Shown here piece by piece: positions 1 to 64,000 of a stretch of 64,000 nt of DNA; the first letter of the stretch is position 1; every line of letters starts with the position of its first letter. Origin of the DNA: Halichondria panicea (lineage: Eukaryota > Porifera > Demospongiae > Suberitida > Halichondriidae); NCBI RefSeq assembly GCF_963675165.1, contig NC_087380.1, forward strand, positions 3,773,803 through 3,837,802. The letters run 5' to 3'. Under the pieces are notes generated by a model, which was not told the DNA's origin, did not search any database, and was given only the letters and a program-made list of their open reading frames with translations. A program made the position numbers and the translations under genes.

Positions 1-140
1 GATCTTCTTAGGCGACGGTGCACTTTGCGCACCGCCACATTTCCCCCTCCTACATGTACTTCAAAATCCTGTATATCACCCTGACTAAGCCAGTTTCTAC
101 AGTATGATTTGTTGTTTAATTATATCTGGCGTTATCTTAC

Positions 141-3100
141 CTCTGCTCCCTGCATTTTGTGCAGGCTTGGTTTGGGTGTGACTTGAATGCTTTGTCTTGG
201 AGTTGATTGTAAATCGGACTCCTGTTGCTCCTAAGCAAGAGTGAATAACATCAAATTTGCCTGGACTGTACATGATGTGCTGCATTTATCTATGTGAGTA
301 CATACACGTAGTAAATGTGTATAATATTATATATAATAGGATCGTTTACTCAGCTTGTGTTGTTTACCTTCTCCAGATCAGTGGCGTCTTTTTGAGAGAG
401 GCTGTCGTCAATTTCCTCCTCCTGAAAGTCAAAGTAATGGTTGCATGTACATGTATGGTGTTTGCTGATTAGTTTAGGATTACCCTATACAACAACATAA
501 TTATATTACATAATTATTGTCTGTACAATTATATGCAACCCTGTTGTGTATATGTATTTGTAATCCTACAAAGATACACTTGAGTTTCATACTGTGATTA
601 CAAATGTTCTTGCACCTGTTTCAGGCAAGAATCTTCATCTGAATCTTCATATGGAGTGAGGCTGTGGGTAGGACTCTGCGACAGGAGGTCAAAGGCACTC
701 TCCTCCTGGGTAACACATTGCACTATTCGATAGCATACGTACGTACTACACTAGTACACGTTGCCAATGTGTGCATAACCACATTATCTTTAAGTCTAGA
801 CCTGTATAATTATAGTCTCGTCGCCAAGCCAATTTTTTGAGAAATAGGCCTGAGATAGATTGTATCTGGGCATGTCTATGTGTAAAACATGCTCCTATTA
901 ATTGAGTAAGTCATTGCAATCACATGACATGTACGTGGAATACGATTCGTTCTAATTTTCTGTAAAGATGCACGTAACTTTCATACTGTGATTTATTTAC
1001 CTGTTTCAGGTCAGAATCCTCCTCTGAACTGAGGCTGTGGTTAGAACTCGGCCACGGGTCGAAGGCACTCTCCTGTGAAGGTGAGTAAGTCCTTGCAATT
1101 ACATGACATGTACGATCCGTTTTAAATTTCTATGTATACCGTATATGTGACAGGCGGGGAAATCAATATAATTATAAGTATCTACAGTCCTTCTACTACC
1201 TCTCTGTAAAATCTGATGCCCTCAAATAAAACAGCCCATATTCAGTGCAATAGAGCTACTCGTATAACCTCAGTTAAATTTGAGGCTACATGAGGTATAT
1301 ACGTATAGTGCTTTTATGAAAGATTTTCTCATGGCAGAATTTGAGTTTGTGCAGGTGAAAATTACTTACGATGACCAAGTACATACCAACAAATGCTGTG
1401 ACGTTAATCCCTAGTACATGTACATGTATAATAGTTGTGTGTGCTACAGGGTTAGGACTGAAAGATTGATTCAATTTGAATTGTAAAGGGTTGAGGTGTT
1501 AGTAAACGCCTCTCTCGAATTGTATACCGTAAACGTTGAAATTTTCGACGGGTGTTTAATTTCGTTTTTTTGTCCTTGGACTCAACGCACGAAATTAAAT
1601 ATATACGTGGGTGTACGTGTACGTGGTAGCCACACCTATGTTAATATAACGGACGAAAATTTATGCGCACGAAATTTAAGAATTGTGGGCCTAGTGCAGA
1701 AAGTGCGAAATTTTGATGCGTCGAAAATTTCAACGTTTACGGTAGCTTACTCTGCCAGCAAAATGAAACATTTAGTAGCCAGCAGCCTCTGATCAAGCAT
1801 ATACTGCACAAGACTTTTATACCCTGATTGCATAATTTACCTGTTTCAGGTCAGAATCCTCCTCTGAACTGAGGTTGTGGTTAGAACTCTGCGACCGACC
1901 CTCCTCCTGTGAAGGTGATTAATTAGTAATTGCAATTAGTGTGGGTGTATTCTAGCATACTACATGCGTACACTGTGGTTGTGCTTTGTTGTAACCATCA
2001 CTCACCTGTATCTCTCGCAGACATCTCTTCTTTGGAGTAGGGGTGGAGTCGGACTCTTGCAGCCTGGCCTGTTCAGAGTACTCCTGTAGTTAGTATCTCG
2101 TAAGTATAATAATTATAACCACTCTAGCTATTACAATGCATATAATATTACAATGTATATACCGTATATTTCAAGGGTGTAAATGTTTGCGGGAATGCCT
2201 TTTGAAACGTTTTTGCGTGAGTTATCAATGTCCTATAATGTAATAAAGCGCTCAATTATATATAGGTAGGATCGATTCACATAAGTTTGACTGATTAATT
2301 CGTTTCCAATTCCTCTCCACACTATCTACGTGTATGCTAATTGTTGTTTGTGGTGAATGTGCCCAACAAAATAATTACATGATGTCCATAGCAAGCACCA
2401 AGCACTCTTATAAAAGCAAAATAGTGTACGTACTATATATTTATAGCGACAAATTATGTCATGCAGGATGTAAGGACATACACACCTGATATGGGTCTTG
2501 ACGGCAGAAGCTGGATGGCTCGGTGTCATCAATGTCCTATAATGCAATAAAATATATATAGGTAGGATTCACAAGGCATGCTTTTGCTACATGTAGCTAA
2601 AAAACGGTCAATTGTATTTTCGATTGCCAGCTATGGACATGCAAATTTGGAGCCAAAGGGGCCCCTTTCCCCCTCCCCTGTATGACATCCTGAGTATCTA
2701 TGCTGTAACGTGTCCGACTGTAACGTGTCCGATACGACAAAGTAAATAAAGGGCTTCTAAATCCACATGGACACACAGTGTCTAGATACTACTGCTCTGA
2801 GGCACTTTTCCCATGTACTTCCCACGTATATCTTATCAACTAGTGTCTAATTACATGTATATAGCTCAAATATAATTATATAGCGACAAATTGTGTTTAA
2901 TCATGCAGACAGCAGACGTACATGTACAAACCTGATATGGGCTGGATGGCTCGGTTGTTGGGGTGAGAGGTGAGTCCTATAATGTAGCATATTTTTCTAA
3001 GCTCAGTTATATATAATTATAGGATTCACATAGACTGATGATACTGATTAAGGAACCTGTGAATGGGGAAATAAAACAACGCACCATGCGTTTTATTTCC

Positions 3101-5368
3101 TTGTTGTACATACTGTATACCGTATATGCTTGATCAGGAGCCGCGGCTACTAAATGTTTCATTTTGCTGGAAGAGGAGGCTACAATTCAAGAGAGGCCAC
3201 TGTTCAAGAGCGGCGTTTATTAGCTCCAGATAATTTAGTTTGTCATCTAAAGTTGTTTTCACCTGCATAAACTTGAACTCTGCCATGAGAAAGTCAGCAC
3301 TAACAAGCTGCTACTTGTAGCTAGCCTCTACACAGGCTCTCCTTTTTCTGTTCTTTATCACAATCGTTCAATAAGATAAAATACTGTATTAATCGTTCAA
3401 TGAGATAAAATACGGTATTAATTGGAGGAATAAAGAAAGAAATAGACGTAAAGTTAGGAAAAAGGAGAGCCTGTATCGGGAAGTCGCGTGAGGGTAGAAG
3501 GGTGGTAGAAGGGTGAAAATGAGTGTGGGCATGCTGAGCTAGAGATGTTGGACTGCCCACGCAGAGATCTATGACTAATAAAACTTTGCCTGCAGCAAGC
3601 TGGACATGGACTTGGAACTGGAAGTTTGCAAGCACTAGAGCTAGCTATACCTTAGGCTTAGCTAGATGATCTACTAGTCTAGATTGTGTGTTCAGATTCT
3701 ATCCTATTCTATGGAAGTTTGCAAGCACTAGAGCTAGCTATACCTTAGGCTTAGCTAGATGATCTACTAGTCTAGATTGTGTGTTCAGATTCTATCCTAT
3801 TCTATCAGACTATCACCTTTTCTTGTGTCTTTCTACATGCTATAGTCTATACAGGTTAGATCAAGAATAGCTTAGTCATCATTATCATATAGCAGGTAGC
3901 TACTGCCACCGGCCAGAGCTGGCCACGCTGGTTCTCTGATCTGACTTGCAGCACAGCTTGGTGGTTGTCTCAGTACAGTCTTATTAAAACTCTGAATGCG
4001 TGGGAGAATATCTTATGTCACGATTGTGGGCTACATATCGCCCACGTTCATAAAAATCCTTGTGGATCACGCGATTTCCCAAACCAGGCCTTACTTTTTC
4101 TTAACTGTATGCCCATTTCTTTCTTTGCTGCCTCACTATGTCTTTCTATGATTTATGGATGAACAGTGACAACAGCAAGAAAAAGTAAGGCCTGGGAACG
4201 AGGCTAACTTGTAGCTACGTACATGTAGCTAGCTGCTAGTAATAATTTTTTGGCTGCCACATGCAGAAATGCTAGAGTCAAAGTTCACTGAGGCTACTAT
4301 TTGAGAGCGGCTACTAAATGTTTCATTTTGCTAGCAAGGGAGGCTACTATTTGAGTGCGGCCTTTATACAAGAGCGGCCTCTGATCGAGCATATACGGTA
4401 TGCGTAAAAGAGGCTACAATTCTACAATTCGAGAGAGGCGATTAATACGCTGGCCTATAAAACATTCCAGCACCTTCAAGTTGCTCTTTTCACCTGCACA
4501 AACTCAAACTCTGCCACAAGAAAGTTTTTGTAAAGCACTAACAAGCTTCTACCTAGCTAGTATTAATATGGCTGCCACGTGCAGCCTCAACGTTCACTGA
4601 GGCTACTATTTGAGAGCGGCTACTGTACAAGGATCGGTACAGAACTGACATAAGCGTTCTACATGTATTGTCGCTCAACAGTTTTTAATCGAAAGTGCAA
4701 CAAAACGTGCAATCGTACGGTACGGTAAATTTCTACGCTTCGTATGGTGCCAAAACGGTTAAACCTACAGTAGTACACGTTACCGATGTGTGGCACCTTC
4801 AGGAACTACAATTGCCTAGTTTACCTTGGAAACGAATTTCAACCACGCCCCCAGGTACCCCAGGCCTATTTTTCGACCTACCATTCCATTTTAAAGAGCA
4901 ACTGGGGACACTAGACCGAGTTTATTGTTCATTACATGTATGCATGCAACCCTCCGATTGAGAGCATACAAATAGTGTTAAACTTCTGCAATCCTACAAA
5001 GATGCACATGAGTTTCGTACTGTGATTGCTTACCTGTTTCAGGTAAGATTCCTCCTCTGGAGTGAGGCTGTGGTTAGGACTCTGCGACAGGTCAAAGGCA
5101 CTCTCCTCCTGTGAAGGTGAGCGAGTCATTGCAATTATTATGGGTGTATATTTGGTATTTGCTAGCATATACATACATGTACAATCATTTCTCACCTGTA
5201 TCTCTCGCATCATTGGAGTAGAGGCCGAGTCGTACTCTGGCAGCCTGGCCTGTTCTTCAAGTTTCTGTGTAATAATTATCGGAAAGTGTACATTATGTAT
5301 ACTTGTTGTGACAAAATAATGTGTTCACATGCCACTCTATTGTACAGGGTACAAACCTCTTCGTCCAT
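141..5368 (-). CDS. Uncharacterised gene built from repeated phase-0 mini-exons (partial, 3' end not found)
   Basis: I do not recognise this gene. Read on the minus strand, eleven short exons have AG/GT borders and are all multiples of three in phase 0: 5357-5368 (MDEE, proposed start), 5196-5264, 5034-5108, 2932-2976, 2486-2536, 2006-2083, 1841-1906, 1001-1072, 616-705, 368-421 and 141-221. They fall into types. Type A resembles EESAFDLSQSPNHSLTPEEE and ends LKQ (5034, 1841, 1001, 616). Type B contains EQARL and ends REIQ (5196, 2006). Type C contains TEPSS and ends PYQ (2932, 2486). The product would be acidic and rich in Ser, Pro, Glu and Gln, with no enzyme motif or membrane segment, probably disordered. 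Exon 141-221 depends on a weak acceptor. A 5' untranslated exon may extend up to about 5418. The exon borders are seen; coding status is inferred from frame conservation among the copies. The gene may continue left of the window. Confidence 0.55.
1525..1744. mobile_element. MITE with 26-bp terminal inverted repeats, TA-flanked
   Basis: The ends TACCGTAAACGTTGAAATTT (1525 onward) and its complement (ending 1744) are a 26-bp inverted repeat, with CG-containing short repeats inside. A TA dinucleotide sits at each edge, as expected for Tc1/mariner-type target duplication. At 220 bp it has no coding capacity. It lies in an intron of the mini-exon gene. Confidence 0.75.
3118..4400. repeat. Mosaic of MITE-like repeats with matching outer ends
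   Basis: The left edge TACCGTATATGCTTGATCAG (3118) is repeated in inverted form at 4379-4400. Inside are several copies of a motif containing GAGGCTACTATTTGAGAGCG and GGCTACTAAATGTTTCATTT, some inverted, and related pieces continue to about 4640 and recur at 1741-1800. A fold-back pair, CCAGGCCTTACTTTTTCTT at 4084 and its complement at 4169-4187, is nested inside. This is either one 1.28-kb element or several nested ones. No coding capacity is seen. Confidence 0.5.
3620..3805. repeat. Perfect 93-bp tandem duplication
   Basis: Positions 3620-3712 and 3713-3805 are identical 93-bp copies beginning GGAAGTTTGCAAGCACTAGA. The identity suggests a recent duplication or an assembly artefact. Confidence 0.9.
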
Positions 5369-5440
5369 GCTGATTGCACTGTGAAATCTTGCTTTGCACT
5401 GAAATCTTGCTCTCTGATACAGCTTGGTGAGATGTGAATA

Positions 5441-6358
5441 GCTTCCTGTTCTGTGTAACCTTTATAGCTGAGCTCTGTGGTTTCTGTGGTTAGTATGACC
5501 ATGCAGCCCCTTACTATTTTTATCATACATCTTGCTTCATCATGTCCAGCACCCTTTACTATTTTTATCATACATCATGCTTCATCATGTCCAGCACAGG
5601 TACATTGTGGTTCTAAATTATTGCTCAATTTCTATTCAAGATCTATCTTGTTTATTTAAGACCTACTGCCCTTTGCAGCTCACTTGGAAGTTTGGAGCAA
5701 ATAGTAAATTGCAAAAAACCACTTGAGATAAGTGTAACAGTTTACACAAGTAAACCACAATACTATAGAACAAGGGACAAAGTATAAATTTTGGAACAGA
5801 AGATTCAGATCTTTATGTGGATATTAAGTATATACCTTAGTACAGTTTTCAGCATAAACTACTATAGTTGGGTAACCATGAAAAACTAATCCTTATCAAG
5901 AGGGCGTACTGTGTCATTGTGGCAGAGAATTGGAGACTGGTTCAGTAGCAGGCTGTTTCTCAGCCAATAAAAAATAGCTAGACGAACAGGCAGTTATGTC
6001 ATAATCAAGCTACTCCTACAGCCCAAACTTAGTACTTATAGATAGAGATTTGGCCAAGTTGTGGTTTAGCTGTAAACTGTTATACAGTGGTTTTTTGCAG
6101 TAATACTATTTGCCAAAACTTCACGTGAGTTTACGTGAGCTACAACAAATAGCGTGAAAAACTACAACAACAAAACATAAAGATCTGGTCTATTCCAAAC
6201 TCGGTCCCTTAGAGGGCTCTATAGTATTGTGGTTTACTTATGTAAACTGTTACACTTATCTCAAGTGCAATTTACTAAACTTCCTAGTGAGCTGCAAAGG
6301 GCAGTACCAGGACTTAGCATAAACTTCCCTGTAATGTGTGGTTAGCTATTTTTAGGTT
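5441..6358. repeat. Local segmental duplication, copy A (interrupted by a transposon)
   Basis: Sequence from GCTTCCTGTTCTGTGTAACC (5441) to 5665 and then from 6305 to about 6358 matches copy B at 7534-7765 with few differences. Copy A also carries a short internal duplication of the segment around TTACTATTTTTATCATACAT. The two copies are each followed by a minisatellite, so unique sequence plus array probably duplicated together. Confidence 0.85.
5666..6304. mobile_element. 639-bp DNA transposon relic with ~100-bp inverted repeats and TA target duplication
   Basis: The left end starts CTGCCCTTTGCAGCTCACTT and continues through AGTGTAACAGTTTACACAAG to AAACCACAATACTATAGA. The right end is the inverted counterpart ending GAGCTGCAAAGGGCAG at 6304. 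TA flanks both sides (5664-5665 and 6305-6306). The homologous uninterrupted sequence in copy B reads GACCTACCAGG, which is exactly the reconstructed empty site with one TA. No transposase ORF is visible, so it is non-autonomous. Confidence 0.88.
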
Positions 6359-6410
6359 GTGATATCATACCAACCAGTTTGCAAGTTCACCTCCTACATG
6401 TATGTACATG

Positions 6411-7296
6411 CAGGCTTATACCTAATATACTATACATAGCCCCCCCCCCCCCACACACACACAGGCTTATACCTAATGGGACCACCCCTATGTGCAAGGT
6501 GTGCATACTGTACACAACTTCTTCCCCCCCCCCCCAACACACACACACAGGCTTATAGCTAATGTAGTGTATACAACTCCCCCCCCCCCACACACACAGG
6601 CTCATAGCTAATATACTGTATACAGGCTTATAGCTAATATACTGTACACAACCTCCCCCCCCCCACACACACGTACAGGCTACACTGTACACAACCTCCC
6701 CCCCCACACACACACACTCATGGCTAATATACTGTACACAACCTTCCCCCCCCCCACACACACAGGCTCATAGATAATGTACTGTACACAACCTCCCCCC
6801 CCCCACACACACACACACTCATGGCTAATATACTGTACACAACCTTCCCCCCACACACACACACTCATGGCTAATATACTGTGCACAACCTTCCCCCCAC
6901 ACACACAGGCTCATAGCTAATACACTGTACACAACCTCCCCCCACACTCACACAGGCTTATAGCTAATGTACTGTACACAACCTCCCCCCACACTCACAC
7001 AGGCTTATAGCTAATGTACTGTACACAACCTCCCCCCCCCCACACACAGGCTCATAGCTAATGCACTGTACACAACCTCCCCCCCCCCCACACACACAGG
7101 CTCATAGCTAATATACTGTACACAACCTCCCACCTCCCACACACACAGGCTCATAGCTAATATACTGTACTCAACCTCCCCCCCCCACACACACAGGCTC
7201 ATAGCTAATGTACTGTACACAACCTCCCCCCCCCCACACACACAGGCTCATAGCTAATGTACTGTACACAGGCTCATAGCTAATATACTGTACACA
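6411..7296. repeat. Minisatellite array 1, unit about 48-55 bp, C-run plus CA-run
   Basis: Many tandem units of the form GGCTCATAGCTAATATACTG TACACAACCT followed by a run of 7-11 C and then ACACACACA. Units vary in C-run and CA-run length. Open frames across it on the minus strand (Val/Cys/Gly-rich) are products of the repeat and not genes. Confidence 0.95.
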
Positions 7297-7533
7297 GTGT
7301 AGAGTAGCAACACTCAGTGAACAGGTTTTGCTACGAACTCTTCTGAAAAGGCTGCAATGGCACTCGAAGTGAGCAAAACTAGCCATAACTCGAGAATGAA
7401 GCTTTATTTTATAAATCCACGAATTGAAATCCAAGAAAACATGATTAGAAGCCTATAGAAACTGCACTTCATTGATCCTTGAGCGGCTGTAGCAGTCTAC
7501 ATACACACACACGGACACACTACCGTATAGCTC
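7297..7533 (+). repeat. Dispersed ~300-bp repeat family, copy 1
   Basis: Contains the family landmarks GACTCTTCTGAAAAGGCTGC and CTAGAAGCCTATAGAAACT, a CA-run and TACCGTATAGCTCGCTTCC. Related copies are at about 17270-17610 (+), 20840-21215 (-), 54170-54350 (+) and 59085-59425 (+), with a tail fragment at 8830-8905. No coding capacity is visible. It is SINE- or MITE-like, class unresolved. Confidence 0.85.
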
Positions 7534-7767
7534 GCTTCCTGTTCTGTGTAACCTTTATAGCTGAGCTCTGTGGTTTCTGTGGTTAGTATGACCATGCAGC
7601 CCCCTTACTATTTTTATATCATACATCATGCTTCATCATGTCCAGCACAGGTACATTGTGGTTCTAAATTATTGCTCAATTTCTATTCAAGATCTATCTT
7701 GTTTATCCAAGACCTACCAGGACTTAGCATAAACTTCCCTGTAATGTGTGGTTAGCTATTTTTATAC
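7534..7767. repeat. Local segmental duplication, copy B (uninterrupted, empty site)
   Basis: Matches copy A across GCTTCCTGTTCTGTGTAACC to GTGTGGTTAGCTATTTTTA. The junction GACCTACCAGGACTTAGC at about 7710-7725 lacks the 639-bp element present in copy A, and so documents the pre-insertion state. Confidence 0.85.
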
Positions 7768-7914
7768 TTATATATTTTTTATACCTAATGTACTGTACAT
7801 ATTGAACTGTGTTGCTAAATATCCCCCCCCCCCAGCTGAGGGCACCCGCCTTAGACACGACTGACGGCTAGCCACAGGGATCACTCGATTATGCAGGAGA
7901 CGATATTGGGACCA

Positions 7915-8716
7915 CCCCTACGTGCAAGGTGTGCATACTGTACACAACTTCCCCCCCCCAACACATACACAACCTTCCCCCCACACAGGCTCATAGCTAA
8001 TATACTGTACACAACCTCCCCCCCCACACACAGGCTTATAGCTAATATATATACTGTACACAACCTCCCCCCCCACACACACACAGGCTCATAGATACTT
8101 TACACAACCTCCCCCTCCCCACACACACACACACACTCATGGCTAATATACTGTACACAACCTTCCCCCCACACACACAGGCTCATAGCTAATATACTGT
8201 ACACAACCTCCCCCCCCCCACACAGGCTTATAGCTAATACTGTACACACACCCCCCCCCCACACACACACAGGCTCATAGATACTGTACATAACCCCCCC
8301 CCCCACACACACACACACTCATGGCTAATATACTGTACACAACCTTCCCCCCCCACACACAGGCTCATAGATAATGTACTGTACACAACCTCCCCCCCCC
8401 CCACACACACACACTCATGGCTAATATACTGTACACAACCTTCCCCCCCCCACACACAGGCTCATAGCTAATACAATATACTGTACACAACCTCCCCCCA
8501 CATTCACACAGGCTTATAGCTAATGTACTGTACACAACCTCCCCCCCCCCCCCCACACACACAGGCTCATAGCTAATATACTGTACACAACCTCCCCCCC
8601 CCACACACACCAGGCTCATAGCTAATATACTGTACTCAACCTCCCCCCCACACACACACAGGCTCATAGCTAATGTACTGTCACAGGCTCATAGCTAATA
8701 TACTGTACACAGTGTA
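7915..8716. repeat. Minisatellite array 2, same unit as array 1
   Basis: About sixteen tandem units of CATAGCTAATATACTGTACA CAACCT followed by C(7-13) and (AC)n, with the same variable poly-C/CA tract as array 1. A preceding partial unit lies near 7785-7830. Confidence 0.93.
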
Positions 8717-8954
8717 GTTGAGTGACTAAGTTCTGTGATTAGTCATAATGAAGGCTAATGAAGGTAGTAGAGCCTCACACCTATTTAGTAGCATTTTTGA
8801 GAGCATGTTCAATTCCTAAACTAATAATATTGAGCTGTAGCAGTCTACACACACACACATGGACACACTACCGTATAGCTCGCTTGCGCATGCGCACTGG
8901 GGCATAATGATGTGCTCAGATATTGGTTTCTCTGACAATGTGCCCTCCTCCCCT

Positions 8955-9318
8955 ATTGTACAGATTGAGGAGCGTCTCATCAAGTCTCCACCTGTCCATT
9001 ACTGCGTGGACAGTGCTTGTGTGGGGTCTCGTCAGAAGGGAGCGGGGTCGACACCTCTATGGACACCATACCCCTCACCACTATCAAACTAGGGGGCACT
9101 CCACAACTTGAGGTACACACCTCCTACACATTTATAGCATTTTATATTTTTTCTGAGTGTGGATCAGCTGTCACTATATAACCTACCCCCCACAGACTGT
9201 TCGGAACGAGCTACACATCACTAATCAGGTGATGCATCTGAGACCCCCCCCCCACAGATATGACATACCACCGTCACTGCGGACATTAAGACAAGCAACT
9301 TCACCATTGTGAAGGTAA
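8955..9318 (+). pseudogene. Exon-like fragments of an unidentified gene
   Basis: Three stretches have acceptor/donor borders: about 8962-9111 (ends in the open frame TSMDTIPLTTIKLGGTPQLE then GT), about 9197-9229 (TVRNELHITNQ then GT) and about 9257-9315 (an open piece VTADIKTSNFTIVK then GT). The last needs a frame change to be read, and the first exon's acceptor frame ends in a stop (…PSPLSN*). I do not recognise the family. It may be a decayed gene or one whose frames I misread. Confidence 0.25.
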
Positions 9319-9509
9319 ATAACACATCTCATGAGCTAGACCAAGACCACGCTCATTTCTCTACGCTAGCTGTAGAACATAAGCACCACCATAATTTAGG
9401 CGCCAGCTAGGCTTATTCCCAACCAGTTTGCTGTATGTACTGGCTTCCCCCCCCCACACACACACACGCAAGCTTCAACATCGTATGACATGTACCACAA
9501 TTCTAGTTC

Positions 9510-9635
9510 ATACAGACACAGACATTATACAGACAAAGGTGCAAAAGACATTATATACAGACACAGACATTATACAGACAAAGGTGCAAAAGACATTATA
9601 CAGACACAGACATTATACAGACAAAGGTGCAAAAA
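9510..9635. repeat. Short tandem repeat, about 44-48 bp unit, three copies
   Basis: ACAGACACAGACATTATACA GACAAAGGTGCAAAA is repeated three times in direct orientation with slight length change. Confidence 0.85.
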
Positions 9636-9774
9636 TCCAGCTTTATGCCTGGGAGCACTATAGCAAGGGCATGTAATAGAAATCATCTGCAATAAATAGT
9701 TCCAAGTTCTGAATGTATTACTCTTTAATCTTCGTCTGTCTCATCTTCAACTGTCCATGTGCTTACCCTACGCA

Positions 9775-10854
9775 CTACGTAAGAGAGTGCACAATATTAT
9801 TAATGAGGTGGGCATAGGAAGGTGCGTCTGGGTGACGAAATAGCTCTTCAAACTGTAGTGTGTTGTTTTCGAAATCTATTATTAGTTTATACACAACAAT
9901 CATCGAATGTACACCAAATGTGATGCCCAAACAAGTAATTTTTTTTGTTTTTGCTAAACACGTTTCGATATGGAGAGGAGGAGTCTCCCACAATGCGGAA
10001 TAGAATGAGTGGGTGGCTGATAACAGCATGTTTGCTCTCAGCTGCGAATCGATATCTGGTTGAGATTTCGATGTTACTGATTTCAACACTAAGTTGCTGG
10101 GTCCTCTATATTCTCCTACACCCAGAGGACTGTCCGTGCAATCTGCCTCATCAAACTCATCTTTCAAATGAATTACTAATCGACCAGATCTAGTTAGTTG
10201 CCCAAGCTTTTCAATGTAGAAGTCCCCACCACCTGTAAAGGGGCATATATTCATATTCGGAACATGAGGTATACTCGGAACATGAGGTATACTCGAAACA
10301 GTTCGACCGACTCACAAACCGTTCTTTGTAACTAGATCAAGTGCGGCAAGATCTGATTGTAAATGGTCAGCACGCACAGATTCCAAAACAGTGCTACCCC
10401 CCCAACTCGTCAAGGTTGCTCCATCCTGTTGTTCACTTAGAAGAAGCTTTCCATCTTGTTGGGGTGTAAATTGGTGAGGGTATCCAGGATAATGATAATG
10501 GCCCGCAGAATTATTCATTTATTCTGGATGACAGCGTGCGAGAAAGTTAACGCAGTCATCTTTGTTAGCGTGTACAGTGACACAGTCTGTGATTTGGTGA
10601 TTTAGGTGATCTGTGTTAGAGCACCCAGCAGTCGAAGTGTAAGAAAAAGCATACACATTAAGTGGTGGCCCTGAGAAAGATTTGATACGACCAAACTTGC
10701 CGGATATGAATTGTCGTGGCACAGCCACATGTTGTTTTCTTAAGTCCAATACCGAATACATACTTTTATCGGAAACGGAATATGGTTTCAATATCCATGG
10801 AAATGGTCCCATGGCAATGAAGTAGGCTGTGACTTTTCTACTTGTATTGACCAC
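9775..10854 (-). CDS. Unidentified two-exon reading frame with an in-frame stop
   Basis: On the minus strand an acceptor at 10855-10860 (CTGCAG) opens a frame from 10854 to a donor after 10320. A short intron (10233-10319, GTTTGTGAG to CCTTTACAG) joins in frame to 10232-9775. The joined frame has 331 codons including the final stop. It contains one internal TAA at 10519-10521, immediately followed by ATG (10518), so either a 218-residue protein starts there (MNNSAGHYHYPGYPHQF…) or this is a pseudogene. Recognisable pieces include RLVIHLKDEFDEADC and ITFGVHSMIVVYKLIIDFE. There is no signal peptide, TM segment or known motif. It sits directly beyond the broken end of the gag-protease element, so it may be host sequence next to the insertion. 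Confidence 0.35.
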
Positions 10855-10929
10855 CTGCAGGTGTTAACAGTTTGATTCATAAGTACTAGCAAGGGCGGAT
10901 AAATAAAGCTAGTGGCAGTGTATAAAATC

Positions 10930-12556
10930 TTGTTTATGTAGACGTGCTACTTTCGTGAACAACTCAGCCCCTATAATGGTTAGGTCGGAGCCACTATCTA
11001 GCACACCTACTGCTGGGACTCCTTGAATCTGGACTGTGGCTCCTTTAGCACTACTACCCTGTGTACCAGTTGAACCTGTTCTCCGTCTGAGTCAGAGAGA
11101 AGCATTTCTAACATGTCCTCCATCCTATCAGATGCCTCAGGTTCTAACCCACTCATAGTCTGCACCGGGGCTGATTTCTGGCTGCCTGGTAGATTTCTAC
11201 CTCAGCTCTCTAGCTGTGCGTCTAGAGGGGCAGTTGTTGGCAAAATAACCGGGTTGATCACATACAAAACAGGTACGCTTATCGCTCTTACCATCACGTC
11301 TCTTCTCATTGAGGGTGTTGGTAAACCCATATCCTCTAGCTGGGAAGGTCTGGGGGGGTGGCTTCTGATACTGTTTCCTCTTCCTCAATTCCTGGAGCCT
11401 ACGCTCCTCACTCTTTGCTGCAATGCATAAAGCTGAATAGGAGTCAACGCCAGATACGCCTGGTGCTCTCATTATTTTCATAACGCAACCCCTCATGTAG
11501 TTGATCGTACAACAGGGCATCTCTGGCCTCTGCATTGATACCATCCCGCCCATAAGCTATGCGGAAAATCCGTTCTAGTCTGCGTATAAAGTCTCCGACA
11601 CTTTCTGTTTCTGACTGGACCGTGTGGCGAAAATCCTGTGCTGCTAGGGTTTTACTCCCTGGATCCAGTCTACACTTCAAAGTTTTTACAGCTAGTGAGT
11701 AAGTTGTCTTATTACTGTCGCTGATTAGCTCCCACTCCTGCAGGGCTCTACTTCGTAAGTGGCCTGCCAACTGGAGTAGGCGATCGCCTTCCGCCCATTC
11801 ATTCCACGTGGCTGCACGTTCTAGCGAAGGGAGCCAGTCGTCAAACCTAATGGCTTCATTCTCCCCAGTAAATGGTTCCACTGGTGGGGCCTTGCCTCGT
11901 CTATGGGCGTTACTTCTACGGGGTTGCTCAGTAAATATGTCCGATACAGTGGGAGATTCTCTTTCTCTTTCTCCGGTTATGCTAGGGGGACTGCCTGTAC
12001 TAGCAGCCCTAAGATGCTCAATCTTAGCTTCTGCTTCGGCTAATTGTTCATCAAACTCGGCCAACAATGCACATTGCTGGCCCCACAGTTCCTTGACCCT
12101 AGTGTTGGCTTTAGCAAGCCGTATCTTAAGTTCACTCACCTCTCTCTGAAGGCACTCGTTCAGAGAGCAGGCTTCGTCTAGTTGAGCGCGCAGGTCTCCG
12201 CCTCCTTCGCGTCCATCCTCTTCGGCAGGATCCTCTTCAGCAGGGACTTCTATCTGCAGAAACACTCCTTCAGCATCCATCAGCTCAATGGAGTCTTCAT
12301 CCAGCCTCACTTGAACGTTCCTTGGTTCGTGTCCCAACTCTTCCAGCTTGCCCTCCAGCATAGGGTAGGTGTCTGCCCTCGAGGCAGTCCCAGGTAGCCT
12401 CAGCTCCACGGCTATGCGTTTGATGACATCAGTCGGGAGCCTCGAGGAGTTCAACGAGTACAGTCTCCCTCGAGGTCTAGCACTTGGCAATAGCCCTTCG
12501 TCTCCAGTCGTCTCCTCGACGATTTCCGTGATCAGGCTCTCTGAGTCGTCTGCCAT
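10930..12556 (-). pseudogene. LTR-retrotransposon gag and protease remnant
   Basis: A 370-codon frame begins at ATG 12556 (MADDSESLITEIVEETTG). It has an N-terminal DNA-binding-like segment (SSRLPTDVIKRIAVELRLPG), a Glu-rich coiled coil, and a Gag core (FDDWLPSLERAATWNEWAEG … LAGHLRSRALQEWELI). The frame is lost near 11475-11485 and resumes one frame away as MRAPGVSGVDSYSALCIAAK, then a zinc knuckle CFVCDQPGYFANNC at about 11230-11275, where the usual histidine is tyrosine. An aspartic protease motif DSGSDLTIIG lies at about 10970-11005. Reverse transcriptase and integrase are absent and no LTRs were identified. It is Ty3/gypsy-like by domain order. It is a broken, 3'-truncated copy, and its products are not expected to work. 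Confidence 0.8.
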
Positions 12557-12946
12557 CTTGTTACTTAGCTCTAAAAGCTAATATCCTTGTGTAAGGTTAG
12601 TCTCGGCAGGTACCTCCACTGTTAAATAGCTCAATCACTCTTGATCATTAATGTCCATTTTCCACATGGCAAGACTATCTACACGCATGCGCACAACATT
12701 ATAATAGGAAGTCAACTATGTACACCCACACTAAGTGGGTGTACCTAATAACAAAGTACTATTACTATAGCGTTCATCGTTACATCACTTTGTTACATAC
12801 ACATGTACTTGCATACTATTTTTCCATAATTAATTTAGCCAATTTCTTATAATGGGATGTACACGTATTTACAAGGGATGAATATTATCATACCTTTAGC
12901 TTTGCTTCTTACTTGAGAACATGAATTGCCGCCAACAGATATCTTA

Positions 12947-13318
12947 ACCTCTGTTAAGGAGGGAATGTAAAATTATGATGTAATGTCGAAAATAAACTCT
13001 CACCTGTTTCTGTGGCCGGACGCTCCGATGAAGCTGGGAAATCTTATGAGCGTGGGCAGTTCTGACTCTGCAACAGGCATGATAGTACAACGAGTGTGTG
13101 TGTGGGTATATAAATTCATCCTTACTGACAGTAGTCTCAAAACGCAAGTTGACAGGCATCTCTACCTCTGTTAAAGAGGGAATGTAAAATCATGGTGTAA
13201 TGTCCCAAAATAAACTCTTACCCGTTTCTGTGGACGGACGCTCTGATGAAGCTTGGAAATCTTGGAGGCTAGTGGGCAGTTTTGACTCTGGACATGGTTG
13301 ATACAACAAGCGTGTGTA
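12947..13318 (-). repeat. Tandem duplication of an exon-like segment
   Basis: Segments 12947-13104 and 13164-13318 are diverged copies beginning ACCTCTGTTAA(A/G)GAGGGAA. Each holds a minus-strand stretch with acceptor and donor signals that can be read open (SELPTLIRFPSF in one, SKLPTSLQDFQASSERPSTE in the other). The style resembles the mini-exon gene at 1-5.4 kb, but I cannot show that they belong to it. Confidence 0.45.
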
Positions 13319-13866
13319 CATGTACATGTATGTTTAAGTTGAAACCCTGAATATCACCCAAGTTGTCTGGACATAATTATATGTGCGTGTGCTTGGGAAA
13401 CGGCATTATCACTATACACGTACTTACTGTACATGTACACGAGATCATACCCAATAGACTTATAATCTATAAATGCACATTGTTGTTAATTGTACTGTAT
13501 TTGCAGATCATAATATACAGTACGTGTAGGTACACTGTAAACATGTACAGCTAGTGCACTATTAATGAGGTACCGTCAATTCAATATGAACTTTGCACTC
13601 AAAGCATTTCTTCATCCTCTTGGAGCATTCTACAAAACAAATACATGTAATAGTGTTCCACGAATATTATGTTCTGTAATTTACAGCGGGTATATTATAT
13701 TTTTATTAGCTGTATTGTACCTCTGCAGAAAGAATGGCCACACGGTTTAATTGCAAAAACACGTCCTGGTTTTTTAGTCATCACACATGAGGCACTGTAT
13801 CGCAAAACTTTTCACAGGTTTCTGGATATAAAAAAATGTATAATAATAAATTATAGAATGAATACA

Positions 13867-15069
13867 TCATAATTCAGCTGACCTTGCAACCTTTGCACAC
13901 ATTCCACAAAGAACGGAATGATTACATGGCTTGAAAGTAATAACACCACATACGAAACATTGCACTTGGGCAGACTTAGAGGCTATATATATAAAAAAGA
14001 CAAAATAATAGTGACAGTCATACGGTACGTGTATATGTACATGTACACATGAAAATAAAATGACAGAACAAGTACACATGTACAAAATTGGCTTACGTTT
14101 AGTGATTCCCTTTGGTGCTTGTTTTTTCCCCTGGTCAGATGTTTCATCACACTTCAAGCCTACACTAGCATGACTCGAGATAACTCGGTTAGCAATTGTG
14201 TACAATGGCACAGTTTTTAGCTTTGGTGTAGGTAGATCAGCTACGTTACGCAGTGCTTTGGGAGGTTGTGGAACACAAAAGGTTGGAGAGGCCAGGAGAC
14301 GTAAATCAGATGAAGACATCATGTTATCAGAAACAGCATACCGTTTGAAAGGTGTGAATGTCACATTAGGAACAACATTGTCCCTAGGTTTCCTAGCCCC
14401 AGGGAAATAAATTGCTGTTCGGTCTAGTGGGTATATGCCTGTAATCGCAAATCCTGTGGCAATATTAGAGGCATGCAGTTATAGACTCTATCCATGCTTT
14501 CGAAAATAGTTGAACAAAGTTGTATGTATTGATTACGTAATCGTGGCACACTAGTTCCAATGGGCTTTAAAAGGCCCAAATACACCTTTGTCTAATGGTT
14601 GACTCAAATGCGTTGTGTTTGGGGGTAGTGTGAATAGGATCACTTCATTCTCGGTAGACAGTTGGATGGTATCTGTACAGTAGTGTGAACTGTGGCCGTC
14701 TAATAACAGCATGAGTGGTCGGCTTGCAGGAGCGTATCGAAGAAATATCTTTCGGAACCATGAATGGAATAAAACACTGTTCATCCAGCCTTTGTCCGAT
14801 AAACCATAATCAGTTCCTGGCAGTTCTCCGATGGTCAAATCAGGAGACAGAGTTTTTCGTCTCCATATTATGTATGGAGGTAGGCTCTGACCTGCAGCAC
14901 TGACACAAGCAGCAATTGATACTTGAGATTTGGAGCCACTCGACACACAATATGGGTTCTTTGATCCACGACAATTAACACTTTTGAGAGGTTTCAGATT
15001 CAAAGGAAAACCCGACTCATCCATATTATAGATAAGATCAGGGTAATCACAAAGGCCAGTTTCTTTCAA
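13867..15069 (-). pseudogene. Tigger/pogo-like DDE transposase, N-terminally truncated and frameshifted, with a RING-like tail
   Basis: Frame 15069-14551 carries the DDE_1 signature: NMDESGFPLN (first Asp), LMLLLDGHSSHYC (second Asp), and LSQPLDKGVFGPFK (third acidic residue). The N-terminal helix-turn-helix region is missing upstream of 15069. After a frameshift near 14550 the family continues with ATGFAITGIYPLDRTA and VTFTPFKRYAVSDNMM. A plausible intron (donor near 14094, acceptor near 13983) joins to a last exon with a Cys/His cluster CFVCGVITFKPCNHSVLC ending at TGA 13867. Such transposases cut and paste DNA with terminal TA duplication. This copy is damaged, but related short elements (25421-25603, 57115-57489) have pogo-like ends. 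Confidence 0.8.
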
Positions 15070-15296
15070 CGTAAGACTCAGCGTAATTTTTGAGGTCCTA
15101 AAGCATAGCTCTAGCTAGCTAAGTGAAAACTGAGCTAGACCACACCCATTTTCTCTAAATGTCTATACTAGCTGTAGAACATAAGCGCCACCATATTGGC
15201 TGAACGAATTTTGGGGGTTCTAAAAGATGCGACCCTTGGATTCGGAAGTGGAATTAATTTTGTTGGCACTGTAATTACATCAACTATGGTAGTGGT

Positions 15297-15385
15297 TAAT
15301 CTTTTCGTGGTTGCTGCTTGCAGGTAGGCAAGGTCGCTTCATTCATGGCTAAAATATAAAGACGAAAACCAACCGCTATACGATA
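15297..15385 (-). mobile_element. Fragment of the TACCGTATAGC MITE family
   Basis: TTTTCGTGGTTGCTGCTTGC followed by CAAGGTCGCTTCATTCATGG and ending CCGCTATACGATA matches half of the elements at 18773-18982 and 25160-25372. Confidence 0.65.
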
Positions 15386-16205
15386 TTTTAATGCAGCAAA
15401 AATTCTTGGTTCAGTGCAGTATGGTGCTAAAATTAGAGTCAGTGGCGCCTTTTAATATGTTTTATAATCCACACACATCATTTAAAATGACACATAGAAA
15501 TTGCTAGGGAGTAAAACATACCTTGATCCATTGTTCAATACCTGTAGAAGATTGGCCATCTTCTGTCTTCTTCTAGATTCGAATATTCTGGCTCATGTGT
15601 GCATGTGGTCAGATCAGAGATTATGTTATAGGCCTATAGCTATAAGCGCTATAATATTAGCGCTTATAGCTGGAGTATTGCTGACTCAGCACTTTACAAC
15701 CCTCACAAAGAAATGAGTGTAGCTCCGCTTTGCAGGGTCGCCTGATTCTGGGAATTGCTCCACTCTGTACTGCATTCTATCTACATTGTACTCAGCTTGT
15801 GTCAGTTTGTGTAGTTTGGCAGAAATGGGGATCGGTACGTTCTGGCGCAAATCGAATTATTTAGTAGTTTTTTCAAGTGATCACTGCTCGGACTGGAAGT
15901 GACTTGGCCTATCCAAGTTTTCGCTAGATAGTAGTCCCATAGCCATCTGTTAGTGTGTGTAATTAGTTTGAATCTATCTTGTTTTGTTCGTGCACTACAC
16001 GCCCTTTTTCCTGGCGCACTTTGATGTCTGACGGAGTTCGGCGACTTACTCTAACTGTTATGTGCATTTGTAAGTAGTATACAAGCTGACAAACGCATTT
16101 TCTTTTGTGCTCCTGAGTATTAAGTTAATTATTATACATACCTTTGGGAGAATAGCCATCTCGCAATAGTTTTCCAATCTTGCGACTGGGCTGGAGTTTC
16201 CGATC

Positions 16206-16413
16206 TACCTTAAGGTGACATATTTTAACAGGTAGATTTGTTTGCGTTTTTACAGTTTTGTACATTTTGCTGGTATAATTGTTTGTGAATGTCGATCTGG
16301 ATACATTAAACAAGAGGGCGGCCAATTATTTGCGAGTACTAATTTTTGCGATTTTACTCCATTCGCAGAAATAGCAGAAATTAATACACGCGAAAATATG
16401 TCACCTTAAGGTA
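16206..16413. mobile_element. MITE with 21-bp ends TACCTTAAGGTGACATATTT
   Basis: The left end at 16206 and its complement ending at 16413 are a perfect 21-bp inverted repeat. The interior has TGCGAGTACTAATTTTTGCG. A half copy of the same family ends at 25958 with the same CACCTTAAGGTA edge. Confidence 0.8.
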
Positions 16414-16689
16414 TGTCATATATATCAGTGCATAATTATAGTCTGGAGCGACAAGCTTCTACTGTATCCGGTCACCCTCGAGGTGGCTGTATCTCAGGAA
16501 ATAGCCGCGGCTTAAAACGACCTTACCTCGAATTTAATGACTACTTTTGCGGTTCTTATCTCGAGGATAATGCAATTTTATTTGCTAAACCACTGTCACC
16601 GTACTCTGTGACTCTCCTTCGGTGAGATCGGCCACCCCGAAAGGAAGTAAGAAGAGTTCATAAAGAGTGAGCATTTTTGGAGAATTTCA

Positions 16690-17183
16690 TCAGCACACAT
16701 TTTTGAGAATTAAAAGAGAGATTCCATTGTTGCTCCAATCATTCAGCCATTGTAGTTCTATTGTATCGGAGGTTGATTTCATCTGATGAGAGCATTTGGT
16801 GTCATCTGCAAAGATATGAATACTAGAGAAGTTAATGCTAAGAGGTAGATCATTGATATAGACCAGGAAAAAGCATATTGGCCCAAGGATACTGAGTTTG
16901 AAGAGAAGTTCCTCATGGGGTATATACTCGATCAAATGCTTTTAAGATAAAAAAGTATATTGTGTCATGCTGGCATATTTTTTCTAGGGACTCTTCAACG
17001 CATGACAAACAAGGTTGCAGGTCTCTCAGGAATCCATGATTGGCCATGCAATGAACCCAAACACCTTATCATAATAGCATATACTTCTACAATCCTTTCA
17101 AGAATCGAGCATAGAAGGGAGATTGGTCTGTAGTTTGAAATAAGGCTTTTGTCTCCAGACTTAAATATTGGTGTAATTTCCAC
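16690..17183 (-). pseudogene. Non-LTR reverse transcriptase fragments
   Basis: Two minus-strand frames carry parts of a LINE reverse transcriptase: ITPIFKSGDKSLISNYRPIS at about 17110-17180, and LVYINDLPLSINFSSIHIFA followed by DDTK (the F/YADD active-site box) at about 16790-16880. Palm pieces between them are missing and stops interrupt. It is a dead fragment, unlike the intact ORF at 30.1-31.9 kb. Confidence 0.8.
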
Positions 17184-17269
17184 TCCTTGGGAGCTTGCAG
17201 CTAGCCAGGCTTATTTTAAACAAAATAATGGCTTCAAATGGCTGCAAGTCAGCAGAGCCTTGCAGCTCT

Positions 17270-17610
17270 CTTCTCACTCTTGCAGCTATACCAATAGCTA
17301 GCGTTCTAGTGCAGAGCTAACTGCTAAGTAGAGTAGCAATACTCGGTGAACAAGTTTTACTACGGACTCTTCTGAAAAGGCTGCAATGGCATTCCAAGTA
17401 AGCAAAACTAGAAAACATGAAAAACTAGGCATAACTCAAGAACGAAGCTTTATTTTGCCAATCCACAAGTACGAATCCAAGAAAACATGACTAGAAGCCT
17501 ATAGAAACTCTTACTTGCACTTTGTTGATCCTTGAGCAGCTATAACAGTCTACACACACACAAACACCGGCACTAACGTATACATTGCTTGCGCATGCGC
17601 ACCGAGGCAT
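17270..17610 (+). repeat. Dispersed ~300-bp repeat family, copy 2
   Basis: Carries GCTAGCGTTCTAGTGCAGAG, GACTCTTCTGAAAAGGCTGC, CTAGAAGCCTATAGAAACTC, a CA-run and GCTTGCGCATGCGCAC. It is the fullest plus-strand member, with 50-60 bases more at its left end than copy 1. Confidence 0.85.
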
Positions 17611-18772
17611 AAAAACTTCCTCCATTTCTTTAGTAACATGAATTGTTGACAAGATATTGGCCACATAAAGTGGTGTATGTCACTATTACTCCCCAGTCAA
17701 CAACACTGTCTGAAAGAAGAAAAGACAATATTGTGTGGTCAATTATGGCTTTATTTATGCTTTATGTGGTTGACAAGTATGCCAGGGACTTCTTATAATT
17801 ATTATATTATGACGCGAGGCCACACCTATCTATCCTATCATCTAACCACATTTCCTTGTTTGTAATGTGCCAAGTTGATATAACGTGTTTGATCTAAGTA
17901 TGTTTGACATAATAATGGCAATGTTTTGTACATTGGCAGGACGATACAGAATCTGCGTAGTAAAACACTCCATCATCTAGCGCTTTTCATGACCATGAAC
18001 TCATATTTCACTTAAAGAGACAGCTTTGCATGTGTCATGTCACGTGACCATTTGATGGGTGGAGTTGATTGAAAACCGCTTGTCTAAAAAATACACCTCT
18101 ATATTATTACAAAACTCACCTCCTAAAAAATTGCGTCACCTATTTTTTCAAAAAGCACCTCTGTAAAAAAAACCGGCACCACGGCGCACCTCGGGTTAAT
18201 AATTGTGTGATTATGTGCAAGTACTAACAGTGATTCTGTTGTGTGGGGAGTATTATACGAGGTAGTCAATCTACAACCTCTATGTTTAGTTCAGTTCACC
18301 ATCCAATTCTCTGACTCTGGTTTCCTGTGGAGATACAACCATAGAACTAAAGGTATATGCTTGCAGTGGCGCACCATGTGATGGTGTGCAGTGTAGGCAG
18401 CCTCTCAATACACAGGCCTTCACTGTATACATGCATGCAATGCACTCTACCCCACCCACCCCACACTTACCCCCCTCCCCCCACCCACACACATACACAT
18501 GCACCCCCATGCACACACTGGAGTTGGAGTCTCTCCTGCCCGCATGCGTACGACCTGACCTACCAGCACTGGACCCAGAGGCAGAGGAAGTGGATTGATA
18601 GAGAGTGAGGGGACGAGGGGAGTGGGCGGGCACAGAAGGTGGGCGCTCTCTACAGTGACACCCTTAGGTCTATATTCACCACTTTATTGTATTTATGGAC
18701 TGATTTTGTGTGCTTACTGCTATTAAATTGTTCGTATAACGTTATTGAATTATTGTTATTTGTGAACGGTAA
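17611..18772. other. Non-coding stretch
   Basis: No gene is supported. The open frames here overlap a C/A-rich tract (18450-18510). A short piece ending PALDPEAEEVD then TGA at about 18560-18598 (+) could be a terminal exon but has no partner exon that I can find. Confidence 0.4.
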
Positions 18773-18982
18773 TACCGTATAGCTGGTAATCTTCGTGGGG
18801 CAAAATATTCGTGGTTTTTGTGGTTGGAGGTCTGACCATGAATATTTTACCCACGAATAAAGCGACCTTGCCTACCTTTACCTACAATCCAAGCAGCAAC
18901 CACGAAAATATTACCCACAAAATGTCTCAGTATTGCTGAACTACGAATATTTTGCCCCCCGAAAATTACCCGCTATACGGAA
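18773..18982 (+). mobile_element. MITE, TACCGTATAGC family
   Basis: Imperfect inverted ends TACCGTATAGCTGGTAATCT and ATTACCCGCTATACGGAA. The body contains repeated GTGGGGCAAAATATTCGTGG-type words in both orientations. It is homologous, in inverted orientation, to 25160-25372. Confidence 0.82.
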
Positions 18983-19079
18983 TTGATTAGCATGAGATCA
19001 TAATAGGATAGTGCAAAGAGATATTACGAAAGCCAAAGCCAAAAAATTCCATAAAAAGAAAGTACTTTCACGTTTATAG

Positions 19080-20371
19080 TTAAAAGGGTGCTATTTTGTT
19101 CAGTTTCACCATCACCTGTGCCATGCTGGGTCGATGGCTGGGCTCTCTCTTAGTGCAGTGGAGTATCAGCTCGTACACTGCAGGACGCTGCCTCTGTACT
19201 TGAAAAATCATGTCTCGATAATGTTCAGTACTAGGGAATCGACTAGCGGTCACCTCACAGAGGACAATACCGTAGCTGTACACATCGATCTTGACAGACT
19301 GTTTCAGAGGGGGAGTGAGAAGATCAAAGGCTTGAGGGATGACTTCAGGAGGGGAGTAGATTATGGCCCCCTCTCCCATCGTATGAGCATGCTGCAGGAA
19401 GTTGGCTGAGCCGAGGTCAGATACCTTCCCCTTCCACTGGTGGTTGGACATTCGCTGGAGGAGGACGTTTGGGGCACTTACATCGCGGTGGATAATGGGA
19501 TCGTAGCGCTGGTGCAGGTAGTCCAGAGCTAGGGCAATGTCCATGAAGATCGAGAGACGGTTTCCTGGGTCCAGTTGATTTCTCTCGTACGCTTGTCGGA
19601 GATTCATGTCCAAAAGCTCGGTGATGATGAGAGGAGGGGATCGATTCTCTCGGTTTTGATCATTAAAAATAGCACCAATGAATTGCACGAGGTTTGGGTG
19701 TCGCACTTCAGCCAATAGCCTCATTTCTCTCTCCATTTTCTCAATGTGAATTGGGTAGGCAATTTTTTCATGTAGTCGCTTGATAGCCACACTCACTGTT
19801 CCCTCCAGCACCTCCCCCCACCCTCCTTCGCCAATCCTCCTGCCAATTATCACTCTGTTGGCTGGAATCCTCCACACCTCTGTTTTGTGTGCTGCCAACT
19901 CTTTTGTCTTGCCTTCTAACTCACTCACTAGAGCTGTGATTCGAGCAGACAAGTCAGCTTCTCTTCTGTTGGCCTCAGCCAATTCACGATCTTTCACTTG
20001 TAAAAGTAATTGTGTAGCTTGCTCTCTTTGCTCTGCCAGCTGTGCTCTTTCCTCCGCATCTCCATGACGACGGTTAGCCTCAATCAAATGTTGATTTTTT
20101 CTAGCCAATTCATGATCTTTCTCTTGCAATTGTAGTTGGTGGCGATGTTCTGTGTCGTGCTCTCTCTGCTCTGCTGGTCGTAACTGTTGTTCCAGATCTA
20201 GAGCCCTCACCCGGCTGGTCTCACTGACTGATGAGGCATGAGCAGTTGCTCGTCTAATCTTCTTCTCACTCAGTCGCTGGGCGGAGCCTCTAGTGTCATT
20301 GTGGGCCACATTCATGAGATCCCACTTCCCAGCCGAGGTTTCAGCAACAGACGCTGAGGGTCCAGTCAACT
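19080..20371 (-). CDS. Coiled-coil TKL/tyrosine-kinase-like protein kinase (last exon)
   Basis: This is the terminal exon of a kinase gene. An acceptor CATGCAG precedes AGTTGACTGG at 20371, in phase 1, and no upstream coding exon was found. The N-terminal ~150 residues are Glu/Arg/Gln-rich heptads (HELARKNQHLIEANRRHGDA), a coiled coil. The kinase domain follows: glycine loop GRRIGEGGWGEVLEG, ATP lysine in VAIKRL, Glu in MEREMRLLAEVRHPNL, catalytic loop HRDVSAPN, DLG in place of DFG, an SPPE motif in place of APE, and VDVYSYG-like KIDVYSYGIVLCEV, ending in HRPSMAQVMVKLNKIAPF. All catalytic residues are present, so activity is likely. TKL-like kinases of this kind phosphorylate Ser/Thr or Tyr; substrate and location are unknown. 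The ORF opens at 20429, but I prefer the splice site. Confidence 0.85.
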
Positions 20372-20616
20372 CTGCATGTATAGGGAGGGATTTAAGGAAC
20401 AAATGTAACAGTATACGCCTTTGACACATGTATTGTGTGTACGCAGAGGAGGTTGGTCACATTCCAACGAAAGAATGTGCGTGCACGGAGAAAAAAGAAA
20501 AGTACACGGAAATCTACAGAGACAAGTATGAAAAGTAGCTATCCTAGCTAAAGCTAAAAGGCTGCAAACGATTGTAGCACTCTAGCAAATTATGCTAACA
20601 ATACCCAGTCACATTA

Positions 20617-22315
20617 CAGTGGTGGATGCAGGAAATGTAAAAGGGTGGTTCCTGAAGGACAATGAGCCCGAAGGGTGAGTTGTATCCCCGCGCAGTTACG
20701 CCCACTTCCGGTCTAACCTCCGCCCATTTCTGGTCACGCGAGAGCCCTGTACTCCCGAGCAGGCTGCAGTAGAGTTAGAGGAAAAACTTGAGACTGCTGA
20801 TATTACATCCTGCTGTGACTCTGAGCCTATTATTATGCCTTGGTGCGCATGCGCAAGCGAGGTGTACGGTAGTGTGTTTGTGTGTCTGTGCTGTATGTCT
20901 GTGTATCTGTGTGTGTGTGTGTGTAGACTGCTACAGTTGCTCAAGGATGAATCAAGTGCAAGTAAGAGTTTCTATAGGCTTCTAGTCATGTTTACTTGGA
21001 TTTTAATTAGTGGATTTGCAAAATAATGCTTTGTTCTCAGGTTATGCTTAGTTTTGCTTACTTGGAATGCCATTGCAACCTTTTCAGAAGAGCACGTAGC
21101 CAAACTTGTTTTCCGAATGTTGCTACTCTACTTAGTAGTTAGCTCTGTACTAGAACGCTAGCTATTGGTAGCTGCAAGAGTGAGAAGAGAGCTGCAAGGC
21201 TCTATGGCAGCCTAGCCATTAATTTTAGACTTGAACTTTTGGCATCAATCGCTTTTAACAACAATCATGGTCGATCATTACCCACTCTTTAAGTTTGCAT
21301 GCATGATTGGACTCCAGAGGAGGTTGGCCACGCGTCATCAATCATGTGACATTCCTAAGGTCTCTGCTCACGTTACCATAGATACCGAATAACTGTAATA
21401 AAAAAGCTATGGATACTTTTGCTTTGCTGACTTGTAACACCGGACTAGCTGTGTCTGTTGTCTGGCTGGACCAAGATTAGCTAGACTATAGGGTAGAGTA
21501 TAGTTCAGCGGTGCTGTATGCAGCTTGCATTGTACTGGCTGGCAAGAATCTAGTAAACACTGTATGCACTGATAACTCGCCAGAATAGAGGGGATCGGTG
21601 GGGATCGGGTTAGTTAATGAAAGTTTTATACCAAAAGAAGCCAGAGAGGCACATAAAGTTTGCCTTCAGTCTCTAATGACCGTGCAACATCAGCTAGAAG
21701 TTTACATAGAACTCATTGTCAATTTTTGTGCCAGCTCAGCAAAAAAAGTGGTGCACGTGATCGTGTCCAACCTCCTCTGATTGGACTCTGCTATTAGTAG
21801 CTTTATCATAGTGTTATGTAGCTTTGGCATCTCCACTGAGGAATCAGCACCTGCGGTGCTTTTTATTTTAGTTTTTGTATATTGTTTTAGTGTCTGTTGC
21901 ATTTGAAACTTTATTTGCTTTGAGATTGGCATTAGCTACAACACTTGGTCTCTTCAATGTTTAAAGTCTTCTCCTCATTTCATTGCTCATAATAATAAAT
22001 CATAGAAGCTAGAGCTAGCTAGTCTGGTCTGGCTGAATGACCACCACATGATATCGGAAATTCCCATCTCTGTTCAGGGAGCTTCCCTCAATTTTGCTGT
22101 TATTGCATCATTATTTGCAAAGCGATCCAGTTGAGAAAGACTGAAAAGCTGCCACTGGATTTAGCTATATAGCTTCTGTTTGTTCTAGCAGGTATTGACC
22201 TTACTACATCTATTCATTAGAATAGGTAAAATATGACTGTAAATGACTGTAGATTGCTAAACATCAATCCGAGCAAAAGGGGGATTCCTTTGCTCCCCCC
22301 CTGGATCCGCCACTG
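20617..22315. mobile_element. Probable hAT-like non-autonomous element
   Basis: CAGTGGTGGATGCAGG at the left and CCTGGATCCGCCACTG at the right are near-perfect inverted ends of a type common in hAT transposons. Sub-terminal AAAAGGG/TTCC words also mirror each other. No transposase was found in the 1.7 kb, which instead contains a copy of the dispersed repeat family. I see no clear 8-bp target duplication, so the boundaries are tentative. Confidence 0.5.
20840..21215 (-). repeat. Dispersed ~300-bp repeat family, copy 3 (inverted)
   Basis: The reverse complement matches copy 2 from CTCTTCTCACTCTTGCAGCT through GACTAGAAGCCTATAGAAACTC-type sequence to GCTTGCGCATGCGCACC. Confidence 0.85.
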
Positions 22316-23201
22316 CACTAAATATATATAAAGTGAATAGCATATAGTCGAAGCAATGAGCTAGAAACTAAGTTAATCACTTGTTGCAGCACTTTCCTTG
22401 GTTCTTTGACTTCTGTCTTAATGTAGCACCTGTCTTAATGTAGCATGCAGGTATAGTGATTTACACTACTACTATAATCCTAAACTACAGGCCAGAGGAG
22501 ATACGACACTCGGTTAAGCTCACGTGGCTGTTATTTCTTGATTGAAGGCAAGAAAGACAAAGAAGTCGTTAAAAATACATTCCAATGACGACATTCAGCT
22601 GGGACATTCAGCTAGGCAAATAAGCACCATATATATAGTTTAGAGCATAAAACTCAGTGAATTTGTTGCTGGCTAGTAGCTATAGAGTTTTACAAGTAGA
22701 AATTAGATTTGTTGTATAAGAACCAAGGCTTAGATGTTGGCGGTGATCCTATCCTGAATGCAGGCACAGAATACTTACTCTAAAACAGAATTACAATAAG
22801 TGGTGGTTGAAATTGGTTGAAAAGCTATTTCACATCAGCATAAGCCCAACCGTGACAATCAACCAGCCTGATCCAAGCGTATTTCTTGAAAGATACATGC
22901 CAAACTATATCCACTATCAAAGTACATAGTCTTGAATGATATTCATACAAGATTCATAATCCTTTTGGCTGGTCATGTGACTGTCGTACCTCCTCTGCTA
23001 ACAGGAGATGTAATACAAGAGAGATAACATGAGATAATGACAAAAGTGCTGACCCGGCAGGTTGAAGAAAGTTGAAGGCGAATTCGAGGCCAAACACTAG
23101 CATGTTTCGCCGCGGTTTAAATCATGACCAACCTCTTCTGGTGTGTACGTGTCTATCAGACAATATAGTTGCTATGGCTGCATGTACTAGTAGCTGCTCA
23201 C
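22316..23201. other. Non-coding stretch downstream of the kelch gene
   Basis: No exon, RNA gene or clear repeat was recognised. The missing 3' exon(s) of the kelch gene would be expected here on the minus strand; I found no convincing acceptor plus open frame. Confidence 0.4.
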
Positions 23202-26200
23202 CAAATCTCAGTATAGTGGTCTCAGCAAGGTCATTTCCCCCCCACTCCCGATGGCCTCCAAACACGAGGACCTCTGTGAGTCCTGGTCCCAGACTGGTGG
23301 CAGTGATGGAGTGGTAGTAACGTGGTGTCATTGACTCAGGAGGTGTCACCTGGAAGTAAAAGTTCTGTTCGACGTGTATACTGTATACTGGAGATTGCAG
23401 AATCTTTGCAACACATAAATAGAAGTGTGTAGCACTGTGGTTCCTTATATGGGGAATGCTTATACATTTAAGTAGTAAAACAGACCACAGTGTGTACATA
23501 AAATCCATATAAGGAACGCGTAACGCTCTACGCTTTTACTGGGGTGTTGCAAAGATTCTGCAAACTCCAGTAGTCACATAACATAATAGCCTCCTAAAAT
23601 TTCAATTAAGACTTGTAAACGTATGCCACGCTGCACCGACAGTTCATAATCAATTGCCAGTGTGGATGGGGTATACACAGTATACATGTACATGCAGCAC
23701 ACACAATAAAAATTTATCCATACGCATGTGTGTACAATATGTTACAACTAAAGTGTTACAACTATAGCAGCCTCACGTGAAACAGCAGTTGTGCATTGTA
23801 TCATGGTATCAATGCTGCTGCAGGTTGTATTGTAGGTCTAAACCACCATCCTCACCTCCGTCCACTTGCCAGTGTCAACATCAAACATCCACATGTCCCC
23901 CAGTGTATTGCTGCCATTATCCACTCCTCCGTACACCAGTAGTTGAGGGTGGTCCTGGTCATAGTTGAGACAACAAGTAGCATGGCCTGACCTCCCCACT
24001 GGCCATGGCTCTCCCTGTACTGGCTTCACCTTAGTCACCTCCTACACACAGTGAACACACAGTATTGTGCATTTCAATGTGGCAGTACTATAATTCCAAC
24101 TCACCATAGTCCTAAAGTCAAACAGGTAGACATCATTGACCCTACCACCACGGCCAGGTTGTTTCCCTCCAAAGAGAACTGCCCTGTGCTGGTCTACCAT
24201 AGTGAAGGTGAAGCTACTACAGGGAGGAGGTCTCTCTCCTTTGAGCACAGGGGACGACCAGACACCTGAAAGTGGGGGTGGGGTAATTTAGAGAATGATA
24301 CAATGTTACACCATCCTTGAATGATATGAAAGCAAGAGACCAATTCGTTGCCTATAATGGTTGTAGGCAACTTTGCCTACAAATGATAGTTGAAAGATTA
24401 ACTATCATTTATTTGCATACAAAACGACACTACCTTAATTATCTGAACACGTATCAATCAAAATGGCCATTTGTGAGTGGAAGAGTTTAGTGAACTGCTG
24501 AATGTGTTTGAAGAGAGACCATGCTTTTACAATATAAAATTAATTTTGTATCCATTTAATTTTCTGACTCTATTTTGATGATTTCCCCTCCTTTCCCCTT
24601 ACAGGATTTCATCTAGGGAGGGGGGGGGGGGCAGGGATACCTTCCCCTCCAAAATGTTTGTAAAATAATGACATCATCACATTAGTACTGTCTATTATGA
24701 TGGGCAATATGTAACTAGATCTACTGTGATACACTAACACTAGCATGTATTAAATAGGGGGTGCAGTCAACAAATGTGGGAGTGGCCAAACATTTTGCGA
24801 CGTGCTTACACGCGCCCAAACCTTCCCCCCCAAACGTTTAATCCTAGATGAAACCCTACCTTAGTGTCGTAACCTTATGGGTAGTAATTTTCAGATTTTT
24901 TAGGGTACTAATTTTGGTAGATTCATTAGCACAATATTCAAAAGATTATGTAAAGTATGAGATTTAAGGTCGAATGTAGCCTCGAATCCACGCCGATTAA
25001 AATATGTATTTTAATCGGCATGGATTCGAGGCTAGGTTGAATGGAAAGTTTGGAGTCAGATACAGATCGATGATAAAAGGGCTATCTTGCTTATATTATG
25101 TACTCTCAAAAGTACATCATTTCTTTAATGAGATTCATACTTTTTTTAATCTGTTTTATTACCATATAGCGGGTAATTTCGGGGGGAAAAATCTTCGTGG
25201 TTCAGCAATATTGAGACATTTCGTGGGTAATATTTTCATGGTTGGAGCTTGCCAGTTGCCAACTTGCCACTGCAAGGTTGCTTCATTCGTGGGTAAAATA
25301 TTTGTGGTCAGATCTTCACAACCACGAAAACCACGAATATTTTGCCCCATGAAAATTACCCTCTATACGGTATTAGCGCGTACTTAATTTAGCGTTAATT
25401 ATAAATTCGCTAAATTATAATACAGTGGAACCCCTCTATAACGGACACCTTTGGGGAACAATGTTTTGGCCTTTATACAGAGGGGTGGCCTTTGTTGAGA
25501 GGTTGTTTTGTACACAAACTGTTCATTTGGGACCTGGGTGCCTGGCCGTTATATAGCAGCTGGCCTTTATTCGGAGGTGGTTGTTAGCAGAGGTTCCACT
25601 GTAGTAACAATAAGCTTTTAACAAGATCACGGTACAAGTATTGTATGCAAAAAGTTGCTTGCTGGTTGCGTGCAAATTTGCAGACAATTCGTTGCTTACA
25701 ACCATTGTAGGAAACGAATTGCCTGAAAGTTGCCGGGTGTATGGTTGCCTTATTTTCACAAGTAGAGATTTGATGCAATTTCACTGTTTATAGCTGGTAT
25801 TAAATTCTGCTAAGCTCAAGTTGTGTGTTACTTATAGCATTTCTAATTACTCGCAAGTGGTTTTAATGAGATTCATTGCATTTTCCAATTTTCTGCGAGT
25901 ACACATTTTTGTGAAATAGCAGAAATCAATACCTGCGAAAATATGACACCTTAAGGTAGATAAGAGTCAAAGGATGTACGACAGGCGCGGTGCAGCTCTA
26001 GCAATTAGTCTTTGATTGAGCAATAATTATCCACCCACGTCGTATGTTTTTGATGAGTGTAATCAAAGGCTAATTGCTTGAGCTGCACCGCGCCTGTCGG
26101 ACCTCCTCTGAGTGAGAGTGTTGAACTGACATGATGTGCCTGATACTGCGTCATCACTTGATGCTATGTTAATAGCAACACTTCCCAGAAACCGCAGGCA

Positions 26201-26901
26201 GTGCTACAAACCACAGACACAGTTTACTCATTATAGTGACAGACAGTGATGACGCACATTATGCATGTATCCACGTTTACTAGTTCAACACTTAATATCA
26301 AGATATTGATGAAAGTGAACATGGTTTCCTGCATGTATGTGAGTGAGGGTGGGACTCCGCCCACCAGCAGAAAACATACAGCAAATGTGCAAATTGAAAA
26401 GTTACCATTTTGTGTGTCAAAGAAATGGAACTCGTTTGTCCATCCACTGGTGAATGTTGATCGTGGTTGTGTGGGGCCCTTAATACCTTCTCCTCCAAAG
26501 CAGCACAGAGTGTTCTCATTCACACGGACAAGTCCACAACCAACCTTTTTCATAGGCTGACTACCAAAATATTGAATTTTGGTCCACTGGAAAGTGTCCA
26601 AATCAAGCTTGCTCATGTCATTGAAGTAAGAAGACCTATACTGACCACCGAAGGTGTACAGGCAACGACCTACACAAACAGAGCGACCACCCCACTCTCC
26701 AGGGGGTAGAGGTCCAGTAGTGGGGAAGAAGCTCCACTGCTCAGTGCTTGAATCACACACAGCAATGATATTAGACCCCTGTTCTGGACCAGCCCCCCTC
26801 CACACATAATGGCGTCCGTCAGCTACAGCTGAGGAATGCCACCAACAAGGTGGTGGTTCAACTGGTTGTAGACCAAGTAAGGAACGAAGCCGAGCTTTCA
26901 T
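23202..26901 (-). CDS. Kelch-repeat protein (3' end not found)
   Basis: Four minus-strand exons join in frame: 26901-26406 (start at MKARLRSLLGLQPVEPPPCW, just after an acceptor, so a 5' UTR exon exists), 24265-24105, 24041-23856 and 23349-23202. They total about 330 residues. Kelch blades are visible as CLYTFGGQY, TLCCFGGEG, AVLFGGKQPG, LLVYGGVDNG and EVLVFGGHREWGG, with conserved Gly-Gly pairs and downstream W/F residues. Kelch propellers bind proteins and often serve as scaffolds or ubiquitin-ligase adaptors. No BTB, F-box or RING is seen here. The last exon ends in a donor (TTTG then GTGAGC, phase 1) without a recognisable next exon, so the model is incomplete or the gene is truncated. 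The intron at 24266-26405 is large for this window and contains MITEs. Confidence 0.75.
24977..25034. repeat. 58-bp near-perfect palindrome (28-bp stem, 2-nt loop)
   Basis: TAGCCTCGAATCCACGCCGA TTAAAATA, then TG, then the complementary 28 bases with one mismatch. The outer TAGCCTCGA word resembles MITE ends seen at about 27615, 32110 and 33837. Confidence 0.9.
25160..25372 (-). mobile_element. MITE, TACCGTATAGC family
   Basis: Ends TACCATATAGCGGGTAATTT and AAAATTACCCTCTATACGGTA. The body is the reverse complement of the 18773-18982 element (GTTCAGCAATATTGAGACAT near one end, TTCACAACCACGAAAACCAC near the other). Confidence 0.85.
25421..25603. mobile_element. Short pogo/Tigger-like element
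   Basis: TACAGTGGAACCCCTCTATA at the left and AGCAGAGGTTCCACTGTA at the right are inverted ends typical of pogo-group elements, within TA flanks. Internal GGCCTTTAT words repeat. It could be mobilised by a transposase like the relic at 13.9-15.1 kb. A remnant with the same end lies at 40240-40303. Confidence 0.78.
25850..25958. mobile_element. Half copy of the TACCTTAAGG MITE
   Basis: Shares GCGAGTAC, GAAATAGCAGAAAT and the terminus GAAAATATGACACCTTAAGG with the complete element at 16206-16413. Confidence 0.65.
25978..26100. repeat. Inverted repeat, about 40-bp arms, 43-bp spacer
   Basis: ACGACAGGCGCGGTGCAGCT … CAATTAGTCTTTGATT (25978-26017) pairs with AATCAAAGGCTAATTGCTTG AGCTGCACCGCGCCTGTCG (26061-26099), with few mismatches. 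Confidence 0.88.
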
Positions 26902-27187
26902 TGTCTGTAGGAGTGAGGAGCAATATGCATACACACACGCAATCATTGGTTGAGCCTGGACTGAGATGCTAGCTATAGGATAGGAGTCATAGGACCTAAC
27001 CAGATCAACAACCATCATGAGACTGACATGAACTCAGTATATATATAGACTATCTATCTAGTACATTGTAGCAATGAGGCACAGCATTTCAACTTACAAG
27101 TAGAACACTCCCTCAGATCTAGAGATATCAGAGAGCTGCTATATTGTTGTTGGAGTTCTCAATAATTATTGATCTTGCATACCCGCC

Positions 27188-27602
27188 TAGTTGGGCGTGG
27201 CCCCACCCTGGACGCGAACGTAGGGTTGGGCACCACTGCAATGTCAGGTTTGTTCCACCGGCACTTATCTTTAGGGTGTGGCTAAGCATGAATACGATTA
27301 ATTCCAAGTGGGCGGTAACCGCAAAGCTCAGTTAGAATGCTACTGCAGGAGTCATTTTTGCATACCACTAGCTCTAACTGACCTGGCGTGTTCCTGGATC
27401 AAGCTGGCTTGTCTACTATTGTTGCATTTTGATTTGACTAAAGAGAATTACTAGTTACTGACTCGTTCATTAATGAGCCACGCCTTCACACTTGAACTCT
27501 GCAATCTGATTGGGCTGCAAATTTTTTGCAGCAGACACAAACCTGACATTGCAGTGGTGCCCAACCCTACGTTCGCGTCCAGGGTGGGGCCACGCCCAAC
27601 TA
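27188..27602. repeat. Perfect 66-bp inverted repeat
   Basis: Arms 27188-27253 and 27537-27602 are exact reverse complements (left arm begins TAGTTGGGCGTGGCCCCACC), separated by 283 bp. The GC-rich arms contrast with the AT-rich surroundings. The segment may be a fold-back element, or a unit inserted twice. Confidence 0.92.
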
Positions 27603-27939
27603 ATACCCGCCAAAGGTTTAGCCTCGATCCCAGCCCCTTTCTCAATTGAGAGCGGCCTGGAATCGAGACTAATGAGGAGCCCACTCTCAAAATGGCTGCA
27701 TGGAGGAGCTGCAGTAGTATAGGTGAGTGTAACTATAGGAATACTAGCATGTTGCACATACAGCATGCATAGCTATAATATATATAGGCCTGTCAATGCA
27801 TGCATGCATGGACAATATATTATTATAGGTCTAGGACAAGGTCTAGTCTAGTTGCTGAGCATGTCACACAATTTGTAAAGATAGCGATCATCTATTATCA
27901 TTCTGTACAGGAGATGTGTTTGTTCAGTGGGAGTATCCT

Positions 27940-29300
27940 TGTCACCACCACTCAGATTATATATCTCAGGAATGCTCAGGACAGGAATGGAGATGCAGCT
28001 CTACACATTGCCATGAGAATTGCTAGATCTCCTCAAACTATGAGCCTGTTACTAGGGGGAGGGGCTGATGATAGCCTCTGCCACCACCATGAACCACCTC
28101 TCACTGTGTTTAATGCAGGAAGACAATGCTATATATACCCAGCTACTAGCTGCATTCTTGAAACACCCAGTATACCTCAACATGATAGTAGAACACGGAT
28201 ACACACCCGCACATGATTACATATCAGAAGCTCTTGAAATGATTTGGCCGGTAATTACCCGGGAAGCCTGCAAATTGGTTCCCCAAAGATGCCTGTGTCA
28301 AGACACCTCTTTACACTGCAGCTATATTCATGCAAGGCTTCCATAGAACACTTGCACCCCCTACACATGTACACTGCAGTGGAACACAATCACACAGCAT
28401 CAGTTGAGGTTGTCCTCAAGCATAGAGCCTCCCCCACAAGAAAGGACAAACTCCCTCCCTGTCATACCGGTATATGCCCTGTCAGCAAGACAAAATGGAT
28501 ATCATAGTAGCTATGGTGGAACATTGCGGGCCTGAGATTATGTCTATCGAGATGCTGCTAGATTCACCCCTCTGTTCAGTAGCAAGAGCGTGTGCGATCA
28601 ATTGTTTTCAATTGTCATCGATAATGGAGCTAATATATCGACAGTCAGGACAACCGCGGCAACACATGCACTGCTATACACACTGCTGTAACAACCCAGG
28701 ATAGTGGCTCTACTGGGAAAAGTTGCCGATCCATCCATTTGTAACGAGCGTGATTACAACCCCTTCCACCTCAGCCTATACGGAAGGGAAGTGTTTAGGA
28801 TGCTAATCTAGTCAGAACATGCCCACATGCACACTCTGCACATCACCCGATACAAGAGGATCGGATCGGATCGAGACTTTACAGTTCATTTAGCAGCATT
28901 CTGATGTCAATGTGATGACCAGTAATAGTCAGGGCAACAATGTCTTCGATCCATGCAGCGGAATCTGGAGATATTAACAGTCTATATATTATATTGCACA
29001 TCCTCTCTCTACCGTGCTCCAAGTATCTACTAAACGGTCTCGACTCAGATGGGATGACTCCACTACATGCATTATGGCCGCCTATAATGGCTCTGTTGAG
29101 CTAGTTGATCACGGTGCTATCATGCAACACTGTATAGTCATGGACATTGGACCATGGTGATACCCCCTTTATGTTAGCCTGTCTCAATGGCCGGGACATC
29201 TACTGTACTCTGCAATGCATCACCATCTTCGAGGGACTCAGTACTCAACAATTGAGAGGATGCCTTACACTTGGCAACAAGAAGCAAGAACATTGACGGT
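27940..29300 (+). pseudogene. Decayed ankyrin-repeat gene
   Basis: Ankyrin-like pieces appear in shifting plus-strand frames: DRNGDAALHIAMRIARSPQT at about 27977, HMYTAVEHNHTASVEVVLKH at about 28359, SDGMTPLHALW at about 29045 followed one frame over by MAAYNGSVELV and DHGAIM, and DTPFMLACLNGRD at about 29160. Stops and frame changes separate them, so no continuous protein is possible. Ankyrin repeats mediate protein binding. The relic lies directly before sushi-like relics on the same strand and may once have been a separate gene. Confidence 0.6.
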
Positions 29301-29439
29301 ATAACAATGTGCCTTGATAAAGGTAACTTTGAACAAATCATGTCAAGCTACTGGTCAATGGACAGGAGAGGCACCAATATTTATTTGTCCATGTGAGTTG
29401 ACAAAATAATGGTGGCCATATAAGGTGCATGAGATTGTA

Positions 29440-30140
29440 TTTGATATCCCCACAGCTGTTGGCTGTGGTTCCCTTGATCCTCTGGAACCACCACCTTTTA
29501 TGATTACTGCTACCGATACTGGATACAACATTGTTGGTAGTGAAACAAGAACTTGTGGAGCAAATAAGCAACTGGACCAACTGATGGAGTTTGGAGTTGA
29601 ACTGCACCAACTTTGAAGTATATGTTCTGTAATCATCAAACAATTACTGAACCATAATTATTATGCATTGTTTCCCTACAGTCCTGCATGTGTCCTATTA
29701 CTGATCCCTTCTCGAATGGAATGGTAATTAATCTACTCTGACAGTCGAAGGCCTATATAGAAGCTAGAACAGTGGCCACTTACTCTTGTAACCTGGCTAC
29801 CACTGAGTGGTACTACAGTGACGAGGGTTTGTGTGGATAAAATCTTAGGTGGATGGTGTTCAATTCAGCCAAATTGCAATTATAGTGAGTGTAACAAACA
29901 ATGCTACTGTAAGTTTAATATAAAAAAAAGTTATTGACTGTGGTTCCTGGACAACCCCTCCAACGAGCAGTGAACACATCCTCTGCATGTGATGACAGCT
30001 ACCTACACCTGACGCTGTACCCCTGGATACAATCTGGTGGGATCAGATAGAGATTGTCAAGCTAAATTGAAACAGGAGCTCCAGTGAACCTGCCTGTGAA
30101 TGTGAGTGTGACCTACACAGCTTCAATACTACTCACTGCT
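29440..30140 (+). pseudogene. Degenerate sushi (CCP) domains
   Basis: Plus-strand sushi-like remnants: TAVGCGSLDPLEPPPFMITA with TGYNIVGSETRTCG (29452-29560), CPITDPFSNGMV with RTVATYSCNLAT (about 29690-29810), and CTPGYNLVGSDRDCQA with SSEPACE (about 30025-30100). They carry indels and stops. The consensus (Cys, NG, ATYSC, GY.L.G, TC, W, C) matches the intact receptor on the other strand at 33.4-39.4 kb. The third piece ends in a donor; the following acceptor (CCCCTACAG, 30141-30149) adjoins the LINE. Confidence 0.65.
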
Positions 30141-30149
30141 CCCCTACAG

Positions 30150-32064
30150 TCAAATCCAAATTCTTTAAGTGCCTAGCAGGAAAACTGAATTCCCCTAGAG
30201 ATTTCTGGTCAGCATACAACAAACTCTCTCCGTCAAAAAACAGGACACCAGCTGAACTGAAAAACAATAATTCTACAGCAACAACCTCGCTCGAAAAAGC
30301 TGACATGCTGAACAGTGCATTTGCCTCATTCTTTACCTCACCAACTGCATCCTGCAGTACTCCTGAGGAAATGTCAACACCTAACTGCTCACTCAGTGAC
30401 ATTGAGTGCACCCAAGAGGAAGTCCACCATCTCTTATCTTCTTGCAAACCAAACACTGCCTCCGGTCCGGATGGCATTTCTAGCCAGATGATCCGAGGGA
30501 CTGCTACTGCTATTTCCCCAACAATCACCAAGATATTCAATAGATCGCTCAAGCAAAGCAGAGTCCCTGACCTGTGGAAAGTCTCCAATGTTACTCCTAT
30601 TCCGAAGGATGGGGATCCAACTTCTCCTAGCAACTACCGACCGATATCTCTCCTATCATTAATCTCAAAAGCTCTGGAAAGGATTGTACACAAGAGAATC
30701 TCAAAGTTCTTATACTCAAACAAGCTCCTGTCAAACTGCCAGTTTGGCTTCAGACCAAAATCTTCAACTCAAGAAGCCCTCCTATCTGTCACTAACGACT
30801 GGCACAAACTTCTAGAAAATGATCACCAAGTGGCAACTGTGTTCTTTGACGTCAAGAAAGCATTTGACTCAGTACCCCACCCACAGATCATATCCTCTCT
30901 CCAAGTCGTAGGCATTTGTGGCAACCTACTGCATTGGATAAAAGACTATCTTACCAACAGAGAGCAAAGGGTAGTCCTGGAGGGAACTATGTCAGACCCT
31001 GTTGCAGTGACCTCAGGTGTCCCACAAGGGTCAATCTTAGGACCGCTATTATTCAACATTTTCATGAACTCAATTGCTAACATCAACCTGTCCACCAATG
31101 CCAAACTCATTCTATACGCAGACGATATCCTTCTCTACAAGCCCATAAACTCGACAATTGAAACTCAGGACCTACAGGGAGACGTCAATGAAATAAACTC
31201 CTGGATGCAATCTCACGGCCTCACAGCAAACCACTCCAAGACCAAACTGCTTACAATAACTCGCTCTACACGCACTATCCCAATGAATATAGATATAAAC
31301 AACCATCGGATCTCCCCATGTGATACTGTAAAGTACCTTGGTGTTACTATCAATAATGATCTAAAATGGGCATGTCACATACACAACACCTGCAAGAAGG
31401 CCAAACAACATCTTGGCTTCATCCATCGCAAGTTCCATAAATCACCACCTCAGATCAGGAACCAGATCTACCGCACGGCTGTTCTGCCTAAGTTAGACTA
31501 TTGCGGTGCAGTCTGGGACCCTCATCACCACACAGATATAAAAAAACTGGAAAGCGTCCAAAAATTTGCAGGGAAAATTGTAACGAAGCAGTGGAGGGCA
31601 GAATACCCTGACCTGCTTGCCTCCTTAAACTGGAAACCTCTGTCATCTCGAAGGAAAAACCAAAAACTGAAAGTCTGCTTTAATATACTTAATAATTTAT
31701 CTATAATATCTCCCAATGTTTTCACCCTCCATCCTCGCCCTTCCCCCCGTCACCCTCATAATCAAATTATTTTTAAACCATATGTTAAAACCCTAGCCCA
31801 TAGACATTCCTTTTTTGTAAGCGTAATCCCCATTTGGAATTCCCTTCCCCTAAATGTTATCAGTAGCCCTAGCCCATCTGCTTTTAAATTATCCCTGTCA
31901 AAATTATAGCAATAAGTTAAAATTTTTTTCCTTTTTTCTTTTTTTCACTTAAGTACACCTGCACCTGCACCTTTACTTTTTGGTTATGGACTGACTTCAT
32001 TATTAGCTTCATTTAGCTACCTTGTCATATCCTGTATGCTTCCTCTGCATCAAACATTATAAAG

Positions 32065-32092
<28 letters not shown>
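30150..32092 (+). mobile_element. 5'-truncated LINE with open reverse transcriptase and poly(A) tail
   Basis: The frame is open from about 30149 to the stop at 31907-31909, with ATG at 30305 giving 534 residues. Reverse transcriptase motifs are in order: ASGPDGISSQMI, SNYRPISLLSLISKALERIV, VFFDVKKAFDSVPH, SGVPQGSILGPLLFN, LILYADDILLY (YADD catalytic pair) and KYLGVTIN, then a C-terminal LPKLDYCGAVWDPH and a WNSLP segment. The upstream endonuclease is missing. A 3' tail of about 150 bp ends in an A-run at 32061-32092. CR1/L2/Jockey-like LINEs nick DNA and copy their RNA into it. This copy cannot self-mobilise without its endonuclease, but the intact ORF indicates recent arrival. It splits the sushi/Ig relic. 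Confidence 0.92.
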
Positions 32093-32095
<3 letters not shown>

Positions 32096-32159
32096 CCCTG
32101 TCCATTGGTATAGCCTCGATCCCAGGCCGCACTTCATCAGGGGGCCAGTAAAGGACCAT

Positions 32160-32560
32160 TGGAGGCATCGTCTATACACTAACACTACACAGCTCTGCCT
32201 TTCTGTGATTGGAGAGGGATCCTCTGCCCTCACCTGTCATACTGAGCTCACCACCTCCTGCAGAGGAGAGGACAACAACGGCAATGCAACAACACAATTC
32301 TCTCGGAAGGTGGAGAGGACCAAATGAGGATGATATAAACTACTGGTGATGGGCACTACATAACCAGATTTACCAGCTCCTATCAGTCGGCACTGACCTA
32401 ACAGGACAGTTGTGCATGCCCTGAGCTGGTGTGGGGGTGTCCAGACATGTGTTCAAATGCAAGGTTTCATTGTTTGTGTGTGTGCTTTTTTATTGTTACC
32501 CCCCCCTCCCCCACAGCTATTGAGCTGAGTGAGCGCCCAGCGTACGCACCCACTGAATCT
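32160..32560 (+). pseudogene. Degenerate Ig-like domain beyond the LINE
   Basis: Plus-strand translation LSVIGEGSSALTCHTELTTS followed by CRGEDNNGNATTQ parallels GEDALGGLPSLACHTDLTAC in the first Ig-like domain of the intact receptor. The frame is then lost. A short acceptor-bounded piece at about 32517-32562 ends in TAA. This is probably the downstream part of the sushi relic at 29.4-30.1 kb. Confidence 0.6.
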
Positions 32561-32562
32561 TA

Positions 32563-33408
32563 AATCGTAATGACTACTGATTACTCACCTTTTGTACTTC
32601 TATTTGTTTATGTGCCTTTAAAAAAAACCATGCATGAATATACTTTATTGAGGAATTAAGTGTTCAAGCACGTATTTGAAATTCATAGCTGCCAGTGTTG
32701 CGTAACAATTGAGTGGGGGTGTATAGCCATTTCAGCCTCCTCTGCACTTGCTTATTGCATGTTCCCAAAAAGTAGTGTGCACTGTTTAGGAAATGGCTGT
32801 TTAGTATTCATAAGGCAATGGTGGCATTAATGCACATGCACACGCACACACGCACATGCATATATATAATAAAAATTATGCAAGTGCTGTCTGGGATTGA
32901 TCAAGAGGGGAACAAGGTGACCATGCATGCATTCTGCAGTACGTGTCCAATAGTATCCTGTGCATGCAGGCATCAGTTAACAGGCAGGTATATATACGAC
33001 CCATCTGTATACCGTATAGCTAGACATTTCTGCGGCCCAAAAATTCTGCAAATTCTGCGAATGAATGAGTAAACGCAGAAATATTATCCGCAAAATAATG
33101 CTTATTAACTACGTCTAATTTAACAGTTGAAAGTTTAATTCGCAGAAATATTATCCGTATAAGGTCTGATCGATCTTTTTACAGCTATTTCGATGAATTT
33201 TTGGCCGCAGAAATTTCTAGCTATACGGTTAGTCATGTAACTTTGAACTCATTACAAACAATCTTTTAATAATAAATATATACATGTATTATTTTAAAAC
33301 AATCTTGGCCTTACATTATGAAATTGACAGAAACAAATGAATTGCATGAGCTAAAAAACCAAGACCAACAATCACAACAAAAAAGGCAGAGTCATGTGAC
33401 AGTTCAGT
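32563..33408. other. Receptor 3' flank with a MITE
   Basis: No gene is seen. It contains a CA-rich tract near 32825-32860 and the MITE at 33010-33230. The receptor's 3' UTR must lie on the minus strand just below 33409. Confidence 0.5.
33010..33230. mobile_element. MITE with ends TACCGTATAGCTAGACATTT
   Basis: The left end and the inverted right end (AAATTTCTAGCTATACGGT) match over about 28 bp including CTGCGGCC. The interior has paired GCAGAAATATTATCCG words. It shares only the outermost TACCGTATAGC with the 18773/25160 family. Confidence 0.8.
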
Positions 33409-36400
33409 TCAGTTATCGTATATTCCTCCAGCTGGAGCCTCTGTGTTGCCACGCCCACCCACAGTCAAGTATGAATCGTTATGCGTTAAGTTGGAGATGG
33501 AAATCTCTTCTGGAATCTCTTCATAAACACCGCTGTTCTCAAAGGTATTGGCTGTACCTTGATCCAGGTAAGCGAGGGGGATCCCATGAGGAACAGTCCT
33601 GTGTGTAAAAAGGTAATATTACGATAGCTAACACCACCAGTTTGTCTACTGTGGATGCGGTGCCAAAACACAATCCAAGCCACAATTAAAATGCAGACAT
33701 GAATATCATAGTTGTAGTCATTCTAGCCTTATCGTGCAGAAAAACCTACTAGATTCCCCGCTTGAAACTATCGTCATTCAACAAGGTAAATAAGTGATGC
33801 ACTTGACCAACAATCGTATACAACATAGACTTCCACTAGTCTCGGATCCAGGCTGTGCTTTAGAAAAAAACGTCTGGTCAAGTTCCTATGTGAAACTCGT
33901 GCAAAAGTCGAGGAATTTTTTGGGCCAGTAATTAACCGTACCAGACGTGCTTGCCCACGATCAGTCATGAATATAATTATGAATCACGATTACAGAATTA
34001 GGCCTGTAATCAATAATGGCTGATTGTGGGCGAGCACATCCGGTGCGGTTAATTACCAGTCCAAGAAATTCCTGGACTTCTGTTTCACATAGGAACTTGA
34101 CCAGACATTCTTTTCTAAAGCGCAGCCTGGACCCGAGACTAGACTCCCGCCGGAGTCTAAAAACTTGCACTTTTGTTAGGGGCAAACTGAAACGCATGGT
34201 AACCCCTTTTTTTTAACCCATCACAACTATTAATTGCCAAAGAACTAATTCAATCAGGCCAAAACCGGACCACTTTTCGTAGTTAGCTAGGTATTGGTCG
34301 TCATTATATGTAATATAGCTTCTTGTTATTTCTTGCCTCCAAACCATGCATGGCCTGACCACTATCAAATTGATTCCTATATTTATGTAGCTGCAACTTG
34401 GTACTACCATAGATAGAAGAGTAAGAGGGAGTCTTGTATTACTAAAACGTGTAAGCGCCCATCTACAGCTTTAGCTTGTTGACACAGCCTCGATTAAACC
34501 GCGGGTAAAGCGGATGTTACACGAGGGTACTTCCGTTACCAACCCCTCTTCCTCTTCTAACTATGGTACTACCAACCCAACTCACATTTTCCCTCCTCTC
34601 TTGTACCGGAGCACTAAGTAGGTCACTATCACTACACCAGTCACTACCACAACTACCAGGGCCACCACCACTCCTCCCACCACAGCACCAGTGTTGTCAG
34701 AGGGAGAGCTCTCATCAGTAGAGGAGGCTGTTAATGGAATGTATATGGAATGTATGAGACAATGATTGTTGTTAGCACTAACCTAACACAATACACGCTG
34801 TGCTCATCCCACCACTAGTAGGCACCACACAACAGTAGAGGCCACCAGGAGCAGTAGCTGTTCCGCTCATCAGACTGACACTCATATGACCTCTTCTAAC
34901 ATACAACGCTCCATCCTCCATAACAACAGAACCGTTAGGATAGTACCAATCTCCTGTGTTCCCATCACAGCAGCCAGCAAGGTCAGTATGACAGACGAGG
35001 CTACGCCCCTCTCCCACGGAGGACAGGGGGATTTCGGAGAGCCCAGACAGGTAATTGGTGGAGGAGAGAGACAAGTACACAGGGGGAGGGGCTATAGGGG
35101 GGTTGTGATAATTTTAGTTATTACAGACATAACATTTTAGTCCTTACTCTGACAGGATGGTAAGCTGCTCCAGTTGCCAGTATTCAAACATGTGATCATT
35201 TCAAAGCCAATAAAAATAAATCCAGTTTCACAGGTGTAGGTCACCTCTCCTCCGATCATTGTGTTGGTTGGCTGTCCGGAAGAACCGTTGTCAATAGAGG
35301 GAGGAGGCCCACAGGAAACTGCACCATATCCTTATAGAGTCAATTAACCAATTAGCGTATTTTCTTACCTCGACAAGTTGGAGTTGACCCGCTCCATGTT
35401 CTGTCATTTTGACAAACTCTGACACTGTCTCCATTGAGAGTGTAGCCATCGTTGCAGCTGTGTGTAGCTATAGTGTTGATAGGTCTGATGTCAGTGGATC
35501 CCATGCTGTAGGAGATCATCCCATTGGTCAGTGGGAGCAAGTCCTCGCAGATTACTGCACAGGTACAGTCACCAAACAAACAGTAAATTCATACCACTTA
35601 CGCTGACAAGTTGGAACTGACCCATTCCACACTCCATCACTTCCACAAGTCCTGGTGGTGTCTCCATTGAGAGTGTAGCCATCGTTGCAGCTGTGTGTCG
35701 CTATGGTGTTGATAGGTCTGATATCAGTAGATCCCATGCTGCTATAGGAAATGGCTCCATTAGGCAGAGACAATAAGTCGGAGCAGATAGCTACAAGGGA
35801 ATAGATACATTCAACAAACAACAGTTAAAATTCATTCCACTTACGCTGGCATACTGGAACTGACTCACTCCACACTCCATCACTCCCACAAGTCCTGGTA
35901 GTGCCTCCATTAAGAATATAGCCAGGGTTACAGGTGTAGGTGGCCACAGTGCCAACTGGTTTAGGACTAACAGTACCCATATTGTAGCCAATCATTCCAT
36001 TAGTCAGAGCAGTCAGGTCAGAACAGGTGGTGGGTGGAGGATCAGTGGGTCCAGTGTTTGCTGTAGGGTACGTTGTGAAATCCTCAACATAACTACACAT
36101 ACTGTAACTATCAACCGAAACTATCGATCCAAACAATCTTCATTGGCGCAATACTCACATAAGTTAAAAGCCACATAGTATACTACGGTTACAGAACTCA
36201 CCATGACAAGTTGGAGCTGACCCACTCCATGTTCCATCATTCTGACAAACTCTGAAACTCACTCCAATCAGAATGTAGTCATTGTCACAAGTGGAAGTAG
36301 CAGTGGTATTAATAGGTCTGCTGTCAGCAAGTCCAGCGTCATAGGCAATGGCTCCGTTTATTAGTGGTTGTAAATCAAAACAAGTTTCTGAAAAATTAAT

Positions 36401-39400
36401 AATAGTGAGCTTATAATTATTATAATTATTAAATTCAATTCTACTTACGCTGACACACTGGAGCTGATCCACCCCAACTTCCTCCACTCCCACAAGTCCT
36501 CATTGCCTCTCCGACCAGACGGTAGCCATTGTTACAAGAGTGAGTAGCTGTACTGCCCACTGGTCTGGTGTTGATGGATCCAGCAGTGTAGGAGATTATT
36601 CCGTTGATCAGAGAAGGTAAGTCAGAGCAGATTACTACATAGATACAGTCACCAATTTAAACCAGTCAATCCATACCACTTACGCTGACAAGTTGTAGCT
36701 GACCCACTCCACATTCCATCACTGTCACAAGTCCTGGTGATGTCTCCATTGAGAGTGTAGCCAGTGACACAGGTGTAAGTGGCCACAGTGTCCACTGGTC
36801 TCAGATTAACAGTCCCTATATTGTAGCTGATCATTCCATTGGTCGGAGCAATCAGATCAGAACAGGTGGTGGGCGGAGGATCAGTGGGTGGGAGATTAGT
36901 GGGTCCAGTGTTCGCTATAGGGTGCGAGATCCTCAACATAACTATATTATCTTCACATACTATACCAAAAATTTGATCCACACAGGGTTTATGCGAGTAA
37001 TTATTAGTTGAAACACACACTGTACAAGAGTTATAGAACTCACCTTGACAAGTTGGAGTTGACCCACTCCACGTTCCATCATTCTGACAAACTCTGAAAC
37101 TCACTCCAATCAGAATGTAGTCATTGTCACAAGTAGAAGTAGCAGTGGTATTAAGAGGTCTGTTGTCAGTAAGTCCAGCGTCATAGGCAATAGCTCCGTT
37201 CATTAGTGGTTGTAAATCAAAACAAGTTTCTGAAATAGTGAGCTTATAATTATTAGCAGTATACAAATTCAATTCCACTTACGCTGACACACTGGAACTG
37301 ACCCACTCCAGCTAATCCCACTCCCACAAGTCCTCATTGCCTCTCCGACCAGACGGTAGCCATTGTCACAGGAGTAAGTAGCTGTACTTCCCACTGGTCT
37401 GATGTTGGTAGATCCACCAGCACTGTAGGTGATCATCCCGTTGGTCAGAGAGGGTAAGTCAAAACAGGGTATCTCTGCATGATATGGGAGTCGATGCACT
37501 CAACAAACAAACAGCACAATGTCCATTACACTTACGCTGACAAGTTGGAGCTGACCCACTCCACATTCCATTATTTCCATCAATCTCACATGTCCTGGTA
37601 CTGCCGCCATTGAAAGTGTAACCAGGATTACAGCTGTAGGTGGCCACAGTGTCCACTGGTCTGTTGTTAGTAGATCCAGCACCATAATCAACGACCCCAT
37701 TTGTCAGTGAGGGTAAATCAGAGCAGGTTATCACTATGGTAAAAGGTACACACTCAACGTACACATTATACACAACCAGCCATTCCTTACGATGACACAC
37801 TGGAGCAGACTCAGTCCAGCTCCCTCCACTCCCACAAGTCCTCATTGTCTCTCCGACTAGACGGTATCCATTGTCACAGGAGTAAGTAGCTGTACTGCCC
37901 ACTAGTCTGCTGTTGATGGATCCACCAGCACTGTAGGTGATCATCCCGTTGATCAGAGAGGGTAAGTCAGAGCAGAGTATCTCTGCACGGAAGTCGATGC
38001 ACTCAACAAACTAACAGTACAAAGTCCAATCCACTTACGCTGACAAGTTGGAGCTGACCCACTCCACACTCCATTATTTTCATCACTCCTACATGTCCTG
38101 GTGCTGCCGCCATTGATAGTGTAGCCAAAGTTACAGCTGTAGGTGGCCACAGTGTCCACTGGTCTGCTGTTAGTGGATCCACCACCACCATAATCAACAA
38201 TCCCATTTGTCAGTGAGGGTAAATCAGAGCAGGTTATCACTATGAGAACAGGTACCGTCAGCGTACACATTTTTACACATCAGTCATTCCTTACGCTGAC
38301 ACACTGGAGCTGTTGATGAGCTCCAGGTTCCATCACTCTGACAAGTCCTCACTGGCACTCCAACCAGAGTGTAGGGACTGAAGCAGCTGTAAGTAGCCAC
38401 TGTTCTGTTGTTAATGGATCCACCAGCATAGGTTATGCCTCCATTAGTGATGGCTGGGAGATTATCAAAGCATGTGGCTGAACCAACATTGACTGCGGAA
38501 GCGGTGAGAACAGGTCAGTTTATATGGCCGGTTTTAACAAACTGTTATAGATCATCTTACTTACACGTTAGGTAAAACACATAAGCGCTAAGAAATCTTT
38601 TACTAACATGATAGTACCTTGACAAAAAATTGGTGCAAGTCCACTCCATATTCCATCACTTCCACAAGTCTTGGTGGCGTCTCCATTGAGAATGTAGCCA
38701 GTGTCACAAGTGTAGGTGGCCACAGTACTCGCACCCAGTGTTAGGGCAGAATAGGAGATCATTCCATTGGTGATAAGAGGAAGAGACAGACACACCACTA
38801 TCAGGGATATTGTAAATATTATCAGTATAGTCACATCCAGATCCATGCACTCACCAAGGTTGACACAGAGGGTCATATCTCCTTCTGTAGTTGGTATGGT
38901 GCAGCAATAGGACCCTGTTGGAGAGAGGGGGTTGTTTCCATCTCTACGAGACAGCCTGATGAGTTGGGGACCATTCCTCACCATGAAGAACTGTTGTCCA
39001 GCAGACAACGAAGCGCCATTTCCCACTAGCTCACTCCCATCAGGATACCTCCACTGTCCTAGTCCACCCATACCATTGTTGTCAGCAACACTTCTACAGC
39101 AGGCAGTGAGGTCAGTGTGACAGGCGAGAGAAGGGAGACCACCCAGAGCATCCTCTCCAATATCAGTCATGAGGATCTCAGTATTGTTATTAGTGATGTT
39201 CGGACCCGATCCCAGTGTCAGATAGACTGTTTAGTGATACAAGGTTTAAAATGTTATAAAGCCATACCCCTGCATGTACCAATATTAAAGCATACTTATA
39301 GCACTGCAGTCTGCAGTCCACTAGCTGATATACATTACATGATTAGATCTAGACCTACCTTGCTGTCCCCAGCAGGTGGACACAACATACAGCAACAGCA

Positions 39401-39428
39401 GAAGTTGAACACCACCTTGAGTCTCCAT
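33409..39428 (-). CDS. Type I membrane receptor: Ig-like, 14 sushi/CCP, Ig-like, TM, four-tyrosine tail
   Basis: Nineteen exons join in frame to 1,259 residues. Signal peptide 39428-39359 (METQGGVQLLLLLYVVSTCW); Ig-like 39226-38855; sushi 1-14 at 38797-38618, 38477-38295, 38239-38039, 37982-37791, 37733-37536, 37474-37283, 37229-37044, 36914-36684, 36634-36449, 36387-36202, 36060-35845, 35790-35602, 35554-35369 and 35318-35148; Ig-like 35091-34783; TM 34727-34586 (GAVVGGVVVALVVVVVTGVV then RYKRGGK); tail 33598-33409. Ectodomain exons are symmetrical phase 1-1; the TM exon leaves phase 2, which fits the tail exon exactly. Each sushi exon shows four Cys, an NG turn, a Y.C, a GY.L.G and a Trp. 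The tail has YLDQ, YEEI, YLTV and a C-terminal YDN. Sushi domains bind proteins or glycans; the tail suggests SH2-dependent signalling. Ligand is unknown. If the donor after TM is skipped, translation stops at 34582. Confidence 0.88.
33837..34141. repeat. Fold-back element with ~125-bp arms in the receptor's last intron
   Basis: Left arm 33837-33969 (TAGTCTCGGATCCAGGCTGT…) and right arm 34015-34141 (…CAGCCTGGACCCGAGACTA) are inverted and about 80-85% alike by eye, with a ~45-bp AT-rich loop. It is a MITE-like insertion. Confidence 0.8.
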
Positions 39429-39669
39429 TGCTGCAACTCCAAGCACCTGACACACCTCCAAAACAAACATATGTTTGGAAGTTGTTTAAGTAATGATCTT
39501 TACCCACCTACAGTCACAGTGTTCACAGACCGATTTTTCTCTAATGTAGACTACTAGAACAAAAGCGATCGTACTTTAACCCTTTTGACACTGAATATTA
39601 TTTCAAACACTTTTCAAGTTTAAGTTTGAATGGTTGGAGCATAGTGCAAGTGGAGGGTCTGCTTGCAGA
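39429..39669. promoter_or_regulatory. Divergent promoter region between the receptor and EFCAB7
   Basis: Only 241 bp separate the two start codons, which face away from each other. I see no clear TATA box. A shared bidirectional promoter is inferred from spacing alone. Confidence 0.5.
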
Positions 39670-42600
39670 ATGGAGGGTACTCCACTACTGGATGACTGCA
39701 AGAGTGGCTGGCTAATGGTAGAAAAAGACTTCTCTGCTCGTCTATTCAAGCAAGAACAGCTCAAATATGGTAAGACTACGAGACAGCCACATATTAATCT
39801 AGTCTGTCGTGTCTGACAACAAATTGATCTCATAGTAATGCACCATGCTACGTGTACTTTGCAATGGTACTATAAGCAGTGGTACTATAACTCTCCCCAT
39901 CCTCAGCTCTCCAGTGCATGGGCCGTGACCCGTCAGACAAGGTAGTGTCTCGCTACTGGGCTCAGTGTGGAGGGTCCATGTCCTACGAGCAGTTCACACT
40001 GGTCATGAAGAGAGAGCGTAAAACCACCATGAGGGATCTCATGAGTTCATTCAAGAGAATTGACCTGAATGGAGACGGCTACATCACGGCACATGAGCTG
40101 CACAGGGTGTTGACCAAGGTGGGTCCTACTCGTTGCTATGGTAAAAACACTACATTTTATTTACAGTTTAAAACACCGTTACAAATGTGCATTGCAAATA
40201 CCATTGGTAAGTACATGTGTCTGCAATCTGGACCTTAGCTTTTGGCCGTTATACACCGGATGGTGGTTATTCAAGGGTGGCCGTTAAGAGGGGCTCCACT
40301 GTATGTATATGGTGGTCCAAGAATGGATGCTACAGTGTATGTACACGTACTATATACATGTAATACCGGTCTGTAGTTGTGAGCTTCTAATAATATAATG
40401 GTTGTTGAGCTCATGTACTCCTGGCTCTGACAATTGACAATGTTATTAAGAGAATACTGAGTCACTCAGTATACACTTACGTACATATTTGTTTGTTCCC
40501 TGCTGCAGCGTGGGGAGAAAATGTCACATGATGAGGTCCAAGCTATTATTGACGAGGCCGACCAAAACGGAGATGGAAAGTTAGACTATGCTGAATTTGC
40601 TCACATGCTGTTGAACACGAGTGAGGAGTGTGTCCATGCAGCCAAGCAGAAAGCCGGTCAATCGAGTAAAAGGGCTTCTATCTCCCATAAAAAAGGCATC
40701 CCTAACAAACACAAACACAGGGGAAGCGTGAGAAAGAGCAGCTATGATCGTCAAAAACAACGAGAAGATATCAGGGCTCAGTTATTCCCACAAGGTTCAA
40801 CTAACGGCTATCACAGAGAGGATAGGCTTACATCACAGTCTCCTGTGTCACTAACACCATCCACAATCACACAAGCTGTTTCCCCGCCTCACTCCCACCT
40901 CCCTTCATTGGTTACTCAAAAACCTGTCTCTACAACTGAAAGCTTGTTGGACGACACTCTAACATCGACTGTAACAAATCCCCAACCTCTTTTAGAAAGT
41001 ACTGAGCTAACCAAAACACCTCAAATTGAAGTACAAACTACTAAACTAAAAGCCGAACCTCCACTAGTTGAGAGCAGACCCACGGAAGAAGCTGTTAGCT
41101 CCCTACCTGATCCACTCGAACTCAGAGCCAACTCGTTAACCAAGCTGCCACCATTAAAAAGAACACCTCTACCACCTCTAATACCACCTATTGTGACCAC
41201 TCCACAGTCTAACTTGCCTACTCAAGAACAACAACAACATGAAGTCAATAATGCTCGAAAAGAAGAGAATGGAGAGGAAGATCCTTCTCGTGAACAAGGC
41301 TCGGAAAAAGAAGCAGCAAGTTCTGAGAAAGAGCCAGCTGCTACTGAACCAGATGAACAACCAAAATTTACAGAGCCGCCTGGCAATGGTAGTGAAAGCA
41401 AACCACGAGCGGGGAATGGTGACTCACAACAGGAACACAAGGAGCCATCAGACAACACGGCTGCTGGTGACTCTGAGGGTGTGGATGGAAAACGGCAAAC
41501 CGATCACTTACAAAACGGTGGAAGTGAGGGGGCGAGAAGTGAGACCGCTCCCCCTGCTTCTGTGGTGTCTTCACCACCAAAGAAACCAAAAAATATTCAG
41601 GTGAGCTTGAGCTGACGCTGTGAATACACTAAACTGTTAATATGAGCTTCGATTGAGATTTTGTACGTTGTTAAGGTTACAAGCATGTAATAACTGTAAA
41701 AGTCAATCGCCCTTGAGTTTGTGCCCATACATTTGGCCTTACATACGCAATCTTTTTATACAGTCATGGAATAGTATCACTGGAAAGGGGTGCTTCTACC
41801 TTGACCTAGATGAGAGCCCACCCCCCAACTCACAAGACGAGGATGGTGTCGTACACTGTCATCATTACCGCCTTAGACTGCCCTCCCCCACCAATGTCTG
41901 GATTGAAGTGGGTGTGGCTAAACCTGGTAACCCAGCAACAGACACACTTCTCTTTGTGTTCCACACTGATGAGACTGAGGAGCCCACTGAGATGATAGCG
42001 TACACTCAACACAGGATTGGAGAGGTGGGTAATTATATGCATCAACATGTACACTTTCATGTGATGATAAACATTCATAACCGTTTTAACATTGGACAAT
42101 CTAAACTCTGAACTCAAGCCTAGCAATAGGAGTGTTACCATTACTACATTGTACATGTATTTGCACCAGTGTGTTTTAAATCTGAACTTGGTTACATGTT
42201 CATGCATAATTATACGTAGGTGTCACTTGTGTATACAATAACATTAATACATTAGTGTTACCATTACAACATTGTACATGTATTTGCACCAGTTAAATTG
42301 AACTTGGTTACATGTTCATGCATAATTATACGTAGGTGTCACTGCATGTGTATACAAATACATTAGTGTTACCATTATTACTACATTGTACATGTATTTG
42401 CACCAGTGAGTTTTAAATCTGAATTTGGTTACATGTACATACATAGTGTCACTGCATGTGTATACAACTACACTCGGATGTAGCTATATTTTTACACTGT
42501 ACGTGACATTGTGTGTGTTTCCCTCACCTCACATACAGAGCTGGGTATGCCGGCTTGACCTTGACGCTGGCACCTATGCTCTCATTCCCTTCACCTCTCG

Positions 42601-44265
42601 CTGTTACCTCAAGCCACGAGACGACGAAGGAGCCCCTGGCATGGCACTGCTCTCAGAGGAAGGTGGTTGTGTCTCCCTCTCCCCTGGGTGCCGAGGGGCA
42701 CTGGAAGAGGTGTTCCATCGGATGGACTTGGACGGGAACGGGTTTATCAGTCGCACAGAGTTTGATTTCTTTCAGGAGAAGACTAGTGGGGAGATTTGTG
42801 ACGATGAGGCTTGGAAGGTCATTCAAGGTGGGTACAAAGTACAATAAGAGAATGTGTGTACAGTAACAGCGTTGCAGCTAGTGTACATTGTATGTCTCAA
42901 GCTGACAGATATTTTGCATTTATGAGTGTGTGTTTACAACATCTACTGTAACAGTGTATGCAAAACACTATTCGGTATTGCACAAACTACTTTTAGATTT
43001 GTGAGGCTTCTAGAACTGATATTTTAGATCAAAGCAACAACTCTTATTCATGGTAACCTTATGGTAACCTTACGACTGCTTGACATTGCATGTTTCTGTT
43101 GACCTGCAGACAACTTTGAGCTGACTGGAGAGGATGAGTTGACACTAGGAGGATTCCTGGAGCTCCATGTGATGACAGGACAGGATGAGGAGGGTGGGGA
43201 GGGGGAGCTACGAGAAGTGTTGCAGTCCCTCGGCTACTCTAACCAGCTGCAACTCGACCTGGTACTGTATTTGTGTGATATACACACTGCTGTAATATTG
43301 ACAAAGTCCCAATAATTATGTTCGCAACTAGTCTTTTATAGGCCACTTACGTGTATGTACAGTATACAAGCAGTAGACTACAGCTACCGCAAAACTGCTC
43401 TAAATATGTACTGTGAAGTGTTTATTGAGAACATACATAATTATTATAGTATATAGCTTTCTTGAATTGCTCGAACAGGTCTACACTTGTAAATGTATTT
43501 ACTCTGGAAAATTTTCTCTCGACCTCCAGGCTTGTCCGTTTGTGTTTGATTTGTTCACTGAGGATAATGAGGGAGAGATTGAGATAGTGGACCTCCTGCC
43601 GTCTACCCCCCACATTAACCCCGCCCTTTCTCGGCTCATTAGGGAGAGGGGTGTGTGCAAGGCTGTGAATGAGGGGAGGGGGCAACTGGACACGTACACA
43701 TTCACTACACCACACATGACCACCATTGTTGTGGAAAATAAGGTACAGTCTGATAAGGAGTGTGAGAAATAGTTAATGTGTTTGTGTTATCGTTATTATA
43801 TTGTACATTCACGTGCTAGCGTTGATGTGTGTATTTTTGTATGTAGACTATTATCGCATTATAAGTACACGCGTATCTAATTGATCATCGCTCGTTAATG
43901 AGTATACATCCTGTGATGTAATACTGTCTCTCTTTCCAACGGCAGAGTGATAAGAGTGCGTCAGTCCAGCTCGACTGTAGTGGGAGTGCTAACTGTGTCT
44001 TCAGTAGGGACAGTCCCCTCCATGTTCTCCATGTGCCTGCCAATTCCACTGTGGTGAGTTTATGCTGCTACAAGGAGCTCCTTGATTATGGTCTTTTATC
44101 TTTTCATGTGTGTTACATGTATTATGCATGTACATGTATTTATGTACATTGAAATTTGTTGGTAATAAATGAATGTTTTTCCTGCAGATCGGATTCCACA
44201 TTCAGCTTCTTACTGCTACAGAATCGTATAAGATTGACTGTATAGCCTCAAAAATTCTTTGTTAA
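39670..44265 (+). CDS. EFCAB7: EF-hand calcium-binding domain-containing protein 7
   Basis: Nine exons join in frame to 834 residues: 39670-39769, 39907-40118, 40509-41600, 41764-42024, 42539-42827, 43110-43261, 43530-43742, 43946-44053 and 44188-44265. EF-hand loops are DLNGDGYITAHE and DQNGDGKLDYAE, with a later DLDGNGFISRTE. Family landmarks are MSSFKRIDLNGDG, SGEICDDEAW and ACPFVFDLF. Between the first EF-hand pair and the beta-rich region (GKGCFYLDLDE) exon 3 holds a ~300-residue Pro/Ser/Glu-rich linker, making the protein longer than the ~630-residue vertebrate one. In vertebrates EFCAB7 with IQCE anchors the EVC-EVC2 complex near the base of primary cilia for Hedgehog signalling; a ciliary role here is inferred. 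It is divergent with the receptor and 255 bp upstream of the SERBP1-like start. A likely poly(A) signal ATTAAA is at 44347. Confidence 0.92.
40240..40303. mobile_element. Remnant of the pogo-like short element
   Basis: GGCCGTTATACACCGG and GTTAAGAGGGGCTCCACTGTA match one end of the 25421-25603 element. It lies in EFCAB7 intron 2. Confidence 0.65.
42131..42470. repeat. Three tandem copies of a ~115-bp unit in an EFCAB7 intron
   Basis: The word AGTGTTACCATTACTACATT followed by GTACATGTATTTGCACCAGT recurs near 42131, 42255 and 42366, with GGTTACATGTTCATGCATAA and GTAGGTGTCACT in each or most units. Confidence 0.85.
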
Positions 44266-44520
44266 AAGATATTGTCATTTTTAATTTGTGTGTACCAGAC
44301 ATGTACTGTACATTTTGGTTGATCCTGTGATTTGCTGTGATTGGCTATTAAAAGAAACATTGAAATAGTTGCTCTATTTTGTTCAATTAGAGCATGCACT
44401 TTAAGTTGTTACGGTCAAGTACTTTAGGCCATGTGTGTTATTTCTGCAAATGGCCGCAAGTAGAAGATAGCCAATTGACAGATAATCCGATCCAATCCAC
44501 AGTCAGTGAGCAAAGCAGAG

Positions 44521-47363
44521 ATGGAGTCTTTTAGCGTGAACGTCAACAATAGGTTTGCGTTGTTTCTGGACGATGAAGATGACCCTGGTGATGTCATTAT
44601 GCCAGCTCCCGTCAAGAAAGAAGAGTCCACCAAATCTACTAAGATTTCGAAGCAGCCAGTTGGCAAGGGTGTGAAAGGCAAGGAAAATAAAGATAAAATC
44701 TCTCAGCAAGCCAACAAAAAGCCTGCTGAGAATGGAAACAAAAGTAAGTCTTGGTATAATATTAGGGTGTGACTGCAAGAAGCCTTGGGACCTGCATGCA
44801 TTGTCTAGTTGATTTTGTTTCTATCTGCCCACCAATGGCAATTGTTTTGTAGGTGCAGATCGCCCCCTGTCTAACTCGAAGGGTCCCCAGCGTTCAACAG
44901 GGGGTCGTGAGAGAATGGATAATCGACGAGATCGAGAGAGAGGTGACCGGGACGACAGACCCCCCAGGGCACCAAAAACTGGACGACCAAGACTGTCATC
45001 AAAGGAAAAGGTAAGAATGGAATTCCAACTGACAGTGTGAATGACTAGCTTTATGTTCCTTAGCTTCCAAATTGCATGAAGTTTGATGATCATGCATGGT
45101 TCTTAATTTCACTTGCTATCTGCAATGGTTGTTGTGTATGGATATTGAGAAGTTGGTTGCTTGGCTTGAACAACTGTCGTATAAACTATGATCTATGAAT
45201 ACGGGCGGGCGTGCTCATGAATTTACTTAAACCATGTCCATAGTTTGTTTTTGCATTACTCTCGTAATGGCAGCAATCAAATGAATATCCATATATGTAC
45301 CTAATACTAACTTGCCAACTGCTGTACTTTAAATTCGGTTGAATTATCAAACACACACAGGACGGTGAGGGTGGTTTTGGTAATCATAGTCAAGGTGACC
45401 AGAGAGACGAACGCAGTTCAAGAGACCGAGGAACGCGACCCTTCCGAGGGGGGAGAGGGGGGAACACTGGTGGTGGTGGCGGTGGGCTCAGAAAGAGAGA
45501 ATTTGAAAGACACAGCGGAAATGACAAGAGGTGTGACAATTTTCTTTTTGCAGCAACATTAATGCTTAATAATTTGCGTTCTTTTCTACAGTTCAGTAAA
45601 GCCGACTGAAAAGAGAGAAGGGGGAGGGGCCCACAACTGGGGACGTCAAGAGGACCAACCAAAGTAAGTACATCTTTAGTATGAACTATTGTGACTATAT
45701 AAAGGCATGTCCTAAACAAGCCATATGTGGTTTTACGTTGACAGTCAGTCCTCTTTTGCACTGCAATTCTCACCCCCTTTTTGTGCACACACTTACTTTG
45801 TACAGTCTCTCCACTCCACACACACACAGTGATGAGTGGACCAATGAGGAAGAGCCTCCGCAAGAGACTGAGCCTGTAACAAATGGCGAAGCCACCGAGG
45901 ACAAAACGTATGCCCACAAACCAATTGTTTAATTGCCAATAATATAATGCAGTGTATGGTTACATCAGCTACTGTAAAGAAGTACATTGATGTCTCACGT
46001 TACTACACATTGTTCTATGTAGTGGTGAGGAACAGGCCGATGAGGCGGCACCGGTAGACGAAGAGCCAGAAGAAATGACCCTTGAAGAATACAGAGCCAA
46101 GAACCCGACTGTAAGTGTCCTTATGTACTCGCTGTGTGTAGCCCTTGCTTGCACTAAACTAACAAATCTTGTAGAGCAACAGTATGAAACGGCTAACCTA
46201 CATACACGTGTAGTTGTTTTGCACACCTAACCTATAGCCTTATTCCCCCCCCTCCCCCCCTTGTTTCAGGGTCGAGTGAAAGCTGAAGTTGCGGAGAGAA
46301 AGGCAGGAGAGAATGTGGACAACACTCAGTGGAAGAACACCTTTCAACTGGAGAAGACAGGCGAGGAGGAGTTCTTCTCTGGAACCAGGGTGAGTGTCTC
46401 GTATTTCTCAAGGTACATGTACTGTACGAATTGAATTGAACTGATCAACTGTACAGAAAGTTTTAAGTAAGGGTACTCCCCTTAAAGAGTTGAGTGTTGC
46501 CCTAATAATAATAGCCACACTTCCAGGTGTTAGTCGTTGAGTGGCTCTTTTAGACCATGTTTTTGCTGACACCAAGTGCTTAGATTTGTTTAATCTGCAA
46601 CACATTAGTAGCTTTCATAACAATCCCAACTTGTTTACTTTGAAAGTAAAAAGGAAACCTGTTTATATATAATTATGTAATACACTATGAAGCATGTTGA
46701 TAATCAGCTGTGTTTCTGCAGGAAGTGATTGAGAAGCCCAAGACATCTGGACGAATCAAGACAACAATTGACACAACTGGCTTTTTCTTTAAGGATCAAG
46801 CAAGACGTGGACGTGGCCGTACCGCAGGGGGTCCAGGGGCCAGTAGGGGAACAGGACGTCGAGACGGAGAGGAACGTCGTGATGACGGAGATCGAAGAGT
46901 AGGCCGTGGAGATGGAGACCGAAGAGGTGATCGTGGAGATGGAGACCGACGAGGTGATCGTGGCGATGGGGACCGAAGAGGTGATCGTGGAGATGGGGAC
47001 CGAAGAGGTGATCGTGGAGACGGGGACCGAAGAGGAGAACGTGGTGATGGGGAGAGACGATTTGGCCGTGGTGACGGCGATCGAAGAGGTGGACGTGGTG
47101 ATGGCGACCGAAGGCGTGGCCGTGGCGATGGCGATCGAAGAGGTGGCCGTGGCGATGGCGACCGAAGAGATGGACGTGGAGATGGCGACCGAAGAGTTGG
47201 GCGTGGAGATGGCGACCGACAAGTTGGGCGTGGAGATGGCGACCGTAGAGATGGGCGAGGGGAGAGGAGACCGTTTGGTGGCGGCGGCGGCGGTGTACGA
47301 AAGCGTGACTATGCCCCTAATGTCGAAGATGAGAAAGATTTCCCATCACTGGGCGCTCAATGA
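44521..47363 (+). CDS. SERBP1: SERBP1/HABP4-family RNA- and ribosome-binding protein
   Basis: Eight exons join in frame to 516 residues: 44521-44743, 44853-45010, 45361-45530, 45592-45663, 45830-45907, 46023-46110, 46270-46389 and 46722-47363. Family marks in order: N-terminal NRFALFLDDEDDPGDV; RGG-rich PFRGGRGG; the block LRKREFERHSGND followed by GGGAHNWG; EEMTLEEYRAKNPT; and the C-terminal APNVEDEKDFPSLGA. Vertebrate SERBP1 and HABP4 bind mRNA and sit in the mRNA channel of idle 80S ribosomes with eEF2; the same role is inferred here. The last exon is unusual: about 17 tandem GRGDGDRR-type units (46890-47260) encoded by an 18-24 bp repeat, giving a very basic/acidic alternating tract before the conserved tail. 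Sponges, like other invertebrates, may hold one gene for both vertebrate paralogues, so the symbol names the family. Confidence 0.92.
46890..47260 (+). repeat. Coding minisatellite (RGDGDRR units) in the SERBP1-like gene
   Basis: Units such as CGTGGAGATGGGGACCGAAG AGGT repeat about 17 times in phase with the reading frame, encoding R-G-D-G-D-R-R-(G/D/V). Length polymorphism would keep the frame because units are multiples of three. Confidence 0.93.
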
Positions 47364-48066
47364 GTGACTATACCTCTCGAGGTTTTGCGCTAAACTCTGC
47401 TTGCTTTACTGTACTGTGGCAATAGTGATCGTGCATGTTGTACAATTATGTGTTTTGATTTGTGTCTGTATGTATCACTGCTGATACTTGTGTTGCACTG
47501 TACCTCATGTTTGTATCAATATTTTCCGCATACATTGATCATCGTTGAATACCACTGTGATAATTATAAGTCATAATTATTAGTGTTATAAAATTAATTT
47601 TAGGCCGAAGCTAGTCTCCCAGACCCTGAAAGAGAAAGAGATGATATATATCGGCTGGTCTCACGAGACTAGGCCGAAGCTAATTATAATCCACTGATCG
47701 CATGCCTTAATTGAGTGGGTGGAGTTTATATTTGTATGACTTGGGAGGAAATGTGTTGTGGTTTGCAGTGCACTGGATACCAATTAATAATCATAGTGGA
47801 TTTTTAGCGGTAGCGGTCGAGACCTTTTTTTTTTTATGAACTACCCGTGATACCATTCAATGTTTCGTGTTCCACATATTCATAATAATTATTGGCAGAG
47901 AACTATTGCGCGGTAGAATAATTTCGCAGGTATAATTTTCAGATGGTGCTCTACCAATAGGAAATTTCCACCGTCATTATAAGTTGCGGTATGTTATAAT
48001 AATTCCAGAGTGCATGCATGGCTGGATAACCAGTTTTCACATCGTTGTGAATTTACAGATGAATAA
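47364..48066. other. Convergent intergenic region (SERBP1-like / CCDC24 3' ends)
   Basis: No gene is seen. It holds a short repeat pair (TAGGCCGAAGCTA at 47602 and 47671) around a purine-rich block, and AT-rich DNA that presumably includes both 3' UTRs. Confidence 0.5.
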
Positions 48067-50580
48067 TCAGGTACAATTATTTGAGTGAAAACTTAGTGTC
48101 TTTGTGTGAAGTTCTAATTGACTATCTCTTGTTCTTGGCTGTGAACTTCTTGTCTTGTGTGAATGAGATAATGCGCGATCACATACCTCAGTATGGGTTA
48201 TGATATTTTGATCTGTGTGTAGCTGGTTATCACAACCAGTTGCTAGACATTGTTCTGCTGTGCTCGAAGCACTTTCATTTTGACATTGATAAGTTCCTTG
48301 AGCAGTATCTTCGATTAACGCTGGGTTGGTTTTAGAGTCTTTCTTTCGAACTTGAGAAGCCCTAACGAGTGCTTGACTGCTATAGTTAGCCTTAGAGGGT
48401 GGTCTAGGTTGTAGAGTGGGTAATGGTGGGAGCTTGGTCTTTTGGGGGTGGACGGTAGGCCGTGGGGTAGCTTGAGATTCCTCTAACATAGCATGTTCCA
48501 GCTGGGTGCCAAAGGTTCGTAGCTCTGTGTGTGTGTGGGTATGTGTTAAGTTGGGACACATAATAAATAGTTGGCAGTTAGTAAAAAACTAGAACTATAG
48601 TTTTAGTATATAAGGCCAATTGTTTCCTTTGACGTCCTATATCTCAAGACAAATAGCTGCAGGAGACTTTGTGAGACCTAATAGGTACACCAGACTGCCA
48701 GTACATGGGAGTTTGTGCTTGAACGTGTGATCTACATCTACATGTACATTACTAACATTACGGTAGTTTTCACAACAACTGCATGTACATCACGTTGTCT
48801 ACAATATAGTATGTTTTGGAACCATTCTAACATTTTGCAAATGTTTTTGTTGGCTTGTGGTCCAGTACCTTGTACTGTAAGTCCTTATAGGACATAATCA
48901 ATGTATTACCTTTGATAGTCGGCTGGGTGTACACTGTGCGTGTCTGTTCGCCCTCCAGACAGCTTTGTAGGAACTCAATGTCCCTCTGATGCTGAGCACA
49001 CTCCTCTTTGAGAGCTTGCCTGTGTGAGATCAAAGGTATAGGTATAAACATGCAGGTATCTGTAATTAGCAGGTGTATGATTGTAGTGAATGTTCCCACT
49101 AATTTAAACCACCATCTATTCAATGTGTGTGAAGTGTGGTGAGTGCTACAAGGATGTACGTGTTTCACTCACTGAATCAATGTGTACACCCAAATTCGTA
49201 TGGGGTACTTTGCTTATTGGTTACATATAAAGTAACATGATACTATAATTACTGGAACTATATACATGTAAATGCAAAAGAAGGAAGTGTAGGTTGATAC
49301 ATTTGTACCACAAGTATGTCAACCAGTATGTCAACCTGAGATGACTGATGACAAGGTCAATGTCCATTGCATTCACACACTCGCTTTTCTCAGCTAACAC
49401 AGATGCTTGGCTGTGGAGGAAAGACACAACCCAATTAGTACAACAAATAATGCACACAAAACAAGGAACAGAAATGACTGTTTGCATACCACAAACCAGC
49501 TACCGTATAGCAAGTAATTTTTATCGGGTAAAAACTTTATTTGCTGATAATGAATTCATCACGTGCACTGTATTGCGTGCATTCTGGTAAAACCATGCCT
49601 AAAAGTTTTCATTAGTTCGTCAAGGCCCACTTGCCCACAAAAATAACCCACTATACGGTATAAGCCAAGGGTAAGTAAGGTATAAAAATGATTGTACCTT
49701 CCATCATGGCTTCCCGGGGTCAGCGATCGTAGAGGTGTCTCCCGTCCATCTTGTGAGCTGACAGCACTGAGTGGGCGGCTCCTCACACTCACGCAGCTCC
49801 CAGCATCACTACTGTCACAGCAACTACTCCTCCCACTCTTAACAGCCTCGCTCTCTACATAACGCAAAATATTTTCGTTTTTGTCTTGTCCTACACGGTC
49901 ATGTTTCGATTTTTTTTTTAGATACTCGATAAAGAAGATAATCTCTTGTATGAGTCTTTGTCTCAGTTCAGGTGGTTCTGCCAGGTGTCTGTGTAGTAAG
50001 GATGGGTTAGTGGTCTGCTCCTCTCTGTATTGCCTCCATATCTCAAGCAAGGTGGATACCTGTGGAGGGAAACACATTATAATTTTGTACAACATAAATT
50101 TTATAACTTTAGTGGCAGTACATGTAAGGCCAGACACAAAGTCACTTGCATGGTTCTAGCAGGCACTAAAAAGGTCACAAAGTTCAAAAAAGTGTTGTCG
50201 TTATGTTTTCATGGCCTACATGTAAAGCTGAAGCAGGCGGGCCTGAGAATCAATTAATTAACTTTGTTATGGCCATCACCTTAATTTGATTGTCATTGAA
50301 ACATTCCCTAACCTTAACCCTTCACCATTTACATGCGCTATGCCTTCCTACACCTACACCCAGACTATCATTATGTCTAAATACGATGTGTGAAATCACA
50401 CTAACCCAAACCTCTCACCTCTTCCCTGAGGTCAGCCACCTGTTCGATGAAGGATGCCCCCAGGACCCTCCGCACCTCGCCCACCTCTTTAGGGGGGCAA
50501 TGGCTCAGAACCAAACTCCACACAGAGAGACACAATTCAAAGGCTTCTAGAGAATCATCAGGACTGTCTGACAACATCAT
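48067..50580 (-). CDS. CCDC24: Coiled-coil domain-containing protein 24
   Basis: Five minus-strand exons join in frame to 388 residues: 50580-50419 (MMLSDSPDDSLEAFELCLSV), 50059-49698, 49410-49336, 49019-48910 and 48524-48067. The N-terminal block SLVLSHCPPKEVGEVRRVLG followed by LREE parallels the start of vertebrate CCDC24. The diagnostic part spans exons 3-5: MDIDLVISHLRQALKEEC and HQRDIEFLQSCLEGE, matching the family's HLR…LEEEC…LQRCLEEE coiled coil. The C-terminus is Pro/Ser/Thr-rich and unconserved. CCDC24 function is poorly known. The assignment rests on remembered family similarity. It is divergent with the neighbouring disordered-protein gene. Intron 2 holds a MITE (49501-49660). Confidence 0.8.
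49501..49660. mobile_element. MITE, TACCGTATAGC group, in a CCDC24 intron
   Basis: Ends TACCGTATAGCAAGTAATTT and AAATAACCCACTATACGGTA are inverted repeats; 160 bp long. Its left end begins GCAAGTAATTTTTATCGGG. Confidence 0.8.
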
Positions 50581-50951
50581 GACATGCTAATCAAGAAGAT
50601 CAAAGAAACGTTTACCTCTGTACTCACTTGGAAGGTTTATCCAGAGGTCGTTATGGAGATTAACTGTGGAATGTATCTAATTATGACTGTGTAAAAATAT
50701 TGCTGACAGATTCATTCCGTCTGCCGGTACAGTACAGTGGCACCGTGGAGGACAGGTGCTTGTAGTATAGCTAGTTATGTGACAGAGCTGCTACTGTTGT
50801 AGTGGTCGCCTCAACACTCTCTACATCAAGAGAAAAGAACTATAGCTACGCTAGAACTACTACCACCTTGGGCCCACCTTGGACACCTAGTACCTGGACC
50901 TTTGATGCCTACTTAATATCTACAGGCTCTTCAGTTTATATATCACAGGCC
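50581..50951. promoter_or_regulatory. Divergent promoter region, CCDC24 and disordered-protein gene
   Basis: 371 bp lie between the oppositely oriented start codons. No core element is obvious. Shared regulation is inferred from spacing only. Confidence 0.4.
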
Positions 50952-53900
50952 ATGGCTGAATCTTGGAGACAAAAGCAAGTGGATATTGAACACTGGCTGC
51001 AAGGCATTCAGGTGTGAGCAAACTTGTGATAACCTTCATACTGTGTAAGGTGCCCTTGCATGTTGTGTTTGTATTTTATATGTAGACACGTACACCAGAC
51101 CTTTGTATCACCGTGCGTATGTACATTTTGTTGGGTGGGACATGAATATTTTGTATAAATGTTTTTGTAGAAAGTCTCGCAAACAGTTATTTTTTAGTGG
51201 CGCTTTAATTATACATGGCGTGGAATTCAATGCCAATGGTATTGCAATATTCACTATCACCTGCTACTGTGTCTGTTCTGTAGCTTGCTGCTTCTTTGAT
51301 CCCTTGATCATATTTTCAGTCTATACAGTCATGTAATTGCAACATTACGTACGTGGATCAAATAACCGACACTAGCTACAATGCCATTGCCTCAGGCATG
51401 TTGACCACTATCGACAGTAATTATGCAGTGTACACAGATAACGATTGGTACATGTAGTTAATGCCCACAGCATAAGGTGCCAACACCACAGCATGCTACA
51501 ATGTGTAATGTTTGTGCTTGTACAGAGTATGATTGCTTCTTGACTTCTGCCCACACAGCCCCTTATGAATCCGCCATTGTTGCTTTACACGTACACACTG
51601 TCTGCCAAGCTGCTACTTTAATTGCTGTTCGTGTACATGTATGTAGCAGAACAGGAACCTTTTGATTGCTAATTGGATAATATAATTAGAGACTCAATTT
51701 TATACAACGTAACATGTAAGTATGCATGTACCTCTTTTCTGTAGGCGCCTGACAGGGAGCTAACTTCTAGCTCTGACATTTTAACAACAGACCAGACCAC
51801 AATATCATCACCAATCGTCACACCATTCTCCTCTCCCCCAAACAACACAGAACTCTTATTCTCACCTCGTCCACAGCCCACTCCTGTCAATGAATCGTTG
51901 GCTTTCATCTCCATTCAATCCAAACTCACAGTATCTCCTCCTGCTATGAGCGACCCTATCGGCAGTACCAATAGTCCATCGTATGACACTGTGTCCAAAG
52001 GTAATTCTCCAGAATTTGGATACACTCAAAGCAGGAAAACCCAGTCTCCATTGCCAATGGCTACTCCAGAACAGAAGTTACCAAGTTTTGGCACATTTGA
52101 CGAAGATGACGACCCTTCACAAGATGTTGATATAAAGCGTGTTAACAAGTGGATCAACAGACCTCCAAGTAACCCAATGAGATATTTCGGTCGTGCTTCA
52201 ACCTCACCCGTTCTATTGCATAAAGACCATAATCCTATTAAGCGCAAAGAATCTGCTCCAATTGCCTTGTTCAGAGGCACTGCTGTCCCTAGATCAAACC
52301 TGGCACAAACTCTTACCGTGGCTACCCTTTCCCGTAAGAAAAGCCTCAGTGAACAAGACGTCAGTCAACTTGTGGAGAAAGAAAAAGAAAGACGAACGAG
52401 TAAAGGAGGGTATTCCTCTGATTCTGAAGTGAAAACAAATAATCCTGAGCCTCTAAATGATGACTCTAGTGACTTACAAAGCTCCACAGGTGCCTGTGGA
52501 CTTGGCAGTGACCTGTCTAGCTCTGACGGAGGGTGTATTAGTGACAAGAGCGCAGTATTACGGCGGGCACGACTTGCTAATGGTATGTTGCTGTCGGCAG
52601 AGAGTGTGGACGTGATTGAGACTAGACTGAGAGAAAGAAGACTCGGACTGGGGTAAGGTGTCATGTATAGAAGTGTATGAACACAGTATAAAGATACAGT
52701 GTACTACAATGTATACCAGGAGCACATAACACCCTATGCCGTGTATGTGCTCGTAATACTATGCTTTTCAAGAAATTGGTTTGTGCAAGAACCAGTTCCT
52801 ATTGAGTATCAACTCTGTTGTTGTTTTCTCAAAGCAATTCTTAGAAAAACAGTATTGTGCGTTCCTAAGCTTTGACATTAATGTAGCAGGTGCTCTGCAA
52901 TATCCTATATCTGCATCTGAGTGTCACTACCTGTGTAGCCAACTACCTAGATTAGTACCATGGTTACGCTTCCATACATGTAACCCCCAACAACTATTGA
53001 AAGAGTTGCCATGCAACAGCTACTGTGGAAGAATGAATCAAACCTTGTTATCGGTTTCCCCAGGCACAATATTGAAAGATGATACTGAATCTTAGCCATG
53101 TATACATGTTTACTAATAAATGTATTCAAGAGCGCTGTTGATGCATTACATGTGTATGTATACGTACTGTTTCTACGATCAGTGTAATTATTGACTCTTA
53201 CTCTCCATAGACCTACAGGGGGTCGAAATGATGATGCATGTACGTCCCCAGCACTGCTACTCTCCCCGACATCGCCCCCTCCACACCTCTCACGCCAATC
53301 TCGTCTCTCACGCAGTCCCACGCCCACTCCACCCACCTCACCTTATCACCTGTCCATCGTCCCACTCACTGTGCACTCAGGGACACCACCTCATACGAAA
53401 GCAACTCGAGTCACCCGGGAGAACGAGCTAGGGATATCCAAGAAGCAGCTGACACAGTTCAATATGTCCCAGCAGTTTAGCTTCGATACGACCAATGATG
53501 AGGACTTCAATAAACCTGCCAGACACCCTAAGTTCCTTAAGAGCAGGTTAGTGTGAGCAGGTCAGTCAGATTATTAGAGCTTTAATTTACAACAGTGTGC
53601 ATTGGCAAGTATTTGTGTGCACCATGATTATGACATGGTGGTTAAACCTATGAAGGAAGTAGAATAACTTTCATATGGTAACGTGATCTGGGTATTATAC
53701 ATGTAATAATGATAGGCTAGAGAAAGAATTTGAAGCATCTTGTTTCCATGCTTTCTCAGAGTGTTTGTTTAAATTGTGTTAGCTTTTAGTTCTGTTTCCC
53801 TTTATTTAGAACTTTGATGTTGTAAACGAACTAGCAAATAGCTAGTTGGTTTACAACAGCAATCTGTGATTTTTGTTTTAGCTCTGAAGCCTTAGTGAAA

Positions 53901-55112
53901 ATGTTTAGGTGTCTAAGCAGATCATGGGGTTTAGATTAGGAGGTCAGTGGAACAGAGGTCATTAATCCTACATGTACATCCTTCGATGTACATTATTATG
54001 GAAGCTGCATGAATAATTCAAGTTTGCACGCAGGGAACGATGAATTGAGTAGGAAATGATTGACATGATTGTTGCTAAAAGGTATGCAAAACATGTAACA
54101 CATGGTAAACCAGTTGGGCATGTGCAGCATTGATGCAATAATTGATGCAATGGCTGCTCTTAGACGTTGGCAGTGTGCAGCTCTTTTATCACTTTGGCAA
54201 CTAAGAACTAAACTTTAGTTTGCAAATCCACGAGTCAAAATCCAAGAAAAGGTGTCTAGAAGCTATCACTTGCACTTGCATTGCAATGATAGAGCAGTTA
54301 ACACACACACACACACACTACCGTATACCTCGCTGCGCATGTGACGCCAAGGGATAATGTCAACCATATCTCTGTATTGTTTACATAAGGCTGTCTGCCA
54401 TGGGACATGTTGTTGCTAAGTAGTTAATGAGCAGCTGAAAGCATTTAATTTAATGTTTACACCTGTAACCATAGTGACTATTTACCCAGCTCCAGTGAAT
54501 GTGCCTTGTTGATAATAGCCCACCTTTGAGTTGTAGGGATACAGGCCCCAACTTGGCTGTGTGGGGGAGAGACTTGATAATATTTGTACTCTGTTGCTAC
54601 ACAAACTTCTCTTCACCTCAAAAATGTAGACGTCCTTGAACGACTTTGTGTACAGTAAATAAAAGACAATTTGGGGCAAAACACAAGAAGCACATTCGTC
54701 CTTTGTAGAGCTATCTTTTAACTAAAGCCATGATATCAAAGGTTGTAATTATTTTTCCCCATGCAGTTTTCTGACCGGCACATCTCTCTCGAGCCTTGGT
54801 ATGGCCACACACCATCGCTCACATTCTGATATGAGCTTAATCAAATCACAATCCAATTCTAGACACGGCTCACTTCGCCACGACACTACAAACATTTACA
54901 GTGCTGATCGTCGATACAAGTCACAGCTTGATCTATCATCATCTAAAGTACATTCCGAAGTTGACGGAAGTAAACCGCTGACAATATATGAGCAGGTTCA
55001 GTTGAAGAAGTTGCAAACAGAGGGAAAAGAGGGAAGGACAAGTGGAAGCTTGAAAAAGACAAAAGTATTTAGACAGGACTCGGGATTGGGTACTCTCTCT
55101 ACTATTTCATAG
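50952..55112 (+). CDS. Large disordered Ser/Pro-rich protein, unknown function
   Basis: Four exons join in frame to 549 residues: 50952-51011 (MAESWRQKQVDIEHWLQGIQ), 51745-52652, 53211-53546 and 54767-55112. The short first exon predicts an amphipathic helix. The rest is mostly disordered, with short ordered-looking pieces: DVDIKRVNKWINRPPSNPMR, LRRARLANGMLLSAESVDVI followed by ETRLRERRLG, and near the end KPLTIYEQVQLKKLQTEGKE. Many SP/TP and RxxS sites suggest phosphorylation. I do not recognise a family; the profile fits a cytoskeletal or signalling scaffold, which is a guess. It is divergent with CCDC24 and its stop is 162 bp before the GUK1 start. Splice frames (0, 2, 2) are self-consistent, which supports the model. 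Confidence 0.72.
54170..54350 (+). repeat. Dispersed ~300-bp repeat family, diverged copy 4
   Basis: TTTGCAAATCCACGAGTCAA AATCCAAGAAAA, then TCTAGAAGCTATCACTTGCA, a CA-run and TACCGTATACCTCGCTGCGC align with the second half of copy 2. It lies in intron 3 of the disordered-protein gene. Confidence 0.75.
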
Positions 55113-55274
55113 CATTTTCTTTTCCTGTTTTGTCTGATTGTTTGTTTATGAATACATGTACAGCAGTGTTAATGACTGGGGATAATTTTAGGATAAATTC
55201 GAATATTATAAAGCGGTTTTTTACTTTCACAGTTTCAGTCAATACTAAGATATTTCTTTAGCGACCGTTGCAGA

Positions 55275-58200
55275 ATGTTTGTACAGTGCCAGAGGTTGTT
55301 GGCTACATCTCTGAGCAGATTCTCCCCTTCACTAACGGTCAGGTGCATCAGCTCATGCTCCCCTCTCTTAGCCAGGAACACAGGCAACAACAGAGGAGAA
55401 AAATTACTGCCCCCAGAAGAGAGATTAGGCTATTTGAAGGCTGCTGAGAAAAGGTATTCATGCTATATATTATTATTAATTTTTATAGGTATATCTACAC
55501 ATGCATGCTTTGACAATGTATGTGGGTGTAGTTATAGTGGATATAGATGGTGCTGGATTGTATAGGATTTAATTAACAGTGTGTGTTTGCAGGGTAGCGG
55601 TATTTGCTGGTCTGTCTTTGATTGTGGGTTACTTTGCTCTAAAGTCTGCTTTTTCGAGTAAGTTGGACTAGACTAGACGTGCTAAATCTCGAAGAAAAGC
55701 TTATTTATTGATTGAGGGATGTCTCACTTTTCATGTACTATTTCCAATGTCTGCATAAAGAGCTACACAGTAATAGATCTATATAAAGTAGACCCAATAA
55801 AGTCTGTATTGTCCACTGACTACTGCAGAGCTGGTGGATAATTGTTAGTAGTGCCTCTCTTATTTTTGATGTCTCAGATGCTCTTGTAATGCACCCCTTT
55901 GGCTGTACAACAAAATAATAAGTGGTGTTGATGTTGTGACTTGCACCCTTGTAGAAATGTCCTCGAGGAAGGAGGAGCAGGATAAGAAGAAAGCAGAGCT
56001 TGCTAAGGCCTCTTTGCCACGCCCTCTAGTAGTGGCGGGACCCTCCGGCTCTGGCAAGAGCACTCTACTCACTCGACTCTTCAGTGATAACCCAGACAAG
56101 TTTGGATTCAGTGTGTCACGTGAGTCAGCATGTAATTGACTCTATAGTATTACGAAGTGATAACCTAATCCCTTTGATGATGAAACAAAACTACTTACTA
56201 ATGATGATGTGTGTTTGTGCAGATACCACAAGGAAACCTCGTCCTGGAGAGGAGAATGGGAAACGTACGTATTTGTTTATCGTGTGATCTGCTTGCAGTA
56301 TTGTATTGAGCCATATATAAGCAGTGCCACTGTCGTGCATGGCCATGCTTTGTGCGTGAAATTGAGTGTACAGAATGTGTAGTGTAGGTATGGGTTTTCT
56401 TTTGTTATTTGATCATGCATGGGCACATGATTTGTGGTAGTGTTATCTATTCTTCTATTACCCACACAACCCACACACTGGTACAGATTATCACTTTTCC
56501 ACGAGGGAGTCCATGCAGAAGGGCATAGATGCTGGAGCATTCATTGAGTGGGCAGAGTACTCAGGGAACATGTACGGAACAAGGTACGCAGCAACTCATA
56601 ATCTAATTTGGCTGTACATGTAATAGTTTTGTTAGTACATGTAGAAGATTCATGTTGCAATTAAGAGTAGTTGCTAGTGCTGTGGTTGTATTAAGTTAAT
56701 GATTATAATTATCCGTACACCCTTACCATTGCAGTATGGAGCAATAGCTAGGCTGTTCATCTCTTGCTTTACGGTATACTCGGCACTCCTTGTGAGACTT
56801 TTATCATACATTATACCAATTCTCCGTGCAGCAAGAAGGCAGTGAGAGATGTGCAGGAGCAGGGTAGAGTGTGTGTGCTGGACATTGAAATGCAGGTGGG
56901 TGGTGTTTGTCAGGTCGTTTCTATGGGTGCGTGGTAGTGGGTAGCCCAGTTACGGTATAGAGTATTGTTGTCACAATTCCCCATGTGCTGCAGGGAGTGC
57001 GTAACCTCAAGAAAACAGACCTGAACCCTGTCTATGTGCTCATTCGTCCTCCCTCCATTGAGGTAAGTTACCATACTGTATAGCGAGTAATGATGAACTA
57101 CCACCTAAAGTTAATACGGTAGACTCTCGCTATTCCGGCTCTCTGAAGTACGTCCACCTTGATATACCGGCCATTTGGTTTGGCACAGATTCCTAGCTAT
57201 ATGTTTACTGCACAAAACTTGCCCTGAAATGTAGCCACTCGCTATTCCGTATACTGGCTAGTACTGGCTGCCCTAAACTAAGTAATTTGATTAGGCCGGA
57301 TATGACATTTTGGATGAGGTTTGGCAGATACACTTAAAGAGAACATTATATCCTTTATTATCCTCGAGACAGAACTGCAAAATTAGGGTCGTTTTTAAGC
57401 CGCGGTTATTTTCTGAAATGCGACCCCCTTGCTATTCCGGCCAAGCTGCACCGCCCCAAGGGTGGCCAGATTAACGAGAGTCTACTGTAGTTCGCGTATT
57501 TTAAATATTCGTACAGCTCAGGATAATAACATTAAAGCTATTGATTATTGAGCCAGAACATTTCGCAATTTTAATTTTCAGATGATGATCTACAATATGA
57601 AAAATACAAAAATAACCTGCTATACGCATAACGGTACGCGTAACGGTATACCGGTAGACACACAAGTTGATCTGAAAGTATTTGATCTAAGTGTGCAGGT
57701 TCTTTTGTTGCCAGAAAATTCCTTTCAGACAATGTACATTACCCCTCTGCCTATATACAGGCACTGGAGGAGAGACTGAGAGCGAGACAGACCGAGACTG
57801 AGGAAAGTCTCGAGAAGAGGCTGACAATTGCCAGGGAGGAGCTAGACTATGGTATGTAACAATAGTACTGCATGTGTGTGCGGATATTATTAACAAGATG
57901 TAATTAGTCATAGTGTGTGTGTGTGAGGTCTCTCTATACACCGATCTGCAATAATTAATTTCGTCACTGGTTCCAGGGTTATACAGGGGGGAGGGGGATC
58001 AGATATCCCCCTGGCACTTAAATCTAAAATTTGCATTCAGGTACTGTAGTTGTATGACAAGTCAACCCCAAAACCCACCAGAATTCACCTAAGACTATGC
58101 ACCTCATTAACAACATTTCCAGGGGGGGAGGGGCATGCCCTATAGCTTGGGTTCCCCTAGCCGGCGACACATGCATGCACGTACTCTGTGTGCCTTTATT

Positions 58201-58802
58201 TCTACTTTAAAATTCTGTATGACACCCTGGCTAATATAACATTGTTTCCACTGTGGTACCGGTAATACAATTAATGTTGTTATACCAATAATATTTATTG
58301 TGTACAGCTGAGGGCCCTGGGGTGTTTGACTATGTCGTGATGAACGATAAGCTGGAAACTGCTTACGAAACCTTTATTGGAGTCATCAAAAAGGTAATTA
58401 TAATGACTTAATTATAATGTACTAACAATAATTAAGCGTACGTTGTTGTACACTTGTAATTACAACTTGCTGTATAAATTTGTTTGTCGTAATAAATTAT
58501 TATCATGCCATGACAAGTGAATGATATTTTGGCCACACGAAAATAACCCAGTAATTTTGTGCGTTACCGGGTACTTCTCTCAATTGTACTAGTGTTCAAG
58601 CTGGCGCTGTGCTAATGCCTCTCGCCATGTTTTTGCTTTCGCTCAAAAGTATTAGAGTGTTATATTAGTTTCTATTTTATATTAAAGTTAGCTTATCTAT
58701 ATAAAGTCACTGAGAAGAAAAGACTTATTTACATGCATCTATTGTTGTTATTATTTATTGTATTATGTGGCTTACCAGGACCTCAAGAAAGAAGAAAATT
58801 GA
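55275..58802 (+). CDS. GUK1: Guanylate kinase with N-terminal mitochondrial/membrane leader
   Basis: Ten exons join in frame to 293 residues: 55275-55453, 55593-55657, 55955-56119, 56223-56264, 56487-56583, 56832-56895, 56994-57062, 57761-57851, 58308-58393 and a terminal exon at 58779-58802. The kinase domain starts near ATG 55957 ([20 protein letters not shown]): P-loop [60 protein letters not shown] and [11 protein letters not shown]. It phosphorylates GMP/dGMP to the diphosphate with ATP. From that ATG the protein is 211 residues, near the usual ~200. Two upstream exons encode [20 protein letters not shown]…, an Arg/Ser-rich probable mitochondrial presequence, then [20 protein letters not shown], a TM-like helix. 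The donor TCGA-GTAAGT joins the kinase exon in phase. If that donor is unused, the leader is a separate 85-residue protein ending at 55671. Confidence 0.85.
57115..57489. mobile_element. Pogo/Tigger-like MITE in a GUK1 intron
   Basis: TACGGTAGACTCTCGCTATT at the left and AACGAGAGTCTACTGTA at the right are inverted ends with TA at each edge. CTATTCCGGCC words repeat inside. 375 bp, non-coding. Confidence 0.8.
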
Positions 58803-58945
58803 TTCTTCCAGAATCTGTAGTTCAGTGTATATAATATCTAAGAAGAAAAGACCTGTGTACATGCATAATTATTGTTATCTATATTGTTATATGGTAGTGT
58901 TTTGTGGCTTACCAGGCCCTCAAGACAAAGATGATTCTGCCAGGA
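58690..58945 (+). repeat. Tandem duplication carrying two GUK1 3' acceptor sites
   Basis: GAGAAGAAAAGACTTATTTA … GTGGCTTACCAGGACCTCAAGA and AAGAAGAAAAGACCTGTGTA … GTGGCTTACCAGGCCCTCAAGA are diverged copies about 137 bp apart. Each ends in an acceptor followed by a short open frame. Confidence 0.8.
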
Positions 58946-59084
58946 GGATCTGGATCTGGATCTTTCTCACACGTACAGGAATGAGCGCGCATGCGCATTA
59001 CATCCATAGGAATAATTAAAGGGTGTGTCCAAAGAGATCAATTTCACAAATGGCTACTGCTAGCTAGCTGTTTTAACAGATATT

Positions 59085-59425
59085 TTCTGAGTATTGTAGC
59101 TAACAAAAAGCTAGCGCTTTAGTGCAAGGCTAACTCATATGTTGAATAGAAAGTTTGTGCGGACAGATGATGCTATAAAAGATTCTGAAGAGACTGCAAC
59201 AGCCTTCAATGTGAGTCAAACTAGCCATAACTCGAGAAAGAAGCTTTAGTTTGCTAATCCACGAATCAAAATCCAAGAGAACGTGGCTAGAAGCCTATAG
59301 AAGCTGTTAGCTTTCGTCGCATTGCAACCGTTGAGCAGTTACAGCTGGAACAGACACACAGACACACACACACACAGTCAGCTTTACCGGATCCCTTGTG
59401 CGGCTACGCCTCGAGGCATAATAAC
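59085..59425 (+). repeat. Dispersed ~300-bp repeat family, copy 5
   Basis: GCTAGCGCTTTAGTGCAAGG, GATTCTGAAGAGACTGCAAC, AATCCACGAATCAAAATCCA, GGCTAGAAGCCTATAGAAGC and a CA-run align with copy 2. Confidence 0.8.
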
Positions 59426-60356
59426 TGATGTACTTGCATGACCCCATGCACATGTAGGGGTTGGTAGATTATGCTATATAGCATAATTTTGAGCATAATA
59501 TATAGGAACATTTTTTGGTGAGAATTATGCTGGTCCTTTTTCTTAGACGGTTCGTTCTTTCTTTCTTTGTTCCTCTAATTCTGACATAATAGGTACATTT
59601 ATAGTTATGAGAATAGGCAGGTTTCACAGAAATACAATTATCTCCTTGCAATTCTATATTATAGTGTTAATAGATAGAGTCACGTGGCAATGATTTATAG
59701 TTTGATGTTACTTGTGCAACGACATGCATGGGGCCCTACGTTGTGCTTTGGAGGAATAATGTGGGATTTGAAAGGAATAATAGGCTGTTTACTTGAGCAT
59801 AGAATAGCATAATAGGTAATTATCTCGAGCATAATCTACCAACCCCTACCCACATGTTTTCTGTATCACTCCGTGCAGGTTGTAAACCTTGATAAAGATG
59901 AAGGATCAACTCCTCAGTAGACCTTACAAACGATGATGTAACTATTTTTGTCTAGTACGTAATATTACTTGATATGAAAAAGATGATTACTTGCATCGCG
60001 ATGCATGCATGTCCAGAGTACGTATAGGTTGCGGGACAATGTACAGAATGATATAATTACTTATACATAATAATAATAATTATTATGTACATTAATCTGC
60101 AGCACTCAAAACAGGACAATGCATATATTATATATAGTTTCTTCTACCTATATATGGTTGCACTGTGGTATCCCCCCCATTCCATGTACATCCAGACCAT
60201 AATTATTTATGAGACCATGCACCCGGTATAAATTATATTGATTCCATGATTTAATATTATGGTATCAACAATATTAGACAGCAATTAAAACAGCTACGCA
60301 TAATTATACACAGTTCATAGATCTATTATTAAGAGAAATAGTTGCAATGTTCTTGT
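59426..60356. other. Mostly non-coding GUK1/SMC2 convergent region
   Basis: Contains one possible GUK1 terminal exon at 59879-59920 (VVNLDKDEGSTPQ then stop, after the acceptor CACTCCGTGCAG). The remainder is AT-rich with no recognised gene. Confidence 0.5.
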
Positions 60357-63300
60357 TCATTGGGTGGGGGCGAGCACAGACACCCCTCCTGTGCAAGGCT
60401 TCTTGGACTGGTGGCCACTGGTGGTCTGTTTCCCACGCTGATGACGTCCACTATTTTCCTTGCTTGTTGAACTGGGACCAGCCTGTGACGTTATACTGGG
60501 ATTCACATACCTGCAGGTGTACAGTATAATAGCGTGATTTAATAGAATGTACAAATGAAAATCACTTTGAGCTAGGTAGTACTATACATTTGTTGATACA
60601 TAGCCATAGGCGCAGGCATGTACATGTAACATGGTAAAATACAAGTTAAACAGGGAATCACAGCTAGAGGAGAGGCCCTCCGGAGAGTCATGCAATTATA
60701 TACTACATGAAGTGTTTGTACATATTCCTGTATACAGGCTTAGCTAGCTGTTTTGTCAATGATGTGGCCAAGGTGCACCATACATTAATGTTACAGTAGT
60801 TCAGAGCCCACCTGGTTACTGTGGAGACGCCATCCACAAATTTTGTCTTGTAAAGAACGTTGGCGTTGTTGAACATACCGTCTTTGAGCGAGACTACGAT
60901 GAATTGTGAGTGTTTAAAATGGGTCCTGAGCATCTGGCCGATGTTTTGGGTGTGAGAGAGATCTAGAGCAGCATCTACCTCATCCAAGATGTAGACTGGG
61001 GCTGGCTTGAAGAGGAGGAGGGAAAGGATTAGCGAGAGAGCCACGAGCGACCTGTGTGTATGTGAGTGTGCGTGTATGCATGTACTGAACCCTGTACCCT
61101 AGTTCTGAGGAAAAACGAGTGTAGCATGATCGTAACTAGACGTGATGATACTGAAATGTTAACTCTAGCTGTAGGCACAATTTACGAAACTTATAAACCC
61201 AACTGCTCAATAACATTACTCAGGCTATCTACCCAAACAATTAACTGACCTCTGACCTCCAGACAGCTCCTGCAGACTCTCCTTCCAGACCTCCCCAAAA
61301 CCCACCTTTACCTCTAGTCCATCGAGCACCCCTTGACCCTCGGGTGGGGAGAGCTTGGCCCGTGACCCTGGCAGCAGAGTAGAGAATATGGAGCCAAAAT
61401 CCTGTGCAATGGGTGGGTAATGGCTCATACCAACGTAGTGTAAAAAAAACAGCATTTCTAATTCGATGCATAAGTTAGTTTGAAAGTCGAAACATTTGAG
61501 TTGTCCACTGCCTTACCGTGTTAACTCTGTCGTATGCTCCCTGCAGTGCCTCGTTCTTCTTGTGGTCCAACTGAGTGATGAGCTCGGCAATCTTGAGCTT
61601 GTCGTTCTCCACAATCTCCTTCTTTTTTACCAGATCGTTGTACTGAGAGGGGGAGTGGCGTTTAAATAAAGTAAATTGCTATGTTAATTGTCAATCTACA
61701 AGGGTCTACAGAGAAGAGTAAGGATAACAAAGTCCTTAAATTTGTTAATTCTGGTGAGCAGAGTACGTAAAAACACTTCATATGCAGGAATTCCCATTTG
61801 GTCTAGTGGTTAGGATTCCTGGCTTTCACCCAGGCGGCCCGGGTTCAATTCCCGGAGTGGGAGCAGTTACTTTTATTTTGTAATTACTCACTTTTTCTTC
61901 AGCTTTCCCAAGCATGTTCATTGCACGCATGTTCACATTTTTGCTCAGCTTATCCTGTGGTAAAAAGATTGTTATCAACACAATACATGTGAATAGCTAG
62001 CTCAATCCTCAACAGTGAAAACTGTGCATAGAGGGTAACCCTTGAGTATAGGCCAGCAGTGGCTGTAATAGAGAGGCGGCCTGCTAACACAGGTTGAAAC
62101 ACATTATTCAGTGCAGGCTTAGGTACACATGCATTAACCTGCTGACTGTATAACTATTAGAACGTGAGAGGCTTCATTGTATCGACAAGTCTAGATGGCC
62201 TGCTAACACAGCTAGGTTTAAACACATTATTCAGTGGAGGCTTAGGTACCCATGCATTAACCTGCTGACTGTATAAGTATTAGAACGTGACAGGCTTTAT
62301 TGTATCGACAAGTCTAGATGGCCTGCTAACACAGCTAGGTTTGAACACATTATTCAGTGGAGGCTTAGGTACCCATACATTAACCTGCTGACTGTATAAC
62401 TATTAGAACGTGACAGGCTTCATTGTATCGACAAGTCTAGATGGCCTGCTAACACAGCTAGGTTTAAACACATTATTCAGTGGAGGCTTAGGTACCCATG
62501 CATTAACCTGCTGACTGTATAACTATTAGAACGTGAGAGGCTTCATTGTATCAACAAGTCTAGATATAATCAAGCCATATCATAATTACAGGAAACCTTA
62601 ATAGCAGCAAGCTACACGTACCTTCTGTTCCTGCAGTTTAGCCAGTTTCTTCTCGACCTCTCTCGGTTGGTTGGTAGTGAAGTCATAGGCTGTGTTGGGC
62701 TGACCAAAGTACTGCTTGTCTCTTGCTATCCAGTCGTACTTGGAGAGTAGGGACTCGACCTGCATAAGGTTAAGTACAGGAAGAGTATTAGAGACACCAG
62801 GTTTGACCATGCATAGTATCTAACAACTGCTGTTTTATGTGTGACACTTACAATGCAATGTATACCTAACACTTCGAGTGGCAATACCAAAAGCGTAAAA
62901 GAAACCCAAGCTAATAGAACATTACAGTTATATACATAAGTACGCATCATTCCTATTACAGAATGTCCATTGGAAAATTTTGTAATTGGAGCCCTTACTC
63001 TCTGTGCTGCATCTCGACTGTCCTTGTGGAACTTTGTGATCTTGTGCTCGAGCTCTTTGATTTTGAGAGCACAGCTGACTTTTTCCTTCTCTCTCTCCTT
63101 CCTCTCCTGCTCACACCTTGACAGCTCTTTGTTCCGCTCTCGCAAGGCCACCTTCTGCTCGTCTAACTCCTTTTTGCCTGCCTCCAGTGAGCTCTGGGAG
63201 TCGGTACAATGCATAGCATTATGAGTAGCTACGTAGAACTATAGCAATGTGTGTGTAACAGCAACAATACTGCTAGTGAAAAATTGGGCAGAATCATATT

Positions 63301-64000
63301 GTCAATATAGGTACCAGAAACACATAATTATAGTTATACACATCACTCTCACTTTGGCTTCTTCATTGGCTGTCTTGCGCTCCTCCAAAGTGTCAGTTTT
63401 ACTGGCCATGGTCGCAGCACTGGCATCAATCTGAACGGTGCAACAACGGGGAGCTGCATTCATTCAGTTTTAACTCTCAAAAGACTATACATGCATGCAT
63501 GTTATACAATTAACTCAAGCACATCATAATAATTATACATGTATGACATTTGTAATAGATATAGAAAAGACATTGGCACGGGCGTAAAACACAAGGATTC
63601 GCATGATATGTGTTTTATATCACGATGACCTTTACCATTTGGTACGTGACCACGTAATAAAAATAACATAGCACTGTATGGCGTTTATTAAACGCTGTTA
63701 CCTTGACAACGTGATATCATTTTATGTTACAAGCTGTTTTGTTATAGGCTCTCGGAGCTACTGACCTGTCCCTGCTGCGCCTCCAGTCCTTTCTGCAGCT
63801 CCTCCACCTCCAGAGTGAGTGCCTGCATCTCCTGCTCCCTGCTCTTGGCCTCCTTCACAACACTCTCTGCCTCCTTCTTGGCTCTGGTGATGGATGCTTC
63901 CGCCTCTTTTAGCTCTCTCTCGTGGTGAGACTTGGAGTCCTTCATCTTTTGTTGGATCTCTTTGAGTTTGGCACGGGCACTCTTTTCCATGGCTACAGAT
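60357..64000 (-). CDS. SMC2: Condensin subunit SMC2, C-terminal half (runs off right edge)
   Basis: Nine minus-strand exons join in frame: from the right edge to 63766, then 63430-63353, 63193-62999, 62759-62622, 61954-61892, 61642-61517, 61401-61250, 61051-60812 and 60510-60357. The first three are long coiled coil ([20 protein letters not shown]). The family block [20 protein letters not shown] follows, then [15 protein letters not shown], the hinge-distal signature [16 protein letters not shown], Walker [21 protein letters not shown] and the D-loop/H-loop region [20 protein letters not shown]. These residues form the ATPase head with the absent N-terminal half. SMC2 pairs with SMC4 in condensin to compact mitotic chromosomes. 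The last exon ([20 protein letters not shown] … stop at 60357) is a basic, Ser-rich tail typical in composition for the family. Confidence 0.95.
61792..61863 (+). tRNA. tRNA-Glu (anticodon UUC)
   Basis: 72 nt. The acceptor stem TCCCATT pairs with AGTGGGA. The A box is TGGTCTAGTGG, the anticodon loop holds CTTTCAC with TTC as anticodon, and the T arm CCGGGTTCAATTCCCGG is the B box. It needs no intron and CCA is not encoded. It lies on the strand opposite SMC2, within the intron 61643-61891, 28 bp from the exon at 61892. Confidence 0.97.
62078..62565. repeat. Minisatellite, four copies of ~122 bp, in an SMC2 intron
   Basis: Units start at 62078, 62197, 62320 and 62443 with GGCCTGCTAACACAG and contain AACACATTATTCAGTG(G/C)AGGC and ACCTGCTGACTGTATAACTA. 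Period 119-123 bp, few differences between copies. Confidence 0.95.

What the first reader, a model, noticed from the sequence alone, without database searches (positions are those of the whole stretch)
33409..39428. Complete Ig-CCP14-Ig transmembrane receptor with a four-tyrosine signalling tail
The sequence shows a full 19-exon frame: signal peptide, Ig-like, 14 sushi exons, Ig-like, TM and a 62-residue tail. The tail has tyrosines in YLDQ, YEEI, YLTV and a terminal YDN context. From SH2-motif knowledge, pYEEI suits Src-family SH2 domains, YxxQ suits STAT3-type, YxN suits Grb2, and YEEI-x14-YLTV is ITAM-like but with wider spacing than the usual 6-8. A sushi/Ig receptor that would signal through SH2 proteins in an early animal is a good candidate for an immune, self-recognition or cell-adhesion receptor. 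The function is inference.
Basis: partly seen in the sequence, partly recalled or inferred. Interest (0 to 1): 0.82.

Follow-up and report, generated by a model that had tools for sequence, protein, structure and literature searches.

The report
Outlier of a sponge receptor complex
This sponge gene encodes a cell-surface receptor belonging to a large clustered family whose members share one kind of outer part but carry different inner parts (tyrosine-bearing tails or phosphatases), making it a candidate sponge counterpart of the receptor clusters that other animals use to tell self from non-self or to sense microbes.

Summary
A 19-exon minus-strand gene (39428-33409) encodes 1,264 aa: signal peptide, Ig, 14 CCP/sushi, Ig, TM and a 62-aa tail. 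Paralogs repeat the questioned TM/tail junction.

It is not a lone receptor. The genome holds 42 matching tail exons (two with internal stops), 39 on one contig, largely in tandem arrays of Ig-CCPn-Ig-TM-tail genes. In four sampled stretches of that contig, related ectodomains are followed by receptor tyrosine phosphatase (two stretches) or by two other tyrosine-rich tails.

YLDQ is private, so the STAT3 reading fails. No tail is an ITAM. The window's tail is its fastest-evolving part.

Src-, Shark- and SHP-type genes are present. Silicatein-like genes indicate a demosponge.

Most likely this is a phosphotyrosine-docking arm of a multigene recognition-receptor complex. It works like ascidian fester co-receptors or hydroid Alr proteins but is a member of neither. 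Ligand and role are unknown.

The parts
39359..39428 (-). Exon 1: start codon and signal peptide (METQGGVQLLLLLYVVSTCWGQQ)
   Evidence: the three paralog E1 matches shown are 83-87% identical over 22-23 residues
38855..39226 (-). Exon 2: membrane-distal Ig-like domain (Ig1)
   Evidence: phase 1-1 exon; 69-76% aa identity to 13 paralog Ig1 exons; family profile hits IgSF chains
38618..38797 (-). Exon 3: CCP/sushi 1
38295..38492 (-). Exon 4: CCP 2
38039..38239 (-). Exon 5: CCP 3
37791..37982 (-). Exon 6: CCP 4
   Evidence: 69% identical to a CCP in L032
37536..37733 (-). Exon 7: CCP 5
37283..37474 (-). Exon 8: CCP 6
   Evidence: 72% identical to a CCP in L032
37044..37229 (-). Exon 9: CCP 7
36684..36914 (-). 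Exon 10: short P/T-rich linker plus CCP 8
   Evidence: 73% identical to a CCP in L032
36449..36634 (-). Exon 11: CCP 9
36202..36387 (-). Exon 12: CCP 10
35845..36060 (-). Exon 13: linker plus CCP 11
35602..35790 (-). Exon 14: CCP 12
35369..35554 (-). Exon 15: CCP 13
35148..35318 (-). Exon 16: CCP 14
34783..35091 (-). Exon 17: membrane-proximal Ig-like domain (Ig2, type A)
   Evidence: 85-93% aa identity, dN 0.03-0.07 with 11 of 27 paralog Ig2 exons; 34-41% with the other 16
34586..34727 (-). Exon 18: stalk and TM segment, ends in phase 2
   Evidence: donor conserved in 30 of 34 TM hits; 50 TM-like matches at E<=0.01, of which 42 have E below 1e-3, one of these in a long frame on C10 that also holds a kinase match
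33409..33598 (-). Exon 19: 62-aa cytoplasmic tail with YLDQ, YEEI, YLTV, YDN and the stop
33836..34142 (.). MITE-like inverted repeat in the last intron (outer arms 61 nt, 93% complementary)
29518..32555 (+). Relic of a second family member (tail-C type) facing the receptor tail to tail; its Ig exon is split by a reverse-transcriptase element
   Evidence: blastn of L031 to 29518-29621, 29937-30152, 32156-32276, 32508-32555; RVT_1 E 1.9e-45 in ORF 30071-31906

Best explanation
The gene is a divergent, isolated member of a clustered multigene receptor family of a demosponge. Members share an Ig-CCPn-Ig type of ectodomain and differ in what follows the TM exon. SHOWN by sequence: intact window gene model; tail-A genes in tandem arrays; related ectodomains followed on the same strand by tyrosine phosphatase exons (L030, L032) or by two other tyrosine-rich tails (L029, L031) in the four stretches sampled; core tyrosines YEEI and (A/S)Y(S/L/G)T kept across divergent paralogs; Ig1 amino-acid variation highest in loop-like segments beside conserved Ig framework; Src-type, SH2-ankyrin-SH2 kinase and SH2-SH2-PTP genes present. 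INFERRED: Ig1 binds a ligand on another cell or a microbe; the CCP rod sets reach or adds contacts; a Src-type kinase phosphorylates the tail; SH2 proteins dock at YEEI and Y(S/L)TV, with YDN as an optional Grb2-type site; sister receptors with similar ectodomains and phosphatase cytoplasmic parts oppose this, so the response reflects the balance of docking-tail and phosphatase receptors engaged. The role is most likely self/non-self recognition or microbe sensing. Confidence is about 0.85 for the family and its clustering, 0.6 for phosphotyrosine docking as output, and 0.4 for an immune or allorecognition role.
For: Gene model and 14 Sushi. 42 tail matches: 39 on C4, 2 on C1, 1 on C5. Arrays such as 12 tails in C4:1.10-1.15 Mb; 11 of the 35 tail units show the whole order Ig-CCPn-Ig-TM-tail inside the stretch read. 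Ig exons: 152 matches, 150 of 262 candidates scored; of the 137 C4 places I entered, 133 lie below 3.2 Mb. PTP exons: 176 matches, 150 of 361 candidates scored, the rows shown mostly on C4. Pfam Y_phosphatase with HCSAGVGRTGT behind Ig-CCP6-Ig-TM in L030 and behind CCP-Ig-TM in L032. Tail B 35 matches, tail C 14. YEEI-site Tyr 36 of 36 and second-site Tyr 35 of 36 tails read. In five tails chosen as divergent (9 of 10 pairs 39-54% identical), three tyrosines are among 12 invariant columns. Ig1 pN/pS about 1.55 after WxYP and 0.97 between first Cys and Trp, versus 0.09-0.26 around CHTDL and GSYCC. SH2 71 matches; Shark-, SHP- and Src-type genes. Ig exon within 6 kb upstream on the same strand for 32 of 39 tail-A, 9 of 12 tail-C and 25 of 50 PTP exons; shifted means 3.3, 1.8 and 6.9.
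Against: No expression, splicing, polymorphism or binding data. The window tail is the fastest part of the gene (dN 0.34-0.57, dS 0.37-0.68 against 33 paralogs), so relaxed constraint is possible. Most tails are recent duplicates (median tail dS 0.14), so their shared tyrosines are weak evidence; the divergent set is small and chosen by me. No ITAM in 34 tails, ITIM pattern in 3. The link of outputs to ectodomains was read in only four stretches; in L032 no distal Ig was found in the 10 kb read. Position test: tail-B exons 9 of 33 within 6 kb (shifted mean 5.3, max 16), no better than chance; PTP exons within 3 kb 12 of 50 (shifted mean 3.7, max 14), inside the range of the shifts. Several tail units lack an Ig2 or a TM hit (L005_2615, L007_1214, L018, L026_271). 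Ig identity is only moderately supported by sequence; AlphaFold models are poor (pLDDT 47.6 and 42.0) and Foldseek found nothing at E<=0.001. One Ig1 window with ratio above 1 (TIPTTEGDMT, 1.32) rests on very few changes.
Confidence: 0.6

Rival explanations
1. The family consists of microbe-sensing (pattern-recognition or phagocytic) receptors rather than allorecognition receptors.
For: Sushi- and Ig-domain genes are among those that respond to bacterial products in other sponges (PMC8242945 and PMC6208332, passages). Expanded arrays are common among pathogen receptors (general knowledge).
Against: Nothing here separates the two. The apparent pairing of docking tails with phosphatases resembles tolerance circuits at least as much (inference).
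Confidence: 0.4
2. The conserved YxxPhi motifs are AP-2 endocytic sorting signals, and the tail mainly controls surface turnover.
For: YEEI, Y(S/L)TV and YETV fit YxxPhi as well as SH2 motifs (recalled rule). 33 of 34 tails have at least one YxxI/L/V.
Against: Acidic +1/+2 residues and an optional terminal YDN fit SH2 docking better (recalled rules). Related ectodomains are followed by tyrosine phosphatase exons.
Confidence: 0.2
3. The window gene is an ageing, relaxed or decoy copy whose tail no longer matters; the family is functional but this member is not.
For: It lies apart from the arrays. Tail dN/dS 0.52-1.10 against 33 paralogs, 21 of them between 0.75 and 1.0 (my division). It lacks the YETV and DYxY tyrosines that 32 of 34 tails have. 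MITE-like insertion in the last intron. Neighbouring member broken by a retroelement.
Against: The 1,264-aa frame and splice sites are intact. Ig2 is under strong constraint (dN 0.03-0.07, dS 0.20-0.39 against its 11 close relatives). YEEI, YLTV and YDN are retained.
Confidence: 0.25
4. General cell-adhesion or developmental receptors with no recognition role.
For: Ig proteins of sponges have mostly been discussed as adhesion molecules (PMC11999971, passages).
Against: Large tandem expansion, variable CCP number, and loop-concentrated variation in Ig1.
Confidence: 0.15

Closest known systems
Botryllus fester co-receptors (FcoR) and fester family (ascidian fuhc locus)
   Same: Type I receptors with Ig and sushi domains, a TM and tails with YxxI/L/V core motifs, in multigene clusters; 53 FcoR loci so far (PMC12065747, section 11).
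   Different: FcoR order is IgV-sushi-IgC2-IgC2 with one sushi, and some carry ITIM or hemITAM. Here the order is Ig-CCPn-Ig with up to 14 CCPs, the hemITAM pattern is absent from 34 tails, and relatives carry phosphatase exons. Homology was not tested beyond domain type.
Hydractinia Alr family (allorecognition complex)
   Same: Clustered Ig receptors, 41 members (PMC11999971, passages); ITAM/ITIM motifs on candidate genes (PMC12065747, passages).
   Different: Alr ectodomains are described as V-set and I-set Ig; here CCP repeats form most of the ectodomain.
Receptor-type tyrosine phosphatases (CD45-like in use)
   Same: In L030 and L032 related ectodomains and a TM are followed by PTP exons with HCSAGVGRTGT; L032 has a further PTP-like stretch (E 2.8e-12).
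   Different: The window gene itself has no phosphatase. CCP-rich tandem receptor phosphatases appeared in none of the titles or abstract starts listed.
Vertebrate leukocyte receptor clusters (paired activating and inhibitory receptors; recalled)
   Same: Homologous ectodomains linked to opposing cytoplasmic outputs in a gene complex.
   Different: Opposition here would be docking tail versus built-in phosphatase; ITAM adaptors were not searched for.
Complement receptors CR1/CR2 (recalled)
   Same: Long CCP array, TM, short tail.
   Different: No flanking Ig domains in those proteins.

Membership tests
Botryllus FcoR | Ig and sushi ectodomain, single TM, cytoplasmic tail | tested here: met
Botryllus FcoR | Order IgV-sushi-IgC2-IgC2 | tested here: not met
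   Ig-CCP14-Ig; other members Ig-CCPn-Ig
Botryllus FcoR | YxxI/L/V core tyrosine motif in tail | tested here: met
   2 in the window; 33 of 34 tails have at least one
Botryllus FcoR | ITIM or hemITAM in some members | tested here: inconclusive
   ITIM pattern 3 of 34, hemITAM pattern 0 of 34, window none
Botryllus FcoR | Encoded next to and paired with a three-TM fester gene | not tested
   no search for such partners
[quoted passage not shown]
   14 Sushi repeats
ITAM receptor | YxxL/I-x6-8-YxxL/I | tested here: not met
   0 of 34 tails; window spacing x14
Immunoglobulin superfamily | Ig core (Cys, Trp, Leu, GxYC) with sequence or structure match | tested here: met
   invariant Cys, Trp, Leu, Gly, Tyr, Cys in 11 members; PDB profile hits mainly IgSF, single-Ig chains at 0.0014-0.011. 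Against: no Pfam match for the window exons, AlphaFold and Foldseek uninformative
Sushi/CCP superfamily | Pfam PF00084 above cut-off | tested here: met
   14 stretches, 408 bits
Receptor tyrosine phosphatase (relatives L030 and L032, not the window gene) | Extracellular domains, TM and PTP domain with HCxxGxxR in one protein | tested here: inconclusive
   order on one strand and compatible splice phases for most joins tried; no join was found between the proline-rich exon and the FGAYV exon because the script took the neighbouring copy; no transcript
Sponge allorecognition gene | Alleles that segregate with graft fusion or rejection | not testable with these tools
   one assembly, no phenotypes

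The most novel reading that the evidence does not exclude
This contig region is a sponge recognition-receptor complex. Over about 2.5-3 Mb, well over a hundred tandem genes share variable-loop Ig-CCPn-Ig ectodomains and divide into phosphotyrosine-docking receptors (three tail classes) and receptor tyrosine phosphatases, so that one recognition module drives opposed writing and erasing of the same signal. This would be the sponge analogue of the ascidian fuhc and hydroid allorecognition complexes, and would place phosphotyrosine-balance recognition in the earliest animal lineages or show it to be convergent.
Probability: 0.3. Interest if true: 0.95.

Novelty: new variant of a known kind. Interest (0 to 1): 0.8.

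Why it matters
Sponges discriminate self from non-self with remarkable specificity (PMC5450542, start of abstract). In that grafting transcriptome study, the passages I saw report no significant enrichment of cell-adhesion or aggregation-factor genes. A physically clustered, expanded family with a plausible binding module, loop-concentrated variation and apparently opposing phosphotyrosine outputs gives a concrete candidate locus. It can be tested by genotyping graft pairs and by standard SH2 binding assays.

Tried and rejected
Lone receptor: rejected after 42 tail matches were found. ITAM: rejected by pattern. STAT3-type YLDQ: rejected as private. Motif abundance in the single tail: not above chance. 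Structure: AlphaFold of Ig2 and Ig1 from two-row alignments gave pLDDT 47.6 and 42.0, and Foldseek gave no match at E<=0.001, so no structural claim rests on them. Receptor kinases with the same ectodomain: in the two stretches of the C4 kinase array read (L033, L034) no Ig or CCP hit appeared and the ectodomain looks unrelated. Relatives outside this genome: none confirmed in viral contigs (9 pattern matches) or prokaryote genome contigs (95 matches); other sponge genomes are not held. Papers: the ten answered searches showed, among the titles and abstract starts they listed, no report of a sponge Ig-CCP receptor or phosphatase cluster; several searches matched more papers than they listed. 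I saw passages of PMC8242945, PMC12065747, PMC5450542, PMC11999971, PMC6208332, PMC5336234 and PMC12909245, and the whole of section 11 of PMC12065747. The position test did not link tail-B exons to the Ig exons listed; that link rests on reading L029 alone.
Full report
OBSERVATION. The minus strand of the window holds a complete 19-exon gene from 39428 to 33409. The product is 1,264 aa: signal peptide, Ig-like exon, 14 CCP exons, Ig-like exon, stalk with TM, and a 62-aa tail. All introns are phase 1 except the last, which is phase 2. Pfam gives 14 Sushi matches. The Ig exons match no Pfam model at E<=1. A profile of 11 family members lists mainly Ig-superfamily chains in the PDB; the top figure (titin 2.2e-6) sums several weak domains, and single-Ig chains reach 0.0014-0.011. 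With the invariant Cys-Trp-Leu-GxYC core I take the Ig assignment as sound but divergent. AlphaFold and Foldseek were not informative.

THE QUESTIONED JUNCTION. Homology settles it as well as it can without RNA. The TM exon ends in a GT(A/G)AG donor in 30 of 34 TM-model hits, and the tail frames of 33 paralogs start just behind an AG.

A FAMILY, NOT A SINGLE GENE. The window lies on contig C4 of a 131-Mb genome. A real paralog tail used as query finds 42 tail exons: 39 on C4, 2 on C1, 1 on C5; two have internal stops. I read 36 of the 42. C4:1.10-1.15 Mb alone holds 12 tails. Of the 35 tail units annotated (window included) show the whole order Ig-CCPn-Ig-TM-tail inside the stretch read, with n from about 3 to 14 by model hits (some exons are split between two hits). 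Many others are cut off upstream, and a few lack an Ig2 or a TM hit (L005_2615, L007_1214, L018, L026_271). The membrane-proximal Ig comes in two types: the window's Ig2 is 85-93% identical to 11 of 27 and 34-41% to the other 16. An Ig2 search finds 152 Ig exons (150 of 262 candidates scored). Of 137 C4 places that I entered, 133 lie below 3.2 Mb; I counted 13 rows on other contigs.

DIFFERENT OUTPUTS ON RELATED ECTODOMAINS. I sampled four Ig-rich stretches of C4 without this tail. L030 reads Ig-CCP6-Ig-TM and then, on the same strand, tyrosine phosphatase exons with HCSAGVGRTGT. L032 reads CCP-Ig-TM, a proline-rich juxtamembrane exon and phosphatase exons, and then the start of a second such gene; no distal Ig was found in its 10 kb. 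Several exon joins in L032 have compatible phases, and its TM exon donor is phase 2 as in the window gene. The script did not find every join, since it took the neighbouring copy of one exon. L029 carries a tail with YEMI, YEEV and YEII, and L031 a tail with YEDV and YDN. Genome-wide there are 176 PTP exon matches (150 of 361 candidates scored), 35 tail-B matches and 14 tail-C matches, the rows shown mostly on C4. CCP exons of the window are up to 73% identical to CCP exons in L032, and Ig1 is 67% identical to the Ig1 in L029. Position test, Ig exon upstream on the same strand within 6 kb: PTP 25 of 50 (shifted mean 6.9, max 20 of 500 shifts), tail-A 32 of 39 (3.3, 13), tail-C 9 of 12 (1.8, 10), tail-B 9 of 33 (5.3, 16). 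Within 3 kb: PTP 12 of 50 (3.7, 14), tail-A 28 of 39 (1.9, 9), tail-B 2 of 33 (3.1, 12), tail-C 9 of 12 (1.1, 6). So tail-A is firmly linked and tail-C exceeds its shifts at 3 kb. PTP exceeds its shifts at 6 kb only, and tail-B is not linked by this test.

THE TYROSINES. The YEEI-site Tyr is present in 34 of 34 tails and in L041 and L042. The (A/S)Y site Tyr is present in 34 of 34 and in L041; in L042 the frame is interrupted there. The terminal Y(D/N)(N/K) is in 19 of 34. YLDQ is in the window alone. The window lacks two tyrosine sites that 32 of 34 have. In five tails chosen as divergent (9 of 10 pairs 39-54% identical, one pair 80%), the tyrosines of YEEI, AYxT and YDN are among 12 invariant columns. 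Most other tails are recent copies, so that small set is the fair test.

RATES. Window against paralogs: Ig2 type A dN 0.03-0.07, dS 0.20-0.39; Ig1 dN 0.15-0.20, dS 0.33-0.53; tail dN 0.34-0.57, dS 0.37-0.68. The tail is the fastest part, contrary to what one would expect if the whole tail mattered; only short sites are held. Within 14 Ig1 exons (91 pairs, not independent), overall pN/pS is 0.61. It reaches 1.55 just after the Trp-x-Tyr-Pro motif, 0.97 between the first Cys and the Trp, 1.06 before GSYCC and 1.32 (few changes) after it, against 0.09-0.26 around CHTDL and GSYCC. The first two would be the CDR2- and CDR1-like loops of a V-type Ig (inference).

SIGNALLING PARTNERS. SH2 matches number 71. 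Reading loci shows SH2 plus kinase in one frame, closest in the PDB to Src (L037); SH2-ankyrin-SH2-kinase, the Shark layout (L035); and SH2-SH2-PTP, the SHP layout (L036) (layout names recalled).

ORGANISM. Three CGASYAF sites cluster on C2 (reversed-pattern control 0). The one exon that I compared has silicatein alpha as its best PDB match, E 9e-12, ahead of cathepsin S at 1.4e-8. This fits a demosponge.

COMPARISON. The nearest described systems are the ascidian fester co-receptors (Ig, sushi, Ig, TM, YxxI/L/V tails, clustered; PMC12065747 section 11) and hydroid Alr proteins (passages). The window gene works like them in outline but fails defining features of each (domain order; CCP content), so it is not filed as a member. 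Tandem CCP-rich receptor phosphatases beside docking-tail receptors appeared in none of the titles and abstract starts listed by my ten answered paper searches.

VERDICT. Observation confirmed, interpretation partly supported. The gene is an outlier of a much larger and more interesting receptor complex.

Noticed in passing
window 29518-32555 (+): Degraded tail-C type family member, tail to tail with the receptor; its Ig exon is split by a reverse-transcriptase element followed by an A-rich run near 32,080.
   Followed up: partly
window 33836-34142: MITE-like nested inverted repeat in the last intron of the receptor gene.
   Followed up: partly
window 39470: An in-frame upstream ATG (MFVLEVCQVLGVAAMETQGG) precedes the start used in the model.
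   Followed up: no
window 40461-41612 (+): Open frame with EF-hand-like sequence (DEADQNGDGKLDYAEF) just upstream of the receptor, on the opposite strand.
   Followed up: no
L033, L034 (C4:2.68-2.72 Mb): Tandem receptor tyrosine kinases with an ectodomain that looks unrelated, near the Ig-CCP region.
   Followed up: partly
L010 and L011 (C4:2.92-2.94 Mb): Two very similar neighbouring family genes with an extra Ig; their TM exon is followed by gtgaca in place of the usual gtgagt.
   Followed up: no
C4:5.18-5.50 Mb: Six SH2-domain matches spaced along one stretch of the same contig, possibly an expanded SH2 family.
   Followed up: no
C1:15.5-17.4 Mb: Very many kinase-domain open frames on both strands.
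   Followed up: no
tail-A paralogs, e.g. L006, L007, L016, L017, L019: 15 of 34 tails lack the terminal Y(D/N)(N/K); eight of them end in GGIQ, suggesting two tail versions.
   Followed up: partly
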